Source: Telopea speciosissima
Lineage: Eukaryota; Streptophyta; Magnoliopsida; Proteales; Proteaceae
Reading direction: 5' to 3'
Assembly (NCBI RefSeq): GCF_018873765.1
Contig: NC_057926.1
Span: 53,395,378-53,459,377, forward strand
Length of the DNA: 64,000 nt
Shown: one piece after another, positions 1-64,000 of the stretch
How the letters are laid out: the number at the start of each line of letters is the position of its first letter
Position numbering within the stretch: position 1 is the stretch's first letter
The notes under the pieces: model-generated
Told to the model about the DNA's origin: nothing
Database searches by the model: none
Seen by the model: only the letters and a program-made list of their open reading frames with translations
Made by a program: the position numbers and the translations under genes

Positions 1-665
1 GGGAGTTCTGTGTCAGGAGCTTGTTCAGTGGTTCAAGTCTCCTTAGCGACAGCTAATCCACATTTATTTGCTTTCCAAGAAGTGGAAGCCTATGGATCAC
101 ATATTTGACCCCCCTTGTGGGTCCTCTCCTTGCCTCCTTGTGGGGCCCTGATGGAGTTGATAGATAATCGATAATATTTAAAAGGAGAAATAACGCTAAC
201 GCACTAAAGGACAGCTGATGGAGTTGATGGCTGATCGATAATATTTAAAGGGAGTTAACGTTATCTTTCCCATATTTAAAGTAGATGTATAAAAATGTTC
301 CTACCAACGACATATGGGAATTTCTTTAAGGAAAAAAAAAAACACCACTAGGAAAACTTTGTCACCAAAGAATCTTAGGAGTGGAGAATAAAGCTCGGAT
401 AGCACTTTACTAGGATGATTTGGATGCTGTAAATTTCCTGTTTATTACTTAGTTTTAATATATATTTTCTTTCATAAAAAAAAAAAAAAAAAACTTAAGA
501 GTGAAGAATAAAACTCTTATCAAAAAAAAAAAAAAAAGAGAATAAAGCAAACTTTGACTTCTCTTGCATGGGAATTGTATGTGATCTATCTTTGGGAAAT
601 TTGTCGAAGTTTTCTAATAGTTTGATACATACATGTTGCATTCTTGCCTTGGAATTAACGCAAAA
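1..665. other. intergenic, short direct duplication
   Basis: I see no gene here. About 150-197 and 215-263 are imperfect direct copies of one another (both start CTGATGGAGTTGATGG-like and run into CGATAATATTTAAA). Poly-A runs lie near 478-492 and 522-537. Confidence 0.5.
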
Positions 666-833
666 GGGATTTTTATCACCTCCAGTTCCTTGTCTGGCCC
701 AGTTTCCCTAGTGCCTCTAATAAGGAGGTGTAAAATAACCACCCTACCCTTGCCCAGGTGGAGTACACCCCCCCTCCTTATCAGAGGCACTGGGGAAGTG
801 GGCCGGGTAGGAAACTGGAGGAGATAATTTTCC
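666..833. mobile_element. MITE, family of the 13,021 element
   Basis: A short inverted-repeat element. The left arm reads TTATCACCTCCAGTTCC and the right arm is its complement (GGAAACTGGAGGAGATAA). Internal arms also pair (CCCAGT... with ACTGGG). It is clearly related to the better preserved copy at 13,021-13,199. The target duplication here is not clean. No coding capacity; ORFs on both strands only reflect the palindrome. Confidence 0.7.
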
Positions 834-1544
834 ATCGAAAAAAAGCAAGGTAAGTTGAACCAGGATTAGAAAAATGAAACTTTTTTAGATAATAGTGCTA
901 CTGAATACAATGAAGATTTCATCAAACAATTACAAAAAAAAAGAAAAAGAAATGATTCTTATACATCAATGATAGGAACCTTTACCTATAAAAAACAAAA
1001 AGGATAGGAACCTTTCATACACGACCACCTTGATGATGTGATTAGCTGTCTAGTGCAATTGTGAGCTATGGTGCACGTCATGCCCATGCTCACCAGGAGG
1101 GTTGTTATCTTATTTGATTATGAGTGTCAAAAGTTGGATTACACAGACCTAATTGGATTAAGCCCTGAACCAACCAACTATTTAATAAACCAGTCGGCGC
1201 CAATTTTGACAATAGAAGTCAATCGGTGAACCAAAAACCGACTGATTAAAAGCCAGCTAAGTAGCCTTATGGATGCCTCAATTAAGTGTTTACATCTCAT
1301 TTTAACCTTTTTGTCTCTAATATTTTCTTTCTTCAACCAAAGTGGGACTAATTGGTTGCAGTAGATATCTCCATTTATGTTTATAAACTATTTGGAGACA
1401 AAATGAGGAATAGCTTGACCTGGTGAGGAACCCAGAAATAGACACCGAATTCTGCCGTGTGATTGATCGGATTGATTTGAAATTTTATAGACAAATAGAC
1501 CCATGGCCCTTGTTCATAAAATAGAGTTATAACCTAGTCAAATT
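834..1544. other. intergenic, nothing recognised
   Basis: AT-rich sequence without a supported gene. The stretch around 1,130-1,260 has paired AACCGACTG/CAGTCGG-type words suggestive of an old fold-back element, too decayed to delimit. Confidence 0.4.
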
Positions 1545-1673
1545 TGGAAAAAATTTTACTGCTACGTCCATAGCAGGAATATTCCTGTTACAAGGTTAGC
1601 AACCAAGGAAATGGAATAATTCACTTCTCCTTTGGATTCATAAATACCTTCCTAGGTTTTAGTATTTTTTAAA
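1545..1673. mobile_element. left half of the MITE that hosts the MULE
   Basis: This half matches the complement of the intact MITE at 15,895-16,136. It shares the terminal TTTTxCTGCTAC, the CAGGAATATTCCTG-like word, the ACCAAGGAAATGGAATAATT block and the TAGGTTTTAGTATTTT block. It stops at the 10-bp duplication ATTTTTTAAA (1664-1673), where the MULE begins. The other half resumes at 12,851. Confidence 0.85.
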
Positions 1674-2174
1674 GAGATAAATACGCATACCCCCTTAAGT
1701 GGACCAAAAAGGACAGATGCACCCCTAATTTTCTGACAATGCCACCTGGACCCCTCGAAATCCCAGCTTACACCCCTAATTGACACGATAATGCCATTTT
1801 GGTCCATTCCGTTAAATGCAAACGAAAATCACTAACTGGACCACTGTGAAAAGTCGATTTTACCCTTTAATGAAATAAAGAAAATAAAACTTGAAAAACG
1901 AATTTGTAATATTTATGAAATACCCAAAATACCCTCCCTTATTTCCCTTTCATCTCTCATCTTTCCTATCTCACTTTCCCTTTCACGATCAGCTGAAACC
2001 TAACTGGAAAGCTCTTCTCTGCAACTCGCCATTGTTCGATCGATGTTCCTTCGTTAGGGGTTTGGTTTCGAGTTCCACGGTGCTGCCACTCGACTGAGAC
2101 GAAGAACAGGGACATTCGTCTTCTCCGCCGTTCAGTGGTGCCCCCCATTCGTCTTCTCCGATCTATAAGACATT
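1674..2174 (+). repeat. left terminal inverted repeat of the MULE
   Basis: It pairs with 12,323-12,850. The first 60 bases are nearly identical to the other end. Later shared blocks include the coding-like stretch from CCTAACTGGAAAGCTC to GACATTCGTCTTCTCCG. The left copy has a ~33-bp insertion-like duplication of the CATTCGTCTTCTCCG word (about 2130-2162) that the right copy lacks. By analogy with MuDR it should contain the promoter and transcription start for the transposase. Confidence 0.88.
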
Positions 2175-3502
2175 CGGTGGAGCAACCTTGAGCTCGGCGG
2201 CGCTGCTACTCGCCGGAGTGTACCCAAGTAAGCATCTTTCTCTCCGCTTCGTCGTCTTACTCGTTCCCAACAACTGCTTCAAATCTCTCCTTTTCTCTTT
2301 CAGATTTTGACCTCCGCGAGCCTCTTTCTCAGAGAAAGAGAGAGGTACGTATTGGCTTATTCCCATTTCCTCATTGTTTCCGTTTCTTTCTTTCTTTCAT
2401 TTATCTCTGCTGCTATACTGATTTGAATGTTGATCCCGTTAGGTTATCTGCTAGATCTTACACAGATACGGCTTATTCAGCCAATGCCTGTTCTTCATAT
2501 TGTTTTATTGCATTGCTTTGATCTGTTAATTAGCCTGTAATTTTTCATGATTTGAACCTCTTTTGAAGTGCTTCTTCTCTTAATTTCTTTTGGCTTGTCT
2601 TTTGAACTGATTGCAGTCTCCAGTGGAATGAAATATCCAGCCCACTCTTTTCCAAATCATCATCCGAGAAATTTGTTGACTGTTGTAGCATTAGATATTC
2701 CCTGATATCCAAGAACCATAGCATGCCTATCCAGGAATTGAAGTTGAATCCTCCAAAACATGCTAGTATTGTGACATTGGCTTTTCCAAGTTAATTTAAC
2801 TTTACAATCTCGGTTTTGTTCAAAAGGTAATGGAATAGCTTTTCGAATGGCACCAAAATCAAGTCAACATATGGCTGTTGACTTCCAAAAAACAAAGGTT
2901 CACAAAATCATACGAGAATAAGACCAAAGTAGAAAGGGATTACCATTTCTTGGAAAACTAAAGAAAGATCTATGGTGAATGGATCAGAACATAGAACTAC
3001 ATCAAACTTGGAACAACATTTGGAGTTTTCCAAACAGAAAACTTTGCTTTGAAGAAACATTAGAACATCTTTAGAATATGAGCGAAGAAAGGATTGGAGC
3101 TTAAAGAGGTATAAGCATTAGATTGTGCTTCAATTAATCCTAACTAGAGTGAAGGTGTGCTACACATGACAATTGCAAGTTTGCTTATTTATCGGGGGGA
3201 AGTTGCCAAACTAACTGCTTAAAGTTTCATTTTTTTGCTTTACTATCCTTATTGCTATCCTTATTACTATATTACCACTCTTAAAAAAGAAGTAAATTAT
3301 CAAGTAAGAGCATGGTTAGGAAAACAATGATATAGGTTGTTATAAGCTTATTTTATAGATGATTGAATCCATGTACAAGTCTGTTATCTATTGAATCTCA
3401 CTTGCAAACCTTACTAATCTTCTAATTATTTGTACTTTGAAACTGATGAGACATGTACTGTTGTGATTATATTGCTCCTTTTGTTGTGCTGTTTTCTACA
3501 GA
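2175..3502 (+). other. spliced 5' leader of the transposase gene
   Basis: Splice signals fit an untranslated leader. A donor at 2228 (CAA/GTAAGC) pairs with an acceptor after a pyrimidine run at 2301-2303 (TTTCAG). A second strong donor follows at 2345 (GAGAG/GTACGT), and an acceptor at 3499-3501 (TTTTCTACAG) sits immediately before the first ATG at 3503. This gives a ~1.15-kb leader intron. No coding sequence was recognised inside it. Confidence 0.55.
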
Positions 3503-6500
3503 ATGGAAGTATGCACAATATGGTATCAATATGCAAATAACCACCATTCTAAAACCATAGATGTGGAAAGGTTTGGGTATTTGGACATGATAAGTGACAT
3601 CTATAATACAGTAATGACATTTATACCTAAAGGAAGGAATGTGAGATTCAATGTCAAATATAAGACACCTGGTAGTATTATAGATGAGGAAGTGATGACT
3701 GATGCTGATGTACTGAGATTGTTTACCATTATGAAGGACTCGGATTGCATAGACTTGGTCATATAAACCTGGATGTAAGTGAACCCACTGACAATGTGAC
3801 CATCAATGGCCATTCACTGAGAGTGTTGGGTGGTGATACTACTGTTACAAGACCAAGTGCATCATAGCCCTTTGTGGATCCCATTGAACATCAAATTGTA
3901 GAGTTCCAAAGGAGTGGTAGTAGTATACCAATATTGGTAGCCTTAAATGGCAGTACAGGGATGGGAAGTGACAGCCAAAGCAGCCAAAAAGTGAAACCTA
4001 CTACTACTAAGATGAGTCCTAGCAGTACTGTGAGGCATACAATACCAAGAAGTCCTCATAATGTGAGAATGCAGCCTACTTTTAGGAGTCCTCATACTCA
4101 TACAAATCAATATACTTTGAGGAGTCAGCCTAATATGAGGAGTCCTAGCAGTACTGTGAGGAGTAGCTATAATCAAAGTATTGTTCTTGAACAGAGTACA
4201 AGAACCCCTGTTGGAGTAACATTCTACAATAAGACTAAGGCAATGATGAATGCCACTGGTAAGTCATTTGGTGATGTGGGCACTTCTAGTAGAGTAGTGG
4301 GCAGTGGAGAGTTTGGTTTTGTTAGGCCTTCTACTCAAAGTAATACACGCATAGAGGATACAATTACAACTCCAATACCAACTCCAACTCCAACACATGT
4401 GCATCATGTTGATCTAATCAATGAAGAAAATTCAGATAGTGAGTCATCTGATAGTGATTTTGTGGCGGAAGAATCAGATGAACTCAGTGAGAGTTCAAGC
4501 AGTTTGGAAAGTAGTGAAAATGAATAAAATACAGTGGAAGATGAGGAGGTCAGAAAAATTAATACAGAAGATGAAGAATCAGAATGTAGATCAGATGTAG
4601 AGGGAGATCCTATTAAAGGGGGTGTTGACCAAAAGATCAATTTATGTGTTGGTCAATCATTTAGATCAGTCAAACATTTGAGGGAAGTGTTAAGGGATTA
4701 TGAAATCCAAGATGGGTTTCATACTTTGAAACAAAAAAATGAGAGGAGAAGGTTGACAGGGATATGTGAACAAAGGGGGTGTCCAAGGAGGATCCATGCT
4801 TCAGTAATTTCAGATGGGATCACTGTTGTGATCAAGTCTCTTGGTCCAGACCACATTTGCAAGGGTGGTCCAAGTAAGAAGAGCATAAATTCTGTTTGGA
4901 TAGCCAAAAAACTTGGACCTAAACTTAGAGCAGATCCTGGTTTGAGTAATGAGTCTATGTTTCAGATGCTTGATGAGCAGTATGGAGTGCATGCCCACCC
5001 AAAACAGCTTTACAGGGTAAGATCACTTGCTAGGGAAGAAAATGAAGGAACCCATGGCAACTCTTATCAGAAGTTATGTAAATATAGGGATATGGTGGTA
5101 GAAAGTAATCCTGGGACTTCATTTGGGATTCAATTTGAGAATGGGAATATCTATGGACGTATGGATGCTTATGGAGATGTGATAGTGCAGCTACAATTCA
5201 AGAGGGTGTTTGCATGTTTTGATGCATGTAAGGATGGGTTTTTAAAGGGCTGCATGCCATTCATAGGCTTGGATGGTTGCCATCTCAAAGGTCCATATGG
5301 TGGAGTTTTATTATCTGCTGTTTCAATTGATGGAAACAATGACATATTTCCCCTTGCCTGTGGTGTTGTTGAATCTGAAGGAAAAGATAGTTGGCTATTC
5401 TTCTTGTATGAATTGCGAGAGTGTATTCAGACAAACTTAGCCACTACTACAACTGGAGGATACCTATTCACTTTTATGACAGACAAACAAAAGGTATTAT
5501 AGTTGTTTACTTTACTTTGATTCTTTTTTATTATTTATATGTTATATAATCTAAGGTATTATAGCTGATTCGAATTATATGTTTGTATACTCTTATTTAG
5601 GGACTTATCGAAGCAATGGGTATAATATTTCCAGAGGCCAACCATAGGCATTGTGCTCGTCATTTATACAATAATTTCAAGTCAAAATGGGGTGGTGGAA
5701 TTGGACTGAGGTCTTACTTTTGGGCTACCAGCAAAAGTTACACCAAGTTACAGTTTGACATGGCAATGAATGGGTTGAAAACTGCACATAAACAAGCACA
5801 TGACTGGCTAATGAAGAATCCACCATCAAGTTGGGCGAGACATGCATTTGATCATAGGGCCAAGTGTGACCAAATAACCAACAACATATCAGAGTCATTC
5901 AATCAGTGGATTGGACCACTGCGAGCCAAGCCTATTGTGACTTTAATGGACCAAATCAGGCATAAGCTGATGAAAAGATTATAGTTAAGGTATGTGAATG
6001 CTTGCAAAGAACAAGGACAAGGAAGTAAACTCACTCCTAGAGGTAAGAAGAAGTTGGATGCATTACAGGAAAATGTTAGATTCTGTAGAGTGACAAGTGC
6101 AGGTGGAAATAAATTTGACGTCTTGGATGGTAGTGGTATGAGACATGTAGTGAATCTTACAGATCGTACCTGTGATTGTGGTGTATGGGAAGCTTCTGGG
6201 TTGCCTTGTAGACATGCAGGAGCATGTATACTTGATAATAGGGGAGAATTGGAGGACTACTGTGACCCGTACTTCTATTTATCCACATATATCATGGCTA
6301 ATGAGAAGATGATTCAACCATGTCCTGATATCAATAGTTTGGAAAATATTCCATTGCTGCTACCTAAGTTGAGGAGAAAATCTAGGAGACCGAAAAAATA
6401 TAGGAGGAGGGAACCTGATGAGCCAACCAAACAGTACCAGAGATCCAAATCAAATATTTGTCCTAGATGTAAAGGGGTTGGCCATAACATTAGGACTTGC

Positions 6501-6821
6501 AAAGGTGGTCCAGTTAAGGACAAATAATCTTCAGATAGGGTTGGTATGAAGGTAAGATAGTGTGATTTAATATGCTTCCAATATGTTTATATAATAAATA
6601 CAATTTTTTTCATATTTGATGTTTTCTTCATACATTTGTAGCAAAAGAGAAGGAATGACACAGATGATGATATCACCTCCTCCCAGAGGGTAACTAGATC
6701 ATCACAGAATTCATGTACAACTCAAATTGATTTAGAACAGCAAGATCATGTGATTGAAAAATTGGCAAAAAAGGCTGCCAAAGAGAGAGAAAGGAGAGCT
6801 GCCAAGAAACTCAAAGCATAA
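3503..6821 (+). pseudogene. MULE transposase (mudrA-type), broken
   Basis: Domains appear in the usual MULE order. An N-terminal PB1-like region (3503-3763) is followed by a Ser/Thr-rich and acidic linker and the MuDR N-terminal zinc-binding domain (about 4630-4860, ending DHIC). The DDE catalytic domain follows, with first Asp in FIGLDGCHLKG (~5270), second Asp in MTDKQK (~5480) and Glu in NNISESFNQW (~5890). Next come a SWIM zinc finger (CDCG...CRHA, ~6170-6215), a CCHC knuckle (CPRCKGVGHNIRTC, ~6460-6500) and a basic coiled C-terminal exon (6642-6821). An intron at 5494-5600 joins phase-0 codons within the catalytic domain. A second is likely at 6552-6641. Damage: a frameshift near 3757, then in-frame stops at 3865 (TAG), 4525 (TAA), 5982 (TAG) and 6525 (TAA). 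The catalytic residues survive, so decay is recent or purifying selection was strong until lately. The 6525 stop could instead be the true end if the last exon is not used. Confidence 0.9.
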
Positions 6822-7473
6822 GCACAACCACCCAAGTGAACTGATATTTGGTGAGTTGCAGGCCAACATAAGTGATTTTATAAATTTACATTCAATTCTT
6901 TGCCTTAGGATAGGACTGACTGACATATCTGCTTTATATGTATCAGGTGCTGCACTTGAGTTGAAGGGAGCTTGAAGGAGCAAAAGATGTACATGATGGC
7001 TTCTTGGATTGCTGGTTTGCTTTATGTTGAGGGGATGGGAGTTGGTGCTGGTTTTACAGTTGCAAAGGACATGAGTTTCTATATAGGATAAGACTCACAT
7101 AGTTCTGTTATGTAGGATGATGGGTTTGTAATTTTAAAACAATGGTTTTGTATGGCATAAGACAGTTGTATGATCCAGATGAAACAATATGTTTGAAGTG
7201 GTTGCACTTGGTCTGATGTTTTATTTTAGTTGTATGATCCAGATGAAACAGTTGATAAATGGTTTTTGTTTTATTATCATATTTTGTTCTCCTCTATGTT
7301 TTTAAATTTCAATTTAAACTTTGATCAGTTGTATTGTCCTTGTCTCCTTTGTGTTTATTATTCTGTGATGTTTGATCTTCTTAGCTTGTACTGGCAATGG
7401 TTTGAGATAGCTTGTATATATTGACTCAGTGCAAGCACAAACCAAAGCTATTAGAAAAACCTATTTCATAATA
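6822..7473. other. 3' flank of the transposase gene
   Basis: No supported gene. A 22-bp word beginning TTGTATGATCCAGATGAAAC occurs twice (about 7167 and 7231) as a direct repeat. This is probably the 3' untranslated region of the transposase gene and the boundary to the captured receptor-like-protein DNA. Confidence 0.4.
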
Positions 7474-8290
7474 ATCTGGAGTGCAGTGTGATAATAGTTC
7501 TGGAGCTGTGATTGCAATTGATCTCCACAACCCACATCCATATAATAGTTTTGATTCTTCTAACAGGTATGGGTTCTGGAACTTAAGTGGAAATATTGAT
7601 CTCGCTTTGTTAGGACTCAAGTCATTGAGGCACTTGGACCTAAGTCTCAACACATTTGATGGATTCCCAATTCCTGATTTTCTTGGTTCTTTGCAAGAAT
7701 TGCAATATCTAAACCTGTCGAATTCAGGTTTTAGTGGTGTAGTTCCTCCTAGCTTGGGAAACCTCCCTAGCTTGCAATACCGATGTTTCTTCAGGTTTCC
7801 CTCCTTTGATGGTTAATAGTCTACAGTGGGTGTCTGGTCTCAGCTCTCTGAGACATCTCGCGATGAATGGGGTGGACCTTTCGATGGTGGGATCGGATTG
7901 GGTTCCTATATTGAACAGGCTCTCATTATTGATTGAGTTACATTTATCTCCCTTTATCTTTTTGTGGCTTGACTGGTCCCATTCCATCCCTTCAGTTTGT
8001 GAATTTCACTTCACTTGCAGTGATGGACCTTAGCTTGAAGAGCTTCACTTCAAAGTTTACTGACTGGATTGTAAACATAAGCAGTCTTGTATGTTTGGAC
8101 ATAAGTGCTAACAGGTTACAAGGAAAGATTCTCCTTGGTATCTTTGGGCTTCCAAATTTGCGACATCTGAGTCTTGTAGAAAATGGTAATCTTACTGCCA
8201 GTTGTGGCAGCTACTAACGGGAAGCTGGAGAAGCATTGAGGTACTTGACTTATCTATGAACAGGCCATTTAAAGGAAAATCTTAAATTTT
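7474..8290 (+). pseudogene. captured LRR receptor-like protein fragment
   Basis: Three reading frames in succession encode the N-terminal LRR region of an EIX/Cf-type receptor-like protein. Recognisable pieces are GVQCDNSSGAVIAIDLHNPH, LSGNIDLALLGLKSLRHLDL, GVVPPSLGNLPSLQY, SGLSSLRHLAMNGVDLS and LDISANRLQGKI. Frameshifts lie near 7780 (two bases apparently lost before GATGTTTCTTC) and near 7955. The capture stops at about LDLSMNRPFKG (~8272) without the rest of the repeats, membrane segment or C-terminus. It lies inside the 11.2-kb MULE, downstream of and parallel to the transposase gene. It cannot make a functional receptor. Family knowledge gives the role (pattern recognition at the cell surface); the fragment itself shows only homology. 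Confidence 0.85.
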
Positions 8291-8581
8291 CGCTGCATAT
8301 AAGCAACTGCACGATAATTTTCGCTCCACCAAATAAAAAGGAAAAGGGAAATTTACACATACCACCCTTGAGGTTTGACGAAGGATATTTTCACCCCCCA
8401 ATTTTGGAAAATTCTTCGTACCCCCCTGAGGTTTGCAAATGGTAACAAATAAGTCCATTCCGTCAGTTCATGACTAACACTGTTAAAAATTAGACTTGAA
8501 TTGACGGAATTGCCCTTCTAAGAAGAACCCAAAAAAAAATGTGTGGACAAAATTACCCTTTTAAGGAAAAAAAAAAAAAAC

Positions 8582-8628
8582 CCTGCAACTCATCTTCCCC
8601 AATCGAATTGGGGAAGATGAGTTGCAGG
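8582..8628. repeat. left subterminal palindrome of the nested Pack-MULE
   Basis: A near-perfect hairpin of ~22-base arms (CCTGCAACTCATCTTCCCC pairing with GGGGAAGATGAGTTGCAGG) around AATCGAATT. A sister palindrome lies at 9620-9666 on the other side of the captured DNA. Confidence 0.85.
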
Positions 8629-8704
8629 TTTCAAAACCATAAGGGTTTTTCTTTTGTTTCTCCTCGGTCCCAGATCCAACAGTCTTGTTGTAGTGTTCCA
8701 TTGT

Positions 8705-8893
8705 TTACTCTTCCTCCTTGGTCCCGGATCCACCGGTCTTGTTGTTGTGCTTCCTAGCATACCTCTGGTTCCTCAAGAACTTGGGATCCATTCCTTTGGT
8801 GGATGTGTGTCTGTGCTTCTTGGGCTTCTTAATTCCATTCTTGTGAGCCTTATCTGACTGGTTATGCGCAATGTGGTTCTTCGACATCGCCAT
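8705..8893 (-). CDS. captured 60S ribosomal protein eL29 copy
   Basis: The 62-codon minus-strand frame is full length for eL29 (about 60 residues) and has no stop or frameshift. It shows the family blocks [40 protein letters not shown] and RKHNNKTGG. The ATG at 8893 was chosen because the family begins M-A-x-S-K-N-H. The reading frame also stays open for 30 codons upstream, which looks like leader. Position 3 is Met where Lys is usual, and the short tail ends TKEEE. eL29 is a small basic protein of the large cytosolic ribosomal subunit. This copy lies between the two palindromes of a Pack-MULE and is therefore a transposon-borne duplicate, not the native locus. No intron interrupts it, so it may derive from an exon or a processed copy. 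Whether it is expressed is unknown. Confidence 0.8.
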
Positions 8894-9337
8894 TTCTCTG
8901 AGATCTCTTCTGGAATTATTTGAGTTACGAGTTTGGGTTTCAAATTCAATATCAGATCTTGAGCTACGAAGTATTATAGACAAATCTCATCAAATTGAAC
9001 CTAACAGTTGGAACAAAAAGAGAAGAAAAGAATTGAGTAGACCTGATCACCGGCCTTGAGCCTCATCTCATTGCAACGAGCTGCAACTGCGAGAACTCTC
9101 AGCGGACATGGTCGAGTTTCCATAGAACAGCCTTCGCTTGTGAGAGATGAAGAACATGACTTCGAATCGCTCGGAGACGAGTCATCGTTTCCATTAATAC
9201 TGTAATTGTGAAAGGATGGATAATAGTGGAAGCAGCTACGAGAGAGGAAATAAAACAGTTAAACGGATCAAGCATTTTAAAAGAAGAACAGAGCGTGAAT
9301 TTTGAATTTGAATTTGTGCAGGATTTGAAGCAGATTA

Positions 9338-9598
9338 TCACCTTGGCATTGATGAATTTGAAGAAAGAGACGGTGATTTCGATTCAGAGGTGGTGAGAAG
9401 GAGAAGAGCTTCTGCGTCAATATTTTCAGAAACAGAAACTGGCGCCTCAACCTCCCTACTGGTTCTCCACCGGTTCGTCAAATCCAAATCCCCATCAGTC
9501 TTCACTTCGTCATTATTTTTGTGCTCTGATTCAGATCCCTTCAACTTAAGTGTTTCAAGCTCTTTGCCAGGCTTGAAGTGCTCCATTAGAAGCCATGG
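9338..9598 (-). other. exon-like ORF in the nested Pack-MULE, unrecognised
   Basis: The minus-strand frame is acidic and Ser-rich, with stretches such as KPGKELETLKLKGSESEH and DGDLDLTNRWRTSREVEAPV. It ends near a good splice donor (CCAAG/GTGATA, ~9341). It looks like a captured coding exon from a gene other than eL29. I cannot name the family. Confidence 0.35.
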
Positions 9599-9798
9599 AT
9601 GGAGCAATCGATGGGGATACCTGTAACTCATCTCCCCCAATCGATTTGGGGAAGATGAGTTGTAGGTTTTTTTTTTCCCCCTTGAAGGGGCATTTTTGTC
9701 ACTTTACCTTTTGATTTTAACAATGTTAGTCATACGCTAACAGAATGGGTTTATAGTCAAACCTCAGGGGTGGTATGTGTAAATTTCCCAAAGGAAAA

Positions 9799-10331
9799 TC
9801 TTAAATTTTGATAAATTTTCAGGCCATTTATCGCCCCCCATCAAAGAAAAGCTTATTTTGATAGCCCTATTCTGTATAATTTAACTTTCAGATATGCAAG
9901 TTACAATGGAATTTATTCTGCATAATTTTGTTTGTAGAGTTGTATCATTTCATTTGGAGAAATGAAAAATAGTTATATTTCAATAAAAACATGTATCCCA
10001 ACAGAATTTTTGTTCAATTGCAACTACATTTTTCACTCTAGTTTGTGCATATCCTTCTCTCCTTCTCTGCTTCTTCTTCTTCTTCTCTGCTCCTTCTTCT
10101 TCTTCTCTGCTCCTCAACTGTTGAGCTTGGTGCATTGCGATCTGTTGGTCCACATTGCATAAAAATCCTAACCCCTTGTCATGCTCTCCACCCATGCTAC
10201 TTCACTTGTCAAGATCATTCATTTTCTTCATCTACAAAATTAACAAAAGAAATGGCTTATGAGATAGTAATTAAACTTGGAAAGAAAATGTTGTAAACAT
10301 AAGTAATACCTCCATCTTTGTGAGATAGTAA
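9799..10331. other. MULE internal spacer
   Basis: No gene is supported. A CTT-rich low-complexity tract lies at about 10,069-10,114 (CTTCTT... with CTGCTC interruptions) and creates long but meaningless Leu/Ser or Glu/Lys frames on either strand. Confidence 0.45.
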
Positions 10332-11172
10332 TCACCAATCATCATCGTCAGACGAACTGCTCCAGCTTCCTCCAAGATGTTCGAACTGTGATAAGAGGAA
10401 GCCACCATAATAGTTTTCTTTGATGATATGGTTCAGCCGTGGATTTTGAAGAGTGTTTTGTAAATCCCATGCATCAAGGGTGGAATAGAGTAAGCATGCA
10501 GGGACTAAAGCTGGGCTAATATTATTCAGCTGGCACATGTGGAGCATCTGGCTCATCCATTCCTCGGAATGGTCATTTCGATCTTTGATCAGGTGATGTT
10601 TTGAAACAGATAACACTTCAAAGGAGGGGGTATACTGGACAGTGTGGTAAAAGTTAGGGTGGAGGATGAGAGAAGGGGGCCTATAGAACACAAGATTAAT
10701 GAACGAATCTGGATGAGAGTTGAAGTGGGGAGTAAGGAATGTTATCCAATATGTCGGAGATCCAAAGTAAGAGAGAAAAGTGCCAAAATGTTGCTGGTTT
10801 AGTTGGATAAGGCCTTCGGTGAGGCGGGCAAGGTAGTTGTATGTATCACTAATATGAAATCCAATGCTGATCCTAAAGACATAGAAGATGCCAAAATAAG
10901 CAAACATATTTCTTTTCAAAGATAAAATGCTTATCAATGATAAAGGGGGTAAGGAATGGGAAGTCTGGGTGGCAATGGAGGAAGTCATATTGGATTCCAT
11001 TTTCTTGGATAACTAAACCTAGGAGTTGATGGAAGGTAGTGAGACTATGATTTACAATGGCTCTGGTGGCAATGATATTGTTGACATCAGCCGGTACAAA
11101 GCAGTGGAGTGTGCAATATGAAGTTGGCGAGCCAGAGGATGATGGTCCTAATGGGGTGAGGGGAAAAGCCAT
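10332..11172 (-). pseudogene. unknown MULE gene, convergent with the transposase
   Basis: Two overlapping minus-strand frames (11172 down to 10873, then about 10930 down to 10332) look like one protein of ~280 residues split by a single-base indel near 10,905-10,930. I chose the ATG at 11172 (MAFPLTPLGPSSSG). The protein is rich in His, Phe and Tyr. It has segments such as YCTLHCFVPADVNNIIATRA, SPTYWITFLTPHFNSHPDSF and WMSQMLHMCQLNNISPALVP, and ends in an acidic Ser/Asp tail (SSSSDDDDW). No known domain is recognised. Its place is telling: inside the right half of the MULE, reading away from the right TIR toward the transposase, as mudrB does in maize MuDR. A spliced leader from the TIR is plausible (donor CGACT/GTAAGTG at 12,203). 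It may instead be a captured host gene. An intron rather than an indel could explain the frame change. Confidence 0.45.
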
Positions 11173-11184
11173 TGGAAAGTGCAA

Positions 11185-12322
11185 TATATATGTAGCTAAG
11201 GGTGATCTGATCTGACCTTGCTAGACAATAATACTGACCCTGTTTCTGTCAGAAGATAGGTCTCACTTGTCATCTTTCTCAATCAAAAATAGATGAAATT
11301 AAAGTCTATAATGCAATGCCAATGTGAATTGTAAGTTGTGGTCCTCACACAGATTCTTTACTTAGCAAAAACGTTGAAGTAAATCCAATGGTATTAAACA
11401 GTTGTGGTCACACAGATTCTTTACTTAGCAGTTGTGGTCCTCACACAGATTACTCTTTCATTGATCATTAGAATAATATACATCAAGGGAGAAGGACTAC
11501 AACAAAGAAACAAGTCATCCATCAAGTAAAGGAAACAAGCTATCTCAGAGCATAAAACTAAGACTCTGTTCACCAATACATAATGGGATAAATACGCACA
11601 TACACCCAATGCTAAAGGCTCATTTGCCCCCTCAATTAAGGAAGTAGTGACAACACTAAAGGTGTTCTAGAAAACAGGGAAAATTAGCAGCTTGAAGTAC
11701 GCCCATTTTTTCCCATGTTTCTTTGATAATTCCCTCCATGGAGTGTGGGTATTGGTTGGTTCTTTTCAACTTGAAGTACTATTAAGTTATGTTCTGGAAA
11801 ACAGGGAAAATTAGCTGCTTCAATCAGGGCTTTCCTAGTATGTTTCTTTGATCATTAGTTTTGTCTTCTCAACTTCAAGTATTGTTTCTTTAAAACAGGT
11901 GAATGCTAAACTACGAGAATGGCAAAGCCAATAGGGAAGGAAGGAATAAGGCAAACACTTTCCCTTTCACGAGTCATCTTTCCTATCTCACTTTCCCTTT
12001 CACGATCGACAGACTGAAACCAAACCCCTAACGAAGGAACATCGATCTATACTAACCAGATTTTAAAGAAATAAATTCATCCAGAAGATACATAATCAAA
12101 TAAAAAAATTGATGCATCGACAGAGAGAAGAATTTACAAGGAAACAGAGAAGAAGTAGAGGAACTAGAAGAAGATAAAATTAGAGAATAAGGCAAACACT
12201 TACAGTCGGAATGTCTCTGTTCTTCGTCTCCGACGAGTAGCAGAGAAGAGCATCTCCAAACCTCCACACAGATCGAACTCCGTTTTAGGGACCTCCACCA
12301 AATACGTTTTAGGGAAATCCGT
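11185..12322 (-). other. leader and repeats upstream of the convergent MULE gene
   Basis: No coding exon is supported. A word CACACAGATTCTTTACTTAGC is repeated at about 11,346 and 11,408, with a partial third copy at 11,444. About 11,670-11,790 and 11,793-11,900 are imperfect direct copies (each with ACAGGGAAAATTAGC and ATGTTTCTTTGAT). At 11,584 the sequence GGATAAATACGCACATACAC resembles the MULE end itself. At 11,958-12,050 a piece of the TIR (CTATCTCACTTTCCCTTTCACGAT onward) recurs. A strong minus-strand splice donor lies at 12,203. Confidence 0.45.
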
Positions 12323-12850
12323 GGGAATGTGTTACAGATCGGAGAAGACGAATGTCCCTGTTCTTCGTCTCAGTCGAGTAGCAGCACCGTGGAACTCAAA
12401 ACCAAACCCCTAACGAAGGAACATCGATCGAACAATGGCGAGTTGCAGAGAAGAGCTCTCCAGTTAGGTTTCAGCCGATCGTGAAAGGGAAAGTGAGATA
12501 GGAACGATGAGAGATGAAAGGGAAATAAGGGAGGGTATTTTAGGTATTTCATAAATATTACAAATGAGAGATGAAAGGGAAATACGGGAGGGTATTTTGG
12601 GTATTTCATAAATATTACAAATTCGTTTTTCAAGTTTTATTTTCTTTATTTCATTAAAGGGTAAAAATCGACTTTTCACAGTGGTCCAGTTAGTGATTTC
12701 CGTTTGCATTTAACAGAATGGACCAAAATGGCATTATCGTGTGAATTAGGGGTGTATGCTGGGATTTCGAGGGGTCCAGGTGGCATTGTCAGAAAATTAG
12801 GGGTGCATCTATCCTTTTTGGTCCACTTAGGAGGGTATGCGTATTTATCC
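12323..12850 (-). repeat. right terminal inverted repeat of the MULE
   Basis: This is the complement of the left end. It carries an extra tandem duplication of a ~57-bp unit (about 12,529-12,622; unit starts GGGAGGGTATTTT and includes CATAAATATTACAAATGAGA) that the left TIR lacks. It ends GGTATGCGTATTTATCC followed by the target duplicate ATTTTTTAAA. Confidence 0.88.
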
Positions 12851-12908
12851 ATTTTTTAAAATACCTCTTAAGATCCCATTTCCTTGACTGCCAGCCTTGC
12901 TACAATTC
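12851..12908. mobile_element. right half of the MITE that hosts the MULE
   Basis: It starts with the second copy of the 10-bp duplication and continues with AAAATACCTCTTAAGATCCC, ATTTCCTTGACTGCCAGCC and TTGCTACAATTCC. These match the complement of 15,905-15,990 in the intact MITE. The extreme right terminus is lost after about 12,908. Confidence 0.82.
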
Positions 12909-13020
12909 CAATCATTAAATTTGATTATGTGGCAACAATAATTTATGGGAAATCCAAGGAAGTGCATGCCAATACATGGACGATTGTAAAATTACAATTT
13001 ATATAAGGTGCCAATGCATG

Positions 13021-13199
13021 GGATCTTTATCACCTCCAGTTTGCTGACCGGCCCAGTTCCCCAGTTTCTCTAACAAAGGGGGACTGAAATGACCTCTCTA
13101 CCCATGCCCAAACACCCTGCCCGGGTGGGGTCCACCATCCCCCTATTAGAGGAACTGGGGAACTGAGCCGGTCAGCAAACTGGAGGTGATAATTTTCCC
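13021..13199. mobile_element. MITE with 8-bp target duplication
   Basis: A nearly perfect inverted repeat. The left arm TTATCACCTCCAGTTTGCTG mirrors the right arm CAGCAAACTGGAGGTGATAA and pairing continues through CCGGCCCAGTTCCCCAGT. It is flanked by AATGCATG on both sides (13013-13020, 13200-13207). An 8-9-bp duplication with long arms suggests a Mutator- or hAT-derived MITE. A second copy is at 666-833. Confidence 0.85.
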
Positions 13200-13207
13200 A
13201 ATGCATG

Positions 13208-15103
13208 AGAGAAAGATTTCATTTCAAAATTTAATATAGGTCAATCTAAACCATTCCCTAGATTCGGTCTGGTCTTTTATCGGGTTAACTATGGTCTCTT
13301 ATCGATCCATTATTGGGTTGTTATTAATTCGGTTTTGCCTTTTATATACATAAAAAATAATGGAAGAGAATGTTTTTTTTTTTTTAATAATGGTTTATCG
13401 GCTTTCTACCTTTTTCATGAAAACACAAACCAAAACAAACCGATAAGGGTTAGGTTCAGTTTGATCCAGTTTTTACATCAATTTCAATCAATCAAACCGG
13501 TTCAGACTGAAAATTGACACCCATAACGGTTAGGTTGGGGACTAGGGGGTTAGAAGGACCGGCATTTTGTGAAGTTACATGATGCAAAGAATGTGATGGT
13601 TAACTGTTCACATCAAGATGCCTGGTATACAATAAAGCCCGCCATGTCATAGTTGGGTCTCTTTCCTAAACATGGCAGTTAGGAGGCCCATCGGAATTTT
13701 TGAACTCAAAACCTCCTGGGGTATTATTGCATGATTAAAATCTTATGGCTATTTTTTATGCAAATAGAATTTATAAAAAAAAAGAAAAGTAAGGGAGGGC
13801 AAGGGAAGAAAAGAGAAGTGAAATTGATTTAAAAAAGAAATAGAAAAGTTTTGTAATCATGCTTATATAATTAGACCGGGTTTTCTTTTATCCATGGTGA
13901 AAAAAGAATCTCTTATTCCATGGGATCTAGTGATTGGATGGTACTCATAAAAATGATTTCAGATCTTTGTAAATAAGGGGTGGGAGTTAATGATTATATT
14001 CACTATTTCAAGAGTCCAATCAGAGTATGAGGCGTAAGATATGCCCACTAACATTGATTTTTTAAGCCCATAATATTGAGCATGAGGAACGCAAGTTTGA
14101 TCGAGGATTGGAGAGGAGAGATGGAAGAAAAGGCTTGGGAGCCGGGCAAAGATGGAAGAGATCAAACACGGGAATAAGAAGGATTTCATCTCCTTTTTGA
14201 TCATTTTGATAGAGGGAGATGAAGAAAATGGACAAAACAGAACTGGGAAGGGCTGCTAGGACTCGCTTTATAAGCCCACATAGTACACTGGAAAGTCTTC
14301 CAGTGTACTATGGTCTTATATATAATCCCATATTGTACTGGGCAGGGCTTATAGGTGTTTGATCTTTGAGGGTTGTGTTGTAGAGCCTAGCTCCCAGGAT
14401 CCAGATCAAGCCCATGCCCTGCCTAGGCTAAGTAAGGCTGGGGCTTGGGCTTTGGGTGATCCCAGTATCGCCCAAACTGACAAGCATTCCCACTGCATGT
14501 CATCAGTGGATGTGATGGTAAACTACTGAGACAGACCATCAGAGAGTCTACTTGCTCCATGATCTGTTTGTACAAATAGGCTCGATATAGTGATATACAG
14601 GTAAATCAAATGCTCAAATTTGTTTCCCACCAATTATTTGATGAAATGGTCAACTAAAAGCTTAATTTCTTGGAATTTGATGATATCGACCTAATAAAAA
14701 AATGAGAGAAAAAATGCCACCCGATTGTGCTGCGCATGCCACCCTGTGCCTAGACGTAGGGGCACATGTGTAATGAATGACAACCGCACCCCCCGAAAAG
14801 TTATACTGTGACTAAAATGAAAAAAATTTGTTTAGGTAACCATGGCCATGTGAGCCAAATCTACCATGAAATAGTTGGGTGGCACCCAAAAAGAAGTATA
14901 TATTTTGGGCTGGTAATGGATAACTGTTTGCCCACCTTACCCACTTCTACTTTGGCATGTAAGGTCAAGTAGGTTTTTTAATTTGCTTTCCCACCAAATT
15001 AAACCGGTAGCCTAAAGGAAAACACTCTTACCCTCCTTGTTTACCCATCTATGTAGGGTTAGAACTTAATTTTATCAATTTTTGTTACAAAAAGATTTCC
15101 CTT
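13208..15103. other. intergenic, decayed repeats
   Basis: No gene is supported. About 13,240-13,530 is rich in CCGATAA, GGTTCGGT and AACCGG words typical of old inverted-repeat elements. About 14,270-14,330 holds a short palindrome around AGTACACTGGAAAGTCTTCC. About 14,710-14,910 resembles the arms of the element at 24,954 (GTGCCTAGACGTAGGGGC). Confidence 0.4.
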
Positions 15104-15112
15104 TTAATTTTT

Positions 15113-15251
15113 GGGTAAGAGATCTCCACTTGGTCACATAGTCTGTCAATGGATGAGCACGCCTGGATATCTACCAAGGAAGCAGAGGCATCATCTCATG
15201 GTGCCCTATGAGAGGACATAGAAAACACAACCAAGTAGAGATCTTTTTCCC
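15113..15251. mobile_element. 139-bp MITE with 9-bp target duplication
   Basis: The ends are inverted: GGGTAAGAGATCTCCACTTG on the left and CAAGTAGAGATCTTTTTCCC on the right. Perfect flanking duplicates TTAATTTTT lie at 15104-15112 and 15252-15260. The 9-bp duplication points to Mutator-like mobilisation. Related copies: 24,954-25,106 and probably 49,447-49,609. Confidence 0.85.
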
Positions 15252-15561
15252 TTAATTTTTATATAAAATGTATGAATATGTAGCTATGAGCCAGATCGAG
15301 GTCCCATCCCAAAGAACCATAGTCCAGCCCTTCATTTCCCAAATGGCTATAACCCATTGATAAGCCTACAACCTATGTCATAATGCAAAGTCCTTTCTCT
15401 AAAGGCCCGTTAGGAAATTTTATAATTACAATAATCGAATATGTAGACCCCAAGAAGATACAATGTGCTGGTTCTTCTTTTTTGCTCAGGCAGGACCTTG
15501 GAATTAATTTCAAAGTTAATAGAGCTTCAAATTTGATCCTAAGAGAGAGTCCACTTCTGTT

Positions 15562-15744
15562 GGATCCAAATCTTCTATGGTGCGGGTTGTCTGTTCTGTC
15601 GTGCTGCGCAGACACAAGGCAGTGCGTATTGACCACCTTACCCCTATCTGAGCACCTTACCCGAGCGGGGGTAAGTTGGTCATTACGTGCGGCCCTATGT
15701 CTGCATAGCACAAGCAGGACAGGGCAGTGCATCGTAGAAGATCT
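15562..15744. mobile_element. fold-back MITE, GGATCC family, copy 1
   Basis: The whole element is an inverted repeat. GGATCCAAATCTTCTATGGT on the left matches the complement of ATCGTAGAAGATC on the right. The central arms ATTGACCACCTTACCCC and GGGGTAAGTTGGTCATTACG are conserved among the five copies in this window. Open frames on both strands here are palindrome artefacts. Confidence 0.75.
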
Positions 15745-15894
15745 GTGTTGACTTTTGCTTGTTCCTTTCCAATCATATGTGATATATAATGGCACAAAAG
15801 ATCATTTTAACCACAATGTTACTTATTGATCCTTTTTGAATTCCTTTTGATCTATCTCCATTCTCTTTCAAAAGAAAGCGAGGGTCTATGGTGA

Positions 15895-16136
15895 GGGAAC
15901 GAAATTTTGCTGCTACAGTTGTAGCAAGAATGCTCCTGCTACAAGGCTGGTAGCCAAGGAAATGAGATTTTAAAGGATATTTTAGAAAATACTAAAACCT
16001 AATAGGGTATTTATGAACCCAAAGGGAAAGTGAATTATTCCCTTTCCTTGGCTGTCAGTCTTGTAGCAGGAACATTCCTGCTTCAAGTGTAGCAGCAAAA
16101 CATTCCTGCTTTAAGTGTAGCAGCAAAAATTTTCCC
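15895..16136. mobile_element. intact ~240-bp MITE of the MULE-host family
   Basis: The TIRs are GGGAACGAAATTTTGCTGCTAC on the left, with the complement of GTAGCAGCAAAAATTTTCCC on the right. An internal palindromic pair CTGGTAGCCAAGGAAATG / CCTTTCCTTGGCTGTCAG is present. The segment TTTTAGAAAATACTAAAACC is the unoccupied version of the MULE insertion site at 1664. Part of the right end (CCTGCTT...AAGTGTAGCAGCAAAA) is duplicated in tandem. Other copies: 19,504, 48,553 and the interrupted one at 1545/12,851. Confidence 0.88.
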
Positions 16137-16629
16137 ATGATGAGGCTAGCATTATTAAAACACCCCATTCCAAACTTTCCTTGAAAAGCTGGACCTATAA
16201 ACCTTAATTACTTCCATTTTAATTAGGGTTTATCCATGTTACTTGACCCTATAAGGTAAATGAAAAGACACCTTACACATCCCATGGCGGATAAGGATAG
16301 AGACACCCTAGAGGGTGAGTGTAACAGAAATTTAAAGGTAAGGCACCTGTATATTGTCACCGCCAGCCCTTGTAAGTTGTATCCATATACAGATATTCCC
16401 TACTAATGTGGGAATTTCAACTTTCAACTCCAAGTTTGACGTGTAGCAAACAGGAGTTTTGAAACTTTTCAATCAATTTCAACAATTAGTTTTGTGCATA
16501 TAAAATAAAAGGAGAAAAGTCTTATAAATGGATCATTTGGTCACGGATGTTCTTATGATCCATCAAGTGGAGATTTTATCTATCCGATTGGTACAAGCAG
16601 AATAATGCCAACCACATTGTCTATGGATT

Positions 16630-16795
16630 CGGGTCCTCTTTAGTACGATACTATGTGTAGCGCACCATCCGATGGCAATGTATATTCGGGCACGTAGCCC
16701 AACACACAGGTAGGGTGTTGGATAGTATGCCCGAGCACACAAGACCGTTGAATATGCGCTACGCGCTGTGTCGTGCTACAAAGAAACCTAACGCC
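16630..16795. mobile_element. fold-back element, probable MITE
   Basis: The arms CTTTAGTACGATACTATGTG and GTAGCGCA (left) pair with TGCGCTACGCGCTGTGTC and GTGCTACAAAG (right), around a centre with CACACAGGTAGGGTGTTGG. No target duplication was resolved. Confidence 0.55.
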
Positions 16796-17457
16796 ATTGT
16801 CTATACGACTTTACGTGACTAAAATGAGGGTGATATTGTCTATTTTTCCTTTTGCTTTTCTATTTGGCTCCCCTTTAATAGCTACATGGATCCTTGCCCT
16901 TCAATCAGTTATATACAAGGTCATGCTAGATACAATACCTAAACCATGCATGCTTTCTTCATCATTTCTGTTACGATTATTTTATGTCTGCCCATAATTA
17001 TTTTGGTTCCTTCTTAGGAAGGTTTAGGTGTCGACTGCTGACTTAATGCATCAACTCTCCTCTTCTATCTGAACTTGGAATTGATAACAAACGTTCATGA
17101 AATTATTAACTATAATTTTATCTATTTCTAAACAAAAAGGAGGGAACATGGCCGCTTTGGGTGCGTAGGGGTCAATGAGAGCACATGTAGAACCATAGGG
17201 GGGGGGGTTGGAATTTTCGTCTTTCATAAGGGACAAGGTGCTGATGTCACCCCTCACTGTGTTTAGGCATTGACAGTACACTCTCTAATAGAGAATTTTT
17301 CTAAAAAAAACAACTTATGACTCATATAATCTTATTTAAGTTAGGCCCTGTTTAATTAAGATGGCGAGAGTAGAGTACCTACGTGGAGTTTTTATCCAGT
17401 CCATCCTGGTGGGACCATTCCTGACGTGGAAGACATCCTAACCCCGCTAATCAACAG

Positions 17458-17640
17458 ATCCAGATCCTCTACTATCGACCTGTCTGGCAGGACCGTACTA
17501 TCCAGATACGGTACTGTGTGCAATGATCGCCTTACCCCGACTCAAGCAAAACATTTGGACAAGGGATAAGACAGACAATGCGTGAAATCTCGTGTCTGGG
17601 CAGCACGATGCTGCCGGGCAGGTCTACAGTAGAGGATCCA
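17458..17640. mobile_element. fold-back MITE, GGATCC family, copy 2
   Basis: The left arm ATCCAGATCCTCTACTATCG with GACCTGTCTGGCAGGACCG pairs with the right CGATGCTGCCGGGCAGGTC and TACAGTAGAGGATCC. The core CAATGATCGCCTTACCCCGA is shared with the other copies. Confidence 0.72.
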
Positions 17641-18420
17641 AATTGCTAATCCACAGACCAGAAAGATTGAATTGTGACTTTGACAAGTTATCAAACTGGC
17701 ATACGATACGGTGGCTTGGATTCTTGTTTACATTTGAAAGGTCTTATCATATGCAACGTCTCATACGCTAAAGAAAAGAAGAAGAAACAGAAGCAGACAG
17801 CTTTTGTTAATTCTCGTTGGCCGTTTTGAGACACTTGTACTACTGTCGGTGGCGATCCCACTTTTGGGTTGGATATTTGGTTTGGATGGATTGGTTGGTA
17901 TAGTACACGTGGCTAGTTGCCTTATCTAACAGTTAACAAAAAAAAATTTTCATTTTATTCTCAAGGAATGAACTATGAAGGGAGTTGAGTTGTATTACCG
18001 TCAAAAGTAAGTAGTGGTGGTTGTGGTCAACTCAATGGAGCATTTGAGGTCACTTTAAGTTTGACTGTTGGGCCATGAGATAGTCAGGTGACACATGCAT
18101 GCAGAAGGTCCATCGATCTTTGAGAGGCTTGAGCATTGTTAAAGGCAATGAAGTAGTTGTGTGGCTCCCAAGGCATCGACTCATTACAACATTAGTTTCC
18201 AGTTTGTTGGTTCATCACATGTCCACTGCCACTTGTCTTGATTTCATTTGGGCTGGTCAGAATTTTATCTTTAAATGTTGCTACTTCTTCCTTCGTGCAC
18301 TTCTCAAATCTCCAAAAACAAACCTCACAATTTGATACTAAGTTACTTCCAGCCAACCATTGATGCATTTTTTTGGGGACCCGCTTATCCATGCACCCTT
18401 TCCTTCTCTTCCATGCATCT
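17641..18420. other. intergenic, nothing recognised
   Basis: No supported gene or repeat boundary. Short open frames in this interval have no recognisable protein features. Confidence 0.4.
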
Positions 18421-18449
18421 GTTATTATTATTATTATTATTTATTATTA

Positions 18450-18487
<38 letters not shown>
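18421..18487. repeat. (TTA)n microsatellite
   Basis: About 67 bp of TTA/ATT repeats with a few single-base interruptions. It gives poly-Tyr, poly-Ile or poly-Leu/Asn frames that are not genes. Confidence 0.95.
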
Positions 18488-18488
<1 letters not shown>

Positions 18489-18676
18489 GGTCGAGAGATT
18501 CCACATATGCTTCTGATGAAAATTCCCAGTAAAAGAATGACCACAATTTTAGGCCCTTCAGCACAAGGGATGAAGAACCATAAGTTGACGATGAGTCTCC
18601 ACCCATGGCACATGGCAAGGAAGCAATTGCCGGTAGTTGATTGATGATTACCACCGAGAGACAGATCCAGGAAAAT

Positions 18677-18876
18677 AATCCTCTCCAATTTCCTGAAAGT
18701 GAGCAGTGCAATGCGATAGTGCCAGTGGAGATGTCGACACTTGGTAGGTCAGACATCTAACGATGCTGAGCTTGAGAAGAAAAAAAATATTGGACCATTC
18801 GATGTCCGAGCTGCCAAATATCAAACATCTCATCAGGCACTGTCGCACTGCACACTTTTAAGAATTGGAGAGGATT
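18677..18876. mobile_element. ~200-bp MITE with TA flanks
   Basis: The left arm ATCCTCTCCAATTTCCTGAA, through CAGTGCAATGCGATAGTGCC, mirrors the right arm GGCACTGTCGCACTGC through AGAATTGGAGAGGAT. The inner words AGACATCTAACGATG and CATTCGATGTCCGAGC also pair. TA dinucleotides flank it. The same family, interrupted by a LINE, is at 20,844-22,161. Confidence 0.72.
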
Positions 18877-19503
18877 TATAAAATTCGGCAGATCCGTGAG
18901 GTAGAGCTCTTGGCCCTCTCCAATTCTCACCTTGTTTCACCGATGGGAACCCATGATCTCACCAGAATTAGACCTGTCTCTAGCTCCCTTCTCCCTTTCC
19001 CCTCCTCCTCTGCCCCATGCCCTTTTTATGATAGACCATATCATTTATACAAAAATAGAGAAAATTAACTATACAAGAGACCTAGATCCTGAGAAAGGAA
19101 AGGCCCAACTACACCACAGACCCTACATCGTAGGGTATACAACCCCAGAACATTAGGGGCACACTCCTGATCAAACACTAAGGCAAGTATCACATAGAAA
19201 TCATGGAGACTCCCCGAAACCTTTAAAAATTAAATGATGGATCGATGGTTGTCCAAAGATATTGTCTTGTTATGAAGTAATTTACTATTTCTCTCCTTCT
19301 AAATGTGATACATGGTAGTAGAAAAAGCAAGCTTGCCAATGTCTCCAATATTATCACACCCCAAAGGTTTTAGCAATCTAAGAAGCAACATCCATAATGT
19401 TAGTTCTAAGGGGTTGAATGGATGAAAACAAACTAATTACTTCCTTCTAGACTTGGGCTATAAAGGCACATTCGAAAAATAGGTGAGTTCTACTCTCAAG
19501 ATC

Positions 19504-19678
19504 GAACGAAATTTTGCTGCTACACTAGTAGCATAAACAAGGCTGGCAGCCAAGGAAATAGGCTCTTAAAAGGCATTTTAGAAAATACTAAAACCTAAAA
19601 GGGTATTTATGAACCCAAAGGAAAGTAAATTATTCGATTTCCTTGGCTGCCAGCCTTGTAGGAGGAAATTTTTTTCCC
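19504..19678. mobile_element. shortened copy of the MULE-host MITE family
   Basis: It begins GAACGAAATTTTGCTGCTAC and keeps GGCTGGCAGCCAAGGAAAT, TTTTAGAAAATACTAAAACC, GGGTATTTATGAACCCAAAG and CCTTGGCTGCCAGCCTTGTA. It is 175 bp against ~240 bp, having lost parts of both terminal regions. Confidence 0.8.
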
Positions 19679-20189
19679 TCAAGACCAGCTCAAAGAAGCA
19701 GCAAAAATGCCTAACTTGGATGTTCCTTTTGAGGAGATGATGGGTACGGGGAACATCCCTCAAACATATCCAAACAATAAATGAATGCCTAGGAATATTA
19801 CATGGAAACCAAATTGGTCACCTTTGGAGCCTATTGTCTGATATGGTTCCAGGCAAATTAGGAACCAAATCAAACTCTGGTCCCTTCCCTTTCCACTCCT
19901 TCTCCTCCTCCTCTCATTGAATCTCGCGGTGAGGCCCCACCCTACATCTCTGAAAGCTCTAAGATTCTATTCTCTCAATATCTTTCTTCATCTCCTATTT
20001 TTGAAATCTCTACCTCTGCTTCACATGTGGTGGTCTGTCCAAGTAGTCAAACCAAATAAGATGGTTCTCACTCAAAATAGGAACGGAACCACTGTTCATC
20101 AGTCCTCGTGCGTGGTGTATGGTGCTCCTACCGGACAAGTTGAAGTAGTCGGCGGAGAGAGAGGAGAGAGGTGGAGAGGGTATGCAGTT

Positions 20190-20368
20190 CAGATCGTCTA
20201 CAACGCAGCTGTTCGTAGCGGTCTGTGCGGCATAGACTTGGTTGCATGCGCAATGACCGCCTCACCCCCGCTCGGACAAGACATTTTGGCAAGGGTAAAG
20301 TGGTCTTTACGCATGCAGCTCAGTCGCTCAAGCCGCTACGGACAACGCACTATAGAAGATCTGGATCC
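20190..20368. mobile_element. fold-back MITE, GGATCC family, copy 3
   Basis: The left arm AGATCGTCTACAACGCAGCT with GTAGCGGTCTGTGCGGC mirrors the right arm CTCAAGCCGCTACGGAC with CTATAGAAGATCTGGATCC. The core reads CAATGACCGCCTCACCCCCG and AAGGGTAAAGTGGTCTTTACG. Confidence 0.72.
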
Positions 20369-20872
20369 AAGGGTATGTTGGAATTTGGATATATATGTTG
20401 CGAAATAACATTATTAAACTCTCTATCATAATGCCACGTCATTATATGGGGCAGAAAAATCCGATTATAAATTCTATTTGTAACATACTTGGTTATACAC
20501 AAACCAACCCTAAAGATATGGCCTCCACCTATATCCATTCACCTCACAGTCGCCAACATAATTTTTTCTCCTTCAAGTTTTTGGTTCATGACTTCTACCC
20601 CATAACGCCCACAACCCAATCCTTACATGAGACAGGATTCAATCTTAGATCTCCACCATGAATTGCTAGAAGTAAAATTTGAGAATGGACGCACGTTCTT
20701 TGTCTGGAAGAGCATCTGGGCGCAGGTTGTACCCAGACGCATGGGGTTGGGGGGGGGACGCTATTCATTTTACCCACCCCCATGTGCTTGGGCATACCCT
20801 GCGTCCTGAAAAATTAATTTATCCCTTTGAAATTATCAATTTTAATTCTCTTCAATTCCCTAAATTGTTGAG

Positions 20873-21943
20873 GACAGGTGGAGTTGTATCAAATCCAAAA
20901 CTGGTCAATTTACCACAAAAATTGCAGCTAGAGCATTACAATCTTTATCTAAGCATACTTCTGCAAATTTCTTTAGCTGGTGGAAATTCTTTTGGAAACG
21001 TCAAATTCATCCAAAATTTAAGCTTTTTTTTTTGGCGCTTGCTCAATGCAGGACTCCCTTTCAAGGATATTCTATCAAAATGGATCCAGCTTGACTCTAC
21101 CTGTGCTTTCTGTGGAAATGGTGTTGAGACTCTATGGCGCATTTTCCTTTCTTGTGATTGGGTCAAACATGTCTGGGCGGCGGGACCATTGGGACTAAGG
21201 CCTGACTCTTGTATTTTGAGGACTTCAATACTATCTATCGATTTTTTTTATCTCCAGTTTCGGTCAAACAAAACTTTGCTAACTTGGTTTTTTAGTATTT
21301 TTATAATTACTTGCTATTATATTTGGCTGAGTAGGAACAAGGCAGTCATAGGTTCTGAACAACCTAACCCTTTATGGATATTAAAGGCTCTGTCGACATG
21401 GATAGTGGATCTACAGTTATCACCTTTCCCTATTACTTCACAGGAGGATAAAACACATGATATAGAAATTTCTAATGCTTCTCCCACTTTTACTTTACCA
21501 TATTATGATTTTCCTATCTTAATATGTGCAGGGTTCATTGATTCCGGACTATTTGAGGCTGGCTGGTCCTATCTCATTTTGGTGCATGGCACGTTTAGGT
21601 TTTTTGATGCAGGAAAAACACAACTTACTGATGACTTGGCTAATTACTGTTTTGCTTTGCGTAAGGGGTTGGACCATGCTGCTTGTATTAGGTAGGAGAT
21701 TAAAGAAGTTTGGTGTGATGAGGAACGAGTCACCCAAGCCCTTCCTTCTCCTACCAAAATGCCAATGGCCTTGGACCTTGTTCCACCACTTTATGTATAT
21801 ATCTAATAGATCTCAAAATATACAGTTTAGGTTTACTCTGGGTTGCCTTTTTATGGCAATAGCTAAGAACTTGGCTAAGGATGCTTGTATTCTGAGTTTT
21901 GTACCCTCTGCTGATTAATCTTATGTTTTTTGCTTTTCATCAC

Positions 21944-21969
<26 letters not shown>
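20873..21969 (+). mobile_element. 5'-truncated LINE with target duplication
   Basis: A non-LTR retrotransposon 3' end of ~1.1 kb closes in a ~27-A tail (21,943-21,969). It is bounded by 16-bp duplicates TCCCTAAATTGTKGAG (20,857-20,872 and 21,970-21,985, one mismatch). The plus strand codes for the reverse-transcriptase zinc-binding domain (FFWRLLNAGLPFKDIL and CAFCGNGVETLWRIFLSCDW), followed by an RNase H-like region (CAGFIDSGLFEAGWSY and DDLANYCFALRKGLDHA). It landed inside a MITE. Confidence 0.9.
20975..21695 (+). pseudogene. LINE ORF2 C-terminal remnant (zf-RVT + RNase H)
   Basis: The zinc-binding domain of plant LINE ORF2 is followed by the plant-type RNase H fold. Upstream, the family-like reading SWWKFFWKRQIHPKFKLFF sits in a frame that differs from the downstream WRLLNAGL frame. 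The shift falls in a run of ten T at 21,014-21,023, consistent with a one-base slip. The frame closes at 21,695 and later LINE sequence is full of stops. Any open frame extending upstream of 20,873 belongs to the MITE and flank, not to the LINE. Confidence 0.85.
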
Positions 21970-21974
<5 letters not shown>

Positions 21975-22161
21975 AAATTGTGGAGTGTGGCAGTTTGGGG
22001 TGGAGATTTCGACACATGACAGCTCAAACATCCAACAGTGTCAAGCTCAACAGAAAAAATGAAAGTCAATGACCTTAGACCATTGAATGTCTGAGCTACC
22101 ACATGTCGAAATCTCCATCCAATCTACCGCATAACACAGTTTTAGGGAATTGAAGAAGATT

Positions 22162-23072
22162 ATTTATTTATTTTCCTTGAAATTATAGTACATAGAAAAG
22201 AGAGAGATAAAGAGGATGACAAGTGTCCTCAATTCTTGTGACGGCAATTTGACGAATCAGTATCCTTCCATTACCATGGAATCTTTTTTTTTTTTTGGGT
22301 TGGTAAACAATCATCACCATGGTTCCGAATAGTGAAAATTAGGTGGAGTCTTAAATATCATATTGAAACTCTAACACCACCGGTCTTTTTGTGAATATGG
22401 AGTTTGTATTTAAGGTTTGGTAAACCATCGTGCTGATTTCCTCGCAGGCACCCCTATTTGCCTTCAGAATTTGGTAAAAAAAGACGAAGGAGACACATAG
22501 GAATTAACGTCTTCAATTTTAAATTATTATTAGGAAGAAAGAATGCTATCTGATTGCCTATGGTGTGCGGCCCTTGCACCTAAACAGGACGCGTGAGATA
22601 ATCACCATATTTTCATGGAAAGGTGGACATCTATGGGGACGCAGCAGTCTTTTTGTACGGCTTTGTGTTTGGCACAAGGCCGCATATCACATGCAACCAA
22701 TTAACGTTCTCATTCTATCTGAGTGTGAGCGGTGCAGCCCCTACGCCTAGACACAAGTACGAAAATGACCACTGTGCCTCGTGCATTGGCTACGACATTT
22801 TTTTTTTCCTTGGAGGAAAAAAAAATTAAAGAAAAAAAAGAAAATAGGTGGACTCCTAGTTGAATATTCAATCAGCGTGCGTTGATTAGGGCGCCCCTGT
22901 CATTTTCCGTTCTATAGTGAGTTGATTTTAGGATTCTACCTACCCAAACAGAAGAGGACCATCATTTTCCCCTTTCTTTCTTGACGTAAATATTCTCACA
23001 TCACTTCAAATGGGGGAAAGAAAATGGAAAAGTTGCTCTTTTCTCCTCTGAATGTCTCCACCTTTTATTTAT
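22162..23072. other. intergenic with a possible fold-back element
   Basis: No gene is supported. About 22,534-22,810 has loosely inverted ends (AGGAAGAAAGAATGCTAT against ATGTCGTAGCCAATGCAC in complement) and GTGCGGCCC/GCAGCCCC words. These resemble decayed members of the 24,954 family. Confidence 0.3.
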
Positions 23073-23080
23073 ATTGAGAT

Positions 23081-23338
23081 TAGGACTGTAAATGGATCGG
23101 ATTCGGTTCGGATAATGCTATATTCGCATCCGCATCCGATTAGCCATTGGACGGATTCGGATAATGCTAAACGGATATGGATCGAATATTTTATCCATTT
23201 ACATGTAAATATAGCTTTTCAGATAGCTATAGCCTATCCGTATCCGCATCCGTTTAGCTTTTGGACAGATTCGGATAGAACTAAACGGATACGAACACGA
23301 ATATAGAAACAGATTTTAACTATTCATTTACACCCCTA
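23081..23338. mobile_element. hAT-like MITE (TAGGGGTGTAAA family), copy 1
   Basis: The ends TAGGACTGTAAATGGATCGG and TTCATTTACACCCCTA are inverted. The interior consists of repeated CGGATTCGGATA / TATCCGTATCCGCATCC words in opposing orientation around a central TTTACATGTAAA. The flanks ATTGAGAT and ATTGTGAG are an imperfect 8-bp pair. The copies at 33,971 and 34,798 are related. Confidence 0.75.
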
Positions 23339-23423
23339 ATTGTGAGACCCATCAGGCTGTAATGCTTTAAAATAGAATCAAATCCATCCCCTACTTTAGG
23401 TTGTCAAGGTCTTTACTTTACGG

Positions 23424-23428
<5 letters not shown>

Positions 23429-23459
<31 letters not shown>
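23429..23459. repeat. (AG)n microsatellite
   Basis: An uninterrupted run of about 15 AG units. Confidence 0.95.
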
Positions 23460-23460
<1 letters not shown>

Positions 23461-24749
23461 GTTTCAACATCATTTTCCACTACTTTAGATGTTTTTGAGT
23501 TGGATAATCATAACGTTATGATTTTAATGATGGCAAAGGAGGATATCTTTCCGTGTTACCATCCCACCATGTTTGATTTCTTTCCGCAACAACAATCCAA
23601 TACTTATGAGCTCAAGTCAGAAAGAACGAAAGAACAACTCATATGATTCCTCCCTCTATCCCCACTCTCTCGAATAATTATCACCTTTAATTCTTGGGCA
23701 TCTCCAATTTCTCTAATTCTTCTAAAAGGGGGAGTAGACTTCCCCTTAGATAGTGTTTTCGGACAGGGGATAGGGTGGTCATTCTGCCCCCATGTGAGGA
23801 ATAAAAAGAAGGGGACAACGAATTGGACGAGATAACGAGTCTACTATCTCTCTCTCTGAAATAAACTGGCAGGGTTATTAGCGTATGATTTGACTGTTAG
23901 GTCGTTCTGCAGGGATGGAAGGGAGGTGATATTTAAAAAAAAAAAAAACAAAAAAAAAAAAGTAAAAAGAAGGGAATTGAAACAAAATAAAGATGGTGAG
24001 TTGTTACACCAGAAAGGGTGATGGTAGCGTGGGGATATGATCATCGAAACTTAGACACAAGTCAATGGAGGACAGGTGGAGCCTTATCCATTACCAACTT
24101 ACTTGTGTCCCTACACTCTCTATTCATCCTTTAATCTTCCACTCTTATCATCTCAACGGTTATTAAAAAAACAAAAAGGGCAAAGAATTCTATATGAAAC
24201 CAATATACACTTTGGTTAAATTGGTCCCACCTAAAAGTATGGGATAATTTTGAATATCCTCAAGGACCACAGCAATTCCATAGGTCCAACCTTTTTGATC
24301 CAATAGCTAGCCCCAAGAAATACAACAAAAGGCCAAATCTTGAGAGCGAGAGAGAGAGGTTCTTATTCTATTCTTCTTTTTTTTTTTTGTTGCTAAAAAT
24401 CAGTAAAATAATAATATATTAAAAAATATGGATGTACAAGTTTAACATCTACGTATAACTCGATGGAAGAAACAAAAATAGAAAACTTGATATGATACTC
24501 TACCTATGACATTGCCATCAACAGAGCACAAGTCATCACTAACTATTGCCTTGAGGACTTACCTTCGGCATGGCCATCTGCAAGAGTCTCGGGACAATCC
24601 AAGATTGTTTAGAAAAACATAAATATTCATTTCATAATAAATCTGAATCTCTTGCTCTTTCTTGTGCATCCTAAGAAATTTCGACACGGGTAAATAGGGA
24701 ATGAGATAACTATGAAGCCGCCCCTCTCTTGGCAATGAGATCTGCAACA

Positions 24750-25420
24750 AAATTTCTTTTCCTATAACAATGTGATATTATATTCACGTGACACTAAAGC
24801 CTTTATATCCTAGCAGTTTCTATAAACCGCCATCGCTAACATATTGTTTAATTATAACAATCAACATGTATAAATATATTTTAGTTGCAGTGAAAAGCTT
24901 TTATTTGCTAGCAGTTTTTATAAACTACCACTAATAACCTATATTTTAATTATGGGAGAGAGAACGCTACTTGGTCACATGGCCCTTGGGTCAACGCGGG
25001 GGCCAATGGGAGCGCATACCCAGACATCCAACATGGGGGTGGTGTGATTTTTGCCAACTCTGTGTCTGGGCGTAAGGCGCATGACTAAGCAACGTTCTTT
25101 TTCTCCTATTGATGGCAATGCCATAGGTGGGGATATCGCCTTTGCTTAGTGTTGCTGTTCTTATTTGGTTTTCCTGGTTTTTGCTTCAGGGTGTACATTG
25201 TTTTATTCTTCTCTTAATACAAAGGATCTTTTAGCGGAAAAAAATGTGTAGTTATACTTTTAGCGACAGTAATAAAAGTGCCATCAGAGCCTTTATATCT
25301 CAATAGTTTTTATAGACCATCACCAATAGAATAGTGGTTTAATTAAAAAAAGGAAATATTGGAGCAAATAGTTAACGGCGATAACTACTTTAGCGGTGGT
25401 TTTTTACCGTCGCTAAAGGT
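24750..25420. repeat. possible CACTA-type subterminal repeat cluster
   Basis: The words AGCAGTTTCTATAAACCGCC, AGCAGTTTTTATAAACTACC, CAATAGTTTTTATAGACC, TTTAGCGACAG and GCGGTGGTTTTTTACCGTCG recur in both orientations. Such GCGGYGGTTTTxxACCG arrays are common in plant CACTA (En/Spm-like) ends. No transposase or clean termini were seen. A separate MITE (24,954-25,106) lies within. Confidence 0.35.
24954..25106. mobile_element. MITE related to the 15,113 element
   Basis: The left end GGGAGAGAGAACGCTACTTG and the complement of the right end (GGAGAAAAAGAACGTTGCTT) match. The body holds GTCACATGGCCC and GTGTCTGGGCGTAAGGCGC. No clean target duplication was found. Confidence 0.6.
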
Positions 25421-25628
25421 TTTGCTTTTTCGTCTTCCTTCCTGCTCTCCTATCTTCTTTTCCCTTTGTAAATTCTGTTTCAAGTTTAAAATTCCTCCTG
25501 GTTGGGATGTAAGCATTGCTCTTCCTTCTCTTTCTCTCTCTTAAAATTCCTACTTGGGTGGGGGATCCTTCTTTTATCTCTCTATCTCACTCTTGATTTC
25601 TCTGATTGTAGGTTGGTGTAGCAAAGCA

Positions 25629-26080
25629 TGTGTTGTTGGTGAAGCTTGATTTGGTCCAGAAAGTGCGGTTGAGACCTTCGAAGGGTCGTTTCGACCTCGA
25701 AATTCCAAAAAAGGGTGGGGCTCTACATTTATGGAGTTGTGTTGGGCTCATCGAGATCTTTGAAATGAGTACTTTTAAACCATGTGTTATGTTTTGGTCC
25801 GGTTCAGTTTTTTGGCATTTTTGGGCTAGGGGCATTTGTGTACTTTCTGGGGTTAGGGTCTTCTTTTATATTGTTCTTATCTCTTTGAGATAGGGTTATG
25901 AGGGTTTGTAACATTTTCAGAGAAAATAGTGAAACCTGTTCTACTGCTTGACCTTAGACGTAGCTTCTATCTTGGAGGTGAATCACGTAAATCTCTGTGT
26001 TGTGCGTTGTGTGTGCTCTCTCTATTTTCGTTTTTCTTCTACAAATCACCATCCTGGGCATTGTTTTCTTAACAGCATAG
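25629..26080 (+). mobile_element. LTR-like remnant, copy 1
   Basis: It is homologous to 33,350-33,810. Shared blocks in order are TTGGTGAAGC, GGGTCGTTTCG, TTGTACTTTCTRGGGTTAGG, TATTGTTGTTATC-like, ACTTTGAGA, GAGGGTTTGTA, AATCACGTAAATCTCTGTGT / AACCATGTAAAATCTTGTCT and TTCTTCTACAAA. This layout is seen in plant Copia LTR 3' halves. No internal retroelement genes accompany it, so it is best read as a decayed solo LTR. Confidence 0.5.
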
Positions 26081-26745
26081 AGGTAGGGGTGGGTGCTTGA
26101 CAGAGGAAGCTAAGGAGGCAGGGGTAGGGCAAGGTCAGGAAGCATGGGTGTTGCATGGGGAGGGTCTGCAAGGGCGGAGAGGGAGGTGTACAGGTATAGA
26201 GCCAAAGGGAAGGGAGATGTAGGGGTATAGGGCCAAGGTATAGGGAAGGAGGTTGGGTGGGGGTATTATAGAAGGGGGCGTAGGGATAGGGGTTCCAGAA
26301 GGGGGTTATCGACAGAGGTTAGAGGTAAGGGTGGGTAGGGAAGAAGTGGTCTGAACTAGAGCTGGGGTTTACTCAAATTCTATGGTAAGGGAGGAGGAGA
26401 CAGAGGCAAGGGTAGGGGCAGTGGGAGATTGGGAGGGGGATATAGAGGGGGTAAGAGAATAGGGTGCAATGGGGGCACGGAGTTTCTATGGGTGAAGCGG
26501 GGGGGGGGGGGGGAGATAGAGGGGGTAAGAGAGTAGGGTCCAATGGGGGCAGAGAGTTTCTATGGGTGAAAGAGTGGGGGGGGGGGGGGGGGGGAAGACA
26601 GAGGGAAGTGAGAGTAGGAGTAGAGGTTGGTGGGAGGGTAGGGATGGGGGTAGATAGGGTGCGGGGGTGGGAGCATGGCGGAAGCTACCAGAGGAGGGGA
26701 TGGGGATGGCTTAAAGAAAGACTAATTACTTTTAGGGGTGGTAAA
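26081..26745. repeat. G-rich, purine-biased low-complexity tract
   Basis: This is a strongly strand-asymmetric region of GGGAGG, GGTAGGG and AGAGGG words with G runs at about 26,499-26,512 and 26,576-26,594. A ~75-bp unit beginning AGAGGGGGTAAGAGA and containing GGGTGAA is partly tandem (26,445-26,515 and 26,516-26,590). A 114-codon Gly/Arg/Val frame across it is composition-driven. Confidence 0.75.
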
Positions 26746-26799
26746 ATAAGTACTGCTCATTTCCGTAGTTGGGCAACAGTGGGGAGCGCATCAACAAGG

Positions 26800-27367
26800 C
26801 ATCACTAGGTGGAAAATGAATGCCTACGCTGCCCTGGGGATATTTTCAGCAAACCAGATAGCTTTTGTACAAAGGCACTGCAACATTACTTTGACAAAGA
26901 ACCTCCCAAGCCGACTCAAAAGAAAACTGGCTAGAACTAGAAGGTTTTCAAAACCACTCTACTCGGTACATCTGAACCCAACCGAATAATTGAGGGCGAG
27001 TCAGACCACAATAGCATCAAATCAGAGGTAGGGGAGGGAACTAAGTCCCAATGATCGTCGTATAAGATGGACTGAACCGTCGCCAATCTATCCATATTTG
27101 AATCCCACCATAAGTGCTCTTCATATTGGTTTAGTAGGATACCATGAGGATGCCAAAGATCTAACCAAACCGTAGTATTGTGCCCATTCCCAATGACATG
27201 CTCAACCAGCCCCTCAGCCTTACTTCCGAGTTTCAGAATTCTCCTCCAAATTCAAGACCAATCCTTAAGGATTTTAACAGTTCTTGGCCTCTTTAGGAGT
27301 AGCCTTTCCTCATTCTTTTGAGCTTATTGAATATATTTCAATTCCATCAAAAAAAAAAAAAAAAGTT
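26800..27367 (-). mobile_element. LINE fragment with inverted 5' part (twin-primed)
   Basis: The minus strand of 26,810-27,300 reads as LINE ORF2: WIWRRILKLGSK-like, then EHVIGNGHNTTVWLDLWHPH, then FSFESAWEVLCQSNVAVPLY with several stops. This is the stretch between the RT domain and the zinc-binding domain. On the plus strand at 27,265-27,367 a typical LINE 3' end follows (TTGAGCTTATTGAATATATT... CAATTCCATC then ~16 A). Opposite orientations of the coding part and the poly-A tail are the signature of a 5' inversion during target-primed reverse transcription. Confidence 0.7.
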
Positions 27368-28244
27368 CTGGAACTAAGAGGAAATTAACTACAGCTACAC
27401 TTTCTTCCAGCTAGCTAGCTTTTGCTGGCTTCTCCCACTTATGACTTTCCATTTGTTCCTTAAGCTCCACATCGCAATTAAGGCTGACTTAGGTTTCTCC
27501 ATTACCTCAAATATTAATTAATGGCACAACTTCCTTGTATACTCTTATGGTAAATTAAAGATTCTATCAAAGCTAACTTTTAACTTCATAGAAACGACAT
27601 CACAGCTTGCTCACATGCCTATCTGAAAATCATCAGCTGGCTGGGTTCCCCTTTAAAATTACAGAATCTATGAGGGTTTACATTTTCTACCATATATAGC
27701 TGATATTTAAGAAGACCCAACTCAAACAAGGAATTCCAGAAACTCTTATTTATTTATCCATCGGACTGTTGATCTCTGTGATCGTTGTTGCACTACTGGC
27801 TGGGTTCGATCCTCCTCGATGGAATGAATCTAACAGTTTTAAATAGCAGTTGACCGTTTGGTCTGGCTCTTTGATGTCTTACAGTCATACCCACCTGCTT
27901 CTATGACTCTTGAAATTAAGACTAATTAAATCTGGGAACACTTAACTTGTCAAAAAAAGCGTTCTAAACAAGTTTTTTTTTTTTTTTGGTATCGAGATAG
28001 TATGATTATCCAATTAAACAGGGTCACGCCATGATTGGTGCACTTCTGACCTGATCAAACCTACTGGTCCAAATATTATAAGGAACGCTGAATCTTAGAG
28101 CATCAATAACTTGCCAATAATGAGCACCGTTTCTATTTCTACCTATTTATTTTAATAACAACATTAAAGCTAAAAGAGGAAATTTTGAGGTTCATACATC
28201 ATAATTAATGTTCTCTTCCACTCCCCATTACCAAACCCAAAATC
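27368..28244. other. intergenic, nothing recognised
   Basis: AT-rich sequence. No gene or repeat boundary was identified. Confidence 0.4.
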
Positions 28245-28249
28245 CTTTC

Positions 28250-28696
28250 TACTATGTATCTAGTGGGGTCCATTCTACTGCATGGGCGTTAGATTGGGTC
28301 ATTCTAGTATGGGATAAGTTAAAAGGTTTGATCTAAAGCGTTTCATCAGCTCTTGAGGTTTTGACGTATCGGTCAAGTGCTTAACATTTGGTATCAGAGC
28401 TGGGCACCACGTCATGGATTCGAGTCACGGAAAGGGCTACCTAAAAGAAGGCTACTTGGAGTAGAGTGAAAGCTGTGAAGAAAATGCTACTTGCTGCCAG
28501 ACAAAAACCCAAAAGCAGAGTGGAACGGTCGAAGACGACGACTATGGAAGCGTGATGGTCTGTTATGTGTCTAGTGCAGTCCACTCTAGTGTATGGGGTT
28601 TAGATTGATCAACCTAATATGAGATAGGTTAAAGAACTTGATTTAACTCGTTCTATCAGCTCTAGAGCTTTTGGCATATCGATCAAGTACCTAACA
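28250..28696 (+). mobile_element. TRIM retrotransposon, 447 bp
   Basis: Two direct repeats (28,250-28,386 and 28,561-28,696, ~137 bp) start T(G/A)(T/C)TATGTRTCTAGTG and end CTAACA. A perfect primer-binding site, TGGTATCAGAGC (28,389-28,400), lies two bases after the first repeat and is complementary to initiator tRNA-Met. The 5-bp duplicates CTTTC (28,245-28,249; 28,697-28,701) flank the element. There is no coding capacity. Hence it is a terminal-repeat retrotransposon in miniature, moved by another element's enzymes. Confidence 0.92.
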
Positions 28697-28701
28697 CTTT
28701 C

Positions 28702-29608
28702 CTACTCTGCAAGTTTTACAACTACAACCTCTCAAATTAGAGTAACAACAATGGTTCTAGAGAGAGAGAAAGATGTGAAATATCTGATATCCGGCTGTGG
28801 TTGCAGAACTTGAAGATAGGGTAATGTGGGTTTAATGGTTGTGTGGGAGAAGGTGGAAGAAGAGAAAAAGGAAGTGGGCCAGTAGCTTATCATTCAGAAT
28901 TTCCATATTTAGATATAATTTTTTTTTTTAATATAATAGAAGAAAAAAGTGAAAACTGGTTTAAACTTAATAGGGTTGGATTGGTAGCATGAGCAGATGA
29001 TCCAAAATCCAAATCGATGATTTAAATACATCTTTAAGATTTATTTCTTAACCAATGGTGTGCGGCACTGACTCGTAAAGGGTCTCACATAACTTTTTAA
29101 GGGAATTTTTAAAAAGAAAGGCAAATTGGTTAGGGTTTAGGTATATCCAATCAGACGCCCAACCAAACGAGAGAAGGCAAAAGAATAGAGACAAATACAT
29201 AGCGAAAAAGAGAGAGAGAGAGACGTAGGGCACGTGAGACTCTGCGGCTTCTTAAATCTTCCAAGCCTAAAGAAACCTAGTACAATTAACATATTATCTA
29301 TTAAGTATAAATTATTATAATTTAGGTTTCTGGTTCTAATGTAGGCAGGAAGGAATGAAGGATATCTAGGTTTCAGATCAGAAAATCCACATGATAATGG
29401 TGGTTGTCTTTTTTTTATTTGTTTGGTCTGTTCATTTATTTTAGCTACGAGTCTCCTCAACATTCATCTCCAATTTCAAGTAACCCCATGAGACAATCCC
29501 CAACCCTAAAGCTTCCAAATCTCCTATCCTCTTTTTGATCTTCCCATGGTGGGTTACTAGTATTCACCCAAGGATTAGAGAGAGGGAGAGAGAGTATATT
29601 AGGTAATC
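28702..29608. other. intergenic upstream of the MYB gene
   Basis: No gene is supported. Short GA-rich tract at about 29,206-29,224. Confidence 0.4.
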
Positions 29609-29786
29609 GATATCCTCTACTTCTGCTTGCCCCTATTTTTATGTGCGACCTACACATAATGAGGCATGTAAAGACTGCCTTACCTCTGCTCGAGCAAGAC
29701 ATTCGGGCAAGGATAAAGCGGTCTTTGCATGTCCCGTTGTGTGTAAGGTGCACACAAAAATCGAGGCAAGAGGAAGTAGCGGATCC
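29609..29786. mobile_element. fold-back MITE, GGATCC family, copy 4
   Basis: The left arm TATCCTCTACTTCTGCTTGC mirrors the right arm GCAAGAGGAAGTAGCGGATCC. The core arms TAAAGACTGCCTTACC and AAGGATAAAGCGGTCTTTGC pair. It sits about 0.4 kb upstream of the MYB TATA box. Confidence 0.7.
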
Positions 29787-30067
29787 GGACGCGATTGTTT
29801 GGTGTTTTAAAGACTTGAGTTCAAGGTTGATGGAAGATAATAAAATATCAAAGCTATCAGTCAACGTGAGAGCATGTGATTGCGCCAACTTTTCTCGTAG
29901 TATTCCTTTGCTTACTCGTTTGCCAAAACACAGAAAAGGTTTGGAAAACCCAAAAAAAAAAAAAAAAATTTATATAATTATGGATGTGCATGAGAGTGAG
30001 GGAAACGGCGAGAGAGACTTATACTTAACGGCAACTAACAAGCTTGCTCCACCACCACCACCACCTT

Positions 30068-30072
<5 letters not shown>

Positions 30073-30115
<43 letters not shown>
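30073..30115. repeat. (CT)n microsatellite in the MYB promoter
   Basis: About 21 CT units, 85 bp upstream of the TATA box. A second TC-rich patch at 30,233-30,263 falls in the predicted leader. Confidence 0.95.
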
Positions 30116-30117
<2 letters not shown>

Positions 30118-30200
30118 AAGGTACCCACACAGGAACGCATACAGTTGCAAACAACCGCCGGTCTAAGTCAACCATCAACCCTTCAGAAACTCCACCCTTT

Positions 30201-30207
30201 TATATAA
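30201..30207 (+). promoter_or_regulatory. TATA box of the MYB gene
   Basis: TATATAA lies 108 bp upstream of the ATG at 30,315. Transcription would start near 30,232-30,240, within a TC-rich initiator-like stretch, leaving a leader of about 75-80 nt. Confidence 0.6.
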
Positions 30208-30314
30208 CAATTCTTATGGATGGGGGAGTGCTCTCTTTCTCTCTCTCTCTTTCTCTATCTCTCTTTTATGATCTTATCCAATCTCTTCTCTCATAGTTTC
30301 TAGCCTTGGGAAGG

Positions 30315-31292
30315 ATGAGAAAACCTTGCTGTGATAAACAAGATACCAACAAAGGAGCTTGGTCTAAACAAGAAGACCAGAAGCTCATTGATTACATCAG
30401 AGTCCATGGTGAAGGTTGCTGGAGATCACTCCCTCAAGCTGCAGGTTCCTCATCTACTAAAACCCAAATCCCTATCTTCTTCTTCTTCTTCTTCTTTTCT
30501 TGATCATTTTTGAACATATAAACATAATATATAATCACTAATGCTGCATTTCCTGGTTTTGTTCAATTGATCAGGCTTGCTTAGGTGTGGTAAAAGCTGT
30601 AGACTGAGATGGATAAATTATTTGAGGCCAGACCTTAAAAGAGGCAATTTTGCTGAAGATGAAGAAGACCTCATCATTAAGCTCCACGCGCTCCTCGGTA
30701 ATCGGTGCGTATAATGAATCACTACTACTACTACTACTACTACTACTATTACATTGAACATTATAATTAATTAGAAGAATCAATTACATATATCATGTAT
30801 TAATTATTAGGATCAATACTGACATTTTGGTCTTCACATGTGATGGTTAATTTCAGGTGGTCCTTAATAGCCGGTAGATTACCAGGGCGTACCGACAATG
30901 AAGTGAAGAACTACTGGAATTCCCATTTAAGGAGAAAGCTAACAAGTATGGGTATTGATCCAAACAACCATCGTTTGAACCAAAAGATCCCTCGTCCTCA
31001 AACTCAAATTGTGTCTGGTGGTGGTGGAAGTGACACATCTTCTGGTTCAAAAACACATATATGTGAGCCATGTAAGCCTATGAAATCTCAAGGGGATAAT
31101 GATCAAGTTTCCGATGCCGGAAGCTGTCTAGAAGATGATACCTGTGCCTTGCCAGATTTGAACCTTGATCTAACAATTAAAATTCCTTCTCCTTCACTTG
31201 CAGTGGTTGAAGAAAGGCAGCAATTTATAGATTCAAATATTGGTGGAGAACTTGAAAGTGCCCAATCTCCTACACTTCTTCTCTTTATGTGA
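30315..31292 (+). CDS. R2R3-MYB flavonoid repressor (MYBC2/FaMYB1-like, subgroup 4)
   Basis: Three exons, 30,315-30,444, 30,575-30,704 and 30,857-31,292, splice in frame to 231 codons. The first ATG ([16 protein letters not shown]) matches the family start. R2 spans residues ~11-62 (W-x19-W-x19-W spacing) and R3 ~63-113. R3 carries the bHLH-binding signature D-L-x2-K-x3-L-x6-L-x3-R (in [20 protein letters not shown]). C-terminal to the MYB repeats come [16 protein letters not shown], an EAR-type repression motif ([13 protein letters not shown], ~residue 185) and, at the very end, TLLLFM. This resembles the TLLLFR repression tail of MYBC2-type proteins and AtMYBL2. Family members join MYB-bHLH-WD40 complexes in the nucleus and damp anthocyanin and proanthocyanidin genes; that role is inferred here. 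The protein looks intact. Its promoter holds a fold-back MITE and a CT microsatellite. Confidence 0.93.
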
Positions 31293-33338
31293 TAGGAGAA
31301 TACTTCTTTTTCTTCTTCTGTTTAGAAAATTAGACCTTGTGGGAGAATTGAAATTATAAGCACATCTCCAAGTACATAGATTCTAAGGCAATTTGCATTT
31401 GTTTAGGGTTTCTCTTGGTAGAAGGTCAAATAAGTGATAAGATATACATATATATAACCTAGTTTTGGTCATGAATTTAAGAGGAAGGACAGTGACAAAC
31501 AAACCATATCTATCTACTGGTGAGTTTGAGTCTCTCTTTTTATTGATGAAATTTATTACTGTATTAATGTGGCAATTAAGCTTACCACTACAAGTGTACT
31601 GTAAAATTTTATCGACCAAAACCAAGTTATAAATGATTGTTGTAGGCAGTGATGGATCAATCATGTATTCTCCACTACAAGTTGTGGTTAATTAATTGTA
31701 CCATTGTAGAACTAATGTAAATGAATATCTTAATTTGTTGTTTACTTTCACAAGTATTTACCTCTTTCTCTTTCTCTTTCTGATATTGGTTCTTTGAAAA
31801 ACCAAAAGAAATCTATTTAGCTTTTATTTTCTAATAAATTTTTGTCATTTAAGTTAAAGATTCAGTTGTCAGGCAAAGATGACAAGAATTGAGAATATGT
31901 CTAGAAATGTATCCAATCCAGTTAAAAATAGATATATGGACAAATAGATCTATGCAGAGACACATGAATATTGGATGCATTAATTAGGGTTTATAAATAA
32001 ATAATGTCTGTTATAATTAGTAAAATATCATCAGCTCCACTTAAAAAATCAATTTGTAAGACAATGCATGGTATATGTACAATTTTTTGTTGGTCTTGAG
32101 TATGAAAATGAAAATACGTACGAAGTTGGAAATTACCGAATTGGATACGAGTTGAAAGTCATGCTAAGTTCTACCAAACATTCAATTTAAAGCAAAGAAT
32201 TTCCAAGAAGATACAGAATTATAATATGAATGCAAATTCCTATATATTTTCGCTGATTGGCGTATGTGATTCAATCTTCCAACTACTGAATGTTCATGAG
32301 ATATTTTGACTAAGTACCACAAATATTTACGCAACCTAGAGATATTGAATCTGCCAACATTTCAATGTATCTAGTTAACCTTTCTCTATTTAAAATGAAA
32401 ATAAAAATCCAAGGGGGAAAACCCAACTCACCATTTCGAAATAGATGAAGAGGGATACAAGAACCATGCAAATATTTCTTAGCTCACTGAATGAAAAGAA
32501 ATTGAGATGGATGGATTTGTTTTGAGTCAATTCAAAATCTGTTTAGAGGCATTGTTTGTTCAAATTGAACCTAACTTGAAAGAACTTGCCATCCAACTTA
32601 AAAGAGCCAAGAGCAGTCGTCAATTCCTATTAAATTGGTCAAGTACACTACTAGAAGGTCTTTTGTGGCATGATTTTCCCAAGTCAAGGCTCACCAGATA
32701 GCCCACCGCTCGGTCCAAACATAAATATTATAGCTAACAAGGGGACTCAGATCAATAAAACTTCCAGCTATGGTGGGTGAGGGGACCAATTCTCCAGCTT
32801 TTGATAGACTCAAGTGAAAATTTTGGAATCTTGCAGCATAACAATGAATTTTATTGATCAGAAACTATAATCAATCTGTTACATTCATTAACAAAAATAG
32901 TTGAATTCTACAGAAAAAGGGGAAGAAAGCCCTATACTTGCAAGAAAAAGGAACTATAAGACGAGCTAGGAAGAAACCAAAAGCGCTATCAAATTGCAGT
33001 CTTTAGGGCTCAAAGTAACCTTCAATCTATATGGCTAGTCCCGTGAGACCTGTGTGAGTAGTTTGAGAACCATCTATACCAATATATTAATATGACTATC
33101 AAGCCCACTAGTTGAACCTGGCCCAGTCAGGGCTAGAATGGGTGGGTTGGAGTTTCAGGCCTAATGGATCATGATGGGGCCAAGGCCTGTGAATCCTTTC
33201 CCGTGCTTCTTGTCACATATCCTTGTGTCAAAGTGTTCCAAAAAAAAAAAAATTTGTATCAAAATTTGCAATTTTTTTTTTTTTTGTTGTTGTTGGTAGA
33301 TAAGAAAAGAAACAATCGCAAACGTCCGCATGAGCAAA
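31293..33338. other. intergenic downstream of MYB
   Basis: No gene is supported. A word CACTACTAGAAGGTCTTTTG at about 32,645 resembles a CACTA transposon terminus but no partner end was found. Confidence 0.4.
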
Positions 33339-33349
33339 TCTAACAACAT

Positions 33350-33810
33350 TCTTGGTGTTATTGGTGAAGCCTGATCTCAGTTCTAATCTAGAAAATACTG
33401 TGGTGACTCTTCGGCGGGTCGTTTCGCCTTCGAAATGCGCTAGAAGGGCCAAAAAGTGCATACATCAATGCCTAAGACGCTGAATCCTGGAGAGCACATC
33501 GAGGGCTTCAATTTGATATGCATTTTGCCCTATGTTAGTTCAGATCGAACCGGGTGGGTTTCTGAGGACAGTTTTGTACTTTCTAGGGTTAGGGTTTTCC
33601 TATATATTGTTGTTATCACTTTGAGAGATGAAAGAGAGGGTTTGTATTTGCTTCACAGAAATAGTGGATTTGTACACTTGCTGGGCCGTGAATGTAGCCT
33701 TCTTTCTTGATGGTAAACCATGTAAAATCTTGTCTTGTGTGTGTTTAATTTCTCTTTCCCTTTTTATTTCTTCTACAAAAACAATTTTACATGCCCAGGG
33801 GTATTATCAC
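33350..33810 (+). mobile_element. LTR-like remnant, copy 2
   Basis: Homologous to 25,629-26,080, with the same order of blocks (TTGGTGAAGCC, GGGTCGTTTCGCC, TTGTACTTTCTAGGGTTAGG, CACTTTGAGAGATG, AACCATGTAAAATCTTGTCT, TTCTTCTACAAA). The two copies diverge strongly, so they are old independent insertions. No internal domain is attached. Confidence 0.5.
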
Positions 33811-33970
33811 AACTCACAAAGTCACAAGGATTCGATCTCTTTCCTAGAGATAGAACTGAAACCATCCAAGAAAGGAAGGGAATCGAGGGCCATCGACTAA
33901 ACTCGCTTGAAGATAAAACTAGGTTTTGACATTTTCCCAGTAAAGATAGCAGCATTTGTGGCATCCCAAA

Positions 33971-34315
33971 TAGGGATATAAACGGATCGGATTTAGCTCG
34001 GATATGGATCAGATGTGATCGGATCTGAATATTCCCTGGCCGAATACGTATACCTCTAAACAGATTCGAATGGATTTGGATGCAGATCTTATTTGGATTT
34101 TCGACCATTCGGTTATATCTCTGCCTCGTGTAACCTGGACCTTCCTCCCCCTAACGGATACATGCCCTGTTGAATCTTCAAAAAACCATCAAAATCACTA
34201 TTTACTTAATTTTTTATTATTAAGTATTCGGAATTTTTTTTTTCGGACGGATTTTTTTTCGAATATCTCTAAATGGATAAGGATGCCAATTTTCGGTTAT
34301 CCATTTACATCCCTA
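33971..34315. mobile_element. hAT-like MITE (TAGGGGTGTAAA family), copy 2
   Basis: The ends TAGGGATATAAACGGATCGG and CCATTTACATCCCTA are inverted. The flanking octamers ATCCCAAA and CTCCGAAA match at 6 of 8. The interior is more decayed than in the other two copies. Confidence 0.65.
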
Positions 34316-34797
34316 CTCCGAAATAGTCTAATTATTATTAATTTCTCTGTTATTTGGTGACGTAGAGAAATTCCAAATTATAGGTTAGATTGGATTGCAC
34401 TCAAATCTCTTGGACAGGTAGACCTCAGTGTGGTCCCTTTCTCACATCTTGAGTTTCATTCCAATGTAGGTTGCTAAGTGGCAAAATACATAGATATGAG
34501 GGTTTGAATGGAATTTGACAGAAATTTGACTTATGGGCAATTAATATGGCTAAAATGACAAGATACAATTATACTGCAAATGAGGAGCCAAGTACAGAAA
34601 GGACCACTTAACTTTGGGTTTTTTGAAGATTTTTTTACTTATGTGTGAGATTCTTTCACCACACAAAAGGACTCAAACTCATAATGGGGCTTACAAAGCA
34701 TTATTAAATATTAAAAGTAGAAATCAAAATACTAACTCTTTCTCAAAACAAATTACAAATATAAGAAAGGGAAGGAGGGAGAGAGACCCACATTGGG
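34316..34797. other. intergenic, nothing recognised
   Basis: No gene is supported. It includes the 8-bp target duplicate ACATTGGG (34,790-34,797) of the next element. Confidence 0.4.
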
Positions 34798-35062
34798 TAG
34801 GGGTGTAAATGAATAGCCGAAATCCATTTCCATATCCGTGTTCGTATCCATTTAGTGCTATCCGAATCCGTTCGAAAGCTAAACGGATGCGGATACGGAT
34901 AGGCTATAGTTATCCAAAAAGCTATATTTACATGTAAATAGATAAAATATTCGATCTGTATCCGTGTTAATATCTAGCATTATCCAAATCCATCAAAAAA
35001 CTAATCGGATGCGGATAGGATATAACACTATCCGATCCAAATTTGATCAGTTTACATCCCCA
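34798..35062. mobile_element. hAT-like MITE (TAGGGGTGTAAA family), copy 3
   Basis: The 265-bp element runs from TAGGGGTGTAAATGAATAG to AGTTTACATCCCCA and has perfect 8-bp duplicates ACATTGGG on both sides (34,790-34,797; 35,063-35,070). The 8-bp length and the TAGGGGTG ends indicate hAT superfamily mobilisation. The interior has opposing CGGATGCGGATACGGATA and TATCCGTGTTCGTATCC words and a central ATTTACATGTAAAT. Confidence 0.88.
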
Positions 35063-35070
35063 ACATTGGG

Positions 35071-36840
35071 GTGGGGGATTGAGGAGGGAGACATTGAAAA
35101 GGAGGGGAAGATGCAACGAGAGATTGTGAAAGAATGATGGGCATTAGATTCCCATCACATCATCACCAGTCCAGACGATATCTTCTCTATCCAATGGTCA
35201 CAATTGCTATGACATCTAGCTCCACAATGAGGGTGGCAGGAGTGGTGAGAATGAACTTTTCTTTATAAAATGTGAAAAACCAATTATAAAATATGAAAGT
35301 TATTGTATAGTAACAAATTTTTTAATGTTATACTTGATAGACGATGTCTTAATTGATTGTGATTTTCCTTTGATTGAATGAATAGAAGATTACAGAATAT
35401 ATAGTGTGATGGTTTACAAGTATAGCACATCCTATGTTTGAAATATACAATTGGTACAATAGATTCTTATCAAGAGCTGAGGTGGAAGGATAGAACCAAA
35501 TATTGGGTTCCCAAATTTAGGAGGGAATCCAATATTTGATCAATAATACATAACTTATACATCATGTATAAATCCCTGGCCTCCTTTAACTCTGCTTAAT
35601 TCAATGTTCAACTCCGTTGTCCGAGATTTCTTATGAGATTCAATTACAAAAAAAAAAAAAAAAAAAAATGATTGGTCATCGCTTTCGATAGCCAAAAAGC
35701 TTGCCAATATTGAAGTCTGTCCATGGAGAAGAAGAGATAGAAAGATAGACAAAGAGACAAAGAGCTATTACAGAATAAAAGCTTCTTTTTCTTCTAATCC
35801 AGATGGATAAAATTATCCAGGTAAAGCTATTCAGATGGATACAGATATGCAGATGGAGGCGGCTATCCAGATGAAGGAAGCTATACAGGTGGAGAAGGTG
35901 CATAGTTGTTAAGATTGATAGTTTTGGTTGGCTGGATCCCAATTAGGAGTGATTTCTTAATAGGCAAAATGGACTTCAGTTACCCACCTAAAGTGTAAAA
36001 TATTGAATGAGCCTATTAGTAACAATGCACATAAATTACGAATTAGGATCCTCTCCAATGACATTTACCCCTAATGAGAGCAAGAAAAAAACACTGCACA
36101 ATTGACATAAAAAAGAACTCATCCATCATGATAATAAAGAGTGTCAAAAGGAGAGAGAATGTGTATCTATGAAGAGAATACACAAACCGTATATATAAAG
36201 TTTTTCCCTTTATAAGAACAAGAAAAACCCCGTCCTGAGTCTAAATCTTGGACTCTGGGTTGCCATTCCTTAGCTAGCCAGCTGCTTACTTTGTAAACTA
36301 CTATATTTATATCACATTATCACTAACTTCCAATGGATGGCCGCCCAAGGTAACCCAAAAGCACATGTAGGTTGTTGAAAGTTGCACCCACGTTCATGAT
36401 TTGGGATCCCATGTTCCATTAAACAACAACACCAATTATTATTGTTATTATTATCTATCAAACACCTACCTCATAAGATTTTATAGATTATTATACTTCT
36501 TCTACCAATAAATATTGATTTTCATTCAAAGACTGGATGGACCAATTGATAAACCCGGCTTGTTTTGTGTTATGCTATGGTTAAACCAGGGGTGGGTTGG
36601 GTTGGCGCCGACACTAGGTCATCCAAAACAAAATCTGACCAACCAATGGACGGTCAGGATCAATCTTCAACTTGCATAATAACGATAAAAGAATTTAAAA
36701 AGTAACTGAATCAACTACTACATTGTTCTCCCGCGAAAACTTTACAGCTTCTGGTCTCGCAATGAGGTGCTGTCTTCCAATTCATAATATTCTGAATCCA
36801 ACTGTAAACTTCTTTTGCTTTTTTAAAAACTCTTTACTTT
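35071..36840. other. intergenic upstream of the U-box gene
   Basis: No gene is supported. An A run lies at 35,647-35,668. About 35,800-35,900 contains repeated CAGATGGA / ATCCAG words (an imperfect 15-18-bp tandem motif). Confidence 0.4.
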
Positions 36841-36927
36841 TTGTTCTTTAGATATTATTTTCTACTTCGTTCCGAGAATCTCGGCTTCGTCTCTCTTCCT
36901 CTTCTTCTCCTCTCTCTCAATCGATCA

Positions 36928-37116
36928 ATGATCGATTGGAATTCGCAGCCCACGATGGCATTTGATAATAATAATTTTATTATCAGAAGATTTGATTATT
37001 ATTATCAACCCAAGGGACCATCACTGCTACTGCTTCTTCTGCTACTTTCTTTCCTCTGCCCCTGCCCGAGGAGGAGGAAGAGGCAGAGTGAGTCATCGAT
37101 CTCGCAATGGCTATAG
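36928..37116 (+). promoter_or_regulatory. upstream ORF overlapping the U-box gene start
   Basis: A 62-codon frame beginning at ATG 36,928 runs in a different frame and ends at 37,116, ten bases past the U-box gene ATG at 37,107. A second in-frame ATG (36,955, CACGATGG context) is present. The peptide has a Leu-rich hydrophobic stretch ([15 protein letters not shown]) and a basic tail. If this leader is unspliced, ribosomes starting here would bypass the main start, implying translational dampening. An unseen leader intron would remove this effect. Confidence 0.45.
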
Positions 37117-39321
37117 CCGGAAGAGAGATTGATGGCTCTGGTCAGCGTCTGCTGAACCTAGTTTACGATATCGGAAGGATCGGTGGATTTGGAGACGTTT
37201 ACAAGAGAGAATGCTCCGATCTCTGCCGTAAAATTGCGCTTCTCTCTCATTTGTTTGAGGAGATCAGGGACTTCAAGGATGATACAGATGATGCCCATTC
37301 CTTCGATTCCTTGTCGTCGCCGTCTTCTTCTTTGAGAGATCTACTGGCAGTGGTTCGTGCCGCTAAGCGGCTCATTCTCGTTGCACGGAATTATGACTCC
37401 AAAACCTCTCCTGTGAGTTCTTTAATTTCCTTGATTTCAGTTTGAAAATTATTGGGTGTTTTCCACTCCAATGTTAAGAGATTTCAGAATACTTCGATAA
37501 AAGGAAATTCATGATAAAGCTTTTTGTTGTTTGATTTAGGATCTAGCTGGCAAGAGAATTTCCTTCCAATTTCAATGTATAACATGGAAGTTGGATAGAG
37601 CATTGGGTAACATACCATATGATCATTTCGACATATCTGATGAGGTTCAGGAACAAGTAAGAGTTCTGCAATATATGATGCCTTTGACTTAACTGAAGTA
37701 TTGCCTAACAGTGTCTCTTTCACTAGGTTGAATTGGTTCGGGCACAGTTGAGAAGAGCAGCGGAAAGGAATGGATCTCTGAATTCAAAAATAGTCTCTCG
37801 TGCCTTATCCGATCCACTTGACAAAGAGACCAGAATACCAGATTCAGGTAACAGGGTAATTCGAAGCTTGCATGTTGAGAACATAGGTAATAATGAACCT
37901 CAAGAACTGGTGGACATCGCTCCAAAAGTTAATGGTAAGATGGGGCATAATAGGAAACAGATGATACATGAATTGGAAAGATCGAAGAGCCTCTCTGACT
38001 CAGACAAGGAAGATGTCATTGCCACCAAGAGTTCTGCGGAAACTAAGAAGCCTGACTCTGTAGTTATTCCTGATGATTTCCGATGCCCTATATCCCTTGA
38101 ATTGATGAGAGATCCTGTAATTGTAGCCACCGGCCAGGTACCATTTACTGTCTCACATCCCACTCAATATTTCTGCATTCTAACAAGCTTTTTAATAAGA
38201 AACTTTGAAACTGAACTCCTTGCTTGATCTTTTATTCCCTGGATTTGCAGACTTATGAGAGGTCATATATACAGAGATGGATAGATTGTGGCAACTTAAC
38301 ATGCCCAAAAACTCAGCAGAAGCTTCATAATTTGACACTAACCCCAAATTATGTATTGAGAAGTCTAATAGCACAGTGGTGTGTGAAGAACAATATTGAG
38401 ATGTCAATGGGATTAGTAACTGGTAGGATTAGAAAGAATGATGGTTCATTTCAGGATGTTGGTGGGGACAAAGAAGCCATCAATGCTTTGGTCCGTAAGC
38501 TTTCAAGTCAGTCCATTGTGGATCAAAGGAGTGCTGCAACTGAAATCCGTTCGCTCTCCAAAAGAAGCACAGAGAATCGGATACTGATAGCAGAAGCTGG
38601 TGCTATTCCACTTCTAGTCAACCTGCTAACCACGGATGATGTGAGAACACAAGAAAATGCGGTGACTTCCATCCTCAACCTCTCTATATATGAGAATAAT
38701 AAGCAACTCATAATGCTGGCAGGTGCAGTTCCCTCAATTGTCCAAGTCCTCAGGACTGGAAGCATGGAAGCCAGGGAGAATGCTGCAGCAACTCTTTTTA
38801 GCCTGTCTCTTGTAGATGAGAACAAGATAATAATTGGGGCATCTGGGGCAATAGCAGCTTTAATAGAATTGCTTCTAAATGGAAGCACAAGAGGGAAGAA
38901 AGATGCTGCTACAGCGCTATTCAACTTGTGCATTCATCAGGGTAACAAAGGTCGGGCAGTGAGGGGTGGAATCGTTGTGCCATTGAAGCGGATGCTTACG
39001 GACTCCAGCAGCTGTATGGTTAGTGAAGCTCTCACAATATTGTCAGTTCTTGTCAGCAACCAAGACTGTAAGGTTGCCGTAGCAAAGGCCAGCATCATTC
39101 CTGTTTTGATAGACCTGTTGAGGAAAGGCATGCCCAGAAACAAGGAGAATGCTGCAGCCATCCTACTTTCTTTGTGCAAAAAAAATGCTGAGAACCTTGG
39201 ATGTATTGCAAGGCTTGGTGCTTATATACCTTTGAGCGAGCTAGCTAAGAGTGGCACTGATAGAGCCAAAAGAAAGGCCACTTCACTGTTGGACCATCTC
39301 CGGAAATCGCAGTTGCTGTAA
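37107..39321 (+). CDS. plant U-box E3 ubiquitin ligase with ARM repeats (PUB10/11-like)
   Basis: Four exons, all in phase 0: 37,107-37,412, 37,540-37,656, 37,727-38,137 and 38,251-39,321, giving 634 residues, normal for the class. The U-box N-terminal domain covers residues ~10-200 ([28 protein letters not shown]). A charged linker follows ([17 protein letters not shown]). The U-box starts at ~255 ([20 protein letters not shown]) and is split by the last intron after ATGQ, resuming [19 protein letters not shown]. Armadillo repeats fill ~345-634, with typical blocks [43 protein letters not shown] and [12 protein letters not shown]. The ending is [11 protein letters not shown]. The U-box recruits E2 and the ARM repeats bind substrates; relatives act in immune and hormone signalling in the cytosol and nucleus. 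The exact target is unknown. The reading frame is intact. A uORF overlaps the start. Confidence 0.94.
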
Positions 39322-42300
39322 GGGTGTGGTAGCACTGCAAGGATTCAATTCATTTCTTTACAGTTCTATCAGGGGAATTTTTTTTTTTTATACGGTATCC
39401 TTCTACGGGTTTGAAAAGTGTAGAAAATAACAAGATGGAAAGAACTCGTTCTTATTGTTTCTTGTGTATTTGTTATCTTTCTTTTGCATGTGTGAAAAAA
39501 TCATTCATTTGTTGCTTGTTATCCGGCCAACCAAGAATCCTTCTTTCTTTTCTTTTCTTTAGATGTTTCACCTTAATATGATCCTTTTAGCGATTGAATC
39601 GATTGACATTGCTAATTTTTTTTATTTTTTTTTTAATTATTTAGATTCATGTACAGATGAAAAGGTTTTAGTCGTTATCCATTACAAAAGTGCTTTTTGC
39701 AGATAAGATCGAATTCCTACCATCTTCTAATCTGGTAAGCAATGGACAAAGTCATTTGGACATTTATTAATCATTTTTTCTATCTCCTATTCTAATTTTT
39801 TTTGGGGGGGGGGGGGGGGGGTTGGGTTCCAAATGACCATAATTCATTTCAGAGCTATGAACCAATCAGTTGGAATTTTCAGTCTGTTTCTACCTATCCA
39901 TATCATAAAGTTGAATTATGAACATTGTGTGTTCATGAAACTGGCAAGTATACCTTGAACCCCTCCTTTTATTTGAATTGCCAACCTAATTCTTAAGCTG
40001 TGATTTCATTTTGAAGTTGGTGGGATCTTGAGACCTGTGAGCACAATGATACATGAAGTCTACAAAGATTACTGTGAAATGAAACTGGAATTATTTTCAC
40101 CCTGTAGATACTGTGTATTGTATTCCACAATACTGTGGAAACAAAATGTTGTTCAAGGGAAATCTAGGTATTGCTTATATAAAATATTAATGAGCTAAAA
40201 ATGGGGATAGCTATTCCTTGAGTCTTCCTTATATACAAGGACCCTTCCCTTGAACTCTGTCTAGGTAATTCGCAGAATGTTTACAGAGTTGCTGAACTAT
40301 GAAATCCACACATATATTTGTTAATCACTCTAAGTACTTTAATTTCCAGTTGAGACACATGTAATTGAAAGTAGAATATGTCCTTCCATTGAAGAATTAT
40401 CTTCCAGGAAATGCAATTGAGTTCCAAGAAATCTCACCATAGAAGGTGGGAAATGGTAAACCACTATTTCAGCAAAATTCATCAATCTCAGAGGATAAAT
40501 TGCATAAAATGACCATTAGGATATTACTGTACCTACGGTCCTTTAGCTTCAGACATATATTCCAAAGGCTGGTTGAGTGTAGTTTTCTGTGACAAAATGA
40601 TTGTCTTTGCCTTCTCTTCCTACTATTCTACTAGCATTGGTCAATAGGGGCAGTGTTTCTATCTCAATGGAATTGTCTAATTTTTTCAGCCTTTTGGACG
40701 TTGTAATTCTGTGGAATGAATACTAGCAGAACAAGAGACTTAGAGAAGTAATTGAGACCTCTTCGGCAATAAATATGAATCATGTTCTCTGCCTCTCTTA
40801 CCACTAGCGCAACCATCTTCTTCTTCTTCAGGCTATAAATCTACTAATGCAACCAGAATTGGTGAGTCTCTTGTTAAAAATTATGTAGGGTTGGTTTATT
40901 TTTTTATGATTGGCATTGCTGAGCATCACTCTTTCATGTTCATGAACCTTTTGACATTGATTCATCAATAACTATGTCAACACAAATTTCTCCAATCTAG
41001 TGATGCCAAGGAAGCCTAGCCTCTCACTTTCCATCACGTTGGGCTTTTTGCAGATCTATTGAGTCAAAGAAGAAGGAGAGAGAGGGGGGGGGGGGGGTGG
41101 TCTAGCTAGCAGAACACTTCACGGTTAAATGCAGCTTTCAAAGTATCTCTAATGAAGCAATTTGCCTTTGCTTTTTTTGTTTTTTTCTAAGAGAACTTGC
41201 AAAGTCACTAGCATTAGTTGAACAGAGTATCAAGAACCATTGGTTGGTTACTTTAGAATTGAAATTTCACCTCCTCTAATGAAAAACCCCAAAGATTTGA
41301 AATTTACGAGGAAAACGTGGCCTATATTATCTCTTTTCACATTTACTAAGAGAATCTCAAAAGTTTATTTGGCAGGTCAATAAGAAACTGGTAAGAAAGG
41401 CCCAAAAGATGGTGCATTCAAAATCATGTTCTTGGATCTGAATCACTTTAAAAAATTTCTTGTTAGAAAGAATGAAAGAACCCTTTTAGTAGCTGAGCTA
41501 GGATCAGAAAAAGTATAAAGCTTGACCACGAGGTTGAAGTTACAACTACTAGTCCGGTCAAAATATATACGATAACCATTGAAGAATTTGATTTTTCTGA
41601 ACAGGCCGATTTGTCGACTACAAAATGTCCAGTGTTTTTTGTGGGATTTTAGCACCCAAAAAAAAAAAAAAAAAAAGGATTAGTTTTTGGGAAAACTATA
41701 AGATTACTTAGCTTTGGTTACAGATACTACCCAAAAGAGAACCATTGGTCGAGGAAAGCATCGCTACATATCTGGGCTCTCACTTCTATCCCAATCTCCA
41801 CCGTCTGCCCCACCTCCGCCCCCTATTCTTCCTCCCCAAAATGCCAACCTCTACAACTCTCTACCCACTTGCCCCCTCCCTCTGCACCCACCTCCCTCCC
41901 TCCAGCAATCACCGGCACTCATCTTCAATGCTGGCGGCTACACCGAAAACCTCTTCCTTGACTTCAACAATGGGTCATCCCTTTCTTAGTCATGTTCCTC
42001 TTAATAAAAGTTCCTTGCCAGATCCTTAGGCCGACCGATAGACCCGCTTCTCTCAACCCATGGTAATATATAGAATCTCTTCATTTACTCCATCTGACCC
42101 TCCGATTTGACTCCAGAATAATATTTCGGATATTGAATAATAGAGGGTAGGAGTTTATTTTATTTATTTTAAACTCGAATTTTCTCTTGGATGCGGGCTG
42201 GTCCCTAAAATTTTATTAAAAATCAAATAGAATCAATGAAAGAAAAAACAAGAGAGGGACATACCCGTCTTACCCCAACCCGAGTGCATAATTAAAGACT

Positions 42301-43610
42301 CACAAATACTCAATGATGAGGCTCACTCCCTTACAAAACCCCACCAAAGAATTACTTTCTCAGAATTGGGATCCCAATTGAATCCTCACATGTGATGCGA
42401 TTAATAATGAACTCTGAGTCCACTCATAATGTCAGATCACTATTGGTGAAAAGATTTTTTTTTTTTTTTTTTGGCTATGAGTGGAGGATGTTGAAAACAA
42501 ATTCTAACACAATGCAGAAAAGAATGAAAATCGCAAACAATAATCGTACAATGAACACAAGGATTTTCATAGGCCAGGCTTCGAGGCCTGCGATCACGTA
42601 ATGATTTTTCAAAATCAACCTACAAGACTAAACAACGGAGTACAAGACATTGTACCCCACATAGAAGAAAAACTTTGTCAACCCTGGACCTTAATACCAA
42701 TTCCCAAAACCCTATTTTGGAAGCATCTATTAATGCTTTTTTATCTTCATTTTGTTTATTAATTTTCTATTTTTATAGTTAATAAGATAACCGATAAATA
42801 ATGAAACTTATCTCTAGTAGTTGAATTTACAAGATTTTTGGATAAAAATTTCAAACAACAAAGATTTGTGACAATATATGGTTCTTCTTTCCGATTCCAT
42901 TTTCTAGGGTTTCAATTGATTACAATGGATTCTAAATCAATAGAGGTTGATACCGTGTTCGATTCTGGGTTTTATAACCTTTGTTTGATAGGATGCATGA
43001 TCCTAGACAGTCAGTTTATTTTGCTACACAGGTGTTGGTTGGCCTCTAAGTTTTAATCTAACCATTAACTGGGAAAGCACCACTTGACATGGTGGTGACT
43101 ATCAATGCAATAGAATGCTGGCCTAAGTCTAAGGAGAGCTGGCTTGTTCGATTCTTGGCCTATGGGCTCTCGGTAAGATCTATCCAAAAAATATTCTAAC
43201 CATGAATATATTTATTTATACAGGAATTGCCCTCCTTCGTTCCAAATGTAGGGAACATCTTCTTTGTCCTGTAGTTCAATACCTTTCGTCTAAATTAATA
43301 CACATAAGTATATATAAGAATATATATTTTTTAAATAATTTCTCATAAGGTCAATACCGTCATATTCATATTTCTTTTTATTTTCTTTATAATACCTTGC
43401 AAAACTTTAACATAAAAAAAAAGATAAAGTTAATGCCTGTGAAGGGTGATTTTTGGTTGCTTCTGCTGCTCTGTATTTCATTTGGCGAAACTGACCTCTT
43501 TCATTCCTATGCGTTTGCCTTATTCACTTAATTTGTCATTTTATGTGGAGATGCTTATCTACTCTGCTTTCAGTTTGGCGAAACTAAGATTAGTTTGGAA
43601 ACTGACCTCT
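39322..43610. other. intergenic, low-complexity tracts
   Basis: No gene is supported over 4.3 kb. Homopolymers: G run at 39,805-39,822, G run at 41,085-41,097, A run at 41,658-41,676, T run at 42,457-42,472. A Pro/Ser-rich open frame at 41,714-41,989 lacks any recognisable domain or gene structure. Confidence 0.45.
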
Positions 43611-43616
43611 TTCATG

Positions 43617-43862
43617 ATCAGGGTTTTAGTAATCGGATCGGTGTCGGTATCATACCGATATGATATTGACCCAGATCGGCCTGTATTGGTTTGGATTGGA
43701 TGGTTTTATCCCTAACTTTCAATAAAAAATTAATTTTATTTATATTTTACCCTTAGTTAGTACCCCTGGATCGGTATCATATCGAGCAGGAATAAACATC
43801 GATCTCCATCGATACCGATATGAATCAATTGACCTGAAATACCGATTCCTCAAACCATGATT
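43617..43862. mobile_element. inverted-repeat element, probable MITE
   Basis: The left end ATCAGGGTTTTAGTAATCGG and the complement of the right end (ATCATGGTTTGAGGAATCGG) match. The interior holds opposing GGTATCATACCGATATG and ATACCGATATGAATC words. No certain target duplication was found. Confidence 0.6.
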
Positions 43863-45830
43863 ATGATACAATGTTGATCAAAAGGGAATAATTCATTAGG
43901 CAAAAGATTCTTGATTTAGAGAATCCATTTGTGAAGGATGATTCTTTGACCATGTCAAAAAATATTTTGGTGAAATCTCAAATTCGATATTGGTTATAGG
44001 ACTAAGTTTCCTTCCATCACCCGGTGAATAGATTCCCATCACATCTTAGGGTTCACAAACCCCTCTTAGGTTTTAGTATTTTTCTCAAATAAGGTGGATG
44101 AAGTTATTCTCTCTTCACCATGGATGGAGAGAAATTAGGTCCCATATAAATAGCCTTATGGGAAGAGTAAAAACCAAAAACGAAAACAACAAAGGCCAAA
44201 GATAAACCGGCCAGACAAAACTGTTGTTCATGGCATGCCTCCTGACGTTTTCTCTATGTGTGTATGGGTGTTTTATTGCACCAAAACATGATTTTTTTTT
44301 TTTTTTTTTTTTTCTTCTATGCATATAGCTAGGTGTGCATACCTATCTATTATGCATGCATCATGTGTCATGCCGGTCATACTTCTTTCTATTGTTCCAT
44401 GCCACGTAATTGGTTACGTCACATGCCAGCTAGACTTTATAGATATTGGATAAACTCAAAACAATAAAAGTCCTCTAATCAAATAAATTATAGATATTTT
44501 TCTCTGTGACCGGGAAGTTTATTTTCTATTGAGTTTGAATACAATTATTAACGTTTCGGGAGTGGGTCTTTTAACCTGATGCGTCAGCACTTAGATGGAT
44601 GTTATCCAGTGCAGCAATAATGTTAAAATAATAAGATGCAAAATTTGCAAAAGTTAGAAACTTCCAAGAACTCGGCTAACTCACTGTGATTTTTTTATTT
44701 TTTTTTAGGGTTTTTTCTGAGACTGTAACCAGACAGAGTTATCCTCCTCAATACAGACAACCTTCTTTTATATATTGTAACTAAGAATTCAATGACATCA
44801 TACACATACCCCTTTTTTTTTTCTCTTCCTTTTCAGTCTTAGTGTTATACTGAGAATATTTTTTTATTTTTTTATTTTTTCAGATTAGGACTCATTGAAT
44901 TTTAAATATTGTAAAATTGTTAGGTTTGCAACATAAAAATTGAATTTTAAACAATATTTCATCGATTTGGCAAATTTTGCATTTGCTTATTGATCAATGT
45001 TGTGTGTTAGACGTATTTTGGCATTTCATCTATTATTCAATCAAAATTAAGATCCTTGAAAGTTACGGGAGAGGATTCTCTACACTGCCTGAGTGTAATT
45101 TTGGACGAATAAAGGAATCTCCTTTGGAATCTGACTAAAAGGATAGGGGCATTTATGATCTATCACCCCCTCATATGAATAGTGATATGTGAGAGGGTGT
45201 GCAATTTTATTTTTGAATTAACACTGTACAAAATCTTTTCATGAAAATTATATTTCAAGTTGTTGTTCTTCTGCTTCTCATGGATCGAAGCGAAAACCTC
45301 TTAATCCACACGATTTGACCTCCGATTAAATTGAAAAAGGAGAATTCAAAACCTTATAAATGGAGGACGGAAGTTAATGATCACATTCACTAATCCTAGA
45401 ATATAATTATAACTTTAAATCACTTTGCATGAAGAGATTTTCTACCTACCTTGCAGCGAAAAACTTTCTTCTTACCAAAATTTTTAGCATAAGAATGACC
45501 CCCAAGGTATCAAATGGGTCATCTCTCTTCAACCCTAGAAATAAAATGGGTCTGGTTTTGGGGTTGAGTAGGAATAATCAATTCTGACCCATTTGGTGAA
45601 TTGAAATGAGAGAATGATTTGAGACAACCACGTGTACGATACTCGCTTTAATTGAAGATGCTACCTTGTAATATTCACGTGAACATTACAATGCAAGCTT
45701 GGGCACACCAACTTGTCACATATGTGTGTCTCTTGCTTAAAAATTTTGGCCAGCACACCTTTTTTTCCCATCATCTTTTTCAGTTTCCACCTTTCATGTC
45801 ACCCCAGAAAAGGATAGAGATTTGTTTTCC
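43863..45830. other. intergenic, nothing recognised
   Basis: AT-rich sequence with a ~24-T run at 44,291-44,313. No gene is supported. Confidence 0.4.
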
Positions 45831-46013
45831 GGATCGTCTACTGTGCACTGCCTCCACTGCACCGGGCTGCGTGGACAAAGGGCCACATACAATGATCGAT
45901 TTACCCCCATTCAGGCAAGGCACTAGGGTAGGGGTAAGGCAGTCATTGCGCATGATCCTGTGTCTGCACAGTAGGACAATTGGGGCAATCCGCACAGTAA
46001 AGGGATCCGATCC
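45831..46013. mobile_element. fold-back MITE, GGATCC family, copy 5
   Basis: GGATCGTCTACTGTGCACTG on the left mirrors CGCACAGTAAAGGGATCC on the right. The core arms ACAATGATCGATTTACCCC and GGGGTAAGGCAGTCATTGCG match the other four copies. Confidence 0.72.
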
Positions 46014-46614
46014 AAAAAAATAACGCATCAATTAAAACAACTACATATGCACATGACCCTTGATCAACTTTGTAATCCTGGATTATCAACAAATCTCTAA
46101 ATGCTTCTGTATACTGAAATAATTAGTGGCTGCCGACATCATACTCTTATCCATGGTAAAAAAAAATTACTCTTTTAAAAATAATGATAAATTGATTTAT
46201 ATCATATCAAAGACTATTTAAGCCTTACAGTAAAACCAAAAACCTCTACTTCTTCACAGTCTTGCTCTTTGGCGTTTTGTAGTTCTTGATATAGACCTCT
46301 CTGGCTTTAGACTCCTGTGAACATCCTACAGTACGTACCATGATCCATAGAAATCACAAAGAAACAAGACTTCTGAAATAAGAAGGATACTTATCCAGCT
46401 TCATATCCTGTGCATGGGTCCCAAGTACGTACTATCACAAATTAATACTGGCCTTTCCCTAGTCTAAAGTCCTTAGTATTCAAATAGAGTGATATTTTAA
46501 TATAACTTTTCATTCTCAATGCCAAAACCAAAGGAGCGGGGGAGAGCATGGTTAAAAAAAAAAAAAAACGAATTTGATTGGTTAGAATCAGCCCAAAAAT
46601 GCCCTAACCCTAGC
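46014..46614. other. intergenic, nothing recognised
   Basis: No gene or repeat boundary was identified. Confidence 0.35.
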
Positions 46615-46618
46615 TAGC

Positions 46619-46736
46619 CTGTGTTTGGTATGCATTCCATGTCGATTTTGCATTCTTAGACGATAAAAATAGTTGTTTTTATCGTCGATCTGATCATGAG
46701 AATATGAAATTGACTTGAAATACATACCAAACACAG
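46619..46736. mobile_element. ~118-bp MITE with CTGTGTTTGGTATG ends
   Basis: The left end CCTGTGTTTGGTATGCATTC pairs with the right end AATACATACCAAACACAGCC. The inner CATGTCGATTTTGCATTCTT pairs with GAATATGAAATTGACTTG, around a TTTTTATCGTC / GACGATAAAAA centre. A half copy (GAAATCGACATGAAATGCAT then ACCAAACGC) lies at about 50,742-50,776 in the DUF4228 gene intron. Confidence 0.7.
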
Positions 46737-47506
46737 CCTTTTCCATACCGGACTCCGTCAAGCTGGATCGATCAGAATTACTCCGAATTTACCGATCCGG
46801 CCGACATACATCACCCCTACAAACATCAATAGTGAAAAGAGAGATTTTACGTATCAGAATTTTAGTTTCCACTTTCCATGCCAAACCAAAAGGAGAGAGA
46901 GGGGGTTCTGGAAAAGGATTAAAGCCCAGGGGCCAGTGGCCCACAAAAATTCACTACCCGACATGAATCGCACCACAAACCATCAAAGAATCTGCCGAAA
47001 TTTCACAGATTCACACTGGGGAGAACTCTAACCCCTCAGCATCAGAGAAATTTACGTAATCAAATATCCTATCACGAGTCTGGTGGCACTAAAAGATTAA
47101 ACAATAAAATAAAAAAACATCAACTCACGAAAAAGCCTCTTCAACACCCCTCAAACAAAACACAACCCACAATTCACCGGTTTCAGAAACTTCCCAAACC
47201 CAACCTCCCTCCCTTAAACCCCCTCCTCCCCTTCCCTCTATCTCTCCATTTAAATCCATTTTCTTATAAATCTTTTTCACTCCCATCTTCTCAATTCCAT
47301 TTTCAGATTCACAAGTCTTGGACTGCTCTACAGAAAAAAACAAAACAACAATCCTCTCAGAATAAAAAAAACGTTAAGACTTAGTTTTCCTTTATTAGAC
47401 TCACCCGGCCTCCCCTACGTCCATTATTCTTCTCTAGCTCATCTCTTGCTTCCCGTTTCTGACCCGTGACTCTTCTTTCGTCTCTATCTTCCTAGAAAGA
47501 GACCCT
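46737..47506. other. DUF4228 gene promoter region
   Basis: No gene is supported. A C-rich tract on the plus strand at 47,170-47,245 (CCTCCCTCCCTT-like) is G-rich on the minus strand and produces a spurious Gly-rich frame. Confidence 0.4.
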
Positions 47507-47513
47507 TATAAAT
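47507..47513 (+). promoter_or_regulatory. TATA box of the DUF4228 gene
   Basis: TATAAAT lies 54 bp upstream of the ATG at 47,561, predicting a very short leader of about 20-25 nt beginning in the TCTTTCTCTTACC pyrimidine stretch. Confidence 0.6.
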
Positions 47514-47560
47514 CAATTCTTTCTCTTACCCAATTTCAAAATTTTCATTCTCAATTCGCA

Positions 47561-50500
47561 ATGGGGAACACAGTAGTAGCAGGAAGAAGGATAACAAAGG
47601 TGATGAACATAGATGGCAAAACCTTCGAGCTAAAGACACCGTTACGTGCCGGAGATGTAACCAAGGATTACCCTGGCCATGTTCTCATAGAATCCGAAGC
47701 GGTAAAGAATTTCGGAATCCGAGCAGAGCCTTTGGAACCACAACAGGAATTGAAGCCCAAACGAATCTATTTCCTTGTGGAGATACCAAAGTTTCCACAT
47801 GAAGAGAAGAAGAAGAATAGCCTTCACAGAAAGGTTCAACCAGGTGTTCAGATTAATGCCAAAGAGAAGATAGAAAGCCTCATGTTAAGCCGACGGTCTA
47901 CGTCGGACTTGTCGTTCGTGAAGGAAAGGAATCTTGTGCACGACGCAGGGATGGTGAGGGTGAAAGTGAGAGTTCCCAAGTCGGAAGTGGCGAAGTTGAT
48001 GGATGAGAGCCATGATGCGACGGAGGCGGCGGAGAAGATTATGGATCTTTGTATTAATAAGAGTGGGCTCGCCGCTGCTGCAGATAACTACGACGACGAC
48101 GACGACGACGACATGTACACGAAGAGTGGACCTCTCCTTGGCTTCGGCTATAATACCCATGGGGAGGACGATAGTTCGTACAGCAAGAGTGGACCTCTGC
48201 CACAACAGTCGCAGTGGAGACCCAATCTGGATCGCATCAGTGAGGGTAGTAACAGGCCCCGTCGTCGTGCGCCGGTAACGTTTCCAACTTTTCCTTTTAC
48301 TTTACTGAGTTACACTGACTCGGTCTCTTCGTTCTTTCTCTACTTTAATAGCTTAGGACTCGGAAATAAATTACTTATTAAAGTGTTTTGTGAACATAGA
48401 GTTGGAATCTAATTATGCATGCTTTAGTGAGGTGATGGATGATGAGTTCTTATGGAGCATCTATTTTGATAACATGTTTTAGTTCTTAAAAAGGTTGGTC
48501 ACCTGTAAGTGGCAGACATATGATATTTTTTGCTTTTAGGAATACCTTTTTTGGGACGAAATTTTGCTGTTACTCGGGTTGCAGGAATGTTTCTGGTAAC
48601 TACTGGTTGGCAACCAAAGAAACAGAATTTAATAAGGTATTTTGAAATATACTAAAATCTAGGAGGTTATTTGTGAACCCATAGGGGAAACCAGGAAGAA
48701 GTGAATTATTCTATTTCTTTTACTACAAGCCTGGTCAGCGAGAACATTCATCCAACCAGAGTAGCAGCACAAAATTTACCCCCTTTTGTGCCCTAAATGG
48801 TAGTGGATGGAACATGTGTCCATTGTTGTTGTGGAATCAAACTCTATACTTTGATGGAAATATGAGAGCTAAATTAGGGAAGACTACTTTTCTTCTTTTT
48901 TTTGTCAAATTTTAATTTTGATTGAGTGTATACAATTTATGGTATTTTTGTCATTTTATTATTAATATTTGGAGGTATTTCATTTCATAAATTTTATCCT
49001 TCCTAAATCATTAATCTTTGTCTCAAATTTCATGATATATGTCAGCAAAATCTCTCTCTTTAGCTCTTTCTCTTGAATGTCATGGCACAGACTCAAGTAT
49101 ATATATATATATATTTTTTTTCTTTATTAGTTTTCCTTATACGTGGCTTGTTAATTCTTTTTGCCTTCCCAAAAGTATCAGTTTTTCTCAATTTAATTAT
49201 GTCTTTTAACTATAATTCCTTTTGAATTTTTTTCCTCTTAAAGTCAATTTTTTTTTTCAATAATTATATGAAGGAATATGCATATGCAAAATAATAAAAA
49301 ATTAAATGAAGAGTTAAAAGATTAAAACATTTCTAAAAAGTAAACAGAGGGTGCTTCATGCTCGGTTGAAAGAAATCATAACATATGACCTTTCTTTTTC
49401 TTTCTTTTTTTTTTTTTTTTTCTATTTTTGGGGATAGTAAGAAGTAGGGCAAGAGATCACACCCAAGCTGTGTGACCCCTGCCAATGAGAGTGCACACAA
49501 GGGCATCAATAGGGATGAGATTTTTTATTTCACATGAGTGTAACGGTAATTTTACACGCTCCGGTGTCTGAGCATGGGTTTCATGAAACCTGAAAAGGAT
49601 CTTTTTCCCAAAAAAATACAATGTTTGTCCTTTTCACTTTGGTGTAGAGTTTGCATTCCATTTAGATTAATATAATTCTATCACATCTATTCTCTAGGCA
49701 CGTAGTTGATCTCTTTCAATTGGTATATGAAGATTTATTTTTTATTGTTTACAAAAAAAGAAGAAGAATTATTTTTAATTTAATTCTAAACATCTTCAAT
49801 ATACTTGGCTCAAGCTTGATTATATGGTTCAATAAATATCCCTACTATACTATTAAATACTTACATATTAAAAGTCAGATTATGATGTCAATAAAATTTA
49901 AGCGTGAGGGTACGGGAAGATATCACACATTTTATGTCAATATAGTGGCATCTATCATGCCACTAATACAAAGTCAATTAGGTTTATTAAAACAAGGTTA
50001 TATGATTCTGGATTATTTGTTAAACCCAAAAATATTTAATCAAGAAACATATTAGTCTATGTATATACGAGAAAATCTTGTTGTAACCAAGGTAAATTTG
50101 TCATTTCAAATAAAAAAAAATACATTTAATGTTAAAATGACTTTTAATTTCAAATTTTTTTTACCCTTACACTAAATAAATTTTAGGGATAAAATAATAA
50201 ACAATTAAATGATAGTTCCAACTTAATAGTTCATCACTTTGGTGACAAGAATGGTGACAATAAGTTGTTCCTTATACATTGGTATATCATCCCCTGACCT
50301 AGAATTGTTTTTTAGGACAAGTTTATGTTGAGTTGGTCCATGATTTAGCTGCAGACCCTAAAGTAGTTCAAACCCAAAAGAGGGAAAAACAATTAGATAG
50401 AAAATTCAGTCTGGTCAGAATTTTGACTTTCAATCCAAACGTGGCCCCCAATTATAAACAGTCCTCCTAAGGCCAAGGTGACTCCAAAACGTCTTTTATC

Positions 50501-50928
50501 TTTTGTGCCGCTAAGTGCAATGGACTATGTTCACCACATCACAAACAATCAAGCAGATCCGACGGTGAGGATTCATTGACTTTTTTTTATCGATCCATTG
50601 ATTTATTTGACCTTTAAGTAATGATTGACTCCTGACTTCAAGACTGCCCTAGATAAATGGTGAGCCTGGATTTTTGGGACACGTATGTGTGACCACATGT
50701 TCTGTGGTACCCATACTTTTATATATATTTTTATAATCCGAGAATAGAAATCGACATGAAATGCATACCAAACGCAATCATATGTAAATTTAATTTGATT
50801 AGATATCTTTTTAAATCTTGAATTAAAACTTCTTTTACGTGATCTTTACTTATTTTTCTTCGTTGGATTGTTTGAATCTGCAGAAAAAGGTGAGCTTCTT
50901 GGCCGTTAAGGATGAAGAACTGGAGTAA
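47561..50928 (+). CDS. DUF4228 (PADRE) domain protein
   Basis: Two exons, 47,561-48,274 and 50,884-50,928, join in phase 0 (donor CGCCG/GTAACG, acceptor TCTGCAG) to give 252 residues. The N-terminus MGNTVV fits an N-myristoylation site. The DUF4228/PADRE region covers residues ~8-85 (RRITKVMNIDGKTFELKTPL, DYPGHVLIESEAVKNFGIRA, KPKRIYFLVEIPKFP). Then follow a basic stretch, a conserved-looking VRVKVRVPKSEVAKLMDES helix, a poly-Asp run (~residues 179-186), two KSGPL repeats and the end KKVSFLAVKDEELE. Members are plant-specific, with largely unknown biochemistry, and many respond to pathogen or abiotic stress. The reading frame that runs past 48,274 (to 48,412) would be intron read-through. The 2.6-kb intron holds a MITE (48,553) and other repeats, unusual beside an otherwise compact gene. 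Confidence 0.9.
48553..48783. mobile_element. intronic copy of the MULE-host MITE family
   Basis: It runs from GGGACGAAATTTTGCTG to GTAGCAGCACAAAATTTACC and keeps GGCAACCAAAGAAACAGAAT, ATACTAAAATCTAGGAGG and GAATTATTCTATTTC. It is more diverged than the 15,895 and 19,504 copies. It lies inside the DUF4228 gene intron. Confidence 0.8.
49120..49730 (+). repeat. dispersed repeat R, copy 1 (in intron)
   Basis: It shares ordered blocks with 56,915-57,560, 62,060-62,710 and 62,980-63,570: TGTTAATTCTTTTTGCC/CTTCTCAATTCT, ATCAGTTTTTCTCAATTTAA, GCATATGCAAAATAAT, GATTAAAACATTTCTAAAAAG, TTTGCATTCCATTTAGATTA and TCACATCTATTCTC. No coding capacity was recognised in this copy. The 57-kb and 62-kb copies overlap a LINE RNase H remnant, so the repeat may be an old LINE 3' part plus flank. 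Confidence 0.55.
50330..50475 (+). repeat. third copy of the block at 53,483 and 60,216
   Basis: CATGTTGAGTTGGTCCATGA, then GACCCTAAAGTAGTT, and later TATCCAAACATGCCCC-like (here AATCCAAACGTGGCCCCCAA) recur in the same order at 53,483-53,620 and 60,216-60,350. It lies in the DUF4228 gene intron and implies that the duplicated area once extended or seeded here. Confidence 0.5.
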
Positions 50929-51182
50929 ATGGGAATCGTTACAATGAGATTTTTTTACTACGGAGGGTAAAAAAAATAAATATAAATTAGAGGGCAGTGG
51001 TAATTTTCAAGCCCTACTTTTTGTTGTACTACAAACGATGGTAGTGTAACCATCAACTTGTTTTACCAAAAACCCAAAAAAAAAAAAAAAAAAACATCAA
51101 CTTGTTTTAGTGTGTGGACGTTTAGTACATGTACATTCTGTATATTATGTTGTTTTATAATTTTACTAATCTTACTTTGAAT

Positions 51183-51215
<33 letters not shown>

Positions 51216-52213
51216 TGTGAGACTTACAGTGTTCTTTTCTTTAAGATTCCCTTTAGTTGTCCAGTAGACCAATACAAGTCAAGGGAAAATTTTAAAATAA
51301 GGTCAGTTTTGAAAGAAGTGCTTCGACCGTTTTAAGTGACCAGTTAATATATCGAACATCCAACACAATATATAGACAACTTAAGGAGAATAACAATGAG
51401 ATATGAGCTCTGATATCATGTTAGAGCATTTAGATCTTAACGTTAAAAGATTAAGTAAACTTTTGTTTCTCACGTTTACAAAGACACTAAGAATCTGAAT
51501 AATCCGATATTAGACTATGATTATGTAACTACCAATATCTTCACTAAAACTGATTGATAGTATACATAACATCATTTTATTGTTACATAAATTTTAATCA
51601 TAATCTACAAAAATTATCTTATTTTTCAAAACCAATATTGAATTTCCAATTAATTCTTGTTTTATATTTTGTATAAATGGATATGAATCAAATGTTGTGC
51701 TAAAGCAATAGTTTTAAAAACCAAACTGGATTAACAAATCACAAGAACTCAACTAAATTAAATCAGATCAAGGTATTCCAATGGTCCAATTCATCAAGAA
51801 TATACTGAAGCTGATATAAAAGGTAGAAACCAACTAGCTTTCATGAAAACCAACCAATTAAGTGATTTCCAATTGTTTCAATGATTCATGAAGAAAAGAG
51901 AAGGTCAACCTAAATAAGATCCTTTGTCATTTTAATGCCCTAACTGGTTCTCAAAACTATGGTAAATTTCTATGAAACCTAATCTGAAAACCAATTAATG
52001 AGTACAAATTAAACCAGCCTTAGTGGACAAATATCACTATTGTTGCCAATTGGCCTGTAAGTAATTAGTCCAAGATTTACAATATCTCCAAGTAGATTGG
52101 ATCATGTCTAGCAAGGGGGTTATGTATGTGATGGTCAATGTCTTTTTTGGTTGTCATAGAATAGAGAGAAGGTTTTCCGAGCTAGCATCATGAAGAACCC
52201 TCTAATCAACGTA
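50929..52213. other. intergenic, nothing coding
   Basis: Contains an A run at 51,076-51,094 and a (TC)n tract at 51,187-51,214. No gene is supported. Confidence 0.4.
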
Positions 52214-53672
52214 CGTGTTATCGTCTGTTAATTATGAGGACAAGAGGAAAGAGTGTCAGAAGGAAAGAGATAACGACAAAAGATGTTGACATAGCCTCTG
52301 CCATTAGCTCAAGGATTCCCCCCCCCCCATATCTCAAATTATTGTATTCTATTTCCATTAGATAAATTTGTCTTTATTATTTTTTCTCCTTTTAAGACAA
52401 TTCCTATACGTTATTATGAGTTGATTTTAAATGGAAATAAAATGAAGTAGTAGTTGACCACAAGGCAACTGACTTGTAAATATAAAAGTTTTTTTTTTTT
52501 TAAGTAAGAATTGGTCTTCAATTTTAAGCTGGCAAAATCCCCCTTTAGTAGAAATAGGAAGAATTAATATTTGCTATTGCGCAATTATTTCAACCACGTG
52601 GAACGATGATGTGTCTATTCTGACCGTTGGATAGAAAAGGTATGGTCTAGATTAGACATATGTTAGATTTCAAAACCAAATTGAATCAAATATCTTTCCA
52701 TGTCCACACGGGCCTACAAGTACTCCAAATTCATTGGGCCTCACTTTCCCAAAAGCCTTATTCTTTAAAATTCTCTATTTCCCCTTGACAAGCTTCGCAT
52801 AGGAAGAAATTTCATATGTGAGCAGAAGACCTTGGATCTATCAACTTACAAAATTTCATGCAACACTAATATTCGCCTAGAGATTTTACCTATAAACCAT
52901 TATACTAGGAATCTCACACTGTAACTTTAATTTGATCTGCTCGTGATCAGGAAGAAAAAGAAAAGAAAGAAATTATTAGAGCCATCTTTCATATCCTGCC
53001 TCCTGGCCTTGAGGTTCCAATCCCGACCTGAAGATCAAGTTGTCACCAGAAAGATAAATTTAACCAAACAAATAATAATAATAATAATAAGACCAGAAAT
53101 ATAAATGAGCACTAAATTAGAATTCAGAAGCAGCTATTGTTTAGCTCGGCTTCACCCCAACAAATCCCTCTGGTTTATTGGAACTGATACAGTGTGATGT
53201 TTACGCGCCAACATCTAACCCTCCCGTTTCCTTCTATGTCACGTTGTCTGAAAATTAGAATTTAAAATTGGGCATTATGTTCATAGGGTATCACATTGTA
53301 TATCTTCGGAATGTGATTCAAAATATATACATGAGTTTTCAAAATTTTATGTATGTTGAACTAGATCATTAATTTTGTATGAATTACCGTCAATAAGACT
53401 CTAAAGTAGTAATTCCAAAATATACATAGGAGTATTCAAAAATATTTATATACCACCTATTGTTTGCCTTTTTTTGTAAGTTCATGTTGAGTTGGTCCAT
53501 GAACTACAAGACCCTAAAATAGTTGCAAAGAAGGGAAAATCAAGTATGAATGAATTGCAAGAATTTTACCTTATATCCAAACATGCCCCAATTTTGAATT
53601 TAAAACTCCCTTTCTTAAGAGGAGTGATAGAGTGATAATTTCCCACATGGTAAACAAGAATTGCCATGTAAT

Positions 53673-54167
53673 TAAGGGTGTCAAAATCGATCAAAATTGT
53701 TTACCGAAATCGAATCAAGCTATTTAAACTGAAATTGTAAAATCGTTTAATACATGTTTCGATTTTGATTTCAAAATTAAGATCATTTAGTTAAACAATT
53801 TAAACCAAATTGAACGATTTAAACCGATAATAAGCCATTTAAGTAATCATTTAAAAACGATTTATATATCCGCAGTAAGTTAAGTAATTCATGATTAGAA
53901 TAATTAATAAACAATTATAAATTATAATTATTAAAATATATAAATAGCTAGAAATTTAACAATAAATAATTCAATTCAATGTTAAGTTTACATCAATTTT
54001 AAAAATATATACAGAAGAAAAGAAACTGTTTGATTATTGAATAAAAAGTTACAGATATATAATAAAATCATTTAAATTGAAACCGTTTAGTAAACAGTTT
54101 GGTTTCAGTTTCTACCGTTAAGTATGTTGAATCAAACCGAATCGAATTGAACCGTTTAACACTCTTA
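53673..54167. mobile_element. hAT-like MITE in duplication copy A
   Basis: TAAGGGTGTCAAAATCGATC at the left and GAACCGTTTAACACTCTTA at the right are inverted ends. The interior is AT-rich with AACGATTTAAACCGA words. The flanks ATGTAAT and ATGTGAT are an approximate duplication. The same element is in copy B at 60,405-60,899, so insertion predates the segmental duplication. Confidence 0.72.
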
Positions 54168-54748
54168 ATGTGATGGTTCACCCATTCATATAACCTACAC
54201 TTTAGGGATGTTTGCTAATCTTAAAATGCTATATAGAAACCCACAAAAATTTAGATTTCAGCGGAACACCAGTGATCTATGTAGAGCTGTTTTTTAAAAA
54301 TAAAAAAAAATAAAAATAAAAAGACAAAAAAGTGATATATAAAGGGGTAAAGTTAATGTACCCCCCTAGAATGCACCCAATATTCCTCGTACCCCCTAAG
54401 CGGCTCAATATTCCACGTACTACCCCTGCTTTACACCCCAAATGCCATTTAAGTCCACACTAGGTATTAAATGCTATAAAATGACCAAACTACCCTTTCT
54501 TTTATCTTTATTAAAATTTGAAAAGACCTAACTGCCCTGACCTATTTACTAAAATTTGAAAAGACTAAAATGCCCTCATCTTCCACGAATCATCATCTAA
54601 TTTTACATACCCACCACCACCACCACCAACACCATCACCACCGTGAAGCCCCACCAACCACCACCACCACCCATCATTAACACCATCACCATCACCATCG
54701 TACCGAAGCATAGTTCTCTTCAATTTTTTGTAGAGGCAGAGGCAGCTT

Positions 54749-54872
54749 TTGTACTACAGGGACGAGTTCGGTGACAAAGGAGAGAATGTCACCGTCGATC
54801 CTTCGCTAGTCTTTGAGAATCCAAGACTCAAGAACACTTACTATGCCTTGCAAGCTTGGAAGCAAGCTATAC
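54749..54872 (+). pseudogene. captured LRR-extensin/At4g06744-like fragment
   Basis: The frame reads YYRDEFGDKGENVTVDPSLV and FENPRLKNTYYALQAWKQAI, the conserved N-terminal approach to the LRR domain in LRX-type and At4g06744-like cell-wall proteins. It stops where the elongase fragment begins. No ATG of the original gene and no LRRs are included. The frame closes at 54,937 in unrelated sequence. Confidence 0.75.
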
Positions 54873-55128
54873 AGTGGTGTATGGTTATCATATGCTGCGT
54901 TCACTTGGGAGACGACCGAGATGGAAGAGATTGGTAACAGATTTTCAAATCTTTCAATTCGTGTTCAGTTTTGGGGTTTCAATGGTGATGCTTTGGTTCC
55001 ATTTTAATGGGTTTGGGTGTTCTGGAATTTGGGGTTGGTGTATTAATGCTCTGTTTAATGCTTCTTTGTTAGCTCTGTTTATTGATTTTCATTCTAGGAA
55101 TTATACCGGAAGTAAGAAGAAAGGTTGA
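54868..55128 (+). pseudogene. captured fatty-acid elongase (ELO family) C-terminal fragment
   Basis: The frame VYGYHMLRSLGRRPRWKRLV, TDFQIFQFVFSFGVSMVMLW, FNGFGCSGIWGWCINALFNA and LLALFIDFHSRNYTGSKKKG is the C-terminal third of a plant ELO/GNS1/SUR4-type elongase, with its membrane segments and basic tail and the native stop at 55,126-55,128. It lacks the His-box catalytic region, so it is not functional alone. It is out of frame with the preceding LRX-like fragment. Confidence 0.8.
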
Positions 55129-55610
55129 GAAGATGGACAAAACGTCCTGATTCTTTGAGATTTTTCTGTTTTTTTTGGGGGGTTTTTGAAATGGGTCAAT
55201 AAATTCTGAAATATATATAAAAAAAAACGTTTGTTTGTTTTACATTCCCATTCTCAGATCTAGGAATAAATCCAAGAAGGATTTCCATTCTAGGTTCTCG
55301 TTTTCTTGCATCCTGCAGCCCTTACTTGTTTTCGATTTTGAAGAAGAATCACAGGTAGACGTCTGAAAGGAACACCCAGAAAACCCAGCAGATGAGTGGA
55401 GATTTACCCTTATTGGCCGAGTTATTGCCCAGAACCCCTCATCCTGACGCCATCTTCTGGGTCACTTTAGGCTGCGTGGTGTGCATTTGTGGCCATGGAA
55501 GAACCCACGTTCTGTTGTGGGAAGTTTGGAAACAATCTCCCTGTATCTCTTGTAGGGTACGGTGGTGATGGTGTTAATGGTGGGTGGTGGTGGTGATATT
55601 GGGTATCTAA
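55129..55610. other. Pack-MULE interior, unassigned
   Basis: Likely further captured or leader DNA. A minus-strand frame (55,462-55,674) contains His and Pro runs derived from ATGGTG/GGTGGTG repeats of the TIR-adjacent region and has no recognisable domain. Confidence 0.35.
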
Positions 55611-56179
55611 ATTGTAAAAGAAGATTATGATTTGGGGAAGATGAGGGTATTTTGGTCTTTTCAAATTTTAGCAAATAGGTTAGGGCAATTAGGTCTTTTC
55701 AAAATTTTAGAAGAGATAGAAGTGAGGGTAGTTTGGTCATTTTTTAGCATTTAACATATGGTGTGGACTTAAATGGCCTTAGGGGGTAAAGCAGTGGTGG
55801 TACGTGGAATATTGAGCCGCTTAGGGGGTACGAGGAATATTGGGTGCATTCTAGGGGGATACGTGTACTTTACCCTATATAAAACTGAATCAATATAGTA
55901 TTCCATTTATCCCATATATATATATTTTTCAGTTTATTGGTACATTTCACACCTTTATTCACCACAAATGTGAGCTAATGTGTTTTCTTTGAGCAGCCAA
56001 ATGACAATATTAATGTAAAACATACACCATTGATGATATGGTAGAACCATTATCAACGGCGAAATACTATTCAGTCAAAGAAACACACCACTCTTTATTT
56101 ACTAAAATTACGTGGAGTGGGCACTAAGCCGGCCATTGCAGGAGAGGGACTCAACAGCGACCATGGCGGCCGTAGGGAC

Positions 56180-56440
56180 TCAACAGCGACCATGGCGGCC
56201 GTCGTGTCCATGGCGGCCGTCATGTCCATGGTGTCCATCGTGGCCATGGTGGCTGTCGTGTCCATGGTGTCCCTCGTGGCCATGGTGGTCGTCTTTTCCA
56301 TGGTGTTCGTCATGGCCGTGGTGGCGATCATGGCCACGTTCGCCGTCATGGTGGTGTTGGTGTGGATGAGGATCACATCATGGCGGGGAAGGACGACGAC
56401 AACGACATGGATTATTGCTGCCACATCTACCACAACCCAT
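56180..56440 (-). pseudogene. Cys/His-rich small protein gene, proximal copy, stopped
   Basis: The start MGCGRCGSNNPCRCRRPSPP matches the intact paralogue at 61,345-61,587. Codon 21 is TGA (56,378-56,380) where the paralogue has a sense codon (CGA). Beyond the stop the same frame continues as HQHHHDGERG and GHDGHH-type repeats to a natural TGA at 56,180-56,182 (86 codons in all). It has two more repeat units than the distal copy, and a short duplication of the 3' end lies just outside (56,151-56,180). A TATA box (TTTATATAAA, 56,546-56,555) is preserved, so it may still be transcribed. Confidence 0.7.
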
Positions 56441-56600
56441 GATGGAGGATATAGTATAGAACTAGAAAATCTCCGTATGAAACTCTCACGAGAAGGATGT
56501 GTGATAGAAAAAGAGGAGTGAAGAGCATATGTAGACTTACATCTCTTTATATAAACCTTGAAAAAACTTTGTTAAATTGGATACAAAACAATATTACCAA

Positions 56601-56720
56601 GTGGTTATGGGTTCAAGTCTGGAAACAACCTCCTTGTGAAAGCAGGGGTAAGATTACGTACACTATGACCCTTCCCAGACCCCACAATGGCGGGAGCCTC
56701 TTGCACTGGGTACACCCTTT
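56601..56720 (+). mobile_element. SINE 3' portion (Au-SINE-like), copy A
   Basis: A tRNA-type B-box-like GGGTTCAAGTC is followed by AAAGCAGGGGTAAGATTACG, TACACTATGACCCTTCCCAG, ACCCCACAATGGCGGGAGCC and TGCACTGGGTACACCCTTT. This is the layout of the widespread plant Au-type SINE. The 5' end and A-box are missing or decayed. Present in both duplication copies. Confidence 0.75.
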
Positions 56721-56989
56721 AGTACCATACCGATGGAGACATTCCTTAATAGTACTGAAATCTATTGTTGTTTAAAATAAATACACTAGAAATCAACATT
56801 TTATTTCACCAAGAAGTATTGATCTCTCTCTTTTTCTATCATTTGCACAAATTGGGATATTTCTTTAGTTTTCTTTTTGCCTTTTTTATTTTTTATTTTT
56901 TATGGGTATGTGACTTCTCAATTCTTTTATCCTTTTCTAATGTATCAATCTTCCTCGGTTAAATTGTGCACGTGGGTTATGTACTTATG

Positions 56990-57190
56990 TTACCCACCAT
57001 CAGAAATAAAACCTATAGTGAATGATATTTTTCATTTGTCGTTCTATTTTAATTCTTGTTCGTTTTCATATGTTCCAAGGGTGATTAATAGTGTAACTGA
57101 CTCCCTGGCAAGAAAAACGTTGTTGGTAATGTGGACAATAGTCTGACCAAATTTCGATCCATGGATTCAGGAGTTATTCAACTTCATCCA
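56990..57190 (+). pseudogene. LINE RNase H remnant, copy A
   Basis: The frame reads PPSEIKPIVNDIFHLSFYFN then CSFSYVPRVINSVTDSLARK, the C-terminal motif (hVPR-x-N-x-V-D-x-LA) of the RNase H domain in plant LINE ORF2. A TGA at 57,144 follows MWTIV and similar reading continues in the LINE style (FDPWIQEL). The upstream part is replaced by unrelated AT-rich sequence. Confidence 0.7.
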
Positions 57191-57879
57191 TGTGTAATTC
57201 AGGTTGTTCTTTATAAAGTTTCTCAATGTTACTACAAAAAAGACAAAAAATTATACACAAACAAAATGACGCACAATAAACAAAGATTTAAAACATTTCT
57301 AGAAGTAAACATAAGATGTTTCACGCTGTGTTGAAAGGATTCATCATGTGTTTCCTTTCTTCTATTTTCTTATATTTTGGTTATAAGAAATATACAATGC
57401 CTATCCATTTATTCACGCATAAACTTTACATTCCATTTAGATTAATTGAATTTGATTACATCTAATTCACAAGGCTCTCATTCGATCACTTTCAATTTGA
57501 AATGTAATTTTTATTTAGTGTACTTGGCTCGAGCTAGATTATCTCCATGTAGTTGTGCGGTGGGAGCAACCGAACCCGGCCGCTTTTCACCGCAATTCAA
57601 ACCAAAACTTGTACCAGTCTTTTGTTTTGGTTTGGGGTTTTATGTAGAGAATAAACCTACCAAAAAAAAAAAGCCAACCGAACCCAATAAAATGCCAAAA
57701 TCGGATTGATAGTGTTAGTCCATTGGAGTGTGTGGAATGTTGTTGTCACTGTTAGCAACATATTTGGTCATAGTGGTGTTGTAGCAGTAGCTACTATTGG
57801 TGGTTTGGAAGAACTGAAATGGTCAAACAGTCACCTACACAGCTATAAGGGTATTTTGGTCATTTGGCAGGGTTACAAG

Positions 57880-58425
57880 TAGGGGTGCAAGTTTGGCCCT
57901 ATCGACCCAAACCAGCCTTGAGCCCGAATAGGGCCTGGGTTGAGATATTTGGCCTTGAGGGGGGGTCAGGGCTGAAAATTTCTGGCCCTGAGTCAGGGTC
58001 GGGTCGAGTTAGGGTTGAGGCTCCGGGCTAAGCTTGGCCTGGTCTGGCCCGACCCTGATTTAAGTTTTACTATAAAATATATGTTGATATAATATATACA
58101 TTATAAACTTTAAATATCACCGCATTTTTTTATATAATATATTATATATGAAGACAATAAGTGATATAGTACATTTTATTATAGTGTTATTTTATGTAAA
58201 ATTGATAATGTTCTCCCCGGTCCATTCCAGCCCATGCATTTCTTTCCCTCTCCCCATGATCAGGGCCAATTAGGGTCAGCCCGGCCCGACCCTGAGGGCG
58301 GGTCAGGGTTGGATTTTTTTAGCCCTGAGTCAGGGTCGGGTTGGGTCTGGGCCTAGCTAAGGGAACTTAGGGTTGGGCTAGGGTTCTATAAAGCCCGGCC
58401 CAACCCGACCTTGTTGCAGCCCTAG
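57880..58425. mobile_element. hAT-type non-autonomous element, 546 bp
   Basis: The ends TAGGGGTGCAAG and the complement of CTTGTTGCAGCCCTA are inverted. Perfect 8-bp duplicates GTTACAAG lie at 57,872-57,879 and 58,426-58,433. The arms are rich in GGGTCGGG / CCCGACCC words. No coding capacity. The element lies between the two duplication copies. Confidence 0.9.
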
Positions 58426-58433
58426 TTACAAGG

Positions 58434-59009
58434 GTACCCGCACTTGAAGAACACCATTTAATAGCATATTAAGTCCTTATATAGTGTTTGGCAAAGGGAC
58501 GAAGCAGCAAGTGAAGGTTTCATACTGTTAAAGTTGTGATTTCATAGGTTCATTCAATGATAGTGACTTTAAGGTCATTTTTTGAAGGCTTAATGAAAAT
58601 TCTGGGTGAAGTGATCCTCATGAAAAATGAAGTTCGTCGAGTCGTGGTTCCAACGCAACTTGTCTCGCATCATTTGAATATTGGACAAGAAAGTTACAGA
58701 TATTTTTGTGTCGATGCGCGAAAACGGAGCAAATCTGAAATAGGCAAAAGTTTATATACTTAGCCAAAATTTTTGGCTTATCTTTAAGTGTTACACTGTA
58801 GACGGACGTTCTCCATTGTTTTGTTAAAACTCCAAAATCTCCTCGAGCGTCGGATCGATATCTTACATCAGATTTGGTTCATTAAAAGAAAAAGAAAGAA
58901 AAAGGAAAAATGAGGAAATAAAGAAAATAACTAATATGTAGTGAAGTGTGATGTTGGACTGACATCACCCCCATTTCTTATGAAGGAAGAGAGTGTGAAA
59001 ATCTCTGGC
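58434..59009. other. spacer between duplication copies
   Basis: No gene is supported. A 68-codon frame at 58,557-58,763 has no recognisable features. Confidence 0.4.
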
Positions 59010-60404
59010 GCGTTATCGCCTGTTAATTATGAGGACAAGAGGAGAGAGTGTCAGAAGGAAAGAGATAGAGACAAAAGATGTTGGCATAGCCTCTGCCATT
59101 AGCTCAAGGATTTTTTTTCCCCACATATCTCAAATTATTGTATTCTATTTCCATTAGATAAATTTGTCTTTATTATTTTTTCTCCTTTTAAGAAAATTCC
59201 TATACGTTATTATGAGTTGATTTTAAATGGAATTAAAATGAAGTAGTAGTTGACCACAAGGCAACTAACTTGTCAATATATAAGTGTTTTCTTTGGTAGG
59301 AAAATGGTATTCAATTTTAAGCTATCTACCAAAAAAATTAATAATAATTTTAAGCTGGCAAAATCCCCCTTTAGTAGAAATATGAAGAATTAATATTTGC
59401 TATAGCGCAATTATTTCAATCACGTGGAACGATGCATGATGTGTTCATTTTGACCATTGGATAGAAAGGGTATGGTTTGAATTAGACATATGTTAGATTT
59501 CAAAACCAAATTGAATCAAATATCTTTCCATGTCCACACGGCCTACAAGTACTCCAAATTCATTGGGCTTCACTTTCCCAAAATCCTTATTCTTTAAAAT
59601 TCTCTATTGCCCCTTGACAAGCTTCGCATAGGAAGAAATTTCATATGTGAGCAAAAGACCTTGGGATCTATCAACTTACAAAATTTCACCACGTTGCAAC
59701 ACTAATATTGGCCTAGAGATTTTACCTATAAACCATTATACTGGGAATCTCACACCGTAACTTTAATTTGATCTGCTCGTGATCAGGAAGAAAAAGAAAA
59801 GAAAGAAATTATTAGAGCCATCTTTCATATCCTGCCTCCATGAGTTTCCAATCTCGACCTGAAGATCAAGCTGTCACCAGAAAGATAAATTTAACCAAAC
59901 AAAAAACAATAATAATAATAATAAGACCAGAAATATAAATGAGCACTAAATTAGAATTCAGAAGCAGCTATTGTTTAGCTTGGCTTCACCCCAACAAATC
60001 CCTCTGGTTTATTGGAACTGATACAGTTTGATGTTTACGCGCCAACATCTAACCCTCCCGTTTCCTTCTATGTCACGTTGTCTGAAAATTATAATTTAAA
60101 ATTGGGCATTATGTTCATAGGGTATCACATTGTATATCTTCGGAATGTGATTCAAAATATATACATGAGGTTTCAAAATATTTATATACCACCTATTGTT
60201 TGCTTTTTTTTGTAAGTTCATGTTGAGTTGGTCCATGAACTGCAAGACCCTAAATTAGTTGCAAAGTAGGGAAAATCAAGTATGAATGAATTGCAAGAAT
60301 TTTACCCTATATCCGCACATGCCCCAATTTTGAATTTAAAACTCCCTTTCTTAAGAGGAGTGACTGAGTGATAATTTCCCACATGGTAAACAGGAACCGT
60401 CATG

Positions 60405-60899
60405 TAAGGGTGTCAAAATCGATCAAAATTGTTTACTGAAATCGAATCGAGCTGTTTAAATTGAAATTGTAAAATCGTTTAATAAATGTTTCGATTTTGA
60501 TTTCAAAATTAAGATCATTTAGTTAAATGATTTAAACCGAATTGAACGATTTAAACCGATAATAAGCCATTTAAGTAATCATTTAAAAACGATTTATATA
60601 TCCGCAGTGAGTTAAGTAATTCATGATTAGAATAATTAATAAACAATTATAACTTATAATTATTAAAATATATAAATAGCTAGAAATTTAACAATAAATA
60701 ATTCAATTCAATGTTAAGTTTATATCAATTTTAAAAATATATACAAAAGAAAAGAAACTGTTTGAATATTGAATAAAAAGGTACAGAAATATAATAAAAT
60801 CATTTAAATTGAAACCGTTTGGTAAACAGTTTGGTTTCAGTTTCTACCGCTAAGTATGTTGAATCAAACCGAATCGAATTGAACCGTTTAACACTCTTA
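60405..60899. mobile_element. hAT-like MITE in duplication copy B
   Basis: Orthologous within the duplication to 53,673-54,167, with the same ends (TAAGGGTGTCAAAATC and CGTTTAACACTCTTA). Confidence 0.72.
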
Positions 60900-61344
60900 A
60901 TGTGATGGTTTACCCATTCATATAACCTACACTTTAGGGATGTCTGCTAATCTTAAAATGCTATATAGAAACCCACAAAAATTTAGATTTCAGCGGAACA
61001 CCAGGGATCTATGTAGAGCTGTTTTTAAAAACCAAAAAAAAAAAAAAAAAAAAAAGGGACAAAAAAGTGATATATAAAACTGAATCAACATAGTATTCCT
61101 TTTATCCCATATATTTTTTTTTTCAGTTTATTGGTACATTTCACACCTTTATTCACCACAAATGTGAGCTAATGTGTTTTCTTTGAGCAGCCAAATGACA
61201 ATATTAATGTAAAACATACACCATTGATGATATGGTAGAACCATTATCAACGACGAAATAATATTCAGTCAAAGAAACACACCACTCTTTATTTACTAAA
61301 ATTATGTGGAGTGGGCACTAAGCCGGCCATTGCAGGAGAGGGAC

Positions 61345-61587
61345 TCAACAGCGACCATGGTGGCCGTCATGTCCATGGTGTCCATCGTGGCCATGGTGGC
61401 CGTCGTGTCCATGGTGTCCCTCGTGGCCATGGTGGCCGTCTTTTCCATGGTGTTCGTCATGGCCGTGGTGGCCATCATGGCCACGTTCGCCGTCATGGTG
61501 GTGTTGGTGTGGAGGAGGATGACATCGTGGCTGGGAAGGACGACGACAACGGCATGGATTATTGCTGCCACATCTACCACAACCCAT
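61345..61587 (-). CDS. small Cys/His-rich protein, GHDGHH repeats, putative metal binder
   Basis: The minus-strand frame encodes 80 residues. The N-terminal MGCGRCGSNNPCRCRR is Cys/Arg-rich and its MGC start fits N-myristoylation with a neighbouring acylation Cys. A Pro/His bridge (HPPPHQHHHDGERG) follows, then about seven imperfect GHDGHH hexapeptides, closing HGRC. The ATG at 61,587 was chosen because it follows a preserved TATA box (61,693-61,702) and a ~75-nt leader. The other five frames over the repeat give Met/Thr/Ala- or Val/Met-rich nonsense. Dense His, Asp and Cys suggest binding of Zn, Ni or Cu, but this is inference; I do not recognise a named family. A tandem paralogue at 56,180-56,440 has a premature stop. 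Confidence 0.6.
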   Translation of the reverse strand: MGCGRCGSNNPCRCRRPSQPRCHPPPHQHHHDGERGHDGHHGHDEHHGKDGHHGHEGHHGHDGHHGHDGHHGHDGHHGRC

Positions 61588-61692
61588 GATGGAGGATATA
61601 GTAGAGAACTAGAAAATCTCCGTATGAAACTCTCACGAGAAGGATGTGTGATAGAAAAAGAGGAGTGAAGAGCATATATAGACTTACATCTC

Positions 61693-61702
61693 TTTATATA
61701 AA
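61693..61702 (-). promoter_or_regulatory. TATA box of the Cys/His-rich gene
   Basis: TTTATATAAA lies about 105 bp upstream of the minus-strand ATG at 61,587 and is identical in the proximal copy at 56,546-56,555. This supports minus-strand transcription of the repeat region. Confidence 0.5.
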
Positions 61703-61747
61703 CCTTGAAAAAACTTTGTTAAATTGGATACAAAACAATATTACCAA

Positions 61748-61868
61748 GTGGTTATGGGTTCGAGTCTAGAAACATCCTCCCTGTGAAAGTAGGGGTAAGA
61801 TTGCGTACACTATGACCCTTCCCAGACCCCACAATGGCGGGAGCCTTTTGCACTGGGTACACCCTTTT
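61748..61868 (+). mobile_element. SINE 3' portion (Au-SINE-like), copy B
   Basis: Same structure as 56,601-56,720, with B-box-like GGGTTCGAGTC and the end TGCACTGGGTACACCCTTTT. It lies just upstream of the Cys/His-rich gene promoter. Confidence 0.75.
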
Positions 61869-62129
61869 AGTACCATACCGATGGACACATTCCTTAATAG
61901 TACTGAAATCTATTGTTGTTTAAAATAAATACGCCAGAAACCAACATTTTATTTCACCAAGAAGTATTAATATCTCTCTTTTTCTATCATTTGCACAAAT
62001 TGGGGTATTTCTTTAGTTTTCTATTTGCCTTTTTATTTTATTTTTTGTGTGTATGTGACTTCTCAATTCTTTTTTCCTTTTCTACTGTATCAATCTTCCT
62101 TGGTTAAATTGTGCACGTGGGTTATGTAC

Positions 62130-62340
62130 TTATGTTACCGACCATCAGAAATAAAACCTATAGTGAATGATATTTTTCATTTGTCGTTCTATTTTAATTC
62201 TTGTTCGTTTTCATATGTTCCAAGGGTGATTAATAGTGTAGTTGACTCCCTGGCAAGAAAAACGTTGCTGGTAATGTGGACAATAGTCTGACCAAATTTT
62301 GATCCATGGATTCAAGAGTTATTCAACTTCATCCATGTGT
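62130..62340 (+). pseudogene. LINE RNase H remnant, copy B
   Basis: The frame IKPIVNDIFHLSFYFN and CSFSYVPRVINSVVDSLARK is closed by TGA after MWTIV, as in copy A. FDPWIQELFNFIHV-like reading continues afterwards. Confidence 0.7.
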
Positions 62341-62979
62341 AATTCACGTTGTTCTTTATAAAGTTTCTCAATGTTACTACAAAAAAGACAAAAAATTATG
62401 CACAAATAAAATGACACACAATAAACAAAGATTTAAAACATTTCTAGAAGTAAACATAAGATGTCTCACGCTGTATTGAAAGGATTCATAATGTGTTTCC
62501 TTTCTTCTATTTTCTTATATTTTGGTTATAAGAAATATACAATTAATGCCTATCCATTTATTCACGCAAAAACTTTACATTCCATTTAGATTAATTGAAT
62601 TTGATTACATCTAATTCACAAGGCTCTCCTTCGATCACTTTCAATTTGAAATGTAATTTTTATTTAGTGTACTTGGCTCGAGCTAGATTATCTTATCTCC
62701 ATGTAGTTGTGCGGTGGGAGCAACCGAACCCGGCCGCTTTTCACCGCAATTCAAACCAAAACTTGTACCAGTGTTTTGTTTTTGTTTGGGGTTTTATGTA
62801 GAGAATAAACCGACCAAAAACGAAAAGCCAACCGAACCCAATAAAATGCCAAAACCGGATCTATAGTAACCTAATATGAAACTGGCACAAATCAGAATAA
62901 GAATTTTGCCATTGATTTCCATATTATATTTATGCGTTCCTCTTGCTGCTAACAGGCGGTTGCAAGACTCCACGCTGTG

Positions 62980-63570
62980 TATGAGGCTTCTCAATTCTGC
63001 TTGCATTATTTAATGCATCAATATTCCTCAGTTAAATTTTTACATTTAAGTTATAATTCTTTTCTGAATTTTCTTCTCTTATAAAAGTCACTTATCTTCG
63101 TCAATAATTTAAAGAGCGTGAAGAGATATGCATGTGCAAAATGGTGCATAATAAATAAAGATTTAAAGATTGAGTTTTCCTCAAGCCACAATGAAGGAGG
63201 AAATTCCTCAATGACAACCATTGATCTTGGATGGGTGTCTGAACCAGAGAAGGGCATTTTGGACTATATAAGTGGGGGGGGGGGGGGGGGAGTTATTGTA
63301 ATGATAGATTTATGGGTGTTTCCTTCAATGTGGGTGGGTGAAAGAAAAAATTTTCAAAAAAATAAACATAGGTTGTTTCTCTCTAGGTTGAATTCATAAT
63401 GTGTGACCTTTTATTTTTTTTCTTTATTTTTTTTCTTTTTAACGTAATAAGAAGTAGATAATGTTTATCCTTTCACTCTGGCGTAGAATTAGCAATTTCG
63501 ATTAATTAAATTTGATCACATCTAATTTTCAAGGTACTTAACTGATGGCTTTCAATCACGACATTGAAGG
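62980..63570 (+). repeat. dispersed repeat R, copy adjoining duplication B
   Basis: CTTCTCAATTCTGCTTGCAT, GCATCAATATTCCTCAGTTA, GCATGTGCAAAATGGTGCAT, AATAAATAAAGATTTAAAG, ATAAACATAGGTTGTTTCTC and GATTAATTAAATTTGATCAC follow the same order as 56,915-57,560 and 62,060-62,710. It is more diverged and contains a G run at 63,274-63,290. Confidence 0.6.
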
Positions 63571-64000
63571 CCTCTCTTTTGTTAAAAACCTAATATTAAG
63601 AGTAATTATTGTCAATAAAATGGAAAAGTGAGAAGTTGTAACCTTCTTTTGATTGTCCCTTTGCTTTATTTCAAAAAAAATTTTTTTAATATAGAAATAA
63701 AAAAATGTGTTTAAAATAATTTGAAAGTAACTTCATTATATTTTTATTAAAAGTTGCACATTTTTGGATTAGGTATGTGGAATGATAGTATATACCCTTA
63801 TTAAAAAAAATTATATTATATTCAAAGGGTCAAAAAGAAAGGTTACAACTTCTTATTGTTATCACCATTACAACAAGATTTTCCCTTAAAAATACAACAA
63901 ATAAGATGTCAAAGAAATTTTAAGGAAAAAGTTTTCCTGGACTATAGGATTGAGCCACTATCCTAGGGTTTTAAAACATCCCCCATTAGACAAAGTTGAT
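63571..64000. other. intergenic, nothing recognised
   Basis: AT-rich end of window with no supported feature. Confidence 0.4.

What the first reader, a model, noticed from the sequence alone, without database searches (positions are those of the whole stretch)
10332..12850. A second, unrecognised gene in the MULE, convergent with the transposase like mudrB
In maize MuDR two genes start in opposite TIRs and converge; mudrB has not been found outside Zea and close relatives. Here a ~280-residue minus-strand protein of no known family, with an acidic Ser/Asp tail, occupies the mudrB position, and a splice donor sits just inside the right TIR. It could be a new MULE accessory gene (integration helper or anti-silencing factor, as VANC is for VANDAL elements). 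It could also be a captured host gene. This is my best candidate for an undescribed system.
Basis: partly seen in the sequence, partly recalled or inferred. Interest (0 to 1): 0.75.

Follow-up and report, generated by a model that had tools for sequence, protein, structure and literature searches.

The report
Plant jumping gene carrying virus gene
A plant "jumping gene" has picked up a piece of an ancient plant virus gene and copied it around the genome, but the piece appears to be a decaying passenger rather than a working part of the jumping gene.

Summary
A minus-strand ORF (window 10332-11174, split into two frames here) lies convergent to a MuDR-type transposase inside one element (1674-12850) with long TIRs and a target-site duplication. 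The searches found eleven copies of the ORF in this 823-Mb plant genome, the window included; nine have the transposase.

Its protein is homologous to the domain that follows RNase H in endogenous plant pararetroviruses (Caulimoviridae) of the same genome: 14 of 14 fetched distant relatives have RT-RNase H directly upstream. In a tree the MULE copies form one clade beside viral copies.

Copy K is 2.9 kb, with TIRs at both ends, no transposase, and the viral piece between: a Pack-MULE. Three siblings with transposase and TIRs lack the ORF. The nine two-gene copies keep a remnant of the Pack-MULE's other end. So a Pack-MULE took up the viral piece, then fused with an autonomous MULE (inferred).

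The transposase shows purifying selection on internal branches; the ORF does not measurably, and 0 of 11 copies has an intact frame from its ATG to its stop. Absence of shared stop codons is a weak hint of past use. Capture by MULEs is known; the viral donor and the two-gene fusion make a new variant.

The parts
1664..1673 (.). target-site duplication ATTTTTTAAA, left copy
   Evidence: sequence; matching repeat at 12851-12860
1674..2127 (+). left terminal inverted repeat of the MULE
   Evidence: self-comparison 85% over 522 nt
4528..6524 (+). MuDR-type transposase blocks (4528-5499, 5601-5981, 5985-6524); DBD_Tnp_Mut, MULE, SWIM. The frame read here has a stop at 5982-5984
   Evidence: Pfam, ORF list; matched in 9 of the 11 ORF-bearing copies
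10050..10173 (-). remnant of an inverted MULE right end (the lost left end of the Pack-MULE) beside the captured segment; borders approximate
   Evidence: matches copy K's left end in 9 of 9 two-gene copies and, in reverse, the right ends of ORF-less siblings L060 and L061; junction placed
10174..11174 (-). captured segment of about 1 kb from an endogenous caulimovirid: domain after RNase H, plus about 160 nt of 3' flank whose viral origin is not shown
10332..11174 (-). the minus-strand ORF (about 280 codons), broken by a small frame-shifting deletion in the window copy: frames 10332-11012 and 10873-11220
11175..12339 (-). spacer between ORF start and right TIR; unrelated next to the ATG between three groups of copies
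12198..12203 (-). splice-donor-like motif GTAAGT inside the right TIR
   Evidence: sequence; function not tested
12340..12850 (-). right terminal inverted repeat
12851..12860 (.). target-site duplication ATTTTTTAAA, right copy
   Evidence: sequence

Best explanation
The second gene is a passenger of viral origin. A non-autonomous MULE (Pack-MULE) took up about 1 kb of an endogenous caulimovirid: the domain that follows RNase H, from near its start to its stop codon (origin shown by homology; the uptake itself is inferred). That Pack-MULE then inserted into, or recombined with, the 3' side of an autonomous, transposase-only MULE of the same family, making a two-gene element with convergent genes (inferred from the remnant of the Pack-MULE's other end beside the ORF and from ORF-less siblings). 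The fused element multiplied through the transposase and TIRs (shown: dispersed copies with different target-site duplications). The ORF has since drifted close to neutrally and is broken in the window copy.
For: Homology: one search lists 150 protein matches; 16 are pieces of the MULE copies and loci M and N, the other 134 are 27-41% identical. All 14 fetched loci of that second group (L025-L038) carry RT-RNase H directly upstream on the same strand; Pfam RVT_1 4e-29 and RNase H 1e-19 on L038, RNase H on L036. Locus M (L057) has MP (PF01107, 5e-7), RT-RNase H pieces and this domain in order on one strand; its piece is 62% identical to copy D's ORF. Direction: the MULE copies are set off as one clade (support 100) beside M and N. 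Pack-MULE: copy K is 2,867 bp with TIRs, a T-rich 11-nt flanking repeat and no transposase match; its left end (1-524 and 656-780 of the slice) matches the inverted right ends of ORF-less siblings at 87-94% (L059 only the first part). L059, L060 and L061 have the transposase end and right TIR but no ORF (best tblastn E 1.6). The remnant of K's left end lies beside the ORF in 9 of 9 two-gene copies (79-150 nt), and a 34-nt piece in J. Drift: ORF single omega 1.03-1.23; core internal omega 0.83 (about 0.47-1.5) against transposase internal 0.31 (about 0.17-0.57); noncoding-calibrated N/S 0.92-1.05 of neutral over 11 copies. 0 of 11 copies has an intact frame from that ATG to the stop.
Against: No stop codon or frameshift in the ORF core is shared between copies: 0 shared stops against 3.4-3.8 expected over 11 copies (Fisher, private against shared, p 0.009) and against 2.3-3.2 over the nine two-gene copies (p 0.19). 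For the nine two-gene copies internal omega is 0.53-0.64, below terminal 1.25-1.38; 1 is not rejected (2dlnL 1.9-2.9), and for the core 0.3 is rejected on only one of two trees. Copies have recombined or converted (transposase stops shared by B and C against the ORF tree), so trees are approximate. The donor virus itself was not found: the nearest viral copy is about 60% identical. In the transposase-3' tree the ORF-less siblings lie next to copy I, so ORF loss in them is not excluded. Three unrelated upstream sequences meet the ORF within about 3-11 nt of its ATG; this is unexplained.
Confidence: 0.8

Rival explanations
1. A virus-derived accessory gene that the MULE used, at least for a time, for example against host silencing, and that has since decayed in the surviving copies.
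For: No stop or frameshift in the core shared among 11 copies; internal omega 0.53-0.64 below terminal 1.25-1.38 in the nine two-gene copies; the ORF start is kept although the adjoining upstream sequence differs between three groups of copies.
Against: Internal omega is compatible with 1 in every ORF fit; over 11 copies with a noncoding yardstick missense changes look neutral; no copy is intact; D and F have lost the ATG; siblings multiplied without the ORF.
Confidence: 0.11
2. The ORF is a captured ordinary host gene, and the viruses took it from the host or from the MULE.
For: MULEs often capture host genes; an LRR fragment and a ribosomal protein L29 piece lie inside this very element.
Against: 14 of 14 fetched distant relatives lie behind RT-RNase H; viral copies are far more diverse than the MULE clade. 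120 of the 150 rows were not fetched, so a non-viral gene copy among them is not excluded.
Confidence: 0.04
3. A mudrB or VANC homologue, that is, an ancestral second gene of the MULE.
Against: Homologous to viral polyproteins; absent from three siblings; no Pfam hit. A direct comparison with mudrB or VANC sequence was not made.
Confidence: 0.02
4. A caulimovirid integrated directly into a MULE, with no Pack-MULE stage.
For: Endogenous caulimovirids often lie near transposable elements (PMC10377300 passage).
Against: Only the C-terminal domain was found; copy K is a stand-alone TIR-bounded element with the piece, and the nine two-gene copies keep part of its inverted end.
Confidence: 0.08

Closest known systems
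Pack-MULEs (transduplication of gene fragments by Mutator-like elements)
   Same: TIR-bounded element without transposase that carries a piece of another gene; captured pieces are usually non-functional (PMC13317346 passages).
   Different: The captured piece comes from an endogenous virus, and the Pack-MULE became joined to an autonomous element that then amplified with it.
Maize MuDR with mudrA and mudrB
   Different: The second gene is of viral origin, absent from three siblings, and shows no measurable selection; no evidence of a role in integration.
VANDAL/Hiun elements with VANC
   Different: VANDALs have short degenerate TIRs (PMC6446971 passage); this element has TIRs of about 500 nt and a virus-derived ORF.
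Florendovirus ORF2 / C-terminal extension (Caulimoviridae)
   Same: A protein region encoded after RT-RNase H in endogenous caulimovirids, of unknown function and without known homologues (PMC4241990 passages).
   Different: Here it sits inside a DNA transposon. Homology to published florendovirus ORF2 could not be tested; in several viral loci of this genome the domain is fused in frame to RNase H, and one Amborella virus in that paper has a single ORF.

Membership tests
Mutator-like element (MULE) | MuDR-type transposase | tested here: met
   Pfam DBD_Tnp_Mut 1.4e-13, MULE 3.5e-8, SWIM 8.7e-8
Mutator-like element (MULE) | TIRs and 8-11 bp target-site duplication | tested here: met
   TIRs 85% over 522 nt; exact 10-nt repeat at the window element; exact repeats of 8-10 nt at B, C, D, E, F and I, none of 7 or more at G; H and J not tested
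MuDR two-gene type (mudrB) | second gene convergent with the transposase | tested here: met
   ORF orientation and position
MuDR two-gene type (mudrB) | second gene homologous to mudrB | not tested
   no mudrB sequence was compared; the ORF has viral homologues
VANDAL with VANC | short degenerate TIRs | tested here: not met
   TIRs of 454 and 511 nt
Pack-MULE (copy K) | TIRs and target-site duplication around a captured piece, no transposase | tested here: met
   2,867 bp, TIRs, 11-nt CTTTTTTTTTT repeat (low complexity, weak as a TSD), no transposase match
Caulimoviridae (donor) | MP, RT and RNase H in polyprotein order | tested here: met
   MP PF01107 in L057, RVT_1 and RNase H in L038, RNase H in L036; order in L057 by tblastn
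Caulimoviridae (donor) | aspartic protease and coat protein; no integrase | tested here: inconclusive
   coat-like pieces gave no Pfam hit; no integrase between RNase H and the domain; protease not searched
Florendovirus | florendovirus-specific ORF2 downstream of RNase H | not testable with these tools

The most novel reading that the evidence does not exclude
A DNA transposon recruited a pararetroviral protein as its own second gene: the fused two-gene MULE kept the virus-derived ORF open while it spread, perhaps to counter silencing, and only the surviving copies have lost it.
Probability: 0.1. Interest if true: 0.85.

Novelty: new variant of a known kind. Interest (0 to 1): 0.45.

Why it matters
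It shows a route by which virus genes enter the mobile gene pool of a plant and are multiplied by a DNA transposon, with a likely intermediate (Pack-MULE K), ORF-less relatives and the fused product in one genome. It gives a concrete model for how two-gene MULEs such as MuDR may arise: a Pack-MULE merging with an autonomous element. It also warns that an extra ORF in a MULE is not an accessory gene until it passes a selection test. In the listings that I searched and in the passages of four papers that I saw I met no report of a MULE carrying a caulimovirid gene; the search is not exhaustive.

Tried and rejected
Pfam on both frames and on copy D: no family. PDB by sequence with the longer window frame and with alignment A1: no match; the shorter frame was not searched (one search failed). 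IMG/VR viral contigs with A1: 42 pattern matches, none confirmed. TIRs around locus N: only one 35-nt pair, 71%; N is not shown to be a MULE. Literature for the host species: nothing on this assembly; that the genome is Telopea speciosissima is my recalled guess from size and contig number, not a result.

Considered and rejected: chance ORF (copies and viral homologues); mudrB/VANC homologue; ordinary host gene. Pairwise dN/dS of about 0.5-0.7 between groups of copies at first suggested constraint; it was not significant in the codon models nor with a noncoding yardstick. Rows left out: in the tree, 3 of 30 loci (L020, L023, L024) were dropped as overlapping pieces of copies I, G and K; codons touched by indels were dropped. 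M and N were left out of the codon models because dS to the MULE copies is saturated (1.4-1.9).

Full report
What is there. The window lies in an 823-Mb plant assembly (G000, contig C11). Positions 1674-12850 are one Mutator-like element: TIRs of 454 and 511 nt (85% alike over 522 nt), flanked by the direct repeat ATTTTTTAAA (1664-1673, 12851-12860), with MuDR-type transposase blocks at 4528-6524 (the frame I read has a stop at 5982-5984). They are one ORF of about 280 codons from an ATG at 11174 to the stop at 10332; the window copy has a small frame-shifting deletion where the frames overlap, and none of the ten other copies has an indel there.

Copies. DNA and protein searches of the genome found eleven copies of the ORF, the window included (A to K), at 90-97% nucleotide identity to the window. 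Nine (A-I) also carry the transposase. For J the transposase side was not fetched and one search lists none near it; K has none in the 10 kb fetched. Exact flanking repeats of 8-10 nt, different from copy to copy, are at A, B, C, D, E, F and I; none of 7 nt or more at G; H and J were not tested. Copy counts are lower bounds because the search scores only its best candidates.

What the ORF is. The protein search returned 150 matches. Sixteen are pieces of the MULE copies and of two diverged loci, M (C6) and N (C11); the other 134 are 27-41% identical. I fetched 30 loci. In all 14 fetched loci of the distant group (L025-L038) RT-RNase H lies directly upstream on the same strand. Pieces scanned with Pfam gave RVT_1 (4e-29), RNase H (1e-19) and, in M, viral movement protein PF01107 (5e-7). 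M carries MP, a coat-like stretch without Pfam hit, RT-RNase H pieces and this domain in order on one strand. This is the layout of the Caulimoviridae. In Geering et al. 2014 (PMC4241990, passages seen) florendoviruses are described with an ORF2 after RNase H that has no homologue elsewhere, and one virus with a single ORF. The domain here fits that place, but I could not compare it with published ORF2 sequences. The domain itself has no Pfam match and no PDB match.

Direction. In a tree of 27 of the 30 loci, rooted at the midpoint, the 11 MULE copies are set off by a branch with support 100, next to M and N (95), with the other viral copies far more diverse. The piece of M is 62% identical to copy D's ORF. 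A move from virus to MULE explains this; a move the other way would need the viral lineages to descend from the shallow MULE clade. N is an isolated domain without RT nearby and without clear TIRs; I leave its nature open.

How it got in. Nine transposase relatives of 73-91% identity had no ORF match; I fetched the 3' side of three, whose transposase pieces are 77-86% identical to the window's: L059, L060 and L061. Each has the end of the transposase and a right TIR but no ORF (best tblastn E 1.6); their other ends are matched. Copy K is 2,867 bp, with a TIR at each end, a low-complexity flanking repeat and no transposase. Its left end (1-524 and 656-780) matches, in reverse, the right ends of the siblings at 87-94% (L059 only the first part); then comes the ORF block, then an upstream stretch and right TIR shared with copy I at 90%. 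That is a Pack-MULE. All nine two-gene copies keep only 79-150 nt of the inner part of K's left end beside the ORF, and J a 34-nt piece (window about 10050-10173, junction). The simplest history: a Pack-MULE took up about 1 kb of viral DNA (window about 10174-11174), then fused with a transposase-only MULE, and the fusion spread. The uptake and fusion mechanisms are inferred. In the transposase-3' tree the three ORF-less siblings form their own clade (96) next to copy I; the unrooted tree allows a single gain, but loss in the siblings is not excluded.

Is it used? Codon models: the transposase of the nine copies has omega 0.30-0.31 on internal branches (interval about 0.17-0.57; terminal 0.75) and 1 is rejected there (2dlnL 14). 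The ORF over 11 copies has single omega 1.17-1.23; for its core internal omega is 0.83 (about 0.47-1.5), terminal 1.43; 1 is not rejected and 0.3 is (2dlnL 13). For the nine two-gene copies single omega is 1.03, internal 0.53-0.64 and terminal 1.25-1.38; 1 is not rejected (2dlnL 1.9-2.9), the two-omega model is not significantly better (2dlnL 3.5), and for the core 0.3 is rejected on one of two trees. Against noncoding DNA of the same elements, N/S of private changes is 1.05 and of shared changes 0.92 of the neutral expectation (11 copies), or 1.12 and 0.65 (nine copies). Results that point the other way: no stop is shared between copies, where 3.4-3.8 are expected for 11 copies (Fisher p 0.009) and 2.3-3.2 for nine (p 0.19), and no frameshift inside the core is shared either. 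None of the 11 copies has a complete frame from that ATG to the stop: A, E, G, H, I and K have frameshifts, B, C, G, I, J and K stops, D and F lack the ATG; D and F are otherwise open. I read this as a passenger, with a weak hint that it stayed open for a while.

Unexplained. Upstream of the ATG the copies fall into three groups (A-F; G, H; I, J, K) with unrelated sequence that joins the ORF within about 3-11 nt of the ATG. Part of the I/K version matches a place elsewhere in the genome at 92% (C11:1649686), which suggests that these elements take up chromosomal pieces there. Why the joints sit at the ATG is unclear.

Known or new. Capture of gene pieces by MULEs is well known (PMC13317346, passages), and extra MULE ORFs are often assumed to come from the host (PMC6446971, passages). 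The review of endogenous caulimovirids that I saw in passages (PMC10377300) mentions proximity to transposable elements; the passages shown do not speak of capture by them. My searches (listings) showed no report of it. I file it as a new variant: a viral donor, and a Pack-MULE that merged with an autonomous MULE to make a MuDR-like two-gene layout.

Noticed in passing
window 8346-9789: A nested element with 34-nt inverted ends (97% complementary) carries a ribosomal protein L29 coding piece (Pfam PF01779, E 3e-21, minus strand 8708-8986); the aligned blocks of copy B skip it.
   Followed up: partly
window 7475-8217: Leucine-rich-repeat gene fragment inside the MULE; it lies in the aligned blocks of copies A and B and outside those of D-I.
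   Followed up: partly
window 13019-13200 and about 665-835: Two related-looking short hairpin elements (arms of 62 nt, 87% complementary, for the first; the second seen by eye), one on each side of the MULE.
   Followed up: no
G000 C89 3994-29083: Five hits of the viral domain, four of them spaced about 6.7-6.9 kb apart, as in tandem arrays of an endogenous pararetrovirus.
   Followed up: no
window 11175; copies G/H and I/J/K: Three unrelated upstream sequences are joined to the ORF within about 3-11 nt of the same ATG.
   Followed up: partly
L058:4663-5484: An isolated copy of the viral C-terminal domain (49% identical) with no RT-RNase H found in the 10 kb fetched and no clear TIRs.
   Followed up: partly
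copies B and C, transposase codons 288 and 374 of the alignment: Stop codons shared by B and C although the ORF tree does not pair them: a sign of recombination, conversion or repeated mutation.
   Followed up: no
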